Positions 1-64,000 of a stretch of DNA of 64,000 nucleotides are shown here, piece by piece. The translations under genes were made by a program, and so were the position numbers. Positions within the stretch are counted from its first letter, which is position 1. The number at the start of each line of letters is the position of its first letter. Origin of the DNA: Corynespora cassiicola (lineage: Eukaryota > Ascomycota > Dothideomycetes > Pleosporales > Corynesporascaceae); assembly GCA_022059125.1 (NCBI GenBank), contig JAEUWY010000015.1, forward strand, positions 62,001 through 126,000, written 5' to 3'. The notes under the pieces are model-generated. The model was not told the DNA's origin. It made no database searches and worked only from the letters and a program-made list of their open reading frames with translations.

Positions 1-169
1 ACATGTTAAAGATGATCCATGGCGTGTCGGTAAGCACAATGTTCTCCGAGGTGCCGCATAGCTGGGCCGGCTGCTGCGATGCAGAGTCCGTGATGGTCCG
101 CTGAGGCAGCGCAATCGTCGGTGAAAGAAGTGCGAGCAAAGCACCAGCTTTGAAAAGAACGGAAGACAT
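1..169 (-). CDS. Secreted protein, N-terminal part (runs off left edge)
   Basis: The ATG at 169-167 opens a frame of 56 codons that stays open to the window edge. Residues 1-21 form a clear signal peptide: a short polar start, the hydrophobic stretch FKAGALLALLSPTIA, and a likely cleavage after TIALP. The mature start is polar (residues TDSASQQPAQ), followed by LCGTSENIVLTDTPWIIFNM. The single Cys and the TPWIIFNM stretch suggest a small secreted protein, but I do not recognise the family. The longer ORF that covers this place in another frame has no signal peptide and is a shadow. The gene lies downstream of the subtilase relic on the same strand, about 0.5 kb away. The product is exported; its function is unknown. 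Confidence 0.6.
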   Translation of the reverse strand, partial: MSSVLFKAGALLALLSPTIALPQRTITDSASQQPAQLCGTSENIVLTDTPWIIFNM

Positions 170-679
170 GTTTGTCTAGCAAAAGTTGAGCAAACGAATG
201 ACAAGAATTGATAAAGAGCGAAAAGTGACAATAACGAGTGAGTACTTGGAGACTGTCACAAAGAGCGGAAAGCCATGTAAATGAACGTGGTGAGGATGCG
301 GGATCTCGAATTAGATGAATTTCCCGATAGACAGAATAATGGGGCTCGGAAACGCGCCTGGACCAGGGGCTAAATCTCCGCCTCGTGTATCTGAAACGCG
401 AAATCACGTTAGGACCAGGTAATTGCGGTCGGGCGACCTTGAACATCAAAGACTCAAGCCGCAGATCCCGATCCCCCAAGGTTATGGGCCTGATCTCCCG
501 TTGCTGCCGCGAATATCAAACCGACTCAAGGAGGATGGGCTCGGAGTTGGCTGATATGATCGCCAGTGTCTGATCGCGGGATCGGGCCGAGGCACCACAA
601 TTGACCCCACTCGAATTCGAGAAACTTTGCTGTGATGAACAGGGCTTGGAATGTACATATCGTTATCAGGTTAGATTCG
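170..679. other. Intergenic, promoter side of the secreted-protein gene
   Basis: This is about 500 bp between the start of the secreted protein and the last recognisable piece of the subtilase relic. I see no TATA box of good quality and no further gene. Confidence 0.5.
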
Positions 680-2030
680 TTGCAGATAAATCGAATCATG
701 AAAACTCTCGCTCTCAAAGCTGTCTACAGAAGCCAGGTTCATGTGTCTGAGTGCCATGGCTTTTGCAACAACAATGTCAACGCGCAACCCCGGGACACTA
801 ACAGATGGGCTCACGAATAATTTTGAATAATGTGCCTTGATGATTCCCAAGCTTACCATTTGGATTGATGAATGTAAAGGTCGTGATGGCACCTACAGGG
901 CCGGCCCCAATAAGGTGGTACTTCCGAGGATGAGAGGAATACGCAAGCTTCAAAAGAACGAATCTTACCCGTGTAGAGGGCCCGTGAATCGTGGAGACTA
1001 GCGGCAACGCCTAGATGTGGAATCAAGTAGTCATAGTTGTTGGTGCTGTTCAGTGGGATGTAGCCACCATAGACCGGCAAACAGGTAGAGTTCAGCTCGC
1101 TAGGTGGAGTGAGTTTCAGCTTGACGTTGACAAACCCCTATCACCTGTGCTCTCCATATTCAAAGTATGTCTGGCCTATATATGATCGGTCATTAGAAAA
1201 AAAACTGCTCACGCTAATTATGGCAGTCTCATGAGTGGCATCGTGTGTTAAGACAATACCAGCACCTTGCTGGGCGACGGGTGCGAGAATATCATGGAAG
1301 ATCTCGCCATCATTCCAAAGTTGAGTTTTAGAGGTAGATGAAATGATTTTGGGCAGGGATTGAACATCCAACGTGCCACTGGTCTCCCCAACGAGGGCAT
1401 ACAAACCAGCGACGTAGGGGGTGGGTAGAGAACCCCCACACCTGATCATGTAGTATCCCTTTCCCTAGATCCATGTTGAGAGAAGCTTCCTCCAGGGGTG
1501 ACAGATTGTGCGTTGAGTTCCATGTCCCGCGTAGGATCTAAGCTGGTCTTGTGAGCACCCTTCTTGACATCGGGAGCCGCGCCGGTAAATGTAAATGCTA
1601 GTTCGTTCTCCTGGGCAACAATGATCCCCACTACGTGAGTACCATGATCTTGGTGGGTATCGAGAGGACCTTCATCAGGAATAGGACGAGCCATGTGGGT
1701 GCGCTGAAGATGATTAGCAAAGTCCAAGTATTTTCTCTCGGAAGGAGAAGAACACACCAACATTTGCCGTCAACGAAATCCCAACCAGATTCAGCAGTGC
1801 AACCAGGGCCAAAACATCCACCAAGGGCAGGATGTCTAATCACACGTGTCGAAAATCTCAATCTTGATACCTTTTTTCTGTATCTCTCGGCGTGCAACTT
1901 GTCAACTTGGGTCATGAGATATACAGACTCTTTATTCTTGCACTTGCCGGCACCTTGGTGTTTCTTCTTGATGGATGGTTTCGGGACGTCACCCCTGCTG
2001 TGTCTAGTTAGCGATGGGTTCATTTAGCTC
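680..2030 (-). pseudogene. Subtilisin-like serine protease (S8A, C5a-peptidase type), decayed
   Basis: Family pieces lie in the correct order on the minus strand but in different frames. At about 1930-1900 there is VDKLHAE. At about 1870 comes IKIEIFDT, holding the catalytic Asp, followed by an in-frame TAG. In a shifted frame comes HPALGGCFGPGC (about 1835). In another frame come DHGTHVVGI with the catalytic His (about 1645) and TGAAPDV. Then follow GGSLPTPYVAG with the catalytic Ser (about 1430), LAPVAQQGAGIV, and Fn3-like C-terminal pieces LPVYGGYIPLN (about 1080) and LRVDIV (about 740). The section between His and Ser, which normally holds the oxyanion Asn and the PA domain, is almost wholly missing. 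At least three frame breaks plus this deletion make an active enzyme unlikely. Intact relatives are secreted proteases of roughly 850-900 residues. Confidence 0.8.
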
Positions 2031-2320
2031 AGGGAACTGTATTTTCTGGACTGGTCAGATGTTTTTGAGCGGTTTGATTTAATGTTGGTAAAGTCGCGAT
2101 TACGATTTGGGGCATGCCAGTTCATCCAGTGTATCGAGTGCATCCATCAACATCCAATCCTTCCGATTCCTTATCATGCTGACCGGGGCGACGGCTTCCC
2201 CAGCTTCCTCAAATTTACCAGACATAATGAGCAAAATTCGATAAACTGAGAGCTGATTTTGCACCCAACTCGCTCCAAATCACTCCATGCTGGAGATAGG
2301 GTAGAGCCGTCCATCACCAC

Positions 2321-3095
2321 TTACAACACCCCAGTCTCCATCACTGTCCATTTGTTTCCCTCGTGGTCAAAAACTTGGCCTTCTGCAAGGGTCTGGGGTC
2401 CGAGAATTAAGTTACATGGAAGCTTGGCTCCATTACCGATCCTCTTAGTTCTCTTCCAGCCTCTCCCGACCTCCCACTCCCAACGCTCGGCCCTAATTTC
2501 ATCACCCTCTCGCAAAAGCCCTTGGCAAAGCTTCCCAAGCCTAACCACACTACCGCGCTCCCCTTCTCCTTGGCCCTGGAATCTCAAAACGCAAATCTGG
2601 GGGCCATCATCGTCGGGCACGGGCTCCGGATCGGTGTCCACCCAGATCTCCTCATAGTCGGTTGGTACGCCGGTATCGGGGTTCGCCATATTCCCCTCCT
2701 CGAGCGTCCTGCCGCTGCCTAGCGGCGACATAAACCCTTCGTCGGTGGCAGAAGCTACATCTAGGGTCCGAGAGTCGATCCAATGCTTCCACTGCGAATG
2801 CGTCGTGTCTGGGCCACGGTCCGGCGTTGCAACAGACGACGATGTACCTGCAATCGCCCAGTCCAGTCGCTCTAGCGGGACAATGTCTATGAAAGATCAG
2901 TTTTCTAGATTTTCTACTCCTTGCAGCCCGAAATAATGGCTTCATACCTTCGTCTGTAGCGTCATCCTTGGTGGGGTGCAGGATGCGCAAATCGACGAAG
3001 CGCTTCCCGGGCGAGGTCAGAACCAGCGTAGACGTGGGCTCGCTCGCCTCGCCTGGTAGCCATCTAATTGATTCCCGGATTGAAATGCTTGCCAT
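2321..3095 (-). CDS. HRI1: HRI1 family protein
   Basis: There are two exons (3095-2948 and 2886-2321) with a 61 nt intron (GTATGA..CATAG), giving 237 residues. The protein starts MASISIRESIRWLPGE and continues with VDLRILHP, LDWAIAGTSSS, HWIDSRT, YEEIWVD and VVRLGKLCQGLLREG. These pieces, in this order, match the fungal HRI1 family, a lipocalin-like two-barrel fold. In yeast Hri1 is reported to interact with Hrr25 and Sec72; its biochemical role is not settled. The ATG at 3095 is chosen because the family starts there; a longer upstream ORF does not resemble the family. The stop could shift: GTAAGT at the very end could start a short last intron changing the final two or three residues. The gene stands alone between the protease relic and a long intergenic stretch. 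Confidence 0.85.
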
Positions 3096-5776
3096 TTGGC
3101 GGATATTTTTTCGGTAGCAGGCCAATGTTTGAGTGGAGGGTAGCTGACTGTTCTTGGGGGCGATGACGTGGTCGGCAGGGGAAGTGTTACCCCACCATCT
3201 CAATGCCAAGAGTCGAAGTCCTGTCTCGCCCCTAATTATCTGTGTCTTCCTCTTCGTGATTGTGTCTACTGAGTGCACGGGTATGATATTTGGAGAAGGT
3301 TGGGTTTTGCTAATCTGGAGTTTTTTTTTCCACATTGTGCACTTATCGATTTATCGCTTGTGCACCCAGGTATGATAAATTATGCTGTCCTTTAGCCATC
3401 TCATAGCATCGAAAAAGAGAACATTCCCGATATTTTCCAGTGTCTTATTTTGTAGATCTTCCCTGTTAAAACCACCACATTTGGCCCAATCCCAGGACTA
3501 TTGGAGCAGAAATTGTGATGTAGGCATTTAGACTTGTACACATGTTGCATTCTACTCGCCCAGCCATGGTACTCTCTGCCTCCAGCAGTACTTGCATGTC
3601 CTTGCGCATAGCAAGCCTAGATACATCTACATCGAAGGTCCGGATACGATAGTATGATAAGTTCGAATGGAAAATTCTACAACAATTCTTCAGTAGGTAT
3701 TCAGCAGGCAAATTTAATAGCCCTCCTGATGTCTCAGGATCCTTGAGTTAGGGGTCATGAATCGTAGGAATCTTATCTCAACACCTTTGAGGATTTTTTG
3801 AAGCAAGCATCGATTAGGTATTGATGATTGCCAGATCAATATATTAGGAAATAGATATCATATCCCCATCGTCCCAGCTAGATCTCTGGATATTTGCCAC
3901 CTCCAGAGTCTTTTAATAACCTGTTAATAAGGTTTATATAGAGCTTTTCCTGCAGTATGTGCCGAGTTTAACCCAAAATCTTCTGATCCCATTCTCGAGA
4001 GACTCCAATTATCTTGACTAGAATTATGATCTTGTGCTTTAACTATGGTATCCTTTCTCCCTCTCTCGGAATTGCCTAGTTGCGAAGCAGCTGGTAGGGC
4101 ATTGCTTGGGTCACTTTTATCGTCATGCGTCTAACTGTGGTGGCCTTATGCATACCTATACTAACCATCCTAACATCTTGTAGCTATAGCAGTGTGAGCT
4201 TTGGCGACAAACTAAGACATTGTGCAGATAGCTTGCCCGCGATGCGTTTAGAATGGCCTGCCCGGGCGCGAAAGCGAGCTCTGTTATCACGGCATAAAGA
4301 AGTAATTTCCATCTTCATTACTAGCTGAGCATGCCTGGAATCTATCATAGTGTTGGTCTCTCATCCCATCGCTGATCGCGTGTACTAACTATTGGCCATT
4401 TTGTCGCCGTCTTCTCTCTCACGCAAGCTGGCATTAAAAAAAGGAAAAGGGCGCAGAGCTATGGCATACATAACATGCACGGTGATTTCTGCTGGGACAA
4501 CCGACGCAGGGGAAACCGCATATTCGGTACTCTCCTCGTAAGCTTGTCTGTTCCAAGCAAGTCAAGATCCCAAAGGAAGCACGTCATTTGAAGCAACCCA
4601 TGCCAACCCCTTCCCAAGCAAATCATTTGCCATACCGATCGCCGCGGTGCAGATGGTGATTTTCATCGTCGGGAGCTTCTACCCCATAGTCCAACCCGCT
4701 AGCAAAAGGAGACCCCCCTTGTGTGTTGCTTCTTCCACTACAGCGTCAACATACATGGCGCTGAAAGGCTGGAAACCGCACACAACATCAAACAACCGAT
4801 ACCAGATCTGTGATTCCGTGCATGTGGCAAAAAACTGTCGAGGCAGCGTGCTTTGCAGGCGATGATGCTGTCACTCTTCTCCACGGCCGCGCTTAGCTCC
4901 GTCCCCTTTCGGTTCCTTGCATGCGGGCCTCTCAAAAGCAACATGCTAGCCGGGCAAGCAGAAAGAATACCTTCTCCACAACGGGCGGCTGCAACGTAAA
5001 AAGTCGATAGTCTATGGGCCTGGAGATCGATGGCCGGCGACCAGCTGCTGAGCCGTGCAGTCCCGTTCCGTCCATGCTGCATTGCCGGGAGCGAGCACAG
5101 GGCCGCCCGAACCGGAAAAACGTTGTGCAGGCGCCCAAGGACGACGCGCCCCCGGCCTCCAGACCCTGAGTACCGTAGAAACTTTGTCTCGAGCAGCCAC
5201 AGCCTGGCGTTAGAGTTTCGCGGGTCGCAATCCCCGCCACCGACACACCGTTCCGTGGCCTAGTGCCCATGGTCGGACGGGGTTTGCGAGCCGACCTGAC
5301 CCAGCCTGGGATCCTGCTTTTTCCTTGCCACAAATAACAATCGTCCAATACCCCAACATAGGCCTTGAATCCGACGACACTGCTTTTGCTGGGAGGGAGG
5401 GGGCGAAGGAAAGCAAAAAGCGTGCTAATTGGAGATTGATTTGGTGCGCATCATTGGCCCAGCCGGGGGCCCCATTGCCAATGCGATGCCGCGCTCCCAA
5501 GTGCACTGCTGCCAAAGTTCGTACCGCAGCCCTAGAGTTCGCGCCCCCAACACGCCGGGCTCACGAGAAAAAAACAACAAGCGTCCATTTTGCACTGCAT
5601 GCACACTCGGAATGGACCAAAACAAAAACGAGCATGTGCAGGCAGGTTAGTTATAAGGCAGTTGCTGTGAAAGAGCGAGGGAGATGTCCTTCCCCAGACC
5701 TCTGCCAGCTGTTCTGCCAGCCTAGTCTCCCCGCCTTTCTCTCCACTCTCCATTCATTCCTTAGCATTGACTCATC
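3096..5776. other. Long intergenic stretch
   Basis: About 2.7 kb without a convincing gene. Roughly 3400-4100 is AT-rich with many stops in all frames. About 4700-5770 is more GC-rich, contains only shadow-like ORFs with no recognisable domain, and is probably the promoter of the rhodopsin-domain gene. No RNA gene is seen. Confidence 0.5.
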
Positions 5777-7076
5777 ATGGTCAACGAGTACTCGGAGAAG
5801 GTGGTGGTTTGCAGCATCGTGTTTCCCACGGTCGCATGCTTTGTGGTGGCAGCCCGCTTCTATTGCCGACACACTCTGAACAACAAGTTGAGGTCCAATG
5901 ACTATCTTGCCCTTGCGGCTTTGGTATGTGACTGTATACTATCTTTTTGTGCTTTGTGACTGACTTTTTCAGGTTTGTGCTGTGGCATTATGCATCAACT
6001 TCCTCAGTGCAGCCATCCATGCGGGACTGGGTGATGACATGTCCCAATTCACGCTGGAGCAATATTCTGAGTTTAACAAGGTAATGAACCTCAAAAATTC
6101 GCTTTGGACCATTACTGATCGTTGGAAAAGTACATTTATGCAGGTGTCATCTGCGCATACTTGTCGTTTGGAATCGTCAAATTATCAGTCCTGGAGTTTT
6201 ACAAGTCCATCTTTGACGTGCAAAAGTTCCGCCAGGTAGCCAATGTCTTTCTTTGCGTCATTGGTACCTGGACAGTCATCAACCTTTTCGTAAGTATATC
6301 CCACCTTATCTGAGATGCCTGGGCTCATGCCACGCAGCTAGCCATCTTCTCCGCCTGGCCCATCTCCAACTTTTGGACCCTGGGCGCATCCTACGCTTTC
6401 AACCATCCGAAATGGCTCTTTTACTCTACCATTCTCGACACGACTTTTGATCTGTTGATCCTGTGCCTTCCCTTCCCCATGATTTGGAACATGATTGGGT
6501 TGGACACGCAACGAAAGCTCCAGCTGACCTTCATCTTCATGACTGGTTTCTTGTGAGTAGTGACCATCCAGGGGAGAGATTCAATGTCGCTAACTATCTC
6601 TAGCTGTGTCATTGCTGCCGGTCTCCGTATCTACTATGGATGGCGCCTAAGCGGTACCGGCCAGAACACTGCCGGCCAGGTCAGCAACGAGGAGATGCCT
6701 TGTAAGCCAATACCCCGACCTTCCCCAAAGAAGCATCACTAACAGGGACTGCCCAGCAATCGTGTACAACAACGTAATCTGGTGCGAAATGGAGGCCTGC
6801 TTCTCCGTCATCGCCGCCTGCCTCCCGTGCATCGGATCCTTCCTGACACGCATCGTCAGCGGCGCCGTCAAACTGGCCAACTCCATTGTCGCTCGCTCCA
6901 AGTCTTTGGCGATTTCCAAGGCCTTCTCGTCCAAGGGCCATTCCAAGGGCTCCGTCGACTCGGGCTCGGGGAGCGATGATGATATTGGCAAGTCCTTGAA
7001 CCGCAGGAGCACTACAAAGGAGGAACCTATTGATGGAGCACCGGCTAGGTATTATGCCATGGAAGAATATAAGTGA
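5777..7076 (+). CDS. Fungal rhodopsin-domain (PTH11/SAT4-like) integral membrane protein
   Basis: Six exons join into 348 residues: 5777-5923, 5973-6080, 6131-6289, 6338-6552, 6604-6701, 6757-7076. All introns are GT..AG and 48-55 nt long. Seven hydrophobic segments can be traced: VVVCSIVFPTVACFVVAARF, DYLALAALVCAVALCIN, YIYAGVICAYLSFGIVKLSV, VFLCVIGTWTVINLFLAIF, ILDTTFDLLILCLPFPMIW, LQLTFIFMTGFFCVIAAGLR and EMEACFSVIAACLPCIGSFL. The order of pieces (RFYCR near the N-terminus, FSAWPISNFW in the middle, a Cys-Leu-Pro near the last segment) is that of the fungal rhodopsin domain found in PTH11-like receptors and the SAT4 family. No CFEM domain precedes it. The tail of about 65 residues is Ser/Lys-rich and probably cytoplasmic. 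A plasma-membrane receptor-like role is inferred; the ligand is unknown. Confidence 0.85.
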
Positions 7077-7164
7077 AGGACGTTCGAAAGGAAAAAGAAA
7101 ACATGCTATCGTTGGTCAGTAGGCTTTTGACGCGCAGTAAAATTTCATAATGGCTAGTCATACT

Positions 7165-8631
7165 CTATATCCTCTTCTTATACAATGCATGGTAGCGATC
7201 CGCAATCTTTCCTTTCTCTACAGTCGAGAGCAAACCTAGCCTCGGTGAATACTGATACATTTCCCGTTCATCGTATTCAAACACCGTAAAGACTGATCGC
7301 AGGAATGGAAGACCCATCAAACTATCTCCCAACCTCTCTTCGTCCCGAGTCCGCAAGGTTGCGCGACACCTGCAACCAGCGTGAGTTTGCGTTTATAAAC
7401 AGACAGGTCAACTCACCAATTCATCCCGTACTTGACGCGCTTCTGTCCTGCCTCTACCAGATCCAGAGGGTCGAGAATTATCCATTGCTCGTTCACTTTG
7501 AACTCCAGTGTCTGCATTTTGTCGCACTGAAACCACGCATGGTCTCCAGATTCATGTTCTTCCACCTCGACAAGGCCCTCGAAATCATTGATGACCCTGT
7601 AAAAGTCCTCGGTCCTGATATAAATGTAGGGAGATGCCGAATCAACAACGGAAACATGCTTTCGATCCGGACGAAGGCGTCCCGGAGCGACAGGAACTAT
7701 ATTACCGTTTATACGTATACTTTGCAGCTCGACCGACCACGCGTATGCCTCCGGGTCGCTCCTTGCCTCTACTCTGGCTGAACCATTGGCGGGCATGGAA
7801 AAGGCAAGGGTGTCACTGTAAGCGATATGCGAATGGGCGAAGCGCTCTTCGATTCCGCCGAGAGTCAACTTGCCGAATTGTTGGTCCGGGTCCCCGAAGC
7901 GAGGGGAGCTGAGCGAGAATGTACGCCGTGGGATGATCCCTTGGACAGCCAAAGTGTGGAAAAAGGGTAAAATGCTGTGGTTTTGCCACATTTGGGAGAT
8001 GGGAAGCATTCCCAGGCCAAGCGATCCAGAAAAGGACCCTTGTTCGAATCCATTGCTTGGTGATTTGTGTATCCAGCCCACGGTGAGGTTGGATATTGTT
8101 TTGTGGTTGATTTCGGCTTTGGTCGTCAAGATATCACCTCTCACACGGCCTTTCTCGGTGATTTTGTCGAATTTACCGAATTGAACGGAGTCGTGGGTCG
8201 CCTAACAGGAATTAGATACCAAGTGACACGTTTCATAGCAACCAACGCGACTCACATTGAACGCGTATGTATGCTTCAATCCAAAGCAGCCGCTCTGTTC
8301 GTCGATTGTGCTGCATCGATCGGATGCAAAAAAAGTGTCAGCAGAGGAAGTGTCCAGCTGTAATGCTAGCATTTGATTCCCAAAGCTGATATCGACCTTG
8401 AACACTTGATCAGCGTTTGTACCTTGAACCAAACCCAGGTGGCCCTACTGATTGATATAAGTCGTCGGGTCGCTTTGGCGGCACGTAGACTTCTAGGGTC
8501 AGTAAACTTTGTTCTGCGACGTTGGCGACACCAGAATCAGTGCCGAAGAACTCATTCATGTGCGCCAGGAGGGTAAACGCTGATAAGAGCGCCAACAGCG
8601 CCGAAACACAATATATGAGTATGCCCCACAT
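7165..8631 (-). CDS. Aspartic-protease-like secreted/membrane protein (pepsin A1 fold), atypical active site
   Basis: The ATG at 8631 starts a signal peptide or anchor (MWGILIYCVSALLALLSAFTLLA). Downstream exons carry DISFGNQMLALQLDTSSADTFF (first lobe), GRVRGDILTTKAEI (flap region), FSGSLGLGML, TLGGIEERF, VVDSASPYIYI (second lobe) and GLPFLRSVFTVFEYD near the end, all in A1 order. Introns at 8255-8202 and 7416-7370 are clear; the last exon runs 7369-7165. One more intron ends at 8445, but its 5' site is uncertain (GTGCCG or GTCTAC, about 40-46 nt). Both catalytic Asp residues are kept, but the usual DTG motifs read DTS and DSA, so activity may be reduced or lost. The product is probably secreted or tethered at the cell surface. 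Confidence 0.75.
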
Positions 8632-9805
8632 GTTACGGAGTCGCAAACATCTGTAGAGTGAACTGAGGTAGTCGCAGGGGCGTAAGCAACAGTGTTGCAG
8701 CGACTCGGTGGCTCGGTAAGCGTGACACTCTGTGGATACGAGGTATGGTGGGGTAGGCGGCAATTCCCAGGTTCCTTCGCGTCTCAGCCAAATCATAATA
8801 GCCGTGGCCGGATTGGTGCAGCCACTTGCCGAATTCAGTCCAAAGGAATATGGAGTGACATGGATGTCGGGATTCAGCACAGAAAACCCTAAATAGACCC
8901 ACAAATGTTGTCATAATCACATTCAATTTTGTGCTCCTTAGGCTCTCAAAGTGTACTCCAAGGTATCGGACGCAATTCATTGTGCCCTCACCTAAGATGA
9001 CAAGTATAGAGCTTTGATTCTCGCCTCCTAGATTTTTGAAGATTCCAAGTAAAGATATGATAAGAAAAGTACAACTCTATAAGTTGCCTACAGTATAGAT
9101 TCAAGTACTAGAGGTTTTTGTGAAGACATGTTAAGAATGGTTCCTGAGCACTTGTCCTGTCACGCCAAGGATTGACCTCGGCATTTAGGTCTTCAACTCG
9201 AAAAAGATACAGTATGCATAGACAATTAGGGCTCTTTTTTCTTGTATACATTTCAAACTAAACTCCATCTACGTTTTAAAATGGTGAGAGTCGCAATGGG
9301 AAAGCAATGCCTTCGTCTTATGGTCCTGTTGAATCCAGTTTCTTGACAGCAAGCCCATGGTTTTGGCATAGCCTGAAGCTTGTGGGCGCCAGTTCTTTCC
9401 AAAAGCCAGACCACAAGTTCAAAACGCCCAAATGCTTGAAATCAACGGTGACAATATGGTCCGCTCATTCGCAAGTCGTACCCCATAGGTGTTAGTGGAG
9501 GCTTGGCAGCTCCATCTCCCTTGTTTTTGCCTCGGTAACTGGTAGCTCTTCGATTCGCCAGCTTCCAGTTTTAATCAATACATCACGCGCGTCCTCTGTT
9601 GTTTAAGGTCAAGTGTATACTCATCTTCAGAGGAGACATGGTAGAGTGTCTGGGGAGCTCCGTTCGGACTACTCCTGAACCCGGCCATGTGAAATTTTAC
9701 ACTGTCTTGGCACATACACATATATCCTGAGATAATTCTGAACACCAGAAATCCAAAAACTTTTTCAAGACTTTTTTTCAGGCTACCAACTAACTCAATC
9801 GCATC
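8632..9805. other. Divergent promoter region
   Basis: About 1.2 kb between the protease-like gene (leftward) and the oxygenase gene (rightward). The 9000-9300 part is AT-rich. No gene or repeat is recognised. Confidence 0.5.
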
Positions 9806-11280
9806 ATGGCGGCATCGTTGGATTTCCGTGTGTTGAGTGGTGGCAGCCATGTCATTGTCTTCTTACAAAGCCACTACATACTGGTCCTTGTTTCCATTGC
9901 ATACCTCGTCATTGTTCGAGTGTTTCGTTACAAACGCATCAATGGCATCACGGCTCCATTCTCCGAGGGGAAGCGTGCTCTCTCGAGTATGACAACCCAA
10001 GAAGCATTCGACATCATGACACAGCTCCAATCGCTCGAGTTTCCCTACGCCATGAACAAGGCTCGCAGCGTGGCTCTCTTGAAGGTACGACCTGTTGAAC
10101 ACCCTCGGCTTCTCATCTGACAGCAGTGCTGACAATCGGATGAATAGGCTGGCGGCATTCCGACAATGTCGAAACTTTTCGCCGTGACGGGGCAAAACAA
10201 CCCCCGAAACGCCGGGAAGCGCGCCATCGACACCGAGATCCTGCTGCGCGAGTCACAGACCCAGCCCCGAGACTCCGACCGGTACATGGATGCCGTCGCT
10301 CGCATGAATTACCTGCACGCACGCTATCGCAAGGCAGGCAAAATTCTCGATGAGGATCTCTTGCACACACTTGGCGATGGAGCATTGGAAATTTTGCATG
10401 TCATCGATGGCGAGGAATGGCGGCGTCTGACTGATGTGGAAAAGTGCGCCGTAGGCATTTTCCATCGCAACTTGGGTGAGGATATGGAGATTCCATTCAC
10501 ACCATTGGCAAGCGCAGAGGTTGGATGGGACAATGGCTTGCACTTTGTCACCGAGCTAGTGCAGTGGACCCAGGAATATGAAAAGAGGGTTGCAAGGCCC
10601 AACCCAGCGAGCGACCAGTATGTGAGGGTCTATGTCGATTCCGTCACAAAAGGCATGCCAAAGGGCATGACAAGATTTCTGAGGATGGTCGTTGGAAGCG
10701 ATTTGGATGATACGATGAGGGAGAGTCTCTGGTGAGTCTTCTTTTCGATTACTGCATGGCAATGCATGTGCTTTGTATTCTTGCATTGCAATTCGACAGA
10801 AACCTGCTGATACGCGTTAGCATCGAGAAACCAGGACCTTTCACTACTGTGTTCCTCAGTACGATCAAAACCACTCGCCGCATCATCATGCGCCATCTCG
10901 CACTCCCCCGCCCTCGATTCCTTGCCTACGAGTCTGTATCCTCGACCCCCAACTCCTCAGGCCTTTACAACTTTTCCCATGCGGGTTTCCAGCCCTGGTA
11001 CATACAACCATCCTTCGGCACCATTTGGAGTCCTGGGTCTGTTCTCTTGAGGTTTTTAGGGGCCCGGAAACCCGGTAGCAAGGGCGAGCGGTACAAGCCT
11101 CGGGGATATGATTTGAAGACCATCGGACCATCTCCACAAGAAGGCAAAGGCTTTGAGGATATGAAGGCTACGATTGAATTGATGAAGGGGCGAGGTGAAA
11201 GGGAGTGTCCTTTTGCTGGAATGAAGCAGCGGAAGCCAGCCATGGCCGAGATCATCAACCACCAACAGAACGAGGTCTAA
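9806..11280 (+). CDS. MpaB-like ER-bound oxygenase (DUF2236 / rubber-oxygenase-type catalytic domain)
   Basis: Three exons (9806-10084, 10148-10731, 10821-11280) give 440 residues. One membrane segment near the N-terminus (residues about 26-45, HYILVLVSIAYLVIVRVFRY) suggests ER anchoring with a large soluble domain. The core RMNYLHARYRKAGKI, LLHTLGDGALEIL and YLH/His-rich helices match the MpaB/MpaB' family, whose founding member cleaves the farnesyl chain of a mycophenolic-acid precursor. The DUF2236 fold binds haem in latex-clearing proteins. The C-terminus is long and basic (RERECPFAGMKQRKP). The gene converges with a P450, so the two could act in one oxidative pathway; no polyketide synthase, NRPS or terpene synthase lies in the window. 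The substrate cannot be told from sequence. Confidence 0.75.
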
Positions 11281-11838
11281 GAATAAAGCGGATATTGCAT
11301 TTATTCTGGTGGTACTGGTTGCCGTTCGAATCCATGCTGCTTAAAAACATCAATGGTCTCTCGATGTGTAAAGTAGCTGGCTGGTGCTTCGTATCTGGTG
11401 CTTTTGTAAACGGGTCATCTTGATCCTTGCAATGATACGCTTACTCTAATACATGCAAACCTAAAAGATTACCATCGGACCTTTTATCTTGTAGTATATT
11501 TAGGTTATAAGGTTCAATCCATGGCTTCGAGGTATCTTTCCGATTGGTGGAGGATACTCTACCGTCAACATATGTGAGGCATAATCACTCGGTCCGATCC
11601 TAGATAATTCTTACTAGCGTAAGCAGTTCCGGACTATCCGGAGCAACTTTACACGTTCCATTCGCTTGTTATGTCACGAACCTGAATGATACATGGCCAA
11701 TACGTTAAAGAATATATCCACATATCAAGGTTCATCTACACTGCCTAATGCAATACTGGATTGCACTTTGGCGACAGACATGAAACGATATGAAATGACA
11801 CAGACGGGAAACATATCGGGCAGTGATTAAAAACTGCC
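11281..11838. other. Convergent 3' intergenic
   Basis: About 560 bp of AT-rich DNA between two genes that meet tail to tail. A tRNA B-box-like string GTTCGAATCC occurs at about 11325, but no A box or clover-leaf fits around it. Nothing else is seen. Confidence 0.5.
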
Positions 11839-13456
11839 TTATTCAGAAGAAGCCTCTGTCACTCTCACCCACATATTCTCTTCCATCCATAGCAGATAAA
11901 TCTCAGAGTCCCATGGCTTGGTGGGATTCATGAGCTGGAAATCAAAGTTGCGCATCAACTAAAGACATGTCAGTTGATGATGAAATATACGAGTGGGCTG
12001 CTCCTACCTCAAAAACGACCTTGTAAAGCTCCATAAAGGCAAGCGGCTTCCCCGCACACATCCAGCGCCCGTAGCCGAAGACGAGCTCCACATTGCGCTC
12101 CATTTCAACGCGCTGCGCATGGCTAGCCTCAATGAAACGTTCCGGACGGAAAATATCGGCATCCTCACCGAAGAGGGCCTTGGATCGTAGGAGCGACGAT
12201 GTGTTCATTCCGACAGAGGTCCCACCCGGCACAAAGTAGCCGTGAATCATGTCGCCCTCTGGCGGGACGCATTTGGGATAAAGCCCGGGCGCCGGTGGGC
12301 GCATGCGGATACCCTCATAAACGAGGGCCTAAAGGTAGTTAGCCATGGTTGCAAAGTGGATCCGCGGCACAGAGTATTGTCGACGTACATGCAGGTACGG
12401 AATGCTTCTAGCCTGTTCCACCGTAATCGGCTCCGACACGCCATTTTTCTGCGCACCCGCAATTTCAGCCTTTAGTCTAGCGTAGGCACGTGGGGTACTG
12501 AGGAGACAAAGCATCAGGATGCGCATGACGGACGCTGTGGTGTCGGACCCGGCGAATATCATAAACAGACACTCGCTCTCGCATTCTTCTCGGCTAAGGC
12601 CGTGCTCGCGAAAGGAAGCAATCATATAACCTTTTTCATCCCTTTGATTCTCGAAAATTCCGCCTATGATTTCTCGTGCCATTCCCATGAGTTTTCCCAT
12701 GCCACTCCTGTCAGTTGGTTGAGGACCAAGAAACCTCAAGAAGAGTGGGGAGAAGAAGATTTGGCGAATCCACGGTACGTCAAGAATAACTGAAAGGCTT
12801 CGCACATGCTTGGTGATGCTAGACAGGTAGTCGTACATGTCTCTCTCGTGTTCGAGATAGCCAAAAGGCCTACCGAACCCAGCCTGGGTAATGACATCGA
12901 GAGTGAGGTAACAAGATAGACTGGCAAACTCCATTGGCCGCAGGTGTCTGGTCTTGGAGTCGGTGAGATATTTGGAGCGGATGAGCGTCACAAGCTTGTT
13001 GACCATGTCATCCACACCGCGCTCCGTGTCTGCCTCCCGTCCGCCATATGCACCTGCCCGTTGTGCCTTCATTTTGTCATGGGCGGCAGGATCAAGGGTG
13101 GTGAACATGGTCGGGACATAGGGATTTATTCCGGAATAAATGTACCATGGGTCCTTTCCGTACGTAGATCGAGCAGCTGACATTCTCCGAATGAGTTCGG
13201 GATCGTCGGTAGACAATTCATTCGGTCCCACGCGGACCAGAGGGCCATATTTGTTCCCCAAATCACGATATACCGAGTACTGACGTCCGGCTGCGTTTAT
13301 GCGGGAGAGCCAAAGGTACGAAAAGGAGGCGAGGAGGGGCCCTGGGATGTGTTTCATGCGATGCCATGAGCGCACGGCCGAGGCAATGTACACAAGTACA
13401 AGGCCACAGCCAGCAGCCGCCAGCAGCGAAAGGAAGCTAATGTCATGAGGAATCAT
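11839..13456 (-). CDS. Cytochrome P450 monooxygenase
   Basis: Three exons (13456-12389, 12328-12008, 11958-11839) give 502 residues, a normal P450 length. An N-terminal anchor (FLSLLAAAGCGLVLVYIASAV) is followed by the proline hinge HIPGPLLASF. The I-helix reads FAGSDTTAS, the K-helix ExxR motif is EGIR, the PERF motif is FRPERF, and the haem loop is FGYGRWMCAGKPLA with the Cys ligand. Introns are 60 nt (GTACGT..TTTAG) and 49 nt (GTAGGA..TTTAG). Fungal class II P450s of this kind sit on the ER and need a reductase partner. The nearest relatives by motif look like fungal benzoate-hydroxylase or pisatin-demethylase-type P450s, but that is only a guess. It faces the MpaB-like gene across a 0.56 kb gap. 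Confidence 0.9.
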
Positions 13457-14763
13457 GCTGCAAGATTGGGAGAAACGTGCGGGACTCGAAAGAGGGGAAA
13501 TCTGACACTTATCACCTCCCCGCCCACAGGCCGGCCTTTCAAGAGCAGCAGTGACACGACGTGTCGTTGCACAAGAAACGGGCGTACGTAAGGTGGAGAA
13601 CTACAGCCCAATCGCTGAATCGGTCAAGATTGGCATGCCCTTGTGGTACCCTGCTCTTGCAGAAACGACGGACATGCTACAGCTGACAGGACTGGGGTCT
13701 TCCAAAGAGGAAAAAGTGCTGCAGCGGCAGGCGGATGTCCGGATCTTTGCAGCGGTGGGGGAGTGACAGTCCATGACGACGAGCGTGTTGCCAGTTGATT
13801 GAGAGGAAAGCCTAGTGATGAACGGGGCGGTGTTGAGGTTGTACCGCACGGCACCGGTAGCCAGCCCCCCGGAAGAGACGAGGCGGTCATCATACGCTAG
13901 TCCGGATTAGGTATCGGCCCACACGGCCCCTTTCGCCCCATGTCACGCCCTCGAGAACCTCGCTCCACTACACCGAAAACAACACTCGCCCATCTTGTTC
14001 AGTAACCGTCATCTCGCTGGTGCAGGATCCCGCGGGAGATACGAGCCGTTTGTCGACCTGCAGGCGAGCGTGCCGTGGTCCAGGCCCTCTGTTCCCCCCA
14101 TGCGCCACGCAATGCGCGATTCCAAAGGCCGTTGTACCCGGGATTTTTATCTTCCTGTTTCACCATTACCGCGATCATCTCATACGCAGGGTGCGCTTGA
14201 TTCCACCAACGAAACATGTTCCGAGGAACCACATGGCAGAAAGGCCCGAAGCTCGCTTGTTTGACGGGTAGCGAGTTGCTGTGATGCCTGATATTCGCAT
14301 CTTTTGCCTCGAGTGCCATTGCACCACACCGGATTCCAAAGTCCTTGAGCGGACGGTATTGCACGGCTCGTGTTGTCCGTCCATACTTTTTTCAGCATGA
14401 AAAACCCCCTCCTGGTCAGTTCAATCGTGTTTCTCCTCGAGTGCGCCACTGTCGTGTGGCGTCCAGGTCATCCAAGTGAGCTTGTTAAATCTCGGCGCCT
14501 TCGGTGGGCCATGTGGGCCGCCTCATTTCCACCAAAACCCTTCATCTGGAGTAGAATCAAGCGTCGCCGAGAATGACAAGCTTTTTCAGACCCATTCCGA
14601 TGCTTTACTAACTGTGGCTTGTGGCCGTTTGATCCGCTGTATGCTTGCCGGGGAACTATAAGTACCGGAGCTATTCTCTCCTCTACTACCCATCACATCA
14701 CACTCATTCCTTTCCATTCGTTCCTTCATTCATTCCCAGTCACTCACTCATTTTCTGGACAAA
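13457..14763. other. Divergent promoter region of P450 and polygalacturonase
   Basis: About 1.3 kb. No gene is supported; short ORFs here carry no recognisable domain. A TATA box for the polygalacturonase lies near the right end. Confidence 0.5.
14656..14664 (+). promoter_or_regulatory. TATA box of the polygalacturonase gene
   Basis: CTATAAGTA lies about 100 bp before the ATG at 14764 and is followed by a pyrimidine-rich leader with repeated CATT/CACTC strings, as is common for strongly expressed fungal secreted-enzyme genes. Confidence 0.6.
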
Positions 14764-15864
14764 ATGGTCTCAGCTTCTCTCACCACCCTTCTCTTGGGCG
14801 CCGGCGCCTTTGTGGCAGCCGCCCCTGCCACACTGGAGAACAGGGCTTCCGGCTGCACCTTTACTGATGCTGCTTCTGCCATCAAGGGCAAGGGCTCTTG
14901 CTCCACCATCACCTTGAGCAACATCAATGTCCCGGCTGGTACCACTCTCGACCTCACCAAGCTCAAGGATGGAACCACCGTCATCTTCGAGGGCACCACC
15001 TCCTTTGGATACAAGGAGTGGAAGGGTCCTTTGATCTCCGTCTCTGGCAACAAGTTGACCGTCAAGGGTGCCAGCGGCCACGTTATCGACGGCAACGGTG
15101 CCAAGTGGTGGGACGGCAAGGGTTCCAACGGCGGCAAGACTAAGCCCAAGTTCTTCTACGCCCACTCTATGACGTCCTCCACCATCTCCAACCTCAACGT
15201 CAAGAACACTCCCGTCCAGGGCTTCTCCGTCAACGGAGCCACGGACTTGACTCTCGACCACATCACCATTGACAACTCTGCTGGTGACGTGTCCAACGGT
15301 GGCCACAACACTGACGCCTTTGACGTCGGCAGCTCCACCGGCATCACCATCTCCAACGCCAACATCAAGAACCAGGACGACTGCCTGGCCATCAACTCTG
15401 GCTCCAACATTCACTTCACCGGCGGTACCTGCTCTGGTGGCCACGGTCTCTCCATTGGTTCCGTCGGCGGCCGCTCCGACAACGACGTCAAGAACGTCCT
15501 CATTGAGAACAGCAAGATTATGAACTCTGACAATGGTGTCCGCATCAAGACCGTCTACGATGCTACTGGCTCCGTTAGCAACATCACCTACAAGGACATT
15601 ACCCTCTCCAACATTGCCAAGTACGGTGTCGTCATTGAGCAGGACTACGAGAACGGCTCTCCCACTGGTACTCCCACTGGTGGCGTTCCAATCACTGGCC
15701 TGACCCTCAGCGGCATCACCGGTACCGTCACCTCCAAGGCTACCCCCATCTACATTCTCTGCGCCAGCGCCAAGAACTGGAAGTGGTCCAACGTCAAGGT
15801 CACCGGTGGTTCCAAGAGCTCCAAGTGCAAGGGTATCCCCAGCGGCAGCGGTGCTTCCTGCTAA
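14764..15864 (+). CDS. Endo-polygalacturonase, GH28
   Basis: A single exon of 366 residues. Residues 1-20 are a signal peptide ([13 protein letters not shown]) followed by a short pro-region that ends near NRA. The parallel beta-helix motifs of GH28 are all present: NTD at 182-184, DD at 205-206, GHG at 226-228 and RIK at 260-262, which give the catalytic Asp residues, the His and the substrate-binding Arg/Lys. The enzyme cuts alpha-1,4 links in polygalacturonic acid outside the cell. Length and the C-terminal paired Cys fit endo-acting forms. Codons are strongly biased to C in third position, which suggests high expression. Neighbours do not form an operon-like unit, as is usual in fungi. 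Confidence 0.96.
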
Positions 15865-16572
15865 GCGCTTTGCAAGCGCAAATCGACTCTGGGTTGAGGG
15901 CTAGCTGACGAGTTGAGCTCTGGGTCTGGTGTCTCGTGGCTTTCAAAGTCACTACCATATTTCTTTTCTTGTCTATAGCTTCTTTAGTATCGAATACATG
16001 ATTATTTGAATCTTCGACATGTCCTTGGTGTAAGCAAACAGGGCTTCTGTGCTTGGTTATTAAGCTCATTCTATTTTTTTGAGTGTCACTCTCAATCGAG
16101 ACGATCGTGACAGAAGAGGAAAACGCGATTATCTTTACTCGACGATGCACACCATGGATCTAGTCTACAAAGACGTATACTCCGACAGTTAAGCCTGCAG
16201 AATTCTACTTAGTCAGAGAGGTACTTGGAAGGTTTGGCACAGGTATTCACAATACTAATGCATAAATTTTATCTGATGAAAGAATGACAGATGGCTTAGA
16301 GCCTCAAAGTACAATAATCATTGAAAAGGTAAATGCTGACCAGGAAGGTGCTGAGAAAGGGATTTTTTTATTTTGAAAACATTACATTAACGGCTGAAAA
16401 GAATCCTGTTAATCGTGAGTTCTGTACAAAATCTAATAAGAAGGTTTACAGGGAGAACTATGTGCAGGTTATACGAATGTGCACTGTTGTAAAATACAAC
16501 AAGACGAAATTAACAAATCAGGCCCCAACAGAGACGACGAATTTCCGCATCCAACTCGTCCGTCGAGAATCC
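15865..16572. other. Convergent 3' intergenic
   Basis: About 700 bp between the polygalacturonase and the repeat protein, AT-rich after 16150. No gene is supported. Confidence 0.5.
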
Positions 16573-17205
16573 TCAACTCGAGCGACGATCCAGTTCCGCA
16601 TCCGAGATCCTGTCGTTCGCCTCATCCCGCCGTATTATGTCGGAGAGTCTCTCCAGATACCTCACGGGCGGCTCCAGCTCGGCATCTGCGATCCGGTCGT
16701 TCGCCTCGTCCCGCCGTAGGCGGTCCGAGAGCCTCTCCAGATACAACTGCGACGGATTCAGCTCGGCATCCGAGATCCGGTCGTTGCTCTCATCCCACCG
16801 TATCTGGTCTGAGAGCTTCACATGACGCCCATCTTTCCCAGGCGGGGGGATTGGCTCGCGGTGGCGGAGGAGGATCTCCAACATCTGCCGGTCCCGGGGG
16901 ACTTCCAACGTGGAGTTGGATGCGTCGCCCGAGGAGTTGGACATTGGGCTGCTGCGGCCTTTTGTGTTCCGCATCCACATGCCCTCATTGTCTTCGAAGC
17001 CGAGCTTCGTTAAGACCTCCTCGGGGGTTTCGACACAGGTATCACCCGACATGCGAGGAGGCGGGGTGAGCGTGATCTTTGGACCGGCTTTCGATTTCGA
17101 CTTTAAAAGCCGACGAAGTCGCTTGGCGCACCATCCCCTCATGCTGTTGGATTTCGTTGGTTTGAAAAGGTTGCAGGCGAGTCCTTTAACCATTTTCTGT
17201 CGCAA
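16573..17205 (-). CDS. Hypothetical protein with three 28-residue tandem repeats
   Basis: A single exon of 210 residues with no signal peptide. The N-terminal 50 residues are basic (LFKPTKS, KRLRRLLKSKSKAG), which could act as a nuclear or membrane-binding signal. The middle is Pro/Ser-rich with TPPPRMSGDTC and ETPEEVLTKLGFEDNEG. The C-terminal third is built of tandem units of 28 residues with core LSDxxRxDExNDRIxDAEL; the second and third units are close copies, the first is more diverged and the last is cut after about 20 residues. The repeat core is charged and helical in character. Kept reading frame across repeats that differ in sequence suggests a real protein. I do not recognise the family. 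Confidence 0.6.
   Translation of the reverse strand: MRQKMVKGLACNLFKPTKSNSMRGWCAKRLRRLLKSKSKAGPKITLTPPPRMSGDTCVETPEEVLTKLGFEDNEGMWMRNTKGRSSPMSNSSGDASNSTLEVPRDRQMLEILLRHREPIPPPGKDGRHVKLSDQIRWDESNDRISDAELNPSQLYLERLSDRLRRDEANDRIADAELEPPVRYLERLSDIIRRDEANDRISDAELDRRSS
16576..16826 (-). repeat. 84-bp tandem repeat inside the hypothetical gene (about three units)
   Basis: Three direct units of 84 bp, the last one incomplete, share the string GATCCGGTCGTT on the plus strand with small changes. The period is a multiple of three, so the protein frame is kept. Recombination between units could change the copy number between strains. Confidence 0.8.
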
Positions 17206-17574
17206 TGGAAGTGTTTAGTGATTTGGAAATTAAGTTGGCAGAAGCTTTTATGTTTCTAAAGTCGCTACTACTAGGGTGAAATTGTTGTATATAGATAGCA
17301 GGTATCGGATGCATTGTGTATATATACTGACAGCATTGGAAATAAACCTCGCCATGCCACGCTCTCTAGCACCACCAGACCGCACTGCAATATTTCCCGA
17401 CAATTTATACCTAGTATTGATTCGGTTGCTTTCTGTTTGCTTACAATATCAGATAATTAGTATTTGCAGTGGCTTACACTAGAGACAGCAAGTGAAACAT
17501 GTTTGCCAGTGTGAGACGATTCTAAACATTGAACCATTTCAGTTCCATTACACCATTTTTCAGTAAAATCTTTC
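17206..17574. other. Intergenic
   Basis: About 370 bp, AT-rich, no gene seen. It holds the upstream region of the repeat protein and the 3' end of the regulator gene. Confidence 0.5.
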
Positions 17575-19232
17575 TCAGATAGGAATACACTCCCCAGGCC
17601 ATATCTTCACAAGCTCCATCCAATTCCAACCCCACCCATTATCCCTCGCCCCCCACACCCGATCCCTCACAAATATTCTAGTAACCCACGTAGACTGCGT
17701 ATTCCGCGACTCATAAATAGAGTTAAATGCCTCTACCGCCATCGCCCTGTCGTCAATCCTCGAAAACTCACACGCCGCGATGAATACGGGGAAAAGAGCA
17801 AGCCGATTATCCCGAGGCTCTCTGCTGAGATGGGCAAAGATGTCATATGCAAACGCGAGTGCTTCCATGTCGTGGACTGCGGAACATCCGGGAGGGTGTT
17901 GTAGGCGGTGCAGGTAAAGCTGCGCTGCGGATCGGTACATTGCGGCCTGCAAGATGAATTTTCGAGAGGAGGCTCCGGAGAAGTCGGGAACCAGTGGCGG
18001 CTTCCATGCCAAAAGTAGACACTCCAGCGAGGAAAATCTGTCGTGAATGTTTGTGTATGAGCAGGAAGCTTGCGCAGTGGTATGTGGCGTTGGTTCGACG
18101 GTCACGTCCATGGAAGCCCTGGAATTCATTGTGGCCGCAAGTTCCGCTAGCTCCTCTAGCAAAGGCATCAAGGTCATGGTGAACCCCATGAAGCGGTCGG
18201 CAGCGGCAGTGCAGTCCTCATCGAGCCACACGGACGTAGGTATAAAGACACTTCTTCTCTGGACGAGGGCCATGATCATGTCTTCGCGCGCGAGTGCTCG
18301 AATCAGGTACTTTGCTGTGGAAGAAAAAGTCAAGGACTTCGAAATGTGATGATGGATCATTGCCGAAGCTACTGAGTGCAGTATCTTGAATGGGCTTTCG
18401 TCAGGCTTGTAGCGCTGGTCGATTAACTGGCAGAGTGTCAGCTGTCAGGACTGTGATCGGAGTAGACTGTACCACGCACCTCCATGCTGACCAAAGCCAA
18501 AATCATACTCATGGCTTGTTCAATGGTCAATCCGCTGAATCCACGGCTGCCATAACTTCTGATGGTAGCCAATGTCTTGATCCGTGAGTCCAAAGCTAGC
18601 TCCAATCCGGACCTGGAGCCTTGGTTCTGCAAATAAACGGATCCGATGGCGCATAAACCAATCCCCACTGCCTCGACATTCGAGTGCAGAACTTGAAGGA
18701 CATACGCATTCATTTCTGTGATAAAGGCTGGCTCCGAACCAATTACCAGCTCTGTGGGATGCCTTGCAAAATACATGGCAATGCTGCTTGCAATTGCTGG
18801 CGTTATCTCAGAGCTCGCAAATGTCGATAATTCGCGCAGTAGTGATGGTAGCATTTGTGATTTGCATGGAAGCTGCCAGTCGGGCTTATCCCCAGGAGGG
18901 CTTCCATGGTGTGTTGCAGCAGGATTGCGATGAGCTGAGGGGTCTTGGACTGGGCTGCTAGCAAGGGCATAGTGCGTGTAAGAATCAATTCCGTACGACA
19001 CTTCAGCTTCATCGTCCAGCGAGATTTGGCTTGAGCGGCGTCGTTTACGCGGCGGGCCATCGGAGCAATCATTGTTGGCCGTCCACTTGAGGGGTTTCGG
19101 GCCGTGCTTTACGGGATAACCACAACACTTCCTCCCGCGGCGAGCACAGGTCCCGCAATACGGCTTCCGCTCATCACATTTGATTTTCGAGCGTCTGCAT
19201 TCGATACATCCAGATCGAGACCGTCGGTTCAT
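17575..19232 (-). CDS. Zn2Cys6 fungal transcription factor
   Basis: Two exons (19232-18480 and 18426-17575, 53 nt intron) give 534 residues. The DNA-binding zinc cluster is C9-x2-C12-x6-C19-x6-C26-x2-C29-x6-C36, the GAL4 type, with basic residues between the first two Cys pairs. A basic stretch PPRKRRRSS follows and may be a nuclear signal. The rest matches the long helical region of this family (LPSLLRELSTFASSEITPAIASSIAMYFARHP, later LLAWKPPLVPDFSG). The gene lies just 163 bp downstream of a Dal5-type transporter on the same strand, and beyond that is a divergent amidase, so it is a good candidate for a pathway-specific regulator of both. The ATG is placed directly before the zinc cluster; the upstream frame stays open into the transporter. 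Confidence 0.88.
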
Positions 19233-19395
19233 GGCATCATCAAAGAACAAATTATGGGCGATAACGTGGGAAAGGGGGATAGAGGACAGGTAAGAGTGGG
19301 GGTGGACAGGGGAAGGCGAGTTATCCCCGCTTCGTATCGGAATCGCACTAGCTATCAACCCCATATCGTCAGAATCCATCACTAGGCCCCGGAGA

Positions 19396-21133
19396 TTACA
19401 ACCGATACTGCACCCTGTCAGTAAACTTCCAGGTTTTGGCGCGTTGGCACTCACCCGAAAGTGCTTGTTCTCCAGATCAGTCCGATCCTCGAACCCTTCT
19501 CGCGCCTCTTCTGAACCTTGGGCGTGGTGGCCCTTGGCATCTCTCCGCTTGTTTTGAACGTAGCAGAACGTCATGTATGCCATCTGCAAAGCGATAGCTG
19601 CACAATAACATACGAGAAGCCCTTTGATGGCTGATTTGTATCTTGGCGCTTCGCGTGCAAAGAAAAGATGTGGCCCAACAATGTTGCCCGCCGCAAAGAC
19701 TGCAAACTGCATGGCTTGCACGATGGTTCGTTTGCTGTGACCTGAAATGTTGACCCCGGGAATCTTCCAATGTCAGTTGCACACCATGCAAACTTGTGTA
19801 CACACATACCTGCCAGTTTAATACGATCGGCGAGCCGAGAGCACTTTGGATCCAAGCGCAAGCTACAAGAGCGTACCGGTGACGCTCTGAAATGGTCATG
19901 ATGCCAATCAATCCGGCGAATCCAGGCAAGCAGCCCACTTGTTAGATGAAAAGTCAGAAATTGGTCGAGGACAAGTCAAGATTGAACTTACAAAGCAAAC
20001 AAACACCCATCATGTTGTTGAGCGTGCCAACGTAGCCAAAGACAAAACACCACAATACCTGAAAAGCACCCCCAGGCATTTGGAGCAAACTAGTCATCAG
20101 AGGGTCGAAGCCGAACCCTTTGATAAGCGCGCTCATAAAGGTCGTAACGCTTCCATTCAATATGCCCAACGCGGCGGCGACCCCTAGAACGAGATGGGTC
20201 TTTGGGTCGATTAGAGCCTCCTTCATCTGATAAGGCAGCATCTTGCTATGCTTTATTCCGGTCTTGTTTTTTGATATCCGCCAAACAGCAACAATGCGCT
20301 CATATTCCGATAGCATCTTTGCGTTGTGGGGGCCATCGGGCAGGTAGAGCGTAATGACGACGGCCCACACGATGGTCAACCCGCCGACGACCAGGTAGAT
20401 GAGTTTCCAATTTGGAATCGCAACGCCTGTCGCATGGCCGAGGCCCCAGCTCAATAGGGCGCCAATAATGCTTGCGACGCCATTTGTCCCGATCCAAAAG
20501 TTCGAACGCCAGGGCTGCTCCTCACGTGTCCACATGGACATTGTCAAGAGAACAGAGGCGGGCGAGACGCATGCCTCGACGAAACCCATGACGAAGCGGA
20601 GCGCAAAGAATCCTGGAAAGTTGAACACTGCTGCTTGGAGCATGCACACAATCCCCCAGACGAAGCACATCCAGCCTAGGAGTTTGCCGACGGGGAACCG
20701 TTGCAGGGCCATGTTGGCTGGGTAGGCGCCAAACATTGTGCCAAAGTATTGTGCGGACGCAACCCACGAGTAGTCGTCCCCGGTCATGTTGGTGTCTGCT
20801 TGGAGACCGTATGCGTTGGAGTAGTTGAGCCTGAGTGGATTAGTGTTCATCCAAGAAGCAAAGAATACGGGATGCGTACGTTTGTTTGTCCAGGAAACTA
20901 ATCATATAGGTCGTGCAAATCATAGGAAGGACGATCCAGTCGAGTTTACGCCTGACTTTGATGGCATCGAGAGCGAGCTGGTCCGGATCATACTGGAGTG
21001 ACTTTTGGTATAGTTCGAGACCAATGTCAGTATGATCTTGGCTGCGCTCGTTGAGTGTGGATGTTTCGCCTTCGAGAGATGCACGAGTGGAAGGAGAGGC
21101 CACATTGGGCGGCGTCTTTTCAAGATCGGCCAT
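19396..21133 (-). CDS. MFS transporter, Dal5/allantoate-permease-like (anion:cation symporter family)
   Basis: Five exons (21133-20880, 20830-19992, 19937-19810, 19763-19455, 19407-19396) give 513 residues. A polar N-terminal part of about 70 residues precedes the first membrane segment (LDWIVLPMICTTYMISFLDKQTLNYSNAYGL), which is the family signature. About 12 hydrophobic segments follow, including FFALRFVMGFVEACVSPASVLL and GMCFVWGIVCML-type helices. Dal5-type carriers bring allantoate, ureidosuccinate, small peptides or carboxylates into the cell with protons. The last exon is only 12 nt and yields the usual FRYRL-type end. The start is divergent from an amidase 838 bp away; the regulator lies directly downstream. 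Amide or carboxylate uptake is inferred from context. Confidence 0.88.
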
Positions 21134-21970
21134 CTTGTGTTTTGGTGTGTGAAGTGGTTTGACTAGTTTCGCAACAGCATTTATACTCTATTAGAAGTCG
21201 ATGGCGGTTATTGATAACCATTGACTACTCCTCATGATCGCTCTCGACCGCAGCAAGATTGTGTACATCCGCATGATAGCGACATGGTACATGGAATACG
21301 CTATCGAGAATACAGTGGACAGGCAGATAGCGAGTGATCATCCTTTCTGGGATAGGCAATATTCCAGGTAGGTGTGGGTCAAAGGCCCTGCATCTCATGT
21401 ATGTATCTACTAGAAATGGTCTTCTTCCGATGGGCCATCATTTATGGCAGTTAGGTTCTTAATACTTGAAGAGTTGATGGCCTGGTCTGTTTTGTGACTA
21501 TTACTGTGCAAGTCGTACGACTGCGATGCCATACGAGAGTACAGCACGAGATGGATGTCTAAGCAATGTGAAAATCGAAGAGAGGAAAGCTTCATCGTGA
21601 AAGATGTAACACATCCTGGTAGATTGGATGATCTGATAATGATTGCATGCGCAGTGATGCGACGGAAGAGACCAACCGACATGGGATGACGACGATCATT
21701 GACTTTTATGGAAATACAGACGCTATCGATAAGGAGCTCCCAGCTCAACTCCAACGCCCCCGATAGCTATACCCATCCTCCGTCGGCTATGACTCCCCGC
21801 CCAGCTAATCGCTCAGTGAGAGTCGATAGTCAGTACCCCGCTGTGTATTCTGGCAAATCGTACTGTGACGAGCTATATCGCTGGCCTTGCCTCATTCTTA
21901 GGTATTTATTCCGACTCTCCCAAACCCCTCAATACGCCATATATTCTTTGGCGCGCCCGCTCTTTCCAAC
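21134..21970. promoter_or_regulatory. Divergent promoter of transporter and amidase, rich in GATA sites
   Basis: The 837 bp between the two starts hold at least nine HGATAR hexamers on either strand: 21212, 21274, 21301 (reverse), 21325, 21635, 21723 (reverse), 21727, 21761 and 21824. HGATAR is the core site of the nitrogen regulators AreA/NIT2. By base frequency alone two or three would be expected. Overlapping CTATCGATAAG at 21723-21732 gives two sites in opposite direction. Control by nitrogen starvation is inferred. Confidence 0.55.
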
Positions 21971-23608
21971 ATGACATCCAAATCGTGGCAGGATATTGCA
22001 GCTGAGAAGAAAAAGGAACAGGAAGCGCGTATACCCAATGAATGGAGGATACCCCCTTCAGCCTTGCCCCCAGCCGGTACCATAGACCTCCGCCCGTGGG
22101 CCGAGAAAAGCGGCATTCTCACCACCAGAGAGCTCGAGATTACAAGCGAGCGCTACGATGCAACATCTTTGGCTTCCGCCATCGCCTCACGCACATATTC
22201 GTCCGAGGAGGTTACGAGAGCGTTCTGCAAACGCGCGGCCATTGCTCAGCAGCTCACGAATTGTCTGACCGAGATATGCTTTCTCGACGCGATCGAGGCT
22301 GCAAAGCAGCTCGACATCCAGCTCAAGGCTACCGGGAAACCTGCCGGACCCCTGCACGGAGTACCTATGACACTCAAGGAATGCTTCCATGTCAAGGGCT
22401 ACGATGCCAGTGATGGCTACATATCCCGCTGCTTCGATCCCTCGACATACGACTCGTACCTTACGCAGCTCCTACGCGCTGCAGGAGCCCTTATCATTGC
22501 CAAGACGAACAATCCCCAAACCATGCTCGTCGCAGAGTCGCACAACAACGTCTTTGGCCGGGCGTTAAACCCCGTTGTCTCGCACCTGACTTGTGGGGGC
22601 AGCAGCGGGGGCGAAGGGAGCATCCAGGCCTTCCGCGGATCTGCTATGGGCATCGGTACGGACGTTGGGGGCTCGATCCGCATCCCTGCCGCAGCGAACG
22701 GCGTCTACGGCTTCAAGCCGTCATTTGGGCTGCTCCCGCTGCTTGCTTACGCCAATTCGAATTGGCTGGGGATGAACACGGGCATTCCAGCCGTCTGTGG
22801 GCCTTTGGGCCACTCGGTTCGGGATCTGGCTCTGTTGATGCGCGTTGTCCGCCATCAGAAGCCCTGGCTGGTTGATCCTGCAGTGATGCCTCACGTCTTT
22901 GAACGCGGCACCGTCTCGCGAAAGCCCGTGGTCGGTGTCATCAGGTCAAACGGCGTAATCCCACATCCGCCCATCCTCCGTGCCATCTCTGAAGCGGCGG
23001 ACAAGCTAAAAACCGCTGGCTTCGAGGTCAAGGAGTTTCAGCCTCCCTTCACCTTCACCCAGGTGCGCGAGGTATCGGAGCAGCTCTTCACAATCGACGG
23101 CCTATCGTATGCGCGCGGGCAGTTCAAAATCTCCGGCGAGCCCCCCGTGCCCTCTGTCCTGGACATTGGCTTTTGGGATCTCCCCCGAAAGACGCCCGAG
23201 GAGCAGTGGGCATGGAATGCCAAGAAGCTCGCTTTGCAGAAGCAGCTCGTGGATGCGTGGGAGGCGGCCGGGATAGACGTCGTCTTGTGCCCCGCGGGTC
23301 CGCACACGGCGGTCGAGCCGGGGAAGTGGACCAACGACATGTATACTGTGTGGGTCAATGCTATGGACTATCCGGCTGCGATTGTCCCCTTTGGCACCGT
23401 GGACCCGGAAAAGGACCGGAGGGCTGAGGGATTGGAGTTTTCTTCCAAGGCAGACGAGGCGAATCAGGCCATGTATGACCCGGCAAAGATGGCGGGCGCG
23501 CCCATTGCCTTGCAGATTGTTGGGAAAAGGCTGAGTGATGAGCAGTTGCTGGAGGATGTCAGTGTCATTGACGAAGCGTTGAAGAGTGTCGCCGCAGCTA
23601 AGCTGTAG
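21971..23608 (+). CDS. Amidase (amidase-signature family, acetamidase-like)
   Basis: A single exon of 545 residues. The amidase-signature triad is complete: Lys136 in MTLKECF, cis-Ser211 in CGGSSGGE and nucleophile Ser235 in TDVGGSIRIPA; the spacings (75 and 24 residues) equal those of fatty-acid amide hydrolase. The enzyme hydrolyses carboxylic amides to acid and ammonia in the cytosol. Fungal relatives include acetamidase (AmdS) and general amidases. There is no signal peptide. It shares a promoter region with a Dal5-type carrier whose neighbour is a Zn2Cys6 regulator, so uptake and hydrolysis of an amide as nitrogen source is a sensible reading. The precise substrate is unknown. Confidence 0.93.
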   Translation: MTSKSWQDIAAEKKKEQEARIPNEWRIPPSALPPAGTIDLRPWAEKSGILTTRELEITSERYDATSLASAIASRTYSSEEVTRAFCKRAAIAQQLTNCLTEICFLDAIEAAKQLDIQLKATGKPAGPLHGVPMTLKECFHVKGYDASDGYISRCFDPSTYDSYLTQLLRAAGALIIAKTNNPQTMLVAESHNNVFGRALNPVVSHLTCGGSSGGEGSIQAFRGSAMGIGTDVGGSIRIPAAANGVYGFKPSFGLLPLLAYANSNWLGMNTGIPAVCGPLGHSVRDLALLMRVVRHQKPWLVDPAVMPHVFERGTVSRKPVVGVIRSNGVIPHPPILRAISEAADKLKTAGFEVKEFQPPFTFTQVREVSEQLFTIDGLSYARGQFKISGEPPVPSVLDIGFWDLPRKTPEEQWAWNAKKLALQKQLVDAWEAAGIDVVLCPAGPHTAVEPGKWTNDMYTVWVNAMDYPAAIVPFGTVDPEKDRRAEGLEFSSKADEANQAMYDPAKMAGAPIALQIVGKRLSDEQLLEDVSVIDEALKSVAAAKL

Positions 23609-23810
23609 CTGATGACATGTAGCTTATCGCAAAATAAGTTTGACATTCATATGTCCCATAATTCTTGATGTGTTATCTTTAAGCTGTATCAAATTATTAC
23701 AAGAAGTCAATAACAAAGTCCAAATGTAATATACAACCAGACGATTCTCCCACCCAGCCTTCCACCCTCCCCTCCCAATACCCCCAAGGAACATGCCCAC
23801 TCCGCAATCT

Positions 23811-24822
23811 CTACGCACTATAACACGTCGGCCCCGCCAAAATTGTCCAAGGCGCCAGCCCGCAGCATCTCCCCTCCTCAGTATGACATCCATACGGACT
23901 CAAGCAGTCCTCATAGTGCGTGCAAGGCTCGCCAGGACACCCCCGCTGCCCCGGCCCGCAGCAGTACGTCCTGTTCTCTTGGTTTTCCGTGTAGCACACG
24001 TGCTGGGAGCTGCACTGGCTGTCTTCGGTGCAGGACTGGCCGGGTGCGAGCTTGGCGGGCGCGGTGGTGCGGGCTGGGGAAGCTTCTGTGGAGGGGGAGG
24101 GGTTAGATGGGGAGGGTGTACTGGATGGAGGGTTGGAGGGGGGTTTAGGGGATTGCTGGATGACTTGAGGGGATTGGGTAGGGGGTGTGGTGGTCGAGGG
24201 TGGTGGAGGTGGGGATTGCTGACTTGAGGGGAGGGAGGAGGGCGGGGTGGTACTGGGGGTTTCAGGCGTGGAGGTATCTAGGGTGCCTGTAGAGGCGGGG
24301 ACAAAGAGTGGTGGGGATTCCTGCTTTCGTCAGTCATGGCTGGAGAAACATCAGTGCACATACGAGGCTGCTGGTAGCGGTTGTTTCCTGAATGCCATCG
24401 TCGCCGGTAGCTTTTGTCCTAGTTATTACGGTGGGTACTATGATGGCGGTAGTCACTAGGATGAGCAACCCAGCTAAGATCAAAACGTTCCTTTTCTTTT
24501 CCGAACTTCTTTTGCTCCTCTTGCTCTTGGCTTGTATTTTCGACGTGCTTGTGTTTGAAGTGCTTTTGCTGGAACGACTGCCGTAAAATTGGTAGTAGGT
24601 GATAGCCGACACACCAGTCTTGTCCACTCCGCTGACAGAATTGACGACTCCACCCTGCACATTCGTCTTGTGCGAGTCGTGGGAGTCATTTGTCTCGTTG
24701 ATGTTCGTAGTGTTGTTTGACTCATTGTTATTTGCATTTTGCTTCGAATGGGAGCCCGAGAGATCGGAGTTGAGGTTGAGGTTGCTTGGTGATGAATAGT
24801 GCGTTCTTCGTTCGCCCATCAT
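23811..24822 (-). CDS. Single-pass membrane protein with Pro/Ser/Thr stalk and cysteine-rich C-terminal domain
   Basis: Two exons (24822-24364 and 24320-23811) joined over a 43 nt intron give 322 residues. Residues 1-110 are polar with Asn/Ser-rich and Lys/Arg-rich parts (KSKRSKRSSEKKR). One membrane segment follows (NVLILAGLLILVTTAIIVPTVI). Then comes a stalk of about 100 residues rich in Pro, Ser and Thr. The last 65 residues carry 12 Cys, including two CC pairs, in a pattern like small disulphide-knot domains. The basic residues before the membrane segment suggest a type II topology with the Cys-rich end outside the cell. The gene converges with the amidase, 202 bp apart. I do not know the family; a cell-surface or wall-sensing role is only a guess. 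Confidence 0.7.
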
Positions 24823-25541
24823 TACGCCTTGGGATGTGCTGTGGGTAGGAACATTCTAAGCAAGCAGCACTTCGGGCTGAATACTGACTACGCCGCGCTG
24901 TCGTATCTCGGGGACGCCGGTATCCCTCCCGTATTTTCGCCACGTCGGCTTCCCACGAACGCCCCCACTGCATAACGTGGTAGAAGGACGAGTAAGACGG
25001 AAATATGCCAAGGAAGGCGGATCCGTTGACCCGAGTTCTGATTCGTGCTTTTCCACTATGGCCTTCGGACCCCAATAGCTACACCACCCTCGGGAATACA
25101 CCTGACATGCTGTTCAGTCTTCTACTGGTCAGAAAAAGCCCCAGTAACACGGACTGACCGGCAAGGCGTTCTTTGCCGTATTTTTTTATTATACCAAGGC
25201 TATGCACGTAAGGAGATTGTATGCCTCTTCCAGCCTGACGTCCCCTGGGTGTGTCCGGTAAGCATGTGCGAGGTGGATCTGGAGTATCGGAAAAACTCCA
25301 GTTCACCTTGAGAAGCAGCACCAGAGGAATTAAAATACACCTCCATCCCCTTTCGAGAAGGATGGTGCATAGTCGATGCCGTGTAACGCAAAGGGCACGT
25401 TGATTGGCAGAGTGGCGAGAACACGAGAAATGCAATTATGCGTGACGTCCGAATCCATCACACATGCAGCAAGAGGGGGAGTTTATCACCCGCCTTACTC
25501 TGCCTGTGGTGATTACCCCCTCTCGCATTGACTATCGCAAC
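24823..25541. other. Intergenic
   Basis: About 720 bp of divergent promoter between the Cys-rich membrane protein and the SesA-like gene. Short ORFs show no domain. Confidence 0.5.
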
Positions 25542-26341
25542 ATGGATACAGTTGGGGCGGCCGCCAGCATCAGCCAACTGATTGCCTATAGCAGCTCGGC
25601 GGCAACCATACTGGTCAAATTGTATAAAGAGGTTCGAGAGGGTCCAGTTGCTTTCCAGGACAAAGAGAACACCATCCGCCATCTGCTGACAATCGTCGGG
25701 CAAATTCGAGATCGGCAGTCGATTGACCTGCGTCTTGACTCCGAGTGCCTCTTTGCACTGCTCGTTGAAATTTCAGAAACTGCAAACCTCGCGCTTTCCC
25801 TTCTTTTGCAGGCTCAAGAAGAGGGCCTGTTTGGGTTCTGTTGGGCAGCTATCCGCGTTGCGCCAGCCTTGTCCAAAGCATTTGACTCGCTTCAAGCCAA
25901 GCAAGACATTTTGCACCTGGCCATTTCTCGAGCAATCCTGGACAATACGTGTGCCATCAGGAAGCATATCAACCAAGTGGCGCCGGAAATGAATCCAGAG
26001 CCTGCACGGTTTGTTGAGGGTGGCGCCGAGATGGTGCTGAAGCCATCGGGCTCTCGGGTGAGTGCAACAGGGTGTTCCGGCGCAGGATTCAACTAACAAG
26101 CCATCTTCAGCAAACTGTCAACATGAGGCACGGGAGCATTGGCAAGGGTTCCCAAGCTCTGAATGGAAACGGATGGGGCCAGAAAGTCGAGTTTGGCGCT
26201 GATTTGAACCATAACATTGGTAGTGTGGGAGAAGACTCGAAGACGATGATTTTCAACCACGATTCGATCAGCGTGGAACAGAACTTGATACTAAACGTCG
26301 AGCATATCGCCCCTGGGCGAGAAACTCCCCGGAAGAAGTAG
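25542..26341 (+). CDS. SesA/NACHT_N-like protein with Gly/Asn/Gln-rich C-terminus
   Basis: Two exons (25542-26057 and 26111-26341, 53 nt intron) give 248 residues. The helical N-terminal part (MDTVGAAASISQLIAYSS, then LVKLYKEVREG and SECLFALLVEISETANLALSLL) resembles the SesA/NACHT_N domains that head fungal STAND receptors or stand alone as their effectors. The C-terminal part has GKGSQALNGNGWGQ followed by DLNHNIG and IFNHDSISVEQN; this Gly-x-Gly-x-Gln rhythm recalls the sigma amyloid motif of fungal NLR/effector pairs. If so, the protein could take part in non-self recognition or cell death. No NACHT or NB-ARC gene lies beside it. The ATG at 25542 is chosen because the domain begins there; an in-frame ATG at 25464 would add 26 residues. 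Confidence 0.6.
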
Positions 26342-27673
26342 TGGAGCTGCACTTGATGCCGAGTCGGCAGGGCTAGATCGCCGAATTCGCTCGTTACTGT
26401 ATGTTGGAAATGACAGGTTCGGAATACAACATCTCTGGTTAGGAACTCTGTTTCATCCCATCGATTGCCTTGAGAAAAAGGCACCGGGAGCTAATCTCAC
26501 CTCATTACCCAATGCACAGACTGAGGTCCCCTTGGATGACTACTAAGAGTGTGATGAGTTCAGCATACGCAGACGGATAGATGGCTCAATCCCAAGAGTG
26601 GACGGATTGAAAAGCCACCTTGATTCTCGTCCATTACAGTGAGCAGCCTAGAACCAATGTCAGTCTTGGATGTTACACTACACCCACTACTTCGGAGCCG
26701 TCTCAGCCCTATTCGAAAGGCAAACAATTCGTGTTGGGCTCCAAATTTCGCAGTGTTGGTCAGCAAAGCAAACCCATTGGACGGCTCGCCTATTTTTCAA
26801 TCAGTTGTTGAATGCCTGACCACCTGCCGTGGAGGCAAACGCATCGACATTAGGCTGCCTGTTGGGAGGAAAGAAAGGCTCTCTGTCAAGCTCCAACTTC
26901 GGCTTCCACCATGGCACTTTTGAGATGGCCCAAGACGATGCAATGGGCTTCCCATTGTCTCCACGTGTGCAGACTGCAAACAGTCTTTCAAGGCTGCGAT
27001 GGGCTGAGACTCGCCTCGGCGGGCCGCCTCGGCATAGCACGGCCCGCAGCTGACGGGAAACGACAAACAGGCCCGCGTTGACAGTGGTCACGACCTAGAA
27101 AGTGACAGGTATTTTTTCTGGCAAAAAGCAAAGCCTGGATCGAAGAAGAAATGCAATATCGACATTCCGGAGTAGGCCTCGGCCCCAGAAGCCGGGCAGT
27201 TCCGCGTTCGTCGTGAACTGTTGTGATGTTGTAATGAGGAGGCAGGCAACGGCCAGACGGGGAGCCTCGATAAGGCTTTCGTCTCAAGCTGGATAAGAGT
27301 CGACGGCGCGTCTGCACACGTCGCTTCGATGCAGACGCGACGAGGTGGCGCGGGATAGTCTCCCTATCGCGTCCCGCTCGCGGTGGCCAGGTGACGCAGT
27401 TGGGGAGTTGGTCTCCACAGGCTTCGGCGCTTTTGAAACACGGAGGTTAGGCAAGGGCTCCCCGCCACCATTGGCTGTCCAGCCGAGCCGACACGGGACT
27501 ACTTAAGGAGTCATTCCCCCCCCACCTCTGTTCTTCTCTCTTCAGCCGACTGCCCATTCTCGAACGCCCTCCGAACCCTCCCGCTTGCCGAAAAGAAGAC
27601 GTTGCCCCCCGACCATGCACGGGTACCCCCCGCGCTGGTCACCCCCGCGGCTTCGGCCCACGGACTTGAGTCT

Positions 27674-27923
27674 AACTCGTCCAGGACAGACCATGACCGA
27701 CATTGAGCCTGCTATGACAGGTCGCTCTTCTTTTGGAGAGATCCGTTGTGAAGTCGCTGCGTCCCAGACAAGACCCCACCAGATATTGAGCCTCGTGCTC
27801 TGACAGGTCTCTTCAGAGATCCGTTGGGCTTTTTAAAGATAAGATCTTTGTCCGGGACAGACTTCGCACCAGATATTTAGCTTGCTCTGACAGGTCTTTT
27901 CGAAGATCCGTTGGCATGTCTGC
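27674..27923 (+). repeat. Direct repeat, three diverged units of about 75-90 bp
   Basis: Units start near 27674, 27761 and 27851. Each has the order GACAGAC, ACATTGAG or AGATATTGAG/TTTAG, CTCTGACAGGTC (or CTATGACAGGTC), then GATCCGTTG. A further decayed copy lies at about 28292-28342. The unit length varies, so a protein frame is not kept. Confidence 0.7.
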
Positions 27924-28751
27924 TCCGCCCGCTCTTCGGCTGCGGCCGATGAGCACCAGCTCTTCACTTTTCGTTGAGCCGCTCCCAGATGTCACTGGCG
28001 AGCATCCTCTGACTCCCTTTTGGGATGAAGAGTCTCTCTCCGGCCGCGTCCGCGATGAGACGTACCATTGCTCCGCGTTAGCAATGTACACCCCCGAACT
28101 TCGTGTTCACCACTCCCCGCCCGCGTGCGGTACTGTGTTTTATCTGTGTCTCTCTCTGAGATTTACTACCCTTACGTTTACGTATTGGAATTGCGGGTCC
28201 ATGAAGAAGACGGAGAGGTGGGGTTTCCCCGCCACGAAGCAACGACCCGCCTGATCTCGCGACGCGACATCGGTGGGACCGCGCATCGTGGAAGATGCCA
28301 ACAGACATTGAGGTTCGCCTCTGACAGGCCGCAAGATCCATGGCTTTCATCTCATTCGTTTTCCTCGTTGGATATGCTGAGGCCCGGTCCATCGTCGGAC
28401 ATGGTGCCCCCTATCTGGGCGTGTGCGTGGGCACTCACCAGGCCGCATTCACTTTCGGCAACCTACATTGTCGTAGGCCCGTCGGTGGCAAGCCCTTCGA
28501 TGTTCCCGAAGGCCCATCTTTGCACTGTCGATTCGTCGAATCTTCGGAGTTGAATGGCAACGCCCGTTGGGCAACTGGCTTCTTGCCTGTCGAGACTTTA
28601 TTTGTGGACTCTATTTGTGGACTATCTGTGTTTATGGGCGGCATCCCAACTGCCAGGGCGACATCCCTTCTGTCACACTGTTTTACCCCCACTGTTTTAT
28701 CCCCCTTCGAGTCCGACGAATATCTTATCTCCGAGACTTTCCGACGTTCGA

Positions 28752-28932
28752 GGCTGGCAGCCTACTGTCACATGGAAGAAGGCTAGCATCCTACTGCCAT
28801 TCGTCTCTCAGCTGGCATCTCACTGCTACTCGTGTCAGTTGGCATCTTACTGCCACCGAAAGAAGGCTTGCACCCTACTGCTCTTTGAAATGTCTTCGGC
28901 ATCTACGAAAAAGGGCTGGCATCCTCCTGCCA
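28752..28932 (+). repeat. Imperfect 19-bp element repeated with about 28-29 bp spacing
   Basis: Copies of GGCTGGCATCCTACTGCCA, with one to five changes, start at 28752, 28781, 28810, 28837 and 28865, with a sixth at 28914. Two weaker copies lie at 28636 and 28658. The spacing is not a multiple of three. Confidence 0.7.
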
Positions 28933-30006
28933 CAACTGTGTTGCCTATCTGTGAAAACTCAACGACTTTTTGAGTAGGCATCGAGGACGGGTTCGATTCG
29001 GTATTCGAGAATGGGCATCGGTTCACCTGGCGAAGATGCATCGAAGGTCCGCGTGCCTGTCGATGGCAAGAGGAGGACGGGTGGCAGAAGTCGGACTCTT
29101 GCGCCTCCCCGTGGTGCCGCCTGGATAGTCTCCAATATGAGATGAACCAAATGCAAGAGACGCACAAGAGTAAGTTGGCTCTACAGCCGCATTGATCGTG
29201 ACGTTTGATAGAAGAATGAACATTCATTACTCGTACTATACCTTCTCTCCTGCCATGATGTGACGAAGAACTGTGAAAAGGAAACAAACCTGCTATCGAA
29301 AGCGCTTCTACCGTTGCATTGTTCAAGCTCGCTGGGTCAGGAATAACAAGTACGACAAACAATAGAGAAGAATGGTTAGTATACTTGTAGCCCTCTTTTG
29401 CTAATCCTCTGCCCATGTTGACCATATAACGGGGCACCCTCGTTCTCCGCTCCACATCAAGCATATACGACATTTGACCAACACGGATACACCATGCGCA
29501 CACCATAGCACGTACACACTCTAATCAGGCCCGTTTCTTTATTGATTCCCCAAACCGCCTGACAGTTCCAGCGGTACAAGTTTTTCCGCCCCGGCCCGAC
29601 GTTCCTACAACCTTTGATCGCCTGTGCGGAGAAATCACGACACCACTGCTACACATGGCAAACGTATCCAACTTTCCTCGATGGGCCACGGAGCGGTGCA
29701 GCCGCATCCAGACGAGTTAGCAGCCCACGTTTTCTCGAAGCCCCTAGTGCGACTCGCTTCCAAAATTGCAGTCCGTTTTCCCCGGCCTGGTATATTGCGC
29801 CAATCTATTCGAGATTGGTGCCGAGGTTTCGCCACTATGAAAGGGTGCGCTAAGGTGGGATCATTGCAGTTTCTGACCAGAAACTGCTATAATACCCGCC
29901 AAGAACAGCCTCTTTTATGGACCTGTGCGTGGCTGTGACTACTCACTATCCCGCGAGTAACGGGGCGCGACCCTTGCAGAGATGAAGGCCAAGCAGGACA
30001 ACTTCT

Positions 30007-30014
30007 TATATATA
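30007..30014 (+). promoter_or_regulatory. TATA box of the mannanase gene
   Basis: TATATATA lies about 64 bp before the ATG at 30078. Confidence 0.6.
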
Positions 30015-30077
30015 GAGGGCCCGCGGACTCGTTGATCGTCATCGCAGGCGTTGTACATTCATCTCATTCCAAGCAAT

Positions 30078-31913
30078 ATGATCGCCAAAACGATCCTCAG
30101 CGTACTCGCTGTTGCGGGGTCCGTGGTTGCGCAGGCCACCACCTACCAGGCAGAGACGGCTACATTGTCCGGCGTGACCGTTGGTAGCTCAGTGGCTGGA
30201 TTCACTGGTAGAATGACGCATTGGGAAAAGTGACTTTTGACTGACGCGTACCAGGCACCGGATACGTCGAGGGTTTCGACGAGGCTTCAGATTCCATTAC
30301 TTTCACTATCAACAGCACCGAGTCGAAGCTCCACGACCTCAAGATCATCTACAATGGACCCAACGGAGACAAGTTCACCACCGTGGTTCTGAACGGCGCG
30401 GGCGGCTCCCAGGTCTCTTTGCCCGCCACTACCGCCTGGACCACTGTTTCGGCAGGCCAGGTGCTCCTCAATGCGGGATCCAACACCATCCAGATCCAGA
30501 GCAACTGGGGTTGGTACTTGATTGACGCCATCACTCTTGCTCCATCAGCCGAGCGTGGCCCCCACCAGGTCACCACCACTCCCGTCAACCCCAACGCCAA
30601 CGCCGACGCAAAGGCTCTGCTCAGCTACCTTGGCAGCATCTACGGCAAGAACATTCTCTCCGGCCAGCAGGACCAAGCTTCTCTCGACTGGGTCACCCAG
30701 AATGTCGGAAAGACGCCCGCCATCCTCGGTCTCGACCTGATGGACTACACCGAGTCCCGCACCTCCCGTGGCGCCGTGTCCACCGACGTCGACAAAGCCA
30801 TTGCTTTTGCCGAAAAGGGCGGCATCATCACCTTTGCCTGGCACTGGGGTGCCCCCGTCGGCCTCTACGATACCGCTGAGCAGCCATGGTACCGCGGCTT
30901 CTACACCGACGCGACCGACTTCAACGTCGAGACGGCCCTGGCCGACACCACAAACGCAAACTACACGCTCCTGATGAAGGACATTGACACGATTGCCGTG
31001 CAGCTCCAGAAGCTCCAGGACGCCGGCGTGCCCGTCATCTGGCGACCGCTCCACGAGGCCGAGGGCGCCTGGTTCTGGTGGGGCGCAAAGGGCCCCGAGC
31101 CCGCGAAGAAGCTGTGGGATATCGTGTACGACCGCCTGACCAACCAGCACGGTTTGAACAACTTGATCTGGACGTGGAACTCGGTGGCTCCCGAGTGGTA
31201 CCCCGGCAGCTCGACTGTCGACATTGTGAGCGCGGATACGTACTCGCAGGGCGACCACGGGGTATGTTGTCCCCTCTCTATCTCCCCTTTTTCTTTTTAG
31301 CCACCTCCGGTCCAGCACCGGGGCATCTCATTTCTAATGTGTTACCCTTCTCGGGGAGGCATTCTGACTGACTCATCTCTACGTGTAGCCCATCTCCGCC
31401 ACCTACAACAACCTCCTCGCCCTGACCAACGACACCAAGATCATTGCCGCGGCCGAGATCGGCTCCGTCATGGATCCCGCGCAGCTGCAGGCGTACCAGG
31501 CCGACTGGGTCTACTTTTGCGTGTGGAGCGGCGAGTTCATCGACGGCGGAGTGTGGAACACCCTGGACTTCCTCAAGGACGTGTACAACGACCCATACGT
31601 GCTGACTCTGGACGAGATCACGGGATGGAAGAGTGGTGGTGGGTCGACCCCTGGTGTTTCGACGAGTGTTGTTGACAGTGTGACTAGCAGGAGCAGCAGC
31701 AGTGCGGCGGGATCGCCGGCAACAACGACGCGGCAGGCGTCAACGACTTTGAGGAGTAGCGTTACGGTGAGGACGTCTGTGGCGCCGACGCAGACGGGCG
31801 CTGTCGTGCCCAAGTGGCAGCAGTGTGGTGGCAGTGGGTATTCGGGCCCGACGCAGTGCGTGGCGGGGTCGACTTGTACAAAACACAATGACTTTTATTG
31901 GCAATGCGTTTGA
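30078..31913 (+). CDS. Secreted beta-mannanase: CBM35, GH26, Ser/Thr linker, CBM1
   Basis: Three exons (30078-30207, 30255-31261, 31389-31913) give 553 residues. Residues 1-19 are a signal peptide. Residues about 20-140 form a CBM35-like beta-sandwich ([10 protein letters not shown] at its start, [11 protein letters not shown] at its end). The GH26 domain spans about 160-455, with acid/base Glu311 in WRPLHEAEG and nucleophile Glu402 in AAAEIGS. A Ser/Thr linker follows, and the last 36 residues are a fungal cellulose-binding CBM1 ([14 protein letters not shown] and WQC). The enzyme cuts beta-1,4-mannan outside the cell while held on plant cell wall by two binding modules. An upstream in-frame ATG is ignored because the signal peptide starts at 30078. 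Confidence 0.95.
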
Positions 31914-32150
31914 GTCTTGGGGCAAAAGGTTTGACTAGGAGGGTGTTGCATTCTTTGTAGATATTTGGATTGTGGAGGAACAACATATATAACACTTCGA
32001 CCTGATTTGGTCACGTCACGTTGGTCCAGCGATTGAACAAGATAATGTGATAAAGGATGATATTATGACAGAAACCATGAATCATTATGCTTCAAGCACG
32101 CTTCAGATCCATGGTACCAGCCCATCGACCACAAACAAAGACACGCCCCC

Positions 32151-32771
32151 TCAATTCCGCACACCACCGTTACCCCTCCCCTTGACCACCAGATACTCCT
32201 CCCACGAAACCTCCTTGCCCCCAGGCCGAAGATGGTAATCGATAAACAACTGCTGCTCCTCCTCACTCCCATCCAGTACAGCCCCGAGTTTCTCCAGAAA
32301 CTCGGCGCTGGCTCGCCTACCTTCATCGGCGGCGGCAGTCCCGCTAGAAGCTAGCTCGTCGGCCAGCTTCTGCGCGTAGGCTTCAAGGATCTGCGATTTG
32401 CGGGCTGAGAAGGAGGGGCTTGGGCGGGGACGCTTGGGGTCAAATGAAGGGTCGGCTTCATCCAAGGGACGTTTGTGGGATTGGGGGAGGGGTTTTGGGG
32501 GACAGGGGGCCGGGATGTTGAGTCCGCTGGTATGAAAGGTTTGGGTCTGGGTAGGGCCTGCGTTGGTGATATGGGGAAATGGCGTCGGGACGACGGGATT
32601 GTCGTAGACTTCCGTCACGCTGTACCTGAGCAAGGCGGTGAGCTTGGCTTTTCCATCGCCATTCGGGTTGGTGTCTTGCTTGGTTTGCTCATCAAACGTT
32701 GTTGGGACAGCATATACAAGTGGGTCCTCGTACGCAAGCGATTTTCGAAACTGACGCCTGTTGTTGTTCAT
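32151..32771 (-). CDS. Hypothetical protein, possibly nuclear
   Basis: A single exon of 206 residues. It begins MNNNRRQFRKSLAYEDPLVYAVP. The middle is Pro-rich and disordered with a basic string HKRPLDE..DPKRPRPSP that looks like a nuclear localisation signal. Residues about 130-200 seem helical (ARKSQILEAYAQKLADEL, then AEFLEKLGAVLDGSEEEQQLFIDYHL) and end in SWEEYLVVKGRG. I do not recognise a family. Kept frame, balanced composition and the ordered C-terminal half support a real gene. It converges with the mannanase, 237 bp apart. Confidence 0.65.
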   Translation of the reverse strand: MNNNRRQFRKSLAYEDPLVYAVPTTFDEQTKQDTNPNGDGKAKLTALLRYSVTEVYDNPVVPTPFPHITNAGPTQTQTFHTSGLNIPAPCPPKPLPQSHKRPLDEADPSFDPKRPRPSPSFSARKSQILEAYAQKLADELASSGTAAADEGRRASAEFLEKLGAVLDGSEEEQQLFIDYHLRPGGKEVSWEEYLVVKGRGNGGVRN

Positions 32772-33593
32772 TTTGCTTGGTCAGCCTCTTGATAGCTACT
32801 TTGATTGTATGTTGCTGATGTTTTGTGGGGAAAACAAGAGCAAATCAAGCAGTGCTAATCATAGCCCTAGGTAGACCATCATAACTTATATGTTTCAAGA
32901 CATGCATATTATAACCCAGCATTGTACGAGAACTTTGGCAAGGAGACACACGATACGAGTATTGAGTATACACAAAGTCACCTGCGCTATTGTGTTTGAC
33001 TACCTTTGTGTGGCTGGCTCTCGGCCTAGATTCATTTCGAGAAAGTTCCCCACATACTGTAATCTGTTTGACGATAACCATAGAAGACTGTGAGCATACA
33101 TAGCAAGGATGACAAATTTTTAGAGTCATTGTTGTAGAAGCGGACTGGATGGGCATTCTCTGCCAATATTTGGTCCGTAGGTGAAGGTTCCTACATTTTT
33201 GGGCTCTCAGACTCATTATGCTCTTATGTTTTGTTGATGTAGATCAAAACCATGTTTCCCAAGTCGAAAAGAAGATCGTCAGGCGGGCGTTCGGCTTGTC
33301 GGCTGGACTCCAAGTGTCTTAGACACAGCAAAACATTGTATAAACACACTGTGCAAATGAAATGGAGGTCCTGCAGCGAAGACACTACTATACGCAGGAT
33401 GATATCTAATTGACGATGTTGGCAATCTGGATTCTGTCAACACAAAGATTCATCTTGATTCAATAGATAAGATTCAACACGAAGCAAAGTATAGTTTCTT
33501 CACCATAGAACTCAAAGTTGCAATCTATCTATCTATTTAAACCAAAGCAATCTCAAATTTCAAAACTCACATCACTTTTGTTCACCAACAAAG
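32772..33593. other. Intergenic, AT-rich
   Basis: About 820 bp. The last 165 bp resemble the region upstream of the paralog at 34799, see the tandem pair. No other feature is seen apart from a short (ATCT)n string at about 33522-33536. Confidence 0.5.
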
Positions 33594-34073
33594 ATGAGAT
33601 TTCGATCAAAACTCACGACCATTGCATTGGCTCAGTCTTTCACGAAACGACTTACGCCCAGCGCTTCGAGTTCTACTACGGAGAAAAATGAGCGATGGGC
33701 GAAACCCGATAAGACAGACAAAAGGTGCCTCAAAGAGGCCGCGCAAAAAGGTGGTCGGAGCGGTTTGCAGCGCAGTAATGCTGTCCGCAGACAAGAGGCA
33801 AAACCATCGCCCACTCCAACAGACTCCTCAAATAAAGAGTTTGTAATTTACGTCGATGAAACTGGATTATCATCACCTGCTAGCACGAACGCTTCGAGCA
33901 AAGAGTTCGTGATCTATGTAGATGAAACTGGATTGTCATCACCTATTACGAACACTTCGAGCAATGAGTTTGTGATCTATGTAGATGAGACTGGGTGGTC
34001 TCAAAAAGAAGAGCGTTCTATCGACGAGCAGCCTTCCGATGGAGACTATTTTGATCACTACCATGCTGTGTGA
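33594..34073 (+). CDS. Small protein with three ABBA-like FVIYVDE motifs (tandem paralog 1)
   Basis: A single exon of 159 residues, with a good start context (CAAAGATGAG). Residues 30-66 form a core (AKPDKTDKRCLKEAAQKGG, then RSGLQRSNAVRR) that is shared with the neighbour at 34799. Three near-identical repeats follow, each with EFVIYVDETG; Phe lies at residues 83, 105 and 126, periods 22 and 21. FVIYVD fits the ABBA consensus F-x-[ILVM]-[FHY]-x-[DE], the Cdc20/Cdh1-binding motif of cyclin A, BubR1 and Acm1. RSGL could be a weak D-box. The end is acidic and aromatic (DYFDHYHAV). The fit is by motif only; an inhibitor or substrate of the APC/C is a hypothesis. No membrane segment or signal peptide is seen. 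Confidence 0.65.
   Translation: MRFRSKLTTIALAQSFTKRLTPSASSSTTEKNERWAKPDKTDKRCLKEAAQKGGRSGLQRSNAVRRQEAKPSPTPTDSSNKEFVIYVDETGLSSPASTNASSKEFVIYVDETGLSSPITNTSSNEFVIYVDETGWSQKEERSIDEQPSDGDYFDHYHAV
33825..33996 (+). repeat. 63-66 bp tandem repeat encoding EFVIYVDETG
   Basis: Three units with starts of the FVIY codons near 33840, 33906 and 33969. They differ mostly at third codon positions (TTTGTAATTTAC, TTCGTGATCTAT, TTTGTGATCTAT), which suggests that the protein sequence is held by selection. Confidence 0.8.
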
Positions 34074-34798
34074 TATTATCCAGCCATAGAAAAGTGGGAA
34101 CTGATTCTTTAAGCATGCTGGTATGACGATTCTTCACGATCCTTGACAATAGCCTTATGTCGTTATCACGAGTTGTCCTGAAGAATTGACTTACATAATT
34201 AGATTGGTCGATGAGATATAATATCTATCGATAGATGATACTTAGCTTATAATACTAACATTACCATTAAAACGTATTCCCTTAATCATTGCTCCCTTTG
34301 CAGTATGGAATGGATATATTCTGATCTTCAGGTCATCTTCCTGTAAGTAAAATCTTGACACATGACAATCAGAATTGCTGATGACGAAAGTAACCATGAA
34401 CCTCAAGTGACTTTTGGGCGGTTAACAGCCAGATCGGGAGCTCTCGACCTCAATACCATGACTAGAGAAGAAGAAATGCCCGCCCGACCCATCCTTTCAT
34501 CCTCATCGTGCCCTAGATACGATGAGGTATTGTAGCAAAAGAATGCACATATAAATTATTCTCTCTACGGTAAAGATGACTTAGTTTGCAACGTTCGTAT
34601 ATAATTTCATGATTTATGGACCTCAATTCTATTGACACAAGACTTCATCTAAAGCAAATAGAAGAAGTGTAAACCAAACGGCAGCATAATTTCACCCCAA
34701 TTCTACAATCATTCACTCGTTTACTTGTACACTGTGGAACTGAATAGTCATCACCTGAACACTCGCTACTCAACACCTCCCGGCATAGCAGATACAAG
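34074..34798. other. Intergenic, AT-rich
   Basis: About 725 bp between the two paralogs. A segment at 34626-34653 resembles 33431-33458 and lies at nearly the same distance from its ATG. No further gene. Confidence 0.5.
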
Positions 34799-35140
34799 AT
34801 GTGTCTCGGATCTACTGTTAAGGCGATCCTTTCCACCAAGTCTGGACATAAAGAAAAAACTGGCGAGTGCACCGAAGTCAATCAGCGGCACGCAAAGCCG
34901 ACTAGGCAGGATACACAGTGCCTAAAAGCGGCGATTCCCAAGGACGGCCCAAGTGGATTATGCCGACGGAATGCAATATCTCGGAAGACTAGCAAAATCC
35001 TATGGACTGAGAGAAGGGCATCACCGTCGGAGACAATTTGGGCTACTCCTATGTCTACATTTGCAGGGTCGGATTCAGAAGTTTGCTCTGAGGATCTTCT
35101 CTTCGAAGAGCTAGGAGACTTCCCGTATCATGCTATCTAA
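34799..35140 (+). CDS. Small protein, tandem paralog 2 (core shared, FVIYVDE repeats absent)
   Basis: A single exon of 113 residues. Residues 25-62 align without gaps to residues 30-66 of the protein at 33594: 21 of 38 positions are identical, including AKP, CLK and the order SGL-x-R-x-NA. The C-terminal ends are also alike (GDFPYHAI against DYFDHYHAV). The middle lacks the FVIYVDE repeats and instead has Ser/Thr-rich residues and an acidic patch (SEVCSEDLLFEELGD). The shared core with a different middle suggests a local duplication followed by loss or gain of the repeat part. The family is unknown to me. Confidence 0.55.
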   Translation: MCLGSTVKAILSTKSGHKEKTGECTEVNQRHAKPTRQDTQCLKAAIPKDGPSGLCRRNAISRKTSKILWTERRASPSETIWATPMSTFAGSDSEVCSEDLLFEELGDFPYHAI

Positions 35141-35926
35141 AGATAGGTGATCGACAGAGTGGGTGTAGATTTTTTAATTTATTCAGCTATTGTTTGATTC
35201 GTTGTATTAACTTATTTGGTGTCTGCTAAGCATTGTTAGTATCGTTTGATTATAGGCCGGAAAAGAGATGGCGGATTGACTGATGATAAGAAGAGTAATG
35301 ACTGAGGCAATAAACCTCTATGATTAATTAGGAGACCTAGATAAACTATCTGAATTTTAATCAAATGTCCTTTCAAAATTATGCTCTTTAATGTTTTGTA
35401 TGCAATGTGAATCAAATGTGCCCACCAGAAACTGTTGGGGACGGCGCTAAGCGAAGCAATAAGACCTCACATGAGCAGGTTAGACGCATGAAACAATTCT
35501 GACTGCACACTAGTCTCCGCGTAGGACTTTATAGAAATATAATGAGATGAACTGAATTCGATCGTGGTCCCACAGGCCTAGAGTTTGGCTGAATATTGAT
35601 GACTAAGCGTCGATCATGGTAAGGCTGTAGGATGACGAAATGATGCCGGGGAAAGCATTTTTCCTCTTCTCCGCATGGACACAAGTTACAATTGACTATA
35701 CTCGAGCCTATTCGCACGACTAACTTTCATCGGTGACCTGCAAAACGCCTCTCCGCAAAAACAAGTCGCGTGCGGAGGTTGCATGTGCATGCGCATCCGC
35801 ACGTTGTGCCAAGAAACCCCGAACTTTTGGCCATTGCACTCGAAACTTCGAGCTTGACCAGCGTCTTGTGCCATTTTCCACCACCACCACGCTCCCATCT
35901 CCACTCCACCCCTTCCAATTCGCACA
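35141..35926. other. Intergenic
   Basis: About 790 bp; AT-rich to about 35700, then GC-rich promoter DNA of PAM17. No gene is supported. Confidence 0.5.
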
Positions 35927-36745
35927 ATGCTCTCGTCGAGCGCCATCCGCCCCGCGCGGGCCTTTGCCCTGCGCTTCCAGCCAGGCCTCCTGGCCGCGCC
36001 TTGCACCACCGCATCCGCGTCCCCGTTCACCTCCAGCAAGCAGTCCCCCGCGACCGCCGCCCGCCCACAGCCCGCCTTCTTCGCCTCGCCGCTGCAAATC
36101 GCTGTTCGCCATGCCTCGTCCTCGGCGCCCTCATCTACAACGGCTTCCGCCCGCAGCCAGCCCGCCGCAGCAGCTCCGTCGTCGGCACAGCTCACATGGA
36201 ACGACTTTTTGACGCTGCGCCGCACCCGTCGCAAGATTAGTGTGTTTGCGTCCAGCATCAGCGCCGTGGCGACGACGTTTGCGGGGCTGCGCGTCTTCAT
36301 CGAGCAGGGGTACGATTCGTCGCTGTCGGCGAGCTTTGGGCTGGACCCCGTCATGGTTACGGGACTGAGCGCCATTGGCATGTTGGCTGTTGGATGGCTG
36401 ATCGGCCCCTTCTTTGGAAACGCCGCGTTCAACCTGAGGTATCGCTCCATCAGGGGTGAGATTGAGAGGGTAAGTCGGAGCTCTATAGCCTATCTGCTGA
36501 GTGTAGATGAGACGAAAGTATAGCAAGGAACCAATGACTGACTCCCACCCCAGAAAGAGCGCGAGTTTTACAACCGCATCAAGCGCCACCGTGTTGACCC
36601 CACTTCCTCGTCCATGGCGAACCCCGTCCCCGACTACTACGGCGAGAAGATTGGCTCCGTCGCTGGTTACCGCCGATGGCTAAAAGACCAGCGCGCCTTT
36701 AACCTCAAGACAGGCGTGTACAAGGGCAACAACAAGCAAAGGTGA
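35927..36745 (+). CDS. PAM17: Mitochondrial import motor subunit PAM17
   Basis: Two exons (35927-36469, 36554-36745; 84 nt intron) give 244 residues. The first 70 or so residues are rich in Ala, Ser, Arg and Pro with few acids, a mitochondrial targeting sequence. LTWNDFLTLRRTRRKISVFAS then leads into two membrane segments (ISAVATTFAGLRVFI and VMVTGLSAIGMLAVGWLIGPFFG). The C-terminal matrix part has KEREFYNRIKRHRVDPTSSS and PDYYGEKIGSVAGYRRWLKDQRAF, the family hallmark. Pam17 sits in the inner membrane and helps arrange the Hsp70 import motor at TIM23. It is a single-copy conserved gene and a reliable anchor for synteny. Confidence 0.95.
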
Positions 36746-37937
36746 ACGTACAGCGAGCATCCTCCACGGCCATGACAGGACACGGAGATTGGCGAACGCA
36801 AAGCATGCATGCATGGAATTTGGTAGCGCGTTCAGGGCATATTCCTCATACCGGTAGTCGACGATGGGTAAATCCATCGCCCCTTTTTGTTTCTTGGGTC
36901 TTTATATTTCACTTGGAAAATGTACAACATGGTTCTTTTTGGAGCTTTGGGATTCGTCGGGCTGCAAGCCTTCATGTGAGGTTGTCCTGTGATCGCTGAA
37001 TGGGGTGTATGATGTAGGCGAATGAATATCTCCATTCTCCACCGCGTGCGGCCACGCGATTACGGTTCGAGTGATGTCGACAGGAGGGGGGCTTAGCAGA
37101 GGTACGGTCGGCTTGGAGCAGGACTTGGATGATGGCTTTGCTAACCAGGCATCACAGTACAGACTATCGCCTTTGACTAGCTTACACGAGTCCAAGATCT
37201 GCTGCGCCGACTTTGAGATTGATCAGATTCATCCTGCGCTTCACCGGAGCAGATTGCACCAACGGCATAGCTATCCTCTTCCAATGCTCTCCTCTTAGCG
37301 TCAGCTCGCGCCTTGCTGCGGTTGCTCTGACGACTCGAGGATTTACACAAAGAGAAAGAGGCCCGGCAACTATATCGACAACATTATATATGACCGGTTG
37401 TTATCTCTCAAGCCTAGCTAGCTTCCATGCCTCAACTGGCAGCTTGTGCGAATTCCCTGTGCGGGTCATCACAGGGCCAGCCGGATCAGGATAAAAAAAT
37501 CTCAAGCATTCGCACAGTGAAAAGAGTCGAAAACCAAGCTCTCGGCTGCTCCAAATACCCGCAGGTGCGTTTCCATCCGGCCTGTCAGATTGCTCCAAGA
37601 TGCTTGGCCACAGACACAGCCACAACGAAGGGCTAGACTAGCGCCAGTGTAGTCCTAGGTCTCAGCGCTTACCGGCACGGCATTGGACCATTTTCATAAG
37701 CTCCTGCCAGCAACATCAGACGTGAGGGAAATGAATACGATGAGGATGCAGTCGCGTGTGACGTTGCGAGTTCTGCCCAGATGGTCATGTCGCGTGCGAG
37801 CTCGGCGTAGGATCGAAAGTTTTACGACGGGCGAGTGCACAGCCTCAACTTGATTGTATATGAGGCTTTACACAGGTCGTGGATGCGGGTCTTGTTCATC
37901 CACAACAATTTGACGAGTTTATATCCTGAATATTACG
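36746..37937. other. Intergenic
   Basis: About 1.2 kb between PAM17 and the surface protein. Short ORFs carry no domain. No RNA gene seen. Confidence 0.5.
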
Positions 37938-38909
37938 ATGCATATTTTCATACCGAGCCTTCTCCTGGTGGCGACCAGTGGCGCCTCTGCGCAGACTACG
38001 CGCACACTGTTGAACCTTGCTTATATACCTTGGGACGAGGACCCTATCACGTTGACAGTCAAGGGCACTGAATCGGGCTTGACGACGTACGAGAACCTGT
38101 GCCCTGTAACGCCGACACAGTACCCAACTGCACCAACTCACGATCCAAATGGTACGTTAACCTATTCCTATTACACCTCTTGTGTCGTCTCTCCTGCAAG
38201 ATGACAGGAAAAGAAGACAAAAATCTAACCATCTCCTCCAGGCGGCTTCGACGTCGACGAATTCTCCAGCATGATCGTGAGCGTTACAGCCACAGGCATT
38301 ACGGCCACCGGCATCGCGCCACACCAAACCAGCTCACGACCCTTCACCTACTGCATGGACAACACCCCCTTCACCCTAATCCAAGGTGCATCGACCTGGT
38401 CCTTTCACTACCAGGGCGAATGGCTCCTCAGCGACGGCCAATGCAGCTGGGACGGATCCGTCCCCTCGACGGAAGCCTCGCTCACGTGCACAACCACGCA
38501 ATCCATGGGCCTGGGTGGTCCCACCCACACTCCCATGCTCGTCACGGGGACGTGGACGTTCTACGAGGCCAGCACACCCCAGGGGCCCGCCTCGGAGTTC
38601 ATCACCGATCTCGGGTGGATATGGCAGGTTGCAACTATCCTGGGCGAGGGCGAGTCGGTGAGCGGCATGGCGACGGGGACGGAGAGGAGTCCTATTCCTA
38701 GTGAGACGGGCGCGTCGCAGACGGGAGAGAGCACCGGGGCGGCGGAGGAGACGGGCACCGCAGCGGCTTCGGGGTCGGCGGGTGAGGCTTCGGGGACGGG
38801 TGAGGAGGCGCCCGAGTCTACGAATGCGGCGGGTGGGGCGGCGCCGACGGGACTGGGCGTCATGGTTGGAGGTGTGGTTGGGATTTTGGCGGCGGCTGTG
38901 GCGTTGTAG
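37938..38909 (+). CDS. Secreted, probably GPI-anchored surface protein
   Basis: Two exons (37938-38151 and 38242-38909; 90 nt intron) give 293 residues. The signal peptide is MHIFIPSLLLVATSGASAQ. The globular part of about 190 residues has at least four Cys and pieces such as TYCMDNTPFTLIQ and GQCSWDGSVP. A long stretch rich in Gly, Ser, Thr, Ala and Glu follows. The end is a hydrophobic tail (LGVMVGGVVGILAAAVAL) after small residues, as in GPI attachment signals. The layout fits a cell-wall or plasma-membrane protein. No enzyme family is recognised. Confidence 0.75.
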
Positions 38910-39376
38910 GGATGGGGTTGGTGGTGATGGGAGAGGGTTAGGGGGTGTTTAACGGCCGATACTTAGACTGGATGAAATGAATGACTACGCTGCGTTATTG
39001 GACGCCATGGTGGAAATGCTAGGGCAAAGGGGATGATAACGTGATGAACACTAAAAACGAATATCATGTATTGAATTTCTGAATACCCAAACAGGGCCAG
39101 TGGCTGGCAATCCCTGCACCCACCGCATGTGCATAGTCTTGGTGATTCAGACTCCTCACAGCCACCCCCTCATGCTCCCAGCACGAGATGCCGTGCCTAG
39201 CACCCTACCAGAGACAGGCTGGGAGATCATACCAAGTGCACCGCCCCGTTGCCCCCAAGCCCAACCCGAGAACCCCCTAACCCTTCTGAACGTCCCGCCT
39301 CTTACAACTTCAAGTCGCCTCCCGTGATCACCCTGGTCGACATTCTCACCTTCCCGTTTCCCCTCTTCCTTCTCGT
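38910..39376. other. Intergenic
   Basis: About 470 bp; nothing recognised. Confidence 0.5.
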
Positions 39377-39604
39377 TTACTTTGCTGGCGTCAGTCGCAG
39401 ATAGCCCCCTTCGAGCTTGGCAGACTGGTCCGCATTGTTGGCTGTGTCTCCGCCGTTACTAGCTGTTATAGCCGAGCAGGGTTGTTGCTTTTCGTTGGGT
39501 GAATTTGCGGTGGAGGAGGGTGGTGATGTATTTGGGTTGAGAGAGATGAAGGCGAAGTTGCCGCGGTCTAGGACGTTGTTGAAATCGGTTGGCGTAGGCT
39601 GCAT
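39377..39604 (-). CDS. Small hypothetical protein (doubtful)
   Basis: A 75-codon frame starting MQPTPTDFNNVLDRGNFAFISLNPN. The rest is rich in Ser, Asn, Ala and Gln and looks disordered. The composition and the non-random start make it a possible small gene, but there is no known domain and no second line of evidence. It could also be one exon of a larger gene. Confidence 0.3.
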   Translation of the reverse strand: MQPTPTDFNNVLDRGNFAFISLNPNTSPPSSTANSPNEKQQPCSAITASNGGDTANNADQSAKLEGGYLRLTPAK

Positions 39605-40138
39605 TGTCGAGGAGTTCGAGTAATTAGCCTGCTTTGTTCGAGATTATGTATACAAGGTGTGGGTGGGTGGGTTGAAGATTTGCCAAGATTCTTTTAGTTG
39701 GGATATGCTTTGGGGTGGTCTAGAGGTGGGAATTATGGAATCCAGTGAACGGTTTGGAGTGTGATTTCTGGCAAGTAGTGGATTCTGGTGGTAAAACTAT
39801 TCTCCTTATTATTAGGCGTGTGTTTATATTAGTATGTGTGTATGAATTGTGAGAGTAACTTGTTGGGATAATTTAAAGTTAGCGGGTTGAGTAATGAGTC
39901 TCTACGAATGGTAATAAGACAAATTTCCTGCCAACAAAGTTCACTTTCACACCATGTATCAAAAGATCTCACATTGTTATGGAAGAGACGCAGTATAAAT
40001 AATAAGGCTGTATTATTGCAGAGTGGAAAATATTCTATCATAATTGCCGTTACTGAACATGCAAAAAATGATGTATGGAACGCTAACTTTCAAGTACCAC
40101 TTCAGACAACAGGCCCAAACAATCAACTATTGTAGTTA
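39605..40138. other. Intergenic, AT-rich
   Basis: About 530 bp; nothing recognised. Confidence 0.5.
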
Positions 40139-41425
40139 TCACGCCTCATTCTTCCATCCATAATCGGGCAGCTTCCATTCGTCCTTCTTTTCACCTCCAA
40201 ATAGCCATGTGATGGGTAGAAGTGTCTTGATCGCAGCGAGAAACCCCAGCACAAAGTGAAATATCCTCACACCCAGTGCAGTTTGCGGATTCGCCAGCTG
40301 TGGGAATCCTGGCAGCGTCATCTCGTGCTTCGCTACCAGTGGCCGAAGTAAAGTCTCGTAACTGGTCAATGCCGCAGGCACCTCATCCGAAGTATTAATT
40401 TTGGACAGCTCCCCAGCGATGGCGAACGCTCCCGTCATGGCGAGACTGGTGCCTATCCCCATGGTAGCAAAAGCCGAATCTCCCAGGATCACACATCGGC
40501 CTTTTGTCCACTGCGGTGTCCTAACTTCGCACCAGTGTGTCATGTAAAAGTCGTCAGCCTTGTCCAAGCCATCCAGGAATCGCTCGCTCTGCCATCCGAT
40601 GTTGTGGAATCGCTGGCGAAGGTAGGCTTTTTGCGAATCGACATCCGCATGGACTACAGCCTCGAGTTCCGGGTTCCGGTCCTTTGTGGGGTTCACCACG
40701 GTGAGGTAGACACCCATTGTCTTCTTGTTTCCGTGCGGTCTCAGATGCATCGCCATACCATTTGGTACGTTGCACCACTTCCACAATTCGTCGTCTCCGG
40801 GGATGCGTGGGACTGTGAAGAAGCCCATGTACATCCCAGAAGGCTTGACATGATCGCGATGGTCCTCTTTTCCAAAAATCAACGACCGCGTTTTTGATGC
40901 GATGCCATCTGCGGCAACTACCACGTCGAACTTTTGTTGCTCTAGCTTGCCGTTCTCAAAGTACACCCCCACCCCATCGTCGCTGTCCTCCAAGGATGCG
41001 ATACTCTCGCCGTACACAATGTTCACGTCTGCGCCCTTCTCTTTCGCTTCGTGCACGCCATTGAGCAATAATGCCGTCAGATCACCTCTGAGGATTTCAT
41101 ATTCACTGGTAGCACTCTGGTTCTTTGCGTCGCCTGTTGCGTCGAACCTCGCAACCATGTCTCCCCGTCCGTTCATGAACGCAAGGCCGGTTTCGCTAGT
41201 GTGCCTGGCTTTGATTTCTGGCTCCAAGCCCAAAAAGCGAATGGTATCCACGCCTGGCCCGCGAATGTCCACTGCCTGGCCAGTGGTGCGAGGCACGGGA
41301 GAACGCTCGATGAGGGTGATGCTGGGTTTGAGTTTGAAAGAGGGGTGGCGCGCGAGCATGAGCGCCAAAGACGTCCCAGCGACGCCCGCACCCGAGATGA
41401 GAATCGAAAGAGGTTTTTGCTCCAT
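40139..41425 (-). CDS. FAD-dependent monooxygenase (aromatic-hydroxylase/TetX-like fold)
   Basis: A single exon of 428 residues. The Rossmann motif GAGVAGTSLALMLARH starts at residue 12, followed by ITLIERSPVPR. The conserved DG motif occurs in VVVAADGIASKTR, and the second FAD motif GD in CVILGDSAFATMGIGTSLAMTGAFAIAGEL. These are the three marks of group A flavin monooxygenases, which use NAD(P)H and oxygen to hydroxylate small aromatic or polycyclic substrates. A C-terminal hydrophobic stretch (IFHFVLGFLAAIKTLLPITWLFG) may touch membrane. No biosynthetic partner lies close, so the substrate remains open; detoxification is as likely as biosynthesis. Confidence 0.9.
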   Translation of the reverse strand: MEQKPLSILISGAGVAGTSLALMLARHPSFKLKPSITLIERSPVPRTTGQAVDIRGPGVDTIRFLGLEPEIKARHTSETGLAFMNGRGDMVARFDATGDAKNQSATSEYEILRGDLTALLLNGVHEAKEKGADVNIVYGESIASLEDSDDGVGVYFENGKLEQQKFDVVVAADGIASKTRSLIFGKEDHRDHVKPSGMYMGFFTVPRIPGDDELWKWCNVPNGMAMHLRPHGNKKTMGVYLTVVNPTKDRNPELEAVVHADVDSQKAYLRQRFHNIGWQSERFLDGLDKADDFYMTHWCEVRTPQWTKGRCVILGDSAFATMGIGTSLAMTGAFAIAGELSKINTSDEVPAALTSYETLLRPLVAKHEMTLPGFPQLANPQTALGVRIFHFVLGFLAAIKTLLPITWLFGGEKKDEWKLPDYGWKNEA

Positions 41426-42169
41426 GATTGATGTTGTTTGCTGAATTGCGATCCCAGATATCTCGTTCTCAAAGCACTGTTATATGCCCTTGGTTACTAT
41501 TGTCCGAGACGTGCTGCCTGTTGTCTTCGGGTGCTTCTAAGTCCCGAGCAACCGGCCCTCGTATTGTTACAAAGATCCGAAACCGAAGCGACCGCAACGT
41601 AGCGTGCTACCATCGCCCGTCTAGGCTGGAATTGACCTCACCATCAGCCGCAGCCATCGTTGGCGGCTCAAGCGATCGCGTGCGCTGGTCGCCTAAAGAG
41701 TCAAGCTCTGACGAACAAGCTTTTTTTGCGTAAGATTTCAAGTTTGGGGAAATGGCCCCTGGGCTGCGCCTCAGCGCGCCGGCCAATCGGTAGTTTTGGC
41801 CGAATTGTACATCGTGTCCATTCCCATGTTTCACGTCGTTCTACGAGATTGTGCTGCGATTCCGACGGGGTTTGGTTTAATTGTTGCGGTGGTTCGCAAT
41901 GTATGATATCATCAGTCACCACTTTGTATCGCTAGAAATACAGGCAATACTCAGAACTTGGGTAGATGAGATAACAGTCTATGAAATTGTAGTTAATACT
42001 TCATGAGCTCTAAAAAGAACATTCGCTTCACAAATTTAACACAATAAGCTTACTGTCTTACCTAAATAAATATATTTATGTATGAAAAGTATAAATAATA
42101 AGTAGTAGTTGGAACAGATTTAGCAGTACTAGAGCTGCATTGCTAAGCCTTAGCGCACGGAGAGAGAAA
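41426..42169. other. Promoter of the monooxygenase, then AT-rich DNA
   Basis: About 740 bp. Base composition changes sharply near 41930 from mixed to strongly AT-rich. Confidence 0.5.
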
Positions 42170-42840
42170 AAGTTTATTTTTGGGGATTTTGGACGCAGGC
42201 AGCAACACCTAGAAGTCTATCTAACACTTGATTGATGGGATTGAAGGGGTGAAAACTGTTTGAGGGGCTTGAAATAAAGCTCGGCTCGACGCCAAGTGTA
42301 CATGTCAGAGTCTTAGTTTGATTCCTCTCTAGTGACATGTTTGGATGGCATATAACTTGACGAGCAGCCGTTAGCGAGAATACACGCCTGTCAGTCCATG
42401 TAAGATTCTTACACCCATGGAACAATCGTCTCAGGGATCTGTCGCTGTCGCAATCTTCTTATTTCTAGGCTTATAGCCACGTTGCTATATGCGCCCTTGA
42501 CATCAAACTACACAAACAGCGTCTTCATACCTCTCCACGCCCTAAATATGTCCTCGCAGAGGAATAACAGCGCGTGCTTTGTCAATCGCTGTATCCAGGC
42601 TTCAAAATACGTCTTTCCTCCACCAAATGTGCGATCCTCACCAACTCCAGCACCTTGCCCAGCTTAGGAAAAGGCAAGGTAGGCCGGTAATTGTTAGCGA
42701 CTGTGTAGTCCTTGCGTTCCAGCCTTCGCAGCGGCAAAATCTTGGTTATCTTCCACTCGCATAGTCAGTCTCAAGCAACCTGCTGAAAAGCAGTGTAATC
42801 TCATTCTCCATAACAGGCCATAGCTCTCTCCACACTCGTG
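42170..42840 (-). mobile_element. Relic of a non-LTR retrotransposon (LINE reverse transcriptase)
   Basis: On the minus strand, broken by stops and frame shifts, the order of RT blocks can be read: LWPVMENEITLLF (about 42825), NNYRPTLPFPKLGKVLE (about 42690), HLVEERRILKPGYS (about 42630), then FDVKGAYSNVAISLEIRRL and RQRQIPETIV (about 42510-42425). FDVKGAY..V with the following R-x-IP block is typical of RTs from fungal LINEs of the Tad type. The YxDD block is not seen. A 83-codon frame to 42174 probably continues it, much decayed. The element is dead. It marks the start of the gene-poor AT-rich island. Confidence 0.75.
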
Positions 42841-43883
42841 CTGGTAGCCCATCTCTGCATAGAGCCTTATCTAAGCTAGTCTAAAAAAAGCTACTTTAAC
42901 TTTATATTTCGCAACCAGCTCTTATAGCAGCTAGTTATATATACTTAGGCTATTTTTAGGTTTGCACAGTGGTAGGGTTAGAAGGGTTAGAGCAGCTCCC
43001 TTGCTATTTTTCTCGTTCTCCGTCACCGTCTCCTTATCCTGCTTTCTTGACGGGCGGCACTCTAGACTAACAGTGTCTTGTGCTGGGACTATTATTAGCA
43101 ACTACTATTATACAAGAACCTAATCTGTAGACAGGTTACAAAAGGCTTTTACTGTAGGTGAGGTAATCAAGATGGTGCCTCATCCAATTTAATGGCGGAA
43201 AGCGTTTCCGAAGGGCTTACTGAGGCAGTTGACGTTGCTGGTGTGCTGGTGTGCTGGTGTGCTGGCCTGCGCACTTGACGATCCGCGGCCCTGAACGCTT
43301 GTTGGCAGCACACAGGGCACCCGCGCGACGCCGAAGTAGCTACTTACGCTAACTTAGTAGCTGCATGGTCGCGAGTACGCTGTTGAGAAATGTACTGCGC
43401 GAGGACCTTTAGCGCGGCGAGCTGAGGTCCAGCTCAGCCTCCGAGATGACGCATCCGAATATGCCAGTCGAGACGATTGAACAGCGGGTGCAGACCACTA
43501 GGACAATGGTGGCACTTTCTGCGAGAGAATTGATGAGGGGTGTGTTGAATTTGGTGAAAGAGTGGTAGGTTTTACTTTGACGTTCCTAAGGAGGACAAGG
43601 AATGACCGGTTCCCGGAGTACGAGTTTTAGAACTAGAGAAGTATATAAAGAGGGCATAGGATAGGAAGCCGTGAGCACAAACACGGTTCCAATTGCTGGG
43701 CCCTGCCATTTCGCGAGATGTGCGGGGTATTGTGTCCATCAGCGAAGTGATCCACTAGTCACTCCAGCAGTGAGACGCGCGGTTAGAAATCTCTGCAAGT
43801 TGTTTCCATAAGTTCATAACGACTGAGCGCACAAAGCTTGTTTTGATTACTAAAATTATAATTCAAACGTTCCATATTTAAGA
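42841..43883. other. Intergenic, possible further TE debris
   Basis: About 1 kb. A minisatellite lies at 43237-43265. A 40-codon frame at about 43446-43568 has no known domain. Stretches around 42880-43100 are rich in TA and TTA and may be LINE remains too decayed to name. Confidence 0.4.
43237..43265. repeat. Minisatellite, GCTGGTGT repeated three and a half times
   Basis: Perfect 8-bp unit GCTGGTGT three times followed by GCTGG. Confidence 0.9.
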
Positions 43884-44297
43884 TTAAGTACCCGTAGATA
43901 TAGGAACGTACTCTTGGAAAGGCTTGAAAGTCCTCTGGTTCACTATCCACACACCGTTATTCTCGATCAACGAATCCTCATACCATCCTAACCTGGTCTG
44001 AAGACCCTCCACCCCCGGTACAGCTACAGAAATGCTGGCATAGGTCACTGTGGTCGCGGTGTTGTTTCTAATCTCAATTGTTTGCGTCGTTAGACTGTGA
44101 AAGGACGAGTGGTTGCCGAGCAAAGTGTTAACCGTGTTGTGTGCAGAAGGCATGCCCGTGTGCATGCCGACAGGAGGCGGGTACTCGAGGATGGCATCCG
44201 GGGTGAAGAGGGAGAATAGTGTGCTGTTGTCTTGTTGGTCCGTGGACATGGCGATGCGAGAGATGACGTTGCGAATTAGGTCTGCCGGCGTAGCCAT
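43884..44297 (-). CDS. SnoaL-like (NTF2-fold) protein
   Basis: A single exon of 137 residues. The layout MATPADLIRNVISRIAMSTDQQD, FTPDAILEYPPPVG, ETI-like TTQTIEIRNNTATTVTYASISV and the end ENNGVWIVNQRTFKPF is that of small SnoaL-like alpha/beta barrels. Such proteins are cyclases, isomerases, hydratases or binding proteins in secondary metabolism or stress. The aspartate in TPDAILEYP is at the place of a common active-site residue. No pathway neighbour is clear, though a secreted epoxide hydrolase starts 0.9 kb away. Confidence 0.75.
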   Translation of the reverse strand: MATPADLIRNVISRIAMSTDQQDNSTLFSLFTPDAILEYPPPVGMHTGMPSAHNTVNTLLGNHSSFHSLTTQTIEIRNNTATTVTYASISVAVPGVEGLQTRLGWYEDSLIENNGVWIVNQRTFKPFQEYVPISTGT

Positions 44298-45223
44298 CTT
44301 GAATGGTTCTTTTAGTATGGCTTTTGGTATCTTGAGATGTATCTGTGAATATGCTTGTGGTTCTGACTTGTATAACGGACGACCTTGTGCTGCAATTTAT
44401 ATGAAATGATTCTTCACACACTATTGCTGCATTTACAATCCCTGTCCAGTTGCCGATGTCTTTTCTCCTTGTTAATATTATTTGTTCCCTCTAATTGCTA
44501 TAGCCTAACTTCTTAACGAACTTAAACAACCGTACGTTTTCGTCCGACCTAAATGTTCGAGCAACAAAGCGCTCTGAAAAATAGTACCACTTATTTAACG
44601 AGGGCCGATTACAACCTGCTGGACATGTTACGGTACATATTCATTGTCATCACTTATGATGTGTAGGGCGTGTTTTTAGCTGTAATTGTTTAGCCACTTG
44701 GATTGAAATGGTTAGAACATATAATTCTGGCACGAGATGCTGGTAGAATGTCGGATAAACCAGGATGTGTGCTTACAGAAAGGGGCTTGGACTTCTCGGA
44801 CCTTCGGACCGAGCATCTAGGCTGGACGGATTCGTGGGAACCAATTAAGACAAAGGCCCGACTGTTACTATAGCTACAACGTAAACCTTGAGTAGCCCGA
44901 TAACTCAAGGTCAATAGAGTCATAAGTAGTGGGGGCTATAGCCCGTGCATTCACTTTCGAAGACTCGACGTCCTGCCCTGTTACTCAAACAGCCACCATG
45001 ATTTCAAATTGCATAAAATATCGCATGTTTGTCCAGGGATTAGAAGTGTTGTGGATTTTGCCAAGGAAGGAAAATACTCCCGCTCACGATTTGTAATATT
45101 CTTCAGATTCGAAAACTCCGTTTGCCATGATCTATTCTATCGTACAGAAAATTACAATATAAAGCATGTCGTTCCCTTTATTTACTAAAGACATCCAAAC
45201 CTAATCTTTGAACTCTATTCACT
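44298..45223. other. Divergent promoter region
   Basis: About 930 bp, AT-rich, between the SnoaL-like gene and the epoxide hydrolase. No gene is recognised. Confidence 0.5.
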
Positions 45224-46585
45224 ATGATTCAACATTCCTTGTTCGTTCTCGCAGCTTGTGTTGCCCCTATTCTCGGAGTCCAATCACAGTTTTTGGGACC
45301 AAACTTTGTTTTCCCAAATAGCACTTCCCCTCAACGGTTCGACATACACGTTGATCAGAGTTTTATTGAATTTACTATTGATAAAACAAAAACATATCGC
45401 CCAATAAAGACACTGTCAGAAGATTGGAGCGAGCAAGGCCCTCCTGCTAGCCATGTAACAGAGCTTGCAGAATACTGGGCTAGAAATTATAGCTGGGCAG
45501 ATGTAGAGACCGAGATCAACCAGCAATTTGAACACTATGCGATAACACTACCGGGTAACGGCAATTACACGGATCCGATACCGCTTCATTTTATCCACAA
45601 GAAGGCCAACGACAGTACAGCTATTCCGCTCCTTTTGATACACGGATGGGGTTCCAGTCATTTGGAATGGACTCCTGTGGTCGACAAATTGGTACAAGGC
45701 AACCAATCATTTCACGTCGTCGCGATCGATCTACCAGGTTTCGGATTCAGTCCAGCAGCTACCATGCCTGGCCTACGCTCCCAGGAAATGGGCATAGCGT
45801 TCGATGCGTTAATGAAACAACTCGGATACGAAACTTACGGGCTTGTCACAACCGACCTCGGTTGGATACTTGGTATGCAAATGATGCAGCATGCAGGGTC
45901 CAGCATGATCGGTCATTTCACAGACATGTGGGCCGTGGTAACCTCCGAGTCTGACCGAGAGCGACAAGCCAGGAATGAGACGACGCCTGAGGAGAACCGG
46001 TACATCGCTAGTAACGATGCGTTCAGCTTACAGTATGGGACTCATGCTGTTATCAATACTCAAAAATCAATAACGGCATCACTATCGTTCTCTGATAGTC
46101 CGATCGGGTTTGCGGGCTACTTATGGGATCTCCTGCGTAGTTTCTCTGATGGCTACGAATATTCGTACTCGGACATTATTACTGAGACTATGATGCAATG
46201 GATCCAGGGTCCATACGGGAGCGTCCTAACCTATTTCAATATCGCAACGGTATGTTGATGCCCTGATTTCCTCGAAAGTGTATTGATCCTAATATGATAT
46301 AGGGTGGCTTGAGTATAACCCCTACAGATATTCCTATAGGGGTGGCCGAGTTTGGATGGACTAATGGTCCATTCCCTGCCCTGGCTGGTTATCCTCTGGT
46401 GGTGAGTAATTAAATCATCTCTACTTTTATACCTTCTGACGCATCGGTAGCCACGCACATGGATTGAAAGACAAGGAGTTAATCTTACATATTTTAATCA
46501 ACTCCCAGCTGGAGGTCACTGGCCAGCTAGGAATGTTCCTGATATATGGGTTCAGGAATTGCGAAACTTTTTTGCAACCATATAA
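45224..46585 (+). CDS. Secreted epoxide hydrolase-like alpha/beta hydrolase
   Basis: Three exons (45224-46249, 46303-46401, 46451-46585; introns 53 and 49 nt) give 419 residues. The signal peptide ends near LGVQSQ. Residues about 38-135 match the EHN domain of microsomal-type epoxide hydrolases (FDIHVDQSFIEF, then SEDWSEQGPP and LHFIHKKA). The oxyanion motif is HGW at 140-142. The nucleophile region reads TTDLGW with Asp211, where relatives usually have GGDWG. The catalytic His lies in AGGHWPA near the end. The enzyme opens epoxides to diols; export suggests detoxification or attack on host compounds. Codon use is more AT-rich than in most genes of the window. Confidence 0.85.
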
Positions 46586-48598
46586 TGCACACCAGGGTTT
46601 GTGCCTAGTCTGCTAGAGTTGTATAGTATGTTCAGAAAGTGATTAGAGTGGATTAACAGGCCAGGATAATTTGTATTAATAACCTTGTCGCGCGGTTCCT
46701 GTAGATAGCTAGGCTAGGATGCAATCAATGACAATACAAAACAAAACGGCCACAAACAGTGAGAACTGGAATTTTTGAATACCATGATAAAACCATCAAG
46801 AAATACCTGCCAGTAGCTTCAATATCCTCTACAGGTCGTCACGCGCCCCTCCGCGTTGGTTGGGTACCTGCTTGGTCACCGTCGCGGCATCGACGAGCCT
46901 CTGGGCTGAACAGCATCATCTCTCACACAAATCGATTTCCAGACAGTCCGACACGCTACGATAGGTCCAGGCGTTGATAGTGATATGAGAGCTAATAAGT
47001 CATTTTGGACGGACGTCAAAAATAATTGGCGTGGCGCCTTCAAGAACGAGCGATGCATGGAAAGACTGGAGAAGTACATATGCGCTTACCCAGTGTTTTA
47101 CTAGACGGTGAACTATGATTGGATAAGTATACTGCAACAAAAAAATGCTTTGCGCAAAGATGATTGAGACAAGGCTTCCGATGCCCCGTAGACGGCTTTC
47201 ACTTGCCAATTCGATTATGGCTCATCACCAATCTCGAGTTTGAGCCTTACCTAAATGTATTACGGAAGCGGAGATTAGTCAAATAAAAATGTTTGTGGTT
47301 ACATTGTGGTGATAGGGAATGGCTGGGCGGGTTGTGTGGTTATTGTGGGTGTGCTGTTCGGTTTTAAACTAGAATCTGGCGCTATAGATGCTGTGATTTT
47401 GTTGTGAGATCTCCTCAGCAAATGCATTTACTTGTCACCGCAGTCTGACATGCCTAAATTTATTCTATTTGTGTAATTTCGCCAGCTTCGATACATCTAC
47501 AAGGTTGCAGCAGTGTTGTCAGCTGTGCCAACCCTGGATTTATTTGGCTTGGCAAGCACAGCGACATCTTATTGGAGATCTTTGCAGTGCCAGGCGTTGG
47601 AATGTATTGAAGGGTGCAAACACTACTAACTGATAAAGCAAAGTGTTCACTGGATCATTATAGTTCTTCCTGTTCGCCAAACTCTTATACAAATATATAG
47701 CACCCTCTCTATATTTCTTGAAGACAGCAAAGCATGCAGTGAGTGGTAGACGAAATGCCAGATCATCGTAAACAGTAAGACCAAGCGAGCCTGCAGCTGC
47801 CTAGAACCTGACTTCAGCTCACTTCTGCCTTGTCAAACACTTTGTGGACGCTTAAGGCTACAGGGCGTACTTCTATAGAGTTCTTTGCTGCAATTTGATT
47901 TCATTTTGGGAGTCACCGGAAGCTGACTGCATACCCATGTAACCCGATAGGCATAGAGAAGTGGGTCTTTTAAGTGATGTCCACCGATTCTTGCATGAAG
48001 TAGAACGTCATGGCTTTTTCCGTTGGTTGATGTAGCAACACTTGCTGCATGACATGCATGACTTATCTCGTCCAAGCGAAGGTGGTCTAGGTTTGAGAGA
48101 GTGAGGCATTTTGAAAAGATTCCTTGGTAGCGCAGAGGCAGACGTAAAGTGGGCCCTGTTTTTTCATAGTCAAACTTTTGATATGTTCACAAGGGGGGGG
48201 GGGAGGTTGATGAATTCTTGAGAAAATTAATGCAAGCGAACTAATATCTCTAGGTGATCATGAAGTTTCTAGGTATAGCCTCGAAATGAACTAATAGCGG
48301 GAATTAGGGGTCGCATTCGTCATAATTGCATATAAAAGAACTACAAATTCAAAACGAAACAAGACTCACACACCAAATGAACACAAATGGGGTAAATCTC
48401 TGATGCACGGATCATACAGGAACCTTCATTTTGTGGGGCTTAGTATCCGTGTATCTGCACCCTATGAAACATCTGCTCTTCTGATTGATACATGGATAAG
48501 TTAACTCCCATTCCGGGCCTCCAAAATACATACCTGGATCTCCTTGGGAAGAAAGCCTTGTATGTGCCGGCAATTTAGTAGTAGACGCAATCTGTCAG
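46586..48598. other. Gene-poor AT-rich stretch
   Basis: About 2 kb without a supported gene. A short frame at 47000-47209 (minus) has one hydrophobic segment (IGSLVSIIFAQSIFLLQYTYPII) but nothing around it to make a gene. A G-run of about 13 lies at 48193. Confidence 0.45.
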
Positions 48599-49166
48599 CT
48601 GATATGGGGGCCCAAGACTCCACTGGCCATATCTGCAAAGCTCTGTATTCAGTGCAACAGAAAGGCATACTGTATCAGCCAGTATTGTAGCATCAATGTC
48701 TTCTCTTCCACTGATGTTGGATGCTGAACTACTCTGCGGCACTAGAAATTGCAGTGAAGAGAGCATGGCGGCCAGCAAGAGATACAGATAAGCTGACTGT
48801 GCATGGACCAGGGCCGTCACCGGTCATATCTGGAAAATCCCGCATGCGGTGCAACACATAAGGCCCCGTATTGGCCAGTAGTGTAGCGCCAGATATCCTC
48901 CACTTTACATTTATTGGACGCTGAACTGCTCCGCGGCGCTAGAGATTGCAGTGAATGCTGATGATTCGAAGCAAGCATCTCGTATTGACCCGCACTGCCG
49001 TGTCAGACGTCCTCCACTTTACATTTATTGGACGCTGAACTGCTCCGCGGCGCTAGAGATTGCAGTGAAGAGTTTAGGCGACCGCTTTTTAGCATGCAAT
49101 GCAGGATGACTGCAGGGATGCGCATCCACTATTTCACTGCAATCTCTAGCGCCGCAGAGCAGTTCA
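48599..49166. repeat. Repeat cluster: two exact 59-bp copies, one mutated copy, one inverted copy
   Basis: 48897-48955 and 49011-49069 are identical over 59 bp (from CCTCCACTTTAC to TTGCAGTGAA). The 34-bp right part recurs at 48725-48758 with four changes, all to A or T by transition. The same 34 bp recurs in inverted direction at 49133-49166 with one change, so 49036-49069 and 49133-49166 can pair over a loop of 63 nt. Larger units of about 190 bp around the first two copies are also alike (CATATCTG, GTGCAACA, GGCCAGTA-TGTAGC). It is probably debris of a mobile element family. Confidence 0.85.
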
Positions 49167-49719
49167 AGCACACCCGCAATTCAGCCTTGCGCCTATCTAG
49201 GCAGAAAATAGGCAGACAAGCGTTACATCCCCTCAAAATTACACCACCCCCTCCTCCTTCCCACTCCACTCCCCACCTCCTCTCTCCTCAGCCTCCAAGA
49301 ATCCGCCCTCCCCTTTTCTCCCAAATGAAAAAAGTCACCATAGCCCACGAAAACGACAGCACTAAACCCCACAAGACCAACAGAAGAGATGAAAAAAGAC
49401 TGGTCTTTGCATGTTACCTATATATCTCTTCATCCCTCCACCCCTCTCTGAATAACTCAGCCACTCAGTCAATCAATCCACAAAGGAGAAAAAAAAAAGT
49501 TAAGTTAAGTAGTAGTAGTGTTGTACTCCATCACTCCACCCATCAATCCATCACTCCATCCAGTCAGCCAGTCAGTCAATCAAGCAGGAAACCAAACAGA
49601 CACAGACGGGATGCACACCCAAACCCCCAAAACGCCCAATCAATCACAAACTCCAACCCATGCCCCATGCACCTCCCTCAATATCTTACACCCCTCCTCT
49701 GTTCCCTCCCTTGCAACTA
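49167..49719. other. 3' flank of the kinase gene, low complexity
   Basis: About 550 bp rich in C, T and A, with repeated CACTCCA and CAATCAAT strings. A 231-codon frame crosses it on the plus strand but is made of low-complexity sequence. Confidence 0.5.
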
Positions 49720-52234
49720 CTAATCATCAGCCGGCTCCACCCTAACCAAAACTTCCTCTAGAAACCCCTCCAGGAACCCCGCAACCTCCCCGCCCATGCC
49801 CACCTCCCCCCTCGCATCCCACCGATCCAGCTCCTGAAACCTCTCGCTCAGCTCGCCGACCAGTTTCTTCACGTGATCGTGACACTCTTGCCGCTGCTTG
49901 CGGCGCTCGATGAAGGACTGGGGGTCTCGCAGCGCGTTGGCGGATTCTTGCTTGTTCTTGAGGTTAAGGTGGTAGGCGCGGCGGTTGAGGGCGGCCTCGA
50001 GCGCGGGCACCACGACGCCTGTGAGGGCTGTAATTTCGAGCGAGGGGGCGGGAGAGGCGGCAGATGAGGCGGCGGCGCTGGATGCGGTTGACGAGGTCGA
50101 TGTGGCCTTGGGGCGGCCAAAAGAGCCGCGGGACATGGGCGAGGGCTTGGTACTGCTGGCGTTGGACGGCGTGCTGAGGCGGTTGTTCGAGGGGGTGCTG
50201 AACTGGTTCTTTGCAGGCGTCTGAGGCATTGGGCTCGGCTTGAGAGACCAGTTGTCTACCGAAGGACCGCCAAAGGGGTCGTTCGATGACGCAGATTCGG
50301 GACGTGACGATGAATTTGGCTGAAAAGCGGGGAGCGGTTGTTGTGTTGCTGGTAGTGGCTTCTGGCCAGTGAGTGGTGGGAGAGGTTGTTGTCCGAGCAA
50401 CGATGACAGAGGTTTTGACGCCTGTGACAGTCTCGGGCTCTGGTTGTGATTGGATTGATTCGGGAATGGTCTAGGCTGGCTGGAAGATGGTGTGCCGCCG
50501 TTTACATTCGACGGTGATCCGCGATATGGCGGAATCTCTGGTATCGTCATCTGGGGCAGCACCGATGCTCGAGTTGGCGTCGGGTTGCGCTGGGGCGTAA
50601 CCTGTGGCGTGATTTCGAGGTCAGCAATGTCCGAGGCAATCGACCGCTGTAAGTATTCGTCATAGTCTCTCGACAGCGGCGTCTGTCTCCTCGGCTGCTG
50701 GGGCGTTTGCTTGGTCGGGGTGACCATGTTCCGGCTCGGGGGATGGGGAGAGAATATGGCGGGGACGGGGGATTTCTTCGCAACCGGTTCCTGTGTAGAT
50801 GGTGAGGGAAAGAATGATGCCACCTTCTTGTCAGGTGAAGGCGGTAGAGGAATCTTTGCTGCAGTCTTGAGCGAGCTGGCAGGCGAAGTGGGCATCTGCA
50901 GCTTGGCGAGCCGTTTTGTAGGAGATGGTGGTGGGCTGCGAACCGTCTCGTCGGGGTCAATGTTTCCATTCTCATCACCCCCCGTGCGGATCTGACCCGG
51001 TACCGGCTTCCTCGTAGGAGAGACGTTCCGCGCATTGGCTCCCGCCTCATTCATGGGCTTCAGCGCCGGACCCCTGGCATGGCTGTTGATGGGGCGCACG
51101 GTTCCAAAATCCCACAAATCTTCATTGACCGGCTCGTTCCTCTTCTTCTGTGGAGTAGCATCATCTTCCGACTCGTCCCGCTTGGGATGCCTCTCCCTCC
51201 AGTCCTGGTAGCGGCCTATCAGCTCCAGCAGCCGCGCGGGCTTCCCTGCCTTGCGGATAAAAGCCGTCTGGAGGAGCTGCTTCGCCGTGGGCCGTTCGCG
51301 GGGATCCTTGCGCAGACAGAGGTCTACAAACTCCTTGAATGACGGGGTGAAGTTGCCCTGCAGGTTGGGCGAGGGGTTCTTTGGGATCAAGAAGAGGACC
51401 TTCATGGGGTGGATGTCGGCATACGGAGGCTCTCCGTTAGCGAGCTCTAGGGCGGTAATTCCGAGGGACCAAATGTCGGCCTTGCCGTCGTAGCCGGACT
51501 GCTTGATGACCTCGGGGGCCATCCAGAACGGGGTGCCGACGAACGTGTTCTTCTTGGTCATGGTCGCAGACAGCTGGCCCGAGACGCCAAAGTCGGCGAG
51601 CTTGACCTGGCCGGTTGCGCTCACGAGGATGTTGGCCGCTACTCTCCCGTCAGCACATGTGGGCCAATTGGACTCGAGTTGTTGAAAGAAAACCCACCTT
51701 TGATGTCTCTGTGCAGCTTGTTGTCGTCGTGTAGATAGGTCAGGCCCATGAGCAGCTCCTTGAGAATGACGGCAATCTCATTCTCGTGGATGATGCCCGG
51801 CTTCATGAGATCCGCACAGCTGCCGCCCGAGCAAAACTCCATAACGATCCACAGGTCGGAGCCGTGCAGATACGAGCCATAGTACTTTGTGACATAGGGC
51901 GAGTTCATGCCCGAGAGGATGGCAATCTCGGTGATGATGTCGTCGACCTCGTCCTCGGCATTCTCGACATCGATGACCTTGATGGCGACCGTCTGGCCGG
52001 TCCGGCGGTCAATGCTAGCACGACAGTCAGCACCAAGCTCCCCGGGCGCGGAAAGCAGACCAAGACATACCCTTTGTACACTTTACCAAAGCTGCCGCCT
52101 CCTGTGGGTGCAATTGGTCAGCGCGGGAGCCCGCAGGCAGCGGACTGGGGGGTGGGGACAGGGCGCCTACCTATGCATTCCTGCTTGGTGTAGAGCGTCG
52201 TGGGGTCGACGGAGCCGCTCACGAAGTCGGCCAT
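49720..52234 (-). CDS. Ste20-family protein kinase, germinal-centre-kinase type
   Basis: Four exons (52234-52171, 52101-52071, 52014-51698, 51638-49720) give 776 residues. The kinase domain lies at the very N-terminus, with glycine loop IGGGSFGKVYKG at 21-32, VAIK Lys44, LHRDIKAANIL, ADFGVSG and the family signature GTPFWMAPEVIKQ. There is no CRIB or PH domain, so it is a GCK and not a PAK. The long tail of about 480 residues is Pro/Ser-rich and disordered, with a conserved helical end (LNLKNKQESANALRDPQSFIERRKQRQECHDHVKKL). Fungal GCKs of this layout (Sid1, Kic1/Nak1/POD-6, MST-1 relatives) act in septation and polar growth; I cannot tell which one this is. The second exon is only 31 nt. Confidence 0.92.
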
Positions 52235-52618
52235 GGCGGGCGCGAGTCTCTCAGCGCGCGCCCAAGGCAAAGAGCGGCGTTCCAGCGGGCGGCAGGCGGG
52301 GCGGCAGGGGATGGGACGTCTGCGACGGGTCGCGGGAGGCGGGTGCTAATCGGGATGGGGAAATGCGCGGGGGAGCGAGTGGAGAGGGAAAGCGGCAGCG
52401 GCAGCGGCAGGACGAGCGGCAGCGGGCGACAGCGATGGCGGCGGCGGTGGAGCGAGCGAGCGAGCGGGCGGGCGTACAAATACCGTAGGCCTCAGGGCTA
52501 TCGAAGGCGCCGGCGGTAAGAGAATGGGCGGCAAGCGGGCGAGGGATTGGGCGAGGACGGTGCAGGCAGGCAGAAGCAGGCAGGGCCAGAGCTAAGCAGA
52601 GCAGAGTAGAGCAGAGGT

Positions 52619-52660
52619 GCGACTGCGACTGCGACTGCGGCTGCGTTTGCGACTGCGACC
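52619..52660. repeat. Simple repeat (GACTGC)n
   Basis: Units of GACTGC with changes (GGCTGC, GTTTGC). Confidence 0.85.
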
Positions 52661-53469
52661 TCGAGGCCTCCTCTCTCACTGGACTGCAAAAGTGTTCGTT
52701 AGCTCGGCACAACAACCAAAGTGCGCGCGTGCGCCCCCCGATCGGGTTCCTGGCAACCAGCGTACCTTGGACCAGCGCAGCAGCGCGCAGACGTACAGTT
52801 GGAAAAGCTCCGAGGCAGCAAAGGAAAAAAAAAAGCGAGCGAAGGGCAAAGAGCGCGGCCGGCGTGGTGGGAGGGAGAGGCGAAGCAGAGGGTGGGCGGT
52901 CAACGCAGCCAGAACGGGAGAGGCGGTGGTGGTTGTGGTGGTTGTGGTGATGGTGTTGTTGTGGCCGTAAACAAGAAAATGATGCGGGCGGCGGCGGGGG
53001 AGAAAGGCGGCCAGGGCCAGGCAGGGCGGGCAGGGTAGGGCAGGGCAGGGCAGCAGAGCTTCAGCGTCGCATATCACCCGCGCACAGTCTCGTCGCCGGA
53101 GGGGGCCCCGGTCTTGGTAGTAGCAGCAGCAACTGGCGAGCACCAACAGGCAACGAGCGAACAGGACGCCCAGTGGCCGGGCGACGAGCTGCTCGGGCGG
53201 TTCGTGGGAGGAGGAGCGAGATTGGGGGGGCGTGCCGACGTGGACGTGTTTACCGGGCGGTTGTCATGGATGGCCGTAGATTCGCTCGCGTCGAGGGGCG
53301 GCGGCAGCAGCAGCCAGGGATGTCGGAGCCGCCGTCCACAACAACGCACCCTGGCATGGACTGGACGGCCGGATCATCCTTGGAGATGATCTATGGCGAC
53401 GGTGAGGACAGGACAAAAAAAAGAAAGAGAAAGAGAGCCCAGTCGCCCGTGTTGCACCATCAAAACATG

Positions 53470-53503
53470 GGCCGTGGCCGTGGCCGTGGTCGTGGTCGTG
53501 GTT
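53470..53503. repeat. Simple repeat (GGCCGT)n/(GGTCGT)n
   Basis: Six-base units GGCCGT three times and then GGTCGT two or three times. Confidence 0.85.
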
Positions 53504-54902
53504 TGGAGGGGTAGCAGCTCGCCCGTTTCGTCTGGCCCGACACGAGACGGGAGCATTCGCCCACGGCGCAGCGCCTCGAGATGCTGCTTCAAGCCGCTGC
53601 CTTGAACGAAGCAGGCCGGTCCATGGCAATCGCACTCGCACCGAGCTCAGTGTACGAAGAGACACAGCACATCGCCGTCGGCCCCCCCTCCTTGACTCCT
53701 GCCTCCCCGCGCTCCCCTATCGCCCGTCGTCGCGTGCCGCATGTGACGAGACCGCCGCTTCAACGCGCGCGCCGCCTCCGCTACCTGCGCAACCCTCCCT
53801 CCCAACACTTTGCCAGCGCCCACCTCCATCAGCACCACCTCGATCCGTGCCCCGTCTCACCAAAGTCAGTGCTCACAGCATGGCATACCACCGCATACCC
53901 GGGTAGGTACACACCTGGCCCCCCACCCCTCTGCCGCCGCCGCCGCCGCCTCCCCCGCGCCCGTTTCGCCTCGCCCCCTCCGCTCCGCTTCCATTCGCCA
54001 GCACGCGACCTCTGCCCGCATGCGTTCGCCCAGCGCGCCGGATCCTCGACCAGGCCAGCCAGCCAGCCAACGCCTTTTCCTTTTTTTTCCTTCCCCTAGC
54101 GCGGCAGGCAAACAAACAACAACAACAAATGCGCTCTTGGATCCCACGATGCGAATTCCACACTCTCCCTCTCAACTTGGGTTCTTTTTTTCGTCATCGA
54201 TCCAAAACGCGTAGACGGGACGACGCGTTGCGTCATTTCCCCACACGCGGGCAGGCTGTTTCCCCACAGCAAATCTCCGGCATCGAGTCCGCGTGCCTGG
54301 AACGCGCCAGCGCCCTTTTGAGCCTGCTGGAAAATCCCTCGTATTTTGTCTTCGGGAAGGGCCGAGGGTGCTGCCGGAGGGAGGTGGAGGGTTTGTCGAG
54401 TGTCTTGCCTTTGGGCATGTTTGGATGGGGGAGAGCGAGGAGTGTGGGGGCTAGAGAAGCACCGAGACGGGGAATTTGTAGAGTTTGTGGTGGGCTGGCA
54501 AGGTAGGGAGGGAGCATTCTACTCCTCGAGCCAGAATATCAGCGCCATGGAGGTGTAGTCTGTGATGGACCTCTGATGCTTCCATTGAGCATGGACGGTT
54601 ATACTGACCAAACAGGACTATTTCCAACTCTAAACCATCACAGCAAAAAGATCCAAAGTTAAAGACTCGACATCACCACAACCACAACACATCACAAAAA
54701 CCCACTCCAACTTGAATAAACATCTCAATTCAATTCAATTCACCCCACTCCCCCCTCTCAATACCAATACCGCAAATCGCAAAACTCCCAACCAATACAT
54801 CCCGCCCCTCATCCTATTAAACAACCCCAAACAAAACAAACCAGGTAAAAGAAAGAAGAAAAAGAGTAGTAGAAGTAGTGGGTATCCATATTGTCAGTCA
54901 AC

Positions 54903-54938
54903 CAGCACAGCACAGCACAGCACAGCGCAGCACAGCAC
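54903..54938. repeat. Simple repeat (CACAG)n
   Basis: About seven units of CACAG with one CGCAG change. Confidence 0.9.
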
Positions 54939-55388
54939 CTCAACCTGTACACTTTGTTCGTCTCCCCCGCCCCTCCCCCCTCTCCGCACCGCTTCCAAAA
55001 CCACTCAGCCAAAGAGAAGAAACAAGGCGGCCGTATCCTCGATCTCTTTCCCCTCTCCCCCTCCTGTCCCTTCCTCTTCCTTGTCCCACAATCCCGCACT
55101 TTGTAAAAAGAGCAAAAGGAAAAAAGAAAACCTTGTCGGCCGTATTTTGTTGGCTTTGGTATATTCGTAAGACAGAGTGATCATCCCTCATCGTTAAGTT
55201 CTCGTTAAAACCTTTGACCGGTGGACGGACGGACGGGCAGGGCAGGGCTCCTCTCTTCCCAGTCTCTTCCCCTTCCCATTCCTCTCTCTTTCCCATCCTA
55301 TCCCTCCGCCCCGCCCGTCCCTCATTACAAAGAAAAAAGGACGTATCAAAAAGAAAACCTTCCCTCTCCTCCTCTGCTCCAATCCCAC

Positions 55389-58076
55389 CTAATACTTGCT
55401 CCTCCTCCTCTCCCTTACCAAATCCTCCTCGCTCTCCTCCTCGACCGGCGCCGGCGTCCTCCTCTCCCTCGCCCGATGCGCCTTCCTCCTCCGGTTGTGC
55501 GAAACATTACTCGCCGAGTCGTCCGGCCCAATCTCGCTCCTGAGATCATCCAGGCCCTCACTCTCATCCAAACCCCTCATCGACGCCGGAGTATCCATGC
55601 GCACCTCGGGCCCTCCGAGCCCGGAGCCTCGCCGCACCTGCGCCACCATGGAGAGCGCCGCGCCGCGCTCTCGCAGCCGCCGCCGCACCACCTCGGCCGC
55701 GTTGTGCAGCTGCTCGAACGCGTCCTCCATGGCCTCCATGCCGAGATAGATTTCGCGCTCCACCTCGGCGAGCACCGCGATTTCCGTCTCCTCATCGATT
55801 TGGACAGGCGCGGGGCCCGGGCGCGTCGAGCCGGGGCGGGCGGAGCCGGGGCGGGCGGAGCCTGGGCGGGAGAAGGGTCCTGGGCTGAAGGGGGAGGCAA
55901 AGCGCTGGGGGCCGTCGGTAGGGGGTATATCGCCGGGGCTGATGTTTTCGGCGCCAGACCAGAGGAAGCCGTCGAAGCGGCCGGATATCAAAATCTCCCA
56001 TTCGTGCTTGGTCACGGCCGAGAGCGTGGCGAGGATGTTGTGCATGTCCGGATTCCTAATCAGATACATGACGACGAGCTGGTCGCGGGGCGGCGAGTAG
56101 AGGCGGTAGAGGCGCTGCAGCGCAAGAGCGGCCTTGCTGATGGATGGTGGGGTGGGTTGGTTAGGGATCGGCTGCATGCGTGGATTGGGAAGCTTGTCCA
56201 TTCCGTAGAGCAATGCGTAGAACAAGGACCGCCTGTGCGGCTCCAGTCGTGTGAGCATGGCAAATGTAAGGGTATCTTCGTCGGCTTCCTCTGGCGCCGT
56301 GTCCTGTTGGTTAGACAGCCAAGACTGCACTGCTACCTTAGTCTTTCTCGACTGTTGCTGGTAGTGCTCGCGATACTGCTCTGGAACGTCGACATCGATC
56401 CGCTGGCAGGGAGCTTCCAGATCGGAAATGCCCAAGCCAGCTTGGGCAGATTGATCAAAAGGCGGCCAGGTGGGCAGGTCGCAGCGTCCAGAGACGAGCT
56501 CGAGGATCTCTCCCCAGTTGACTCCGGCAGAATCCTCGTGCATTGACACTGGATCTTCCAGGCACATTATACATTGGCAGTGCTCGGACGAAATATTGCG
56601 AGCAAAGACTGCCTCCAGCCGGTCGAGCAGACGTCGTGCCACGGAACGATAGCCCGTTGCAACCGCCAGCGAGCCATTGCTGTCCATGACGGAGTTGTAC
56701 TCGTTCAACACCTTTTGGAGTGGAGCAAAAAAGGACTGCACGTCGTACGCCTGTGGCCCATTCATCCGCGGCGATGCATATGCCGAATAGGCGGGGACGG
56801 GGGCGCCATTGATGGCTGCAATGAGGCTGCGAGGCACGGCCCTCGAGAGTCCACCATTCTGGAGGAGGTAATCGACACGGGGTGGGTCCATCATTGCGGG
56901 AGGTGGAGGGGGTGGAGGCGGCGTCATGGGCGACTGGGAGTATCCAGGGTCCACCGACTGTGTTCGCGAGACAGGGTCCGTGACAATCTCCACCGTGGAT
57001 GGACGCTCTTTGTGAGCCGTGACAACGGAGGGGAGGACAGAGTGCTGTTTGGGGGTTCGCGGTGAAGAATCCACGACGGACGCCGGCGACACTTCCGAGT
57101 TTGTGGGCGACGCCTCGGCATATCTCCGTGCATTGTCGCGGAGGATGGATGTGGCATCTGAATCTGTGGACTGGGTGACGTCGGACGCCTGGCGTGACCT
57201 GGTCTTGACGGTGGTTGATGATCTCCCCGGCGGCGGGGGAGGCGGCGGCCGTGTCCTAGGGCTTGCCGTCTGTGTGCGTGGAGGGGCGGCTTTGGGGGAT
57301 TTTGCGCGGATGGTGCTGGGCTGGCTCTCGGTGGTCGAAGTCAGGTCCGTCTCGAGCATCTCCTCTCGGATGCTGGAGCGCGATGCAGAAAATCGAGGCT
57401 CGGGCGTGGGCGTCAGTCGGGTGCCGCTCTCGACGCTGCGACGGCCGCCCTCCATTTCCTTGTGCACCGAGTCGGCCTTGCGGCGCATGCTGTTGGCGCT
57501 GGCCGTCTTCCTAAGGTCGGCGCCCGTGGTCGCGGTGAGCGGCGGACTGGGGGGAGCGCGCGTCGGCAGCGGCGGTGGTGGTGCTTCGGTGGCGTCATCG
57601 TCATTGTCGCCGTCGGGCGGGTCATCGCCCAGGTCGGTGGCCTCGGGGGTCGGGGGGTTCTTCTTTCGCTGGGCCAACTCTTCCTTGGAGTAAATGTTCT
57701 CCTTGCTGTGTGTCTTGGAAAAGGTCGGGTACGACAGGCTCGACCGCGAGCCGTTGCGCGAGTCAAAGGAGCCGCGGCGGTCCATCTCGGGCACGACGGC
57801 CATCTTGTGCTTGGAGGAGCGCTTCTCGAGGCGCTCGCCGTCGTCCTCGCGTGAGCTGTGCGAGCGCGTCTTGCGCGAGGAGCGGGACGACGACGACTTG
57901 GAGCTCTTATGGCGGTCCCGGTCGCGGTCCTTGTCCTTGGACTTTGGGCTGCTGCGGTCGCGATCGCGGTCCCGGTCTGGGTCCTTGTCCTTTTTGCGCC
58001 GGCGGGCCTCGGACGACGAACTCATCATGGTTGTGCGGGACGGCGGTGGAAAACTCTGCGTGTTAAGCTCGCCCAC
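55389..58076 (-). CDS. Large conserved fungal protein, disordered N-terminal half, CxxC-like motif
   Basis: A single exon of up to 895 residues; the start may instead be the double ATG at 58028/58025 (MMSSSSEARRRKKDK). The first 400 residues are charged and disordered: RD/DR repeats, Ser-rich runs, polyproline (PPPPPPPG and TPPPPPPPPAM). The second half is ordered: DYLLQNGGLSRAVPRSLIAAI, DVQSFFAPLQKVLNEYNSVM, a Cys cluster HCQCIMCL near residue 497, then helical pieces (LFYALLYGMDKLPNPRM, QRLYRLYSPPRDQLVVMYLIRNPDMHNIL). I recall homologues in many Pezizomycotina, sometimes labelled mismatch-specific DNA glycosylase, but I see no glycosylase motif here. The Cys cluster could bind a metal. No function can be given. 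Confidence 0.8.
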   Translation of the reverse strand: MGELNTQSFPPPSRTTMMSSSSEARRRKKDKDPDRDRDRDRSSPKSKDKDRDRDRHKSSKSSSSRSSRKTRSHSSREDDGERLEKRSSKHKMAVVPEMDRRGSFDSRNGSRSSLSYPTFSKTHSKENIYSKEELAQRKKNPPTPEATDLGDDPPDGDNDDDATEAPPPPLPTRAPPSPPLTATTGADLRKTASANSMRRKADSVHKEMEGGRRSVESGTRLTPTPEPRFSASRSSIREEMLETDLTSTTESQPSTIRAKSPKAAPPRTQTASPRTRPPPPPPPGRSSTTVKTRSRQASDVTQSTDSDATSILRDNARRYAEASPTNSEVSPASVVDSSPRTPKQHSVLPSVVTAHKERPSTVEIVTDPVSRTQSVDPGYSQSPMTPPPPPPPPAMMDPPRVDYLLQNGGLSRAVPRSLIAAINGAPVPAYSAYASPRMNGPQAYDVQSFFAPLQKVLNEYNSVMDSNGSLAVATGYRSVARRLLDRLEAVFARNISSEHCQCIMCLEDPVSMHEDSAGVNWGEILELVSGRCDLPTWPPFDQSAQAGLGISDLEAPCQRIDVDVPEQYREHYQQQSRKTKVAVQSWLSNQQDTAPEEADEDTLTFAMLTRLEPHRRSLFYALLYGMDKLPNPRMQPIPNQPTPPSISKAALALQRLYRLYSPPRDQLVVMYLIRNPDMHNILATLSAVTKHEWEILISGRFDGFLWSGAENISPGDIPPTDGPQRFASPFSPGPFSRPGSARPGSARPGSTRPGPAPVQIDEETEIAVLAEVEREIYLGMEAMEDAFEQLHNAAEVVRRRLRERGAALSMVAQVRRGSGLGGPEVRMDTPASMRGLDESEGLDDLRSEIGPDDSASNVSHNRRRKAHRARERRTPAPVEEESEEDLVRERRRSKY

Positions 58077-59220
58077 GGCGCGGCTACGAGGTGGTGCGAT
58101 TGGGCGTGGTGAACATGTGCCGAGTGGGTGCGCCTATCAGGGCAGCAGGCCGCCATCCATCTGCGGCGGGGCTCGACGGGGAGTGCTGGAGCGGAGCCTA
58201 GGAATGGTGCGAGGGCTGGCTAGCGGAGGGGTGGAGTGGAGTGGTGAGGCTGGGAGGCTCCTCTTGTGCTGGAGATGGGTCGACGGAGAGGCGGGATGGC
58301 AGGCGGCGGAAGGATGGCAGATGGCAGACGGCAGGCAGCGGCGGCGGCGTGGTGTTCTGACGTGTAAAGGTCGCGGGTGAGCCAGGGCGGTTATGGAGAA
58401 GGCCGTGATCTGAGATGCGAATGGGGATCGCCCAGCAGCCCTCGGCTAGCCTCCGCCTCGAAATGGCGGTGCGGGCCTCGTAATAGCATGCCGCCTGCCA
58501 GCCTGCCGCAGCCAGCGTTTGACCTGCTGCGTCTACCGCCTGCCGTCCTGAATGTGCGCTTTTTGCTGGCCGGCCCTCCGTTCTCACTTGCTTCTTCACC
58601 TCCTCCGATCGCCAGGACCCTGACCGCACGCCCGTCGCCACCCAACGAGCCCTCGGCGGCCGGGGACACCTGGGCGCGCTGCGTGGGCGGCGCCCGGCCA
58701 TGCCCCATTCGTGCCTGGCCAGAGCCGGGCGCGCACAATTCTCCGGCGCCCTGGCTCGAGAGAGTCGGCCTGTCGCGGCCCCCCGGCGCGCTACAACTCA
58801 CGATCAATTTGCGCGCGCAGCCGGCCAGAGTGGGGTTGCGACACGCGAGTGACGTGGAGCCCGCGCGACTGCAATGGCGGTGTCTTGGAGCCCCGTCGAC
58901 GATGCCCGAAGCGCGACAGAGAGGCTGGGGGTGGAGCTTGCTACAACTCTCATGCTGCCATTGCTATTCCGAACACCCTGTGCTTTGCCAACCCAAGGTA
59001 TACCGCCGGCCCAAATCAATATATACTGCACCGTACAAGCAACTGCCAAACGCCGAGACCCTCGTAACTCGTCACGCTCATTACCGCTCATTGCCCTTGT
59101 CGCTGCCCGTCCCAGCCCTCCTGCACTTGACTGGCTGCTCCTCTACAAGACACATGTGCCCATATGCCCGCGTCCTCCAGTCAGCCCATGTCCGCCGCCT
59201 CCATCCCTCCGTCATGGTCG
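58077..59220. other. Intergenic, GC-rich
   Basis: About 1.1 kb between the start of the large disordered protein and the end of EIS1. A 306-codon frame on the plus strand has random composition and no domain. Confidence 0.5.
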
Positions 59221-61794
59221 TCAGATGCCGACTTCGTGGAACCTCGAGTCGCGGTTCGGGCTGCCCTTCCTGCCCGCACTCGCGTCCGACGACGTAAAGT
59301 TGGGTGGCGGAGCAAGCTTCTCGTCGAACCCGTCGCGGGCCTCTTCGAACTCGGTCGTCCCTGACGCTGCACTTAGCCCACTGACAGTACGCTTGGGGGA
59401 GCGCCCTCTCCCATCCACGCTTACATGCGCGCTCGAGATGGAAGAGACGTCGGAGAAGCGCCGCCCCGCCGACTGCCTGGCCTCGGGCCCAGGGCTGACT
59501 GCCGTCGAGTCCTTGTGCGAGTGAGCTGAGGACGCTCGCAGCGCCGCCCCGCCAATGAAGCCCGGCTTTTCTGCATCCGCCGTTGTCGAAGAGTGCCTGG
59601 ATCGTCTCTTGAACTTGCTTAGGAACGACCTGATGCCCTTGGACGCCGGCGACGTGGGCGATGTGGGCGAGTTGGGCGTAGAGCAATCGGCTTCAGGCAT
59701 TGGATGGACGTGTTCGAGGGACGTGGATTCGCGCTCGTCGGTGGGGGGAGCATCAGCCGTAGGGGAGGTGACGCCGTCAGCAGCTGCTTTGCGCTTCTCT
59801 TCTTTGGCGAGTCGCTTTTCTTCTTCCCTCTTTTCTCTTTCAGTCTCTTTTTCTTGCTTTACGGCAGCCTTTTCTTCGGCTGTGCGAGCCCTGGCTGCCT
59901 TCTTCTCCTCATCTGTTGACGTCAGTCTTATGGCCAGGGCCTGCAGGTGGCAAACTCACCTTTGGCGCGCTTCTCCTCTGCCTTGATATCTGCGGCTCTC
60001 TCCTTTTCGATTCGCTCCTGGCGCTTCTTCTCCTCCAGCTCCAGGCGCCTCTCTTCCTCCTCCGCCCTGCGCTTCTCCGTCTTTTCCGTAATCTCGTCCA
60101 GGGTAGGCTGAACCCTGGACAGAGCCACGGCGTCAATGTCCTTTTGGTCCATGTACTTGCCGTTGCCAATGTGAACCCTGCCATGATTCTCCATGCGAAC
60201 CTCGCTGTTAGCTGCGGCTTTGGCCCGTGCCTTTGCATCCCACTCCTCAATCATGGCCGGCGACATCTTGCCAGTCTCGTCGAAGATCTTCTTATCGAGC
60301 CCGAGCATCTGGGCCTGTACCTTGCGCTCCGCGGCTGCTAGTAGATGCCTGCGGTCTTGCTCCCGCTTCTTGGCATCCACCTCGGCCAGCGTCTTGTTCA
60401 GCTGCGACATTTGCGAACGAATGCGTCTGGATTGAAACTCGTCATCGGATGAATCGGGGGGTTCTGGATTGCTAGAAGCGCGGTTGCGACCGCGCCGGAT
60501 AGACAGCCTGGACCGAGTGGGCTTGTCGAAGCCATAATGGCTCCGCATCATGGCGTTTTCGTCGTAACCAATCTTGGCCAGTCGCTCAGCAGCCAGCTTT
60601 TGAGCCGCCTCTTGCACTCCAATGTAGCGCAGTGCCTGAGTCTTGATGTCTTCTTCCTCTACGTTGTGCTGGCTGTGCGCGGTAGTGGCCCCGGTTTGAG
60701 CGGCTGTGCGCGCAACTTCATCATTTTGCTGTTGGATATCGTACATTTTCTTGGCCATGGAAATGGCTGAAGCGCGGAGTGCGTCTTTTCGTTTCTTTTC
60801 TTCCACCTCCAAAGCCACAGGAGGTGCCGAGGTGTACATTTCGCGAGAGATGCTCTTGGAGTGCTGGATGCGCGCGGCCTCCATGGCTCCCGATCCAAGT
60901 CTGTTCGAATCGGTCACTACCGAGGGGGCCGTTGGCGTTTTGGCTCTCATGGACGGGGTATGGGCTAGCGTGGCAGCACTGAGCGCATTCCTGGCCGAGT
61001 TTTCGGAATCGGGGAATAGTGGTGGTGCAGTTGGAGTAGACTGGGCTCGTCTGCGCCCTACAGTCGACACGGCGCCCGTGGCCGCGAGCAAGGCCTTCTT
61101 TCTCCTGTCTTCGGCATCTCCATTGTCAACGGCCTGCGGAGTGCTTGCCTTTCTGCTCATGGCAATGTTGGCGGCCGAGTTTCCGTGGGGGTTTGCCTCG
61201 GGGGTCCAGTGAGCGAGCTTGACGCCGTCTTTGTGGGCGAGCAATGCGGCCTTGGAGCCGGCGGCGCTGATTTCGGGCTGCCACTGGGGCGCCATCTTGT
61301 ATTCATTTGCCAATAGTGCTGCCTTGCCTGCCGCGGCCGACTGCTCCGGCTTCCACCACTCTGGGCTTTTTCTGTTGGCGTGCGCCAGGGTTGCTGCTGT
61401 GCCTGCTGAAGACTGCGTGTCGATGCCGACGACGGGGAAGCTGGGGAGCTCGTGGGCTTGGGCTTTCTTCAGGCTGGCGGCGGCGCCTGGGTACAGTCAG
61501 TCAGAAGGCGTCGCGAGGCATGACGTGGGCATGGGGAGACTTGCTGGCGGAGGAAAGCTTGCCGTCGGGGCCCAGCGGGTCGCGCAGGTTGTCTTTTCGG
61601 CCGGGATTGGTGCTGTACAAGGCTGCAGCCGATGCTTGATCTTGGAGGGTCGACTTGTTTGTTTTGTCGTGGGCCGAGGGATCCGGGCAGCGCATCGACG
61701 CTGGGGTGGCAGATCCAAGTGGAGTCAGATCTGAGGCCTCCCCCAGGGGTCTGGGGTTAGCATCGTTTGGTGTTGTTTGTATCTGGGTCGCCAT
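59221..61794 (-). CDS. EIS1: Eisosome protein 1
   Basis: Three exons (61794-61545, 61486-59960, 59912-59221) give 822 residues. Typical family pieces are present: SAAALYSTNPGRKDN near the N-terminus, repeated ANEYK/AAGSKAALLAHKDG and WWKPEQSAAAGKAALLA, IQHSKSISREMYTSAPPVALEVEEKKR, and a long charged coiled coil (EEEERRLELEEKKRQERIEKERAADIKAEEKRAK). Eis1 is a peripheral part of the eisosome, the plasma-membrane furrow scaffold. The second intron is normal (GTGAGT..ACAG). The first is best explained as a GC-AG intron (GCAAGT..CCCAG, 58 nt), because no GT start nearby keeps the frame. The C-terminus is Ser-rich and disordered. Confidence 0.9.
61487..61544 (-). other. Likely GC-AG intron in EIS1
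   Basis: The exon ends GCCA, the intron starts GCAAGT and ends TGTACCCAG, and the frame continues as SAAASLKK. A GT start three bases further (GTCTCC) would put the next exon in a wrong frame. GC-AG introns are a known minor class and prefer exactly this AG-GCAAGT context. Confidence 0.6.
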
Positions 61795-63615
61795 TGTGGG
61801 CGCTCACGTGGAGCCGTGTGCTGCTGCAACGGCTATATCTACTCTGCGCAGGGGGCCGGGCAGGGCGAGGCAGGATTGAGGGCTCAGGGGAAGAAAAACA
61901 GGAACGGCAGGCTGGGAGCAGACGCCGGCGCCGCCATGGCTAATGATGATGGCGATGGTGTTGGGGGTGAGCAGCGGCTTTGGCCCCATGACGTAGGACG
62001 TGCCGCTTGGGATCGACCGCGTTCGCGCCAGGCGCACGCCAACCCCAGCCAGCCATGCTGTTCTGGGCCGTCGATCGTCCGCCTGGGACATCACCCATTC
62101 TCCCCTCTACCCTCGCCCGCCGTGCCATTGGCCCTGCCCACGTACAGATGCGGTATGCAATCACCGTCCGAGGTCCAAACGCAGCAGCTGTCGTCCCAAA
62201 CGAGCTCAGCCGTCAACCCCTGCATGCCCCTCACCAAGCAGCGCGCAGGGGGCGACAGGCCACAGCCACCGCGATTCCTGTTTGCCTTGCATGCTGCTGC
62301 GGCCACTCAGGCAAATATCGAGGTTTCCGGGGTGCATCTATCAAGAGAGATTGATCACTGGGCTTGATGGTGGCTCGGTCCAAGGGCGCGGATCTCGCGG
62401 ATGTTTTGTCGACTACGGGGAACGAAACAGTGTTTCTGTGCCCTCTTGAACGTCATAGGGCACACGCCGTACATGGGCTTCCAGGCTCTAGACGGGTAGC
62501 GGCCCGCTACTGAGACAGCATGTTGCTATCGACGGACTTGGGTCACCGCGGCCAGCCAAATCGACCAACTGCCGTTCACGTTGCAGGACACTCGACCGCA
62601 TATGACTTGCAAATCGATAACTCAGGGAACACGACCATGGTGCGGTTCTAGACTGTGCTCTATGATGACTGGAGTACCGTCGATGAGCCAGAGTAGTGCC
62701 GTTGTGACTGGGCCATGTTGACTAGACATTCAAAAGCAGGCCACCAGTACTGGTCCGTTCCCCGAGAACAAGCAACCACAGACGAACTCGACATGTCTAC
62801 AAAACACCCCAGGCCATGTCCACTGTGGCTTCATGGCTGACAGCCACTGTGCCACTGCGCCCTGTGCCGTACTCTCACCCTCGCTATCGATAACGAGTGC
62901 CGAGCGTCCAAGCGCCGATTTTCAGGGTCTGCATCCGATATTTCACAGAAGCCAGGCCTTTGTGCGAATGCAGCAAAACCCACATGTCGGGCTCGCTCGC
63001 CCCAGAGGCATCCACCTAGCCCCCTTCAACGTGGCGTCTTCTACAAGACACGGGCGGGTGCCCTTCTGCCATTGGCCGTCGACTGTGTTGCGCCGGCACT
63101 ATTCCGCATCTACGCCAGCGTCCATTCGAGCGCTGCTCGCTCAGCTGTTGAGCGTCTTCACCGACCAACATGGTCCAAGACCCCCCGGCTGCCATTGACT
63201 CGGCGGTCCCCTTTTATACAGGGCAGCAAGAGCAGTATGGGCCCAGTATGCATGCACTGCGTCCGGCCTCTCCAACCCCGGGGCGTGCATCTTCGCTGGC
63301 TTTGCACCGCAATGGCACCCAAAAGTCGGGGTTGGCCGAGTAGGATGACGGGCATCCTGAGACACTCCCCCACACAAAGCCAGACAAGACAGCACGCAAT
63401 CACAGCCCAGCAGTGTAATAGAGTCATTACCGCTCGTCGTCAGTACCAACGTGTTGTCGTTTCAAGCTACGCAAATAGGGCATGAATCGTCCCCGGGGTG
63501 GGAGCTCGGTTCGCTTAGCCGTCCCAGCACAGCACACCGTCCCTGCTTGGCGCCAGGCCACATCTTCATATGTTGCTCTGCCAGCTCTTTCGAAAATTCA
63601 ACAACATCGCCCATC
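61795..63615. other. Divergent promoter region
   Basis: About 1.8 kb between the starts of EIS1 and the last gene. No ORF with a domain; GC-rich throughout. Confidence 0.5.
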
Positions 63616-64000
63616 ATGAGCAGCTCGACCTCTGAGGACAATTTCGAGTGGATTGAGACGCCGCCGGCGCCCTCGCCTGCCGCCCCGGCCTTTGACTGCG
63701 GCGTCAGAACCACTTCCGTGAGTATCCCACCTCCGCGAGGCCCGCCATAGCACCCCGCCAGCCATTGAGCGCCCGCAACAAGACACGGTGAGCTGATTTG
63801 AAGCCCACTGTAGTATCCTGCCATTGCCAATGCTCCTCTGCCTGCCGACGGTCCCAGCTCCGAGCACTTTTCCAACACTGCTCTGCTCTCGCTGCTCATT
63901 GGTGTCCCCGCCTACATCACCTGGACCCTCGGTGGGGGTTTCAAGACGTGGCTCTTTTTTGCTCTGCTGATTGACTTCCCCATCCTCGCTGCCTTTTGGA
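63616..64000 (+). CDS. Probable sphingolipid C9-methyltransferase, N-terminal part (runs off right edge)
   Basis: Exon 1 is 63616-63717 and exon 2 starts at 63814 and stays open to the edge; the intron is 96 nt (GTGAGT..TGTAG). The 96 or so residues visible begin with a short polar part (EDNFEWIETPPAPSPAAP), then RTTSYPAIANAPLPADGPSSEHFSNTALLSLLIG, then two membrane segments (ALLSLLIGVPAYITWTLGG and WLFFALLIDFPILAAFW). The order of PLPADGP, HFSNTALLSLLIG and two close membrane segments is what I remember of fungal sphingolipid C9-methyltransferases, which methylate the long-chain base of glucosylceramide in the ER. The SAM-binding part lies outside the window, so the call is tentative. Confidence 0.5.

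What the first reader, a model, noticed from the sequence alone, without database searches (positions are those of the whole stretch)
33594..35140. Tandem pair of an unknown small-protein family, one copy with three ABBA-like Cdc20/Cdh1-binding motifs
Two adjacent same-strand genes share a 38-residue core (21 identities, gap-free) and a similar C-terminal end, so they are paralogs. Only the first carries three EFVIYVDETG units spaced 22 and 21 residues apart. F-V-I-Y-V-D fits the ABBA consensus. Third-position differences between units suggest selection on the protein. Tandem ABBA motifs with a possible D-box would fit an APC/C pseudo-substrate or regulator, which I have not seen described in this form.
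Basis: partly seen in the sequence, partly recalled or inferred. Interest (0 to 1): 0.75.

Follow-up and report, generated by a model that had tools for sequence, protein, structure and literature searches.

The report
Fungal orphan gene pair, repeated ABBA-like motif
Two neighbouring small fungal genes of unknown function are true relatives, and one carries three copies of a short peptide that looks like a docking signal for the cell-division machinery, but nothing yet shows that it works as one.

Summary
ORF1 (33594-34073, 159 aa) and ORF2 (34799-35140, 113 aa) are paralogs: 22 of 43 core residues identical, 17 of those 22 on different codons. ORF1 alone carries three EFVIYVDETG units, 22 and 21 residues apart; all 7 variable bases in the units are silent.

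The family looks like a lineage orphan: three protein searches returned two relatives, a Corynespora cassiicola protein (138 aa) and a 113-aa ENA protein. The C. cassiicola protein has two units, one with the ABBA acid changed to N.

The ABBA reading is plausible but unproved. F-V-I-Y-V-D fits the published consensus, and the genome's Cdc20 and Cdh1 keep pocket residues that human FZR1 lacks. A Pfam cyclin-A APC/C-binding hit (22.9 bits, cut-off 24) needs several copies. Against it: no KEN, no canonical D-box, no full CDK site, no ABBA in the paralog. A pseudo-substrate in the Acm1 sense is not supported. A tandem-ABBA decoy or tether for Cdc20/Cdh1 is my best guess, at about 0.3.

The parts
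33594..34073 (+). ORF1, 159 aa, single open frame, with three ABBA-like units
   Evidence: same start as deposited C. cassiicola protein
33675..33803 (+). ORF1 shared core, residues 28-70 (TTEKNERW...RRQEAK)
   Evidence: 22 of 43 identical to ORF2, E 1e-11; 17 of 22 identical residues on different codons; coordinates checked
33837..33866 (+). unit 1 EFVIYVDETG (ABBA hexamer FVIYVD at residues 83-88)
   Evidence: D88 is N in the C. cassiicola Philippines protein
33903..33932 (+). unit 2 EFVIYVDETG (ABBA hexamer at residues 105-110)
33966..33995 (+). unit 3 EFVIYVDETG (ABBA hexamer at residues 126-131)
34041..34070 (+). ORF1 conserved C-terminal tail GDYFDHYHAV
   Evidence: YH[AC][VI] at the very end in 4 of 4 family members; coordinates checked
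34799..35140 (+). ORF2, 113 aa, paralog without ABBA units
   Evidence: ENA relative P0004, 8 of 113 residues differ
34868..34996 (+). ORF2 shared core, residues 24-66
35114..35137 (+). ORF2 conserved C-terminal tail GDFPYHAI

Best explanation
ORF1 is a probably disordered protein of a small orphan family, in which a single ABBA-type hexamer was copied into a tandem array. Each FVIYVD unit would lie as an extended strand in the groove between WD40 blades 2 and 3 of Cdc20 and/or Cdh1, with the P6 Asp bridging the conserved blade-2 Arg. Three weak sites on one chain would raise occupancy by rebinding, so ORF1 would be a decoy or tether that competes with Mad3 and with ABBA-bearing substrates. 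Shown: two open frames, paralogy, silent-only variation in the units, consensus match, coactivators that keep the pocket residues. Inferred: expression, disorder, binding, competition and any cell-cycle effect. ORF2 and the shared core must do something else, since they lack the motif.
For: Three strict consensus matches in ORF1; at least one match arises in 0.3% of shuffles of a one-unit version. Seven variable bases in the units, all silent, P about 1e-5. Pfam Cyclin_N2 (cyclin-A APC/C binding region) is the top Pfam match of ORF1, E 1.5e-4. Own Cdc20 (L019) and Cdh1 (L020) carry R, H, I at the human R262, Y279, I280 columns; ABBA-binding yeast Cdh1 has R, H, V; human FZR1, which does not bind, has S, E, Q (binding facts from passages of PMC5179498 and PMC5717348). 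Own Mad3-like protein has an ABBA-KEN-ABBA-like cassette (LAIFSD, KKEN, MMIFKD), so the groove is probably in use. The model of ORF1 is disorder-like, mean pLDDT 42. Of the 10 patterns (8 of them recalled) only ABBA hits the units; a looser SIM pattern also hits all three.
Against: The three units are duplicates, so the motif arose once, and one match is not improbable across a proteome. The Pfam hit is below its cut-off (22.9 against 24), is not reported for any of three single-unit pieces, and falls to E 0.039 in the C. cassiicola protein; a plainly unrelated family, CATSPERB_C, also matches the repeat piece (E 8e-4) and no single-unit piece. No KEN, no canonical D-box, no full CDK site. ABBA absent from ORF2 and P0004. 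One of two units in C. cassiicola has lost the P6 acid. A lone Acm1 ABBA peptide bound Cdh1 with very low affinity (PMC8764033, passages). P5 is Val here, not the Glu that Acm1 uses. Ascomycete Mad3/Bub ABBA motifs often lack the leading Phe (passage of PMC5204127), so Cdc20 here may prefer another form. A four-row alignment may by itself give a low pLDDT.
Confidence: 0.3

Rival explanations
1. The units are another strand-forming docking motif, most likely SUMO-interacting motifs (V-I-x-V followed by D-E), giving a tandem SUMO reader comparable to the RNF4 array.
For: The loose pattern [VIL][VIL]x[VIL][DE] (recalled) matches all three units. Tandem SIM arrays are known from SUMO readers such as RNF4 (recalled).
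Against: Both stricter SIM patterns, recalled, give 0 hits because Y sits at the third position. The F before V-I, kept in all units, is unexplained.
Confidence: 0.15
2. A lineage-specific orphan protein whose working parts are the shared core and the C-terminal YHA[VI] tail; the repeats serve self-association or spacing. The tail resembles an Atg8-binding AIM (aromatic-x-x-aliphatic at the very end), so an autophagy adaptor is one form of this.
For: Core and tail, not the ABBA units, are what ORF1 and ORF2 share. Between ORF1 and P0003 and between ORF2 and P0004, 1 of 86 core sites changed against 12 of 165 elsewhere, p 0.039. The tail fits the recalled LIR/AIM pattern in both ORFs. The structure model reaches pLDDT 50 only around the core, residues 29-60 and 66.
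Against: Does not explain why 7 of 7 base changes in the units are silent. The AIM pattern is very degenerate and also hits ORF2 elsewhere (residue 99). No fold was obtained.
Confidence: 0.3
3. A secreted or host-directed small protein, or a Kex2-processed repeat peptide precursor.
For: Small, orphan, repeat number differing between ORF1 and its C. cassiicola relative; KR at residues 18-19.
Against: No strong hydrophobic N-terminus: best 8-residue mean hydropathy in the first 30 is 1.35 in ORF1 and 1.06 in ORF2 (no signal-peptide predictor was run). No dibasic site between the units. The locus id of the relative is in no held paper.
Confidence: 0.1
4. The repeat is a neutral minisatellite inside a gene, without a binding role.
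For: Copy number differs between ORF1 and its C. cassiicola relative, and one of that protein's units has D to N.
Against: Silent-only variation across three units, P about 1e-5, while the linker took replacements.
Confidence: 0.15

Closest known systems
Acm1 (S. cerevisiae Cdh1 inhibitor)
   Same: Carries the Fx[ILV][FY]x[DE] type of ABBA motif (passages); small, as ORF1 is (recalled)
   Different: Acm1 combines ABBA with KEN and D-box elements; ORF1 has three ABBA-like units, no KEN, no canonical D-box. Homology to Acm1 was not tested directly; the protein-database and PDB sequence searches did not list it.
Mad3/BubR1 ABBA-KEN-ABBA cassette and the ABBA repeat arrays of some MadBub proteins (PMC5204127)
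   Same: Several ABBA motifs on one chain; [quoted passage not shown]
   Different: Those lie in Mad/Bub proteins; ORF1 is a separate orphan with no Mad3_BUB1_I match in Pfam. The genome's Mad3-like locus is L027.
Cyclin A N-terminal APC/C-binding region (Pfam PF16500)
   Same: Weak profile match through the units (22.9 bits)
   Different: Below cut-off 24; no cyclin-box match listed
RNF4-type tandem SIM array (recalled)
   Same: Tandem hydrophobic strand followed by acids
   Different: Y at the third SIM position; no RING match for ORF1 in Pfam

Membership tests
ABBA-motif APC/C ligands | Match to Fx[ILV][FHY]x[DE] | tested here: met
   3 of 3 units
ABBA-motif APC/C ligands | Motif kept in homologues | tested here: not met
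   P0003 keeps 1 canonical unit of 2; P0002 and P0004 have none
ABBA-motif APC/C ligands | Motif in a disordered region | tested here: inconclusive
   Mean pLDDT 42, but only 4 rows in the alignment
ABBA-motif APC/C ligands | A coactivator with a competent ABBA groove in the same genome | tested here: met
   R-H-I in both L019 (Cdc20) and L020 (Cdh1) at the three columns checked
ABBA-motif APC/C ligands | Physical binding to Cdc20 or Cdh1 | not testable with these tools
   No complex modelling on hand
Acm1-type pseudo-substrate inhibitor | KEN box | tested here: not met
   0 hits in ORF1 and ORF2
Acm1-type pseudo-substrate inhibitor | D-box RxxLxxxxN | tested here: not met
   RSKL and RSGL in ORF1, neither with N at the right place; no RxxL in ORF2
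Acm1-type pseudo-substrate inhibitor | CDK sites S/T-P-x-K/R (recalled as typical) | tested here: not met
   5 minimal S/T-P sites, 0 full sites in ORF1
Cyclin A N-terminal region PF16500 | Score over the curated cut-off of 24 bits | tested here: not met
   22.9 bits; 15.1 in P0003
Tandem SIM protein | Strict SIM pattern (recalled) | tested here: not met
   0 hits for both strict patterns
Tandem SIM protein | Loose pattern: V-I-x-V followed by an acid (recalled) | tested here: met
   3 of 3 units

The most novel reading that the evidence does not exclude
A lineage-restricted fungal protein whose chief recognisable feature is a tandem array of ABBA motifs: a stand-alone multivalent decoy for Cdc20/Cdh1 without KEN or D-box, evolved by copying one motif within an orphan gene family.
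Probability: 0.2. Interest if true: 0.7.

Novelty: new variant of a known kind. Interest (0 to 1): 0.4.

Why it matters
If the units bind Cdc20 or Cdh1, this would be a young APC/C regulator made by duplicating a single short motif, showing that an ABBA array alone can act, and offering a natural test of what several copies do without a D-box or KEN box. If they do not, it is a warning about reading short motifs in orphan proteins. My paper searches on ABBA, Acm1 and tandem repeats listed 20 of 47, 12 of 43, 10 of 63 and 12 of 15 papers; no listed title or abstract start names a stand-alone tandem-ABBA protein. I read passages of four papers and none in full.

Tried and rejected
PDB by sequence: 41 chains, E 0.5 to 1.3, all tRNA-guanine transglycosylase or queuine tRNA-ribosyltransferase, aligned within residues 10-64; taken as chance. 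Structure: one AlphaFold job, mean pLDDT 42, pTM 0.14, so no fold search was run. Genome-wide FxIYxDE or FxVYxDE as a DNA pattern: 10 matches, 3 of them ours, 46 for the backwards control; the other 7 lie in frames of 13 to 121 residues between stops, none with a Met ahead of the motif, exons not considered. LIR, PxIxIT, B56, RVxF, eIF4E and PIP patterns (all recalled) miss the units. PF16500 search of the own genome: no match, not even ORF1, and the tool says this does not show absence. ORF2 has one weak Pfam row, E3_UbLigase_RBR, E 0.011, 16.2 bits under a cut-off of 23, not followed; P0004 has none. ORF1's other Pfam rows, DUF4609 and DUF7131, are at E 0.13 and 0.39. A search on APC/C and plant-pathogen effectors listed 8 of 86 papers; I read no more than the listing, nor more than the listing of C. 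cassiicola genome papers (12 of 408).

Full report
What is there. The window lies in a 44.35 Mb genome of 23 contigs, at C15:62001-126000. Two single open frames on the + strand, 33594-34073 (159 aa, P0001) and 34799-35140 (113 aa, P0002), stand between a 206-aa ORF on the other strand without Pfam match and a Pam17 gene. The one database match of ORF1 is a hypothetical protein of Corynespora cassiicola Philippines, P0003, which starts at the same Met and differs at 5 of 138 aligned residues plus one missing 21-residue unit.

Paralogy. BLASTP aligns residues 28-70 with 24-66, 22 of 43 identical, E 1e-11. Of the 22 identical residues 17 use different codons; dN is 0.48 and dS could not be computed, which I take as saturation. 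So the duplication is probably old and the core has been held as protein. The best ungapped score exceeds all 2000 shuffles, 107 against at most 60. Single-protein searches of the own genome find no third member (the only other row, E 2.8, I take as chance). Between ORF1 and P0003 and between ORF2 and P0004 together, 1 of 86 core residues and 12 of 165 others changed, p 0.039. The C-termini share GD[YF] and end in YH[AC][VI] in 4 of 4.

The units. EFVIYVDETG stands at residues 82, 104 and 125. Seven of 30 bases vary among the three copies; all are third positions and silent, about 1e-5 under random substitution. Comparing units 1 and 2, the core has 5 silent and 0 replacement changes and the linker 1 and 4, two-sided Fisher p 0.048 (counts made by hand). 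Against simple constraint, P0003 has only two units, and the first reads FVIYVN.

The ABBA question. The consensus Fx[ILV][FHY]x[DE] was read in PMC5179498 (passages). ORF1 matches three times, ORF2 not at all. At least one match occurs in 0.8% of shuffles of ORF1 and 0.3% of a one-unit version; since the copies come from one, the second is the fairer figure. Pfam gives PF16500, cyclin-A APC/C binding region, at E 1.5e-4 and 22.9 bits under a cut-off of 24. Pieces show that this depends on the summed copies: residues 1-80 no family; residues 69-159 PF16500 at E 3.8e-4; no PF16500 row for any of three single-unit pieces; P0003 E 0.039. CATSPERB_C, surely unrelated, also matches residues 69-159, at E 8e-4, and no single-unit piece. 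It is therefore weak support.

The partners. A search with PF24807 gave 166 matches; the three best are L019 (best PDB match Slp1, so Cdc20), L020 (best PDB match FZR1, so Cdh1) and L021 (a third member, perhaps Ama1-like; label recalled). At the human Cdc20 columns R262, Y279 and I280, L019 and L020 both read R, H, I; yeast Cdh1 and Slp1 R, H, V; human FZR1 S, E, Q. The held text of PMC5179498 prints Y179; by the alignment residue 279 is the Tyr next to I280, and I took that as meant. PMC5717348 (passages) states that the P6 Asp bridges an Arg of blade 2 and that human Cdh1 cannot read the motif. PF08311 found one locus, L027, a Mad3-like protein with LAIFSD, KKEN and MMIFKD in order. So the groove exists and is probably in use in this fungus. 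At the column of yeast Cdh1 Lys333 (counted by eye) L020 has S and L019 has E, and P5 of our motif is V, so the Acm1-type specificity contact is missing. A figure legend of PMC5179498 says that fungal Cdc20 differs in ABBA preference from metazoan Cdc20 and fungal Cdh1, and PMC5204127 that ascomycete ABBA motifs often have a polar first residue; a Phe-first motif might thus point to Cdh1, but this is inference.

What is missing. No KEN, no RxxLxxxxN, no S/T-P-x-K/R; five minimal S/T-P sites, of which two follow units 1 and 2. PMC8764033 (passages) reports very low affinity of a lone Acm1 ABBA peptide for Cdh1. A protein with ABBA units alone would need avidity. That is why I prefer decoy or tether over pseudo-substrate, at 0.3.

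Expression. Not shown. P0004 comes from a 683-base ENA contig holding the whole 113-aa frame, which would suit a transcript, but its kind is unknown.

Verdict. Observation confirmed; mechanism open; not filed as a member of any family.

Noticed in passing
window 16573-17193 (-): 206-aa ORF with about 2.8 copies of an 84-base (28-aa) repeat and no Pfam match.
   Followed up: no
window 34041-34070 and 35114-35137 (+): Shared C-terminal YHA[VI] fits the recalled Atg8-binding (AIM/LIR) pattern at the extreme end of both proteins.
   Followed up: partly
G000 C2:4773913 and C3:18722; C1:121669 and C5:6059696; C6:243500 and C20:2736007: WD40 matches give identical scores at two places each, so segments seem duplicated between contigs.
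   Followed up: no
L028 and L029 (C15 ends): C15 ends in a TTAGGG array (21 counts in the last 1513 bases); its first 1500 bases hold no TTAGGG or CCCTAA and start AT-rich.
   Followed up: partly
L027: Own Mad3-like gene carries ABBA-like LAIFSD and MMIFKD around a KEN, both without the leading Phe.
   Followed up: partly
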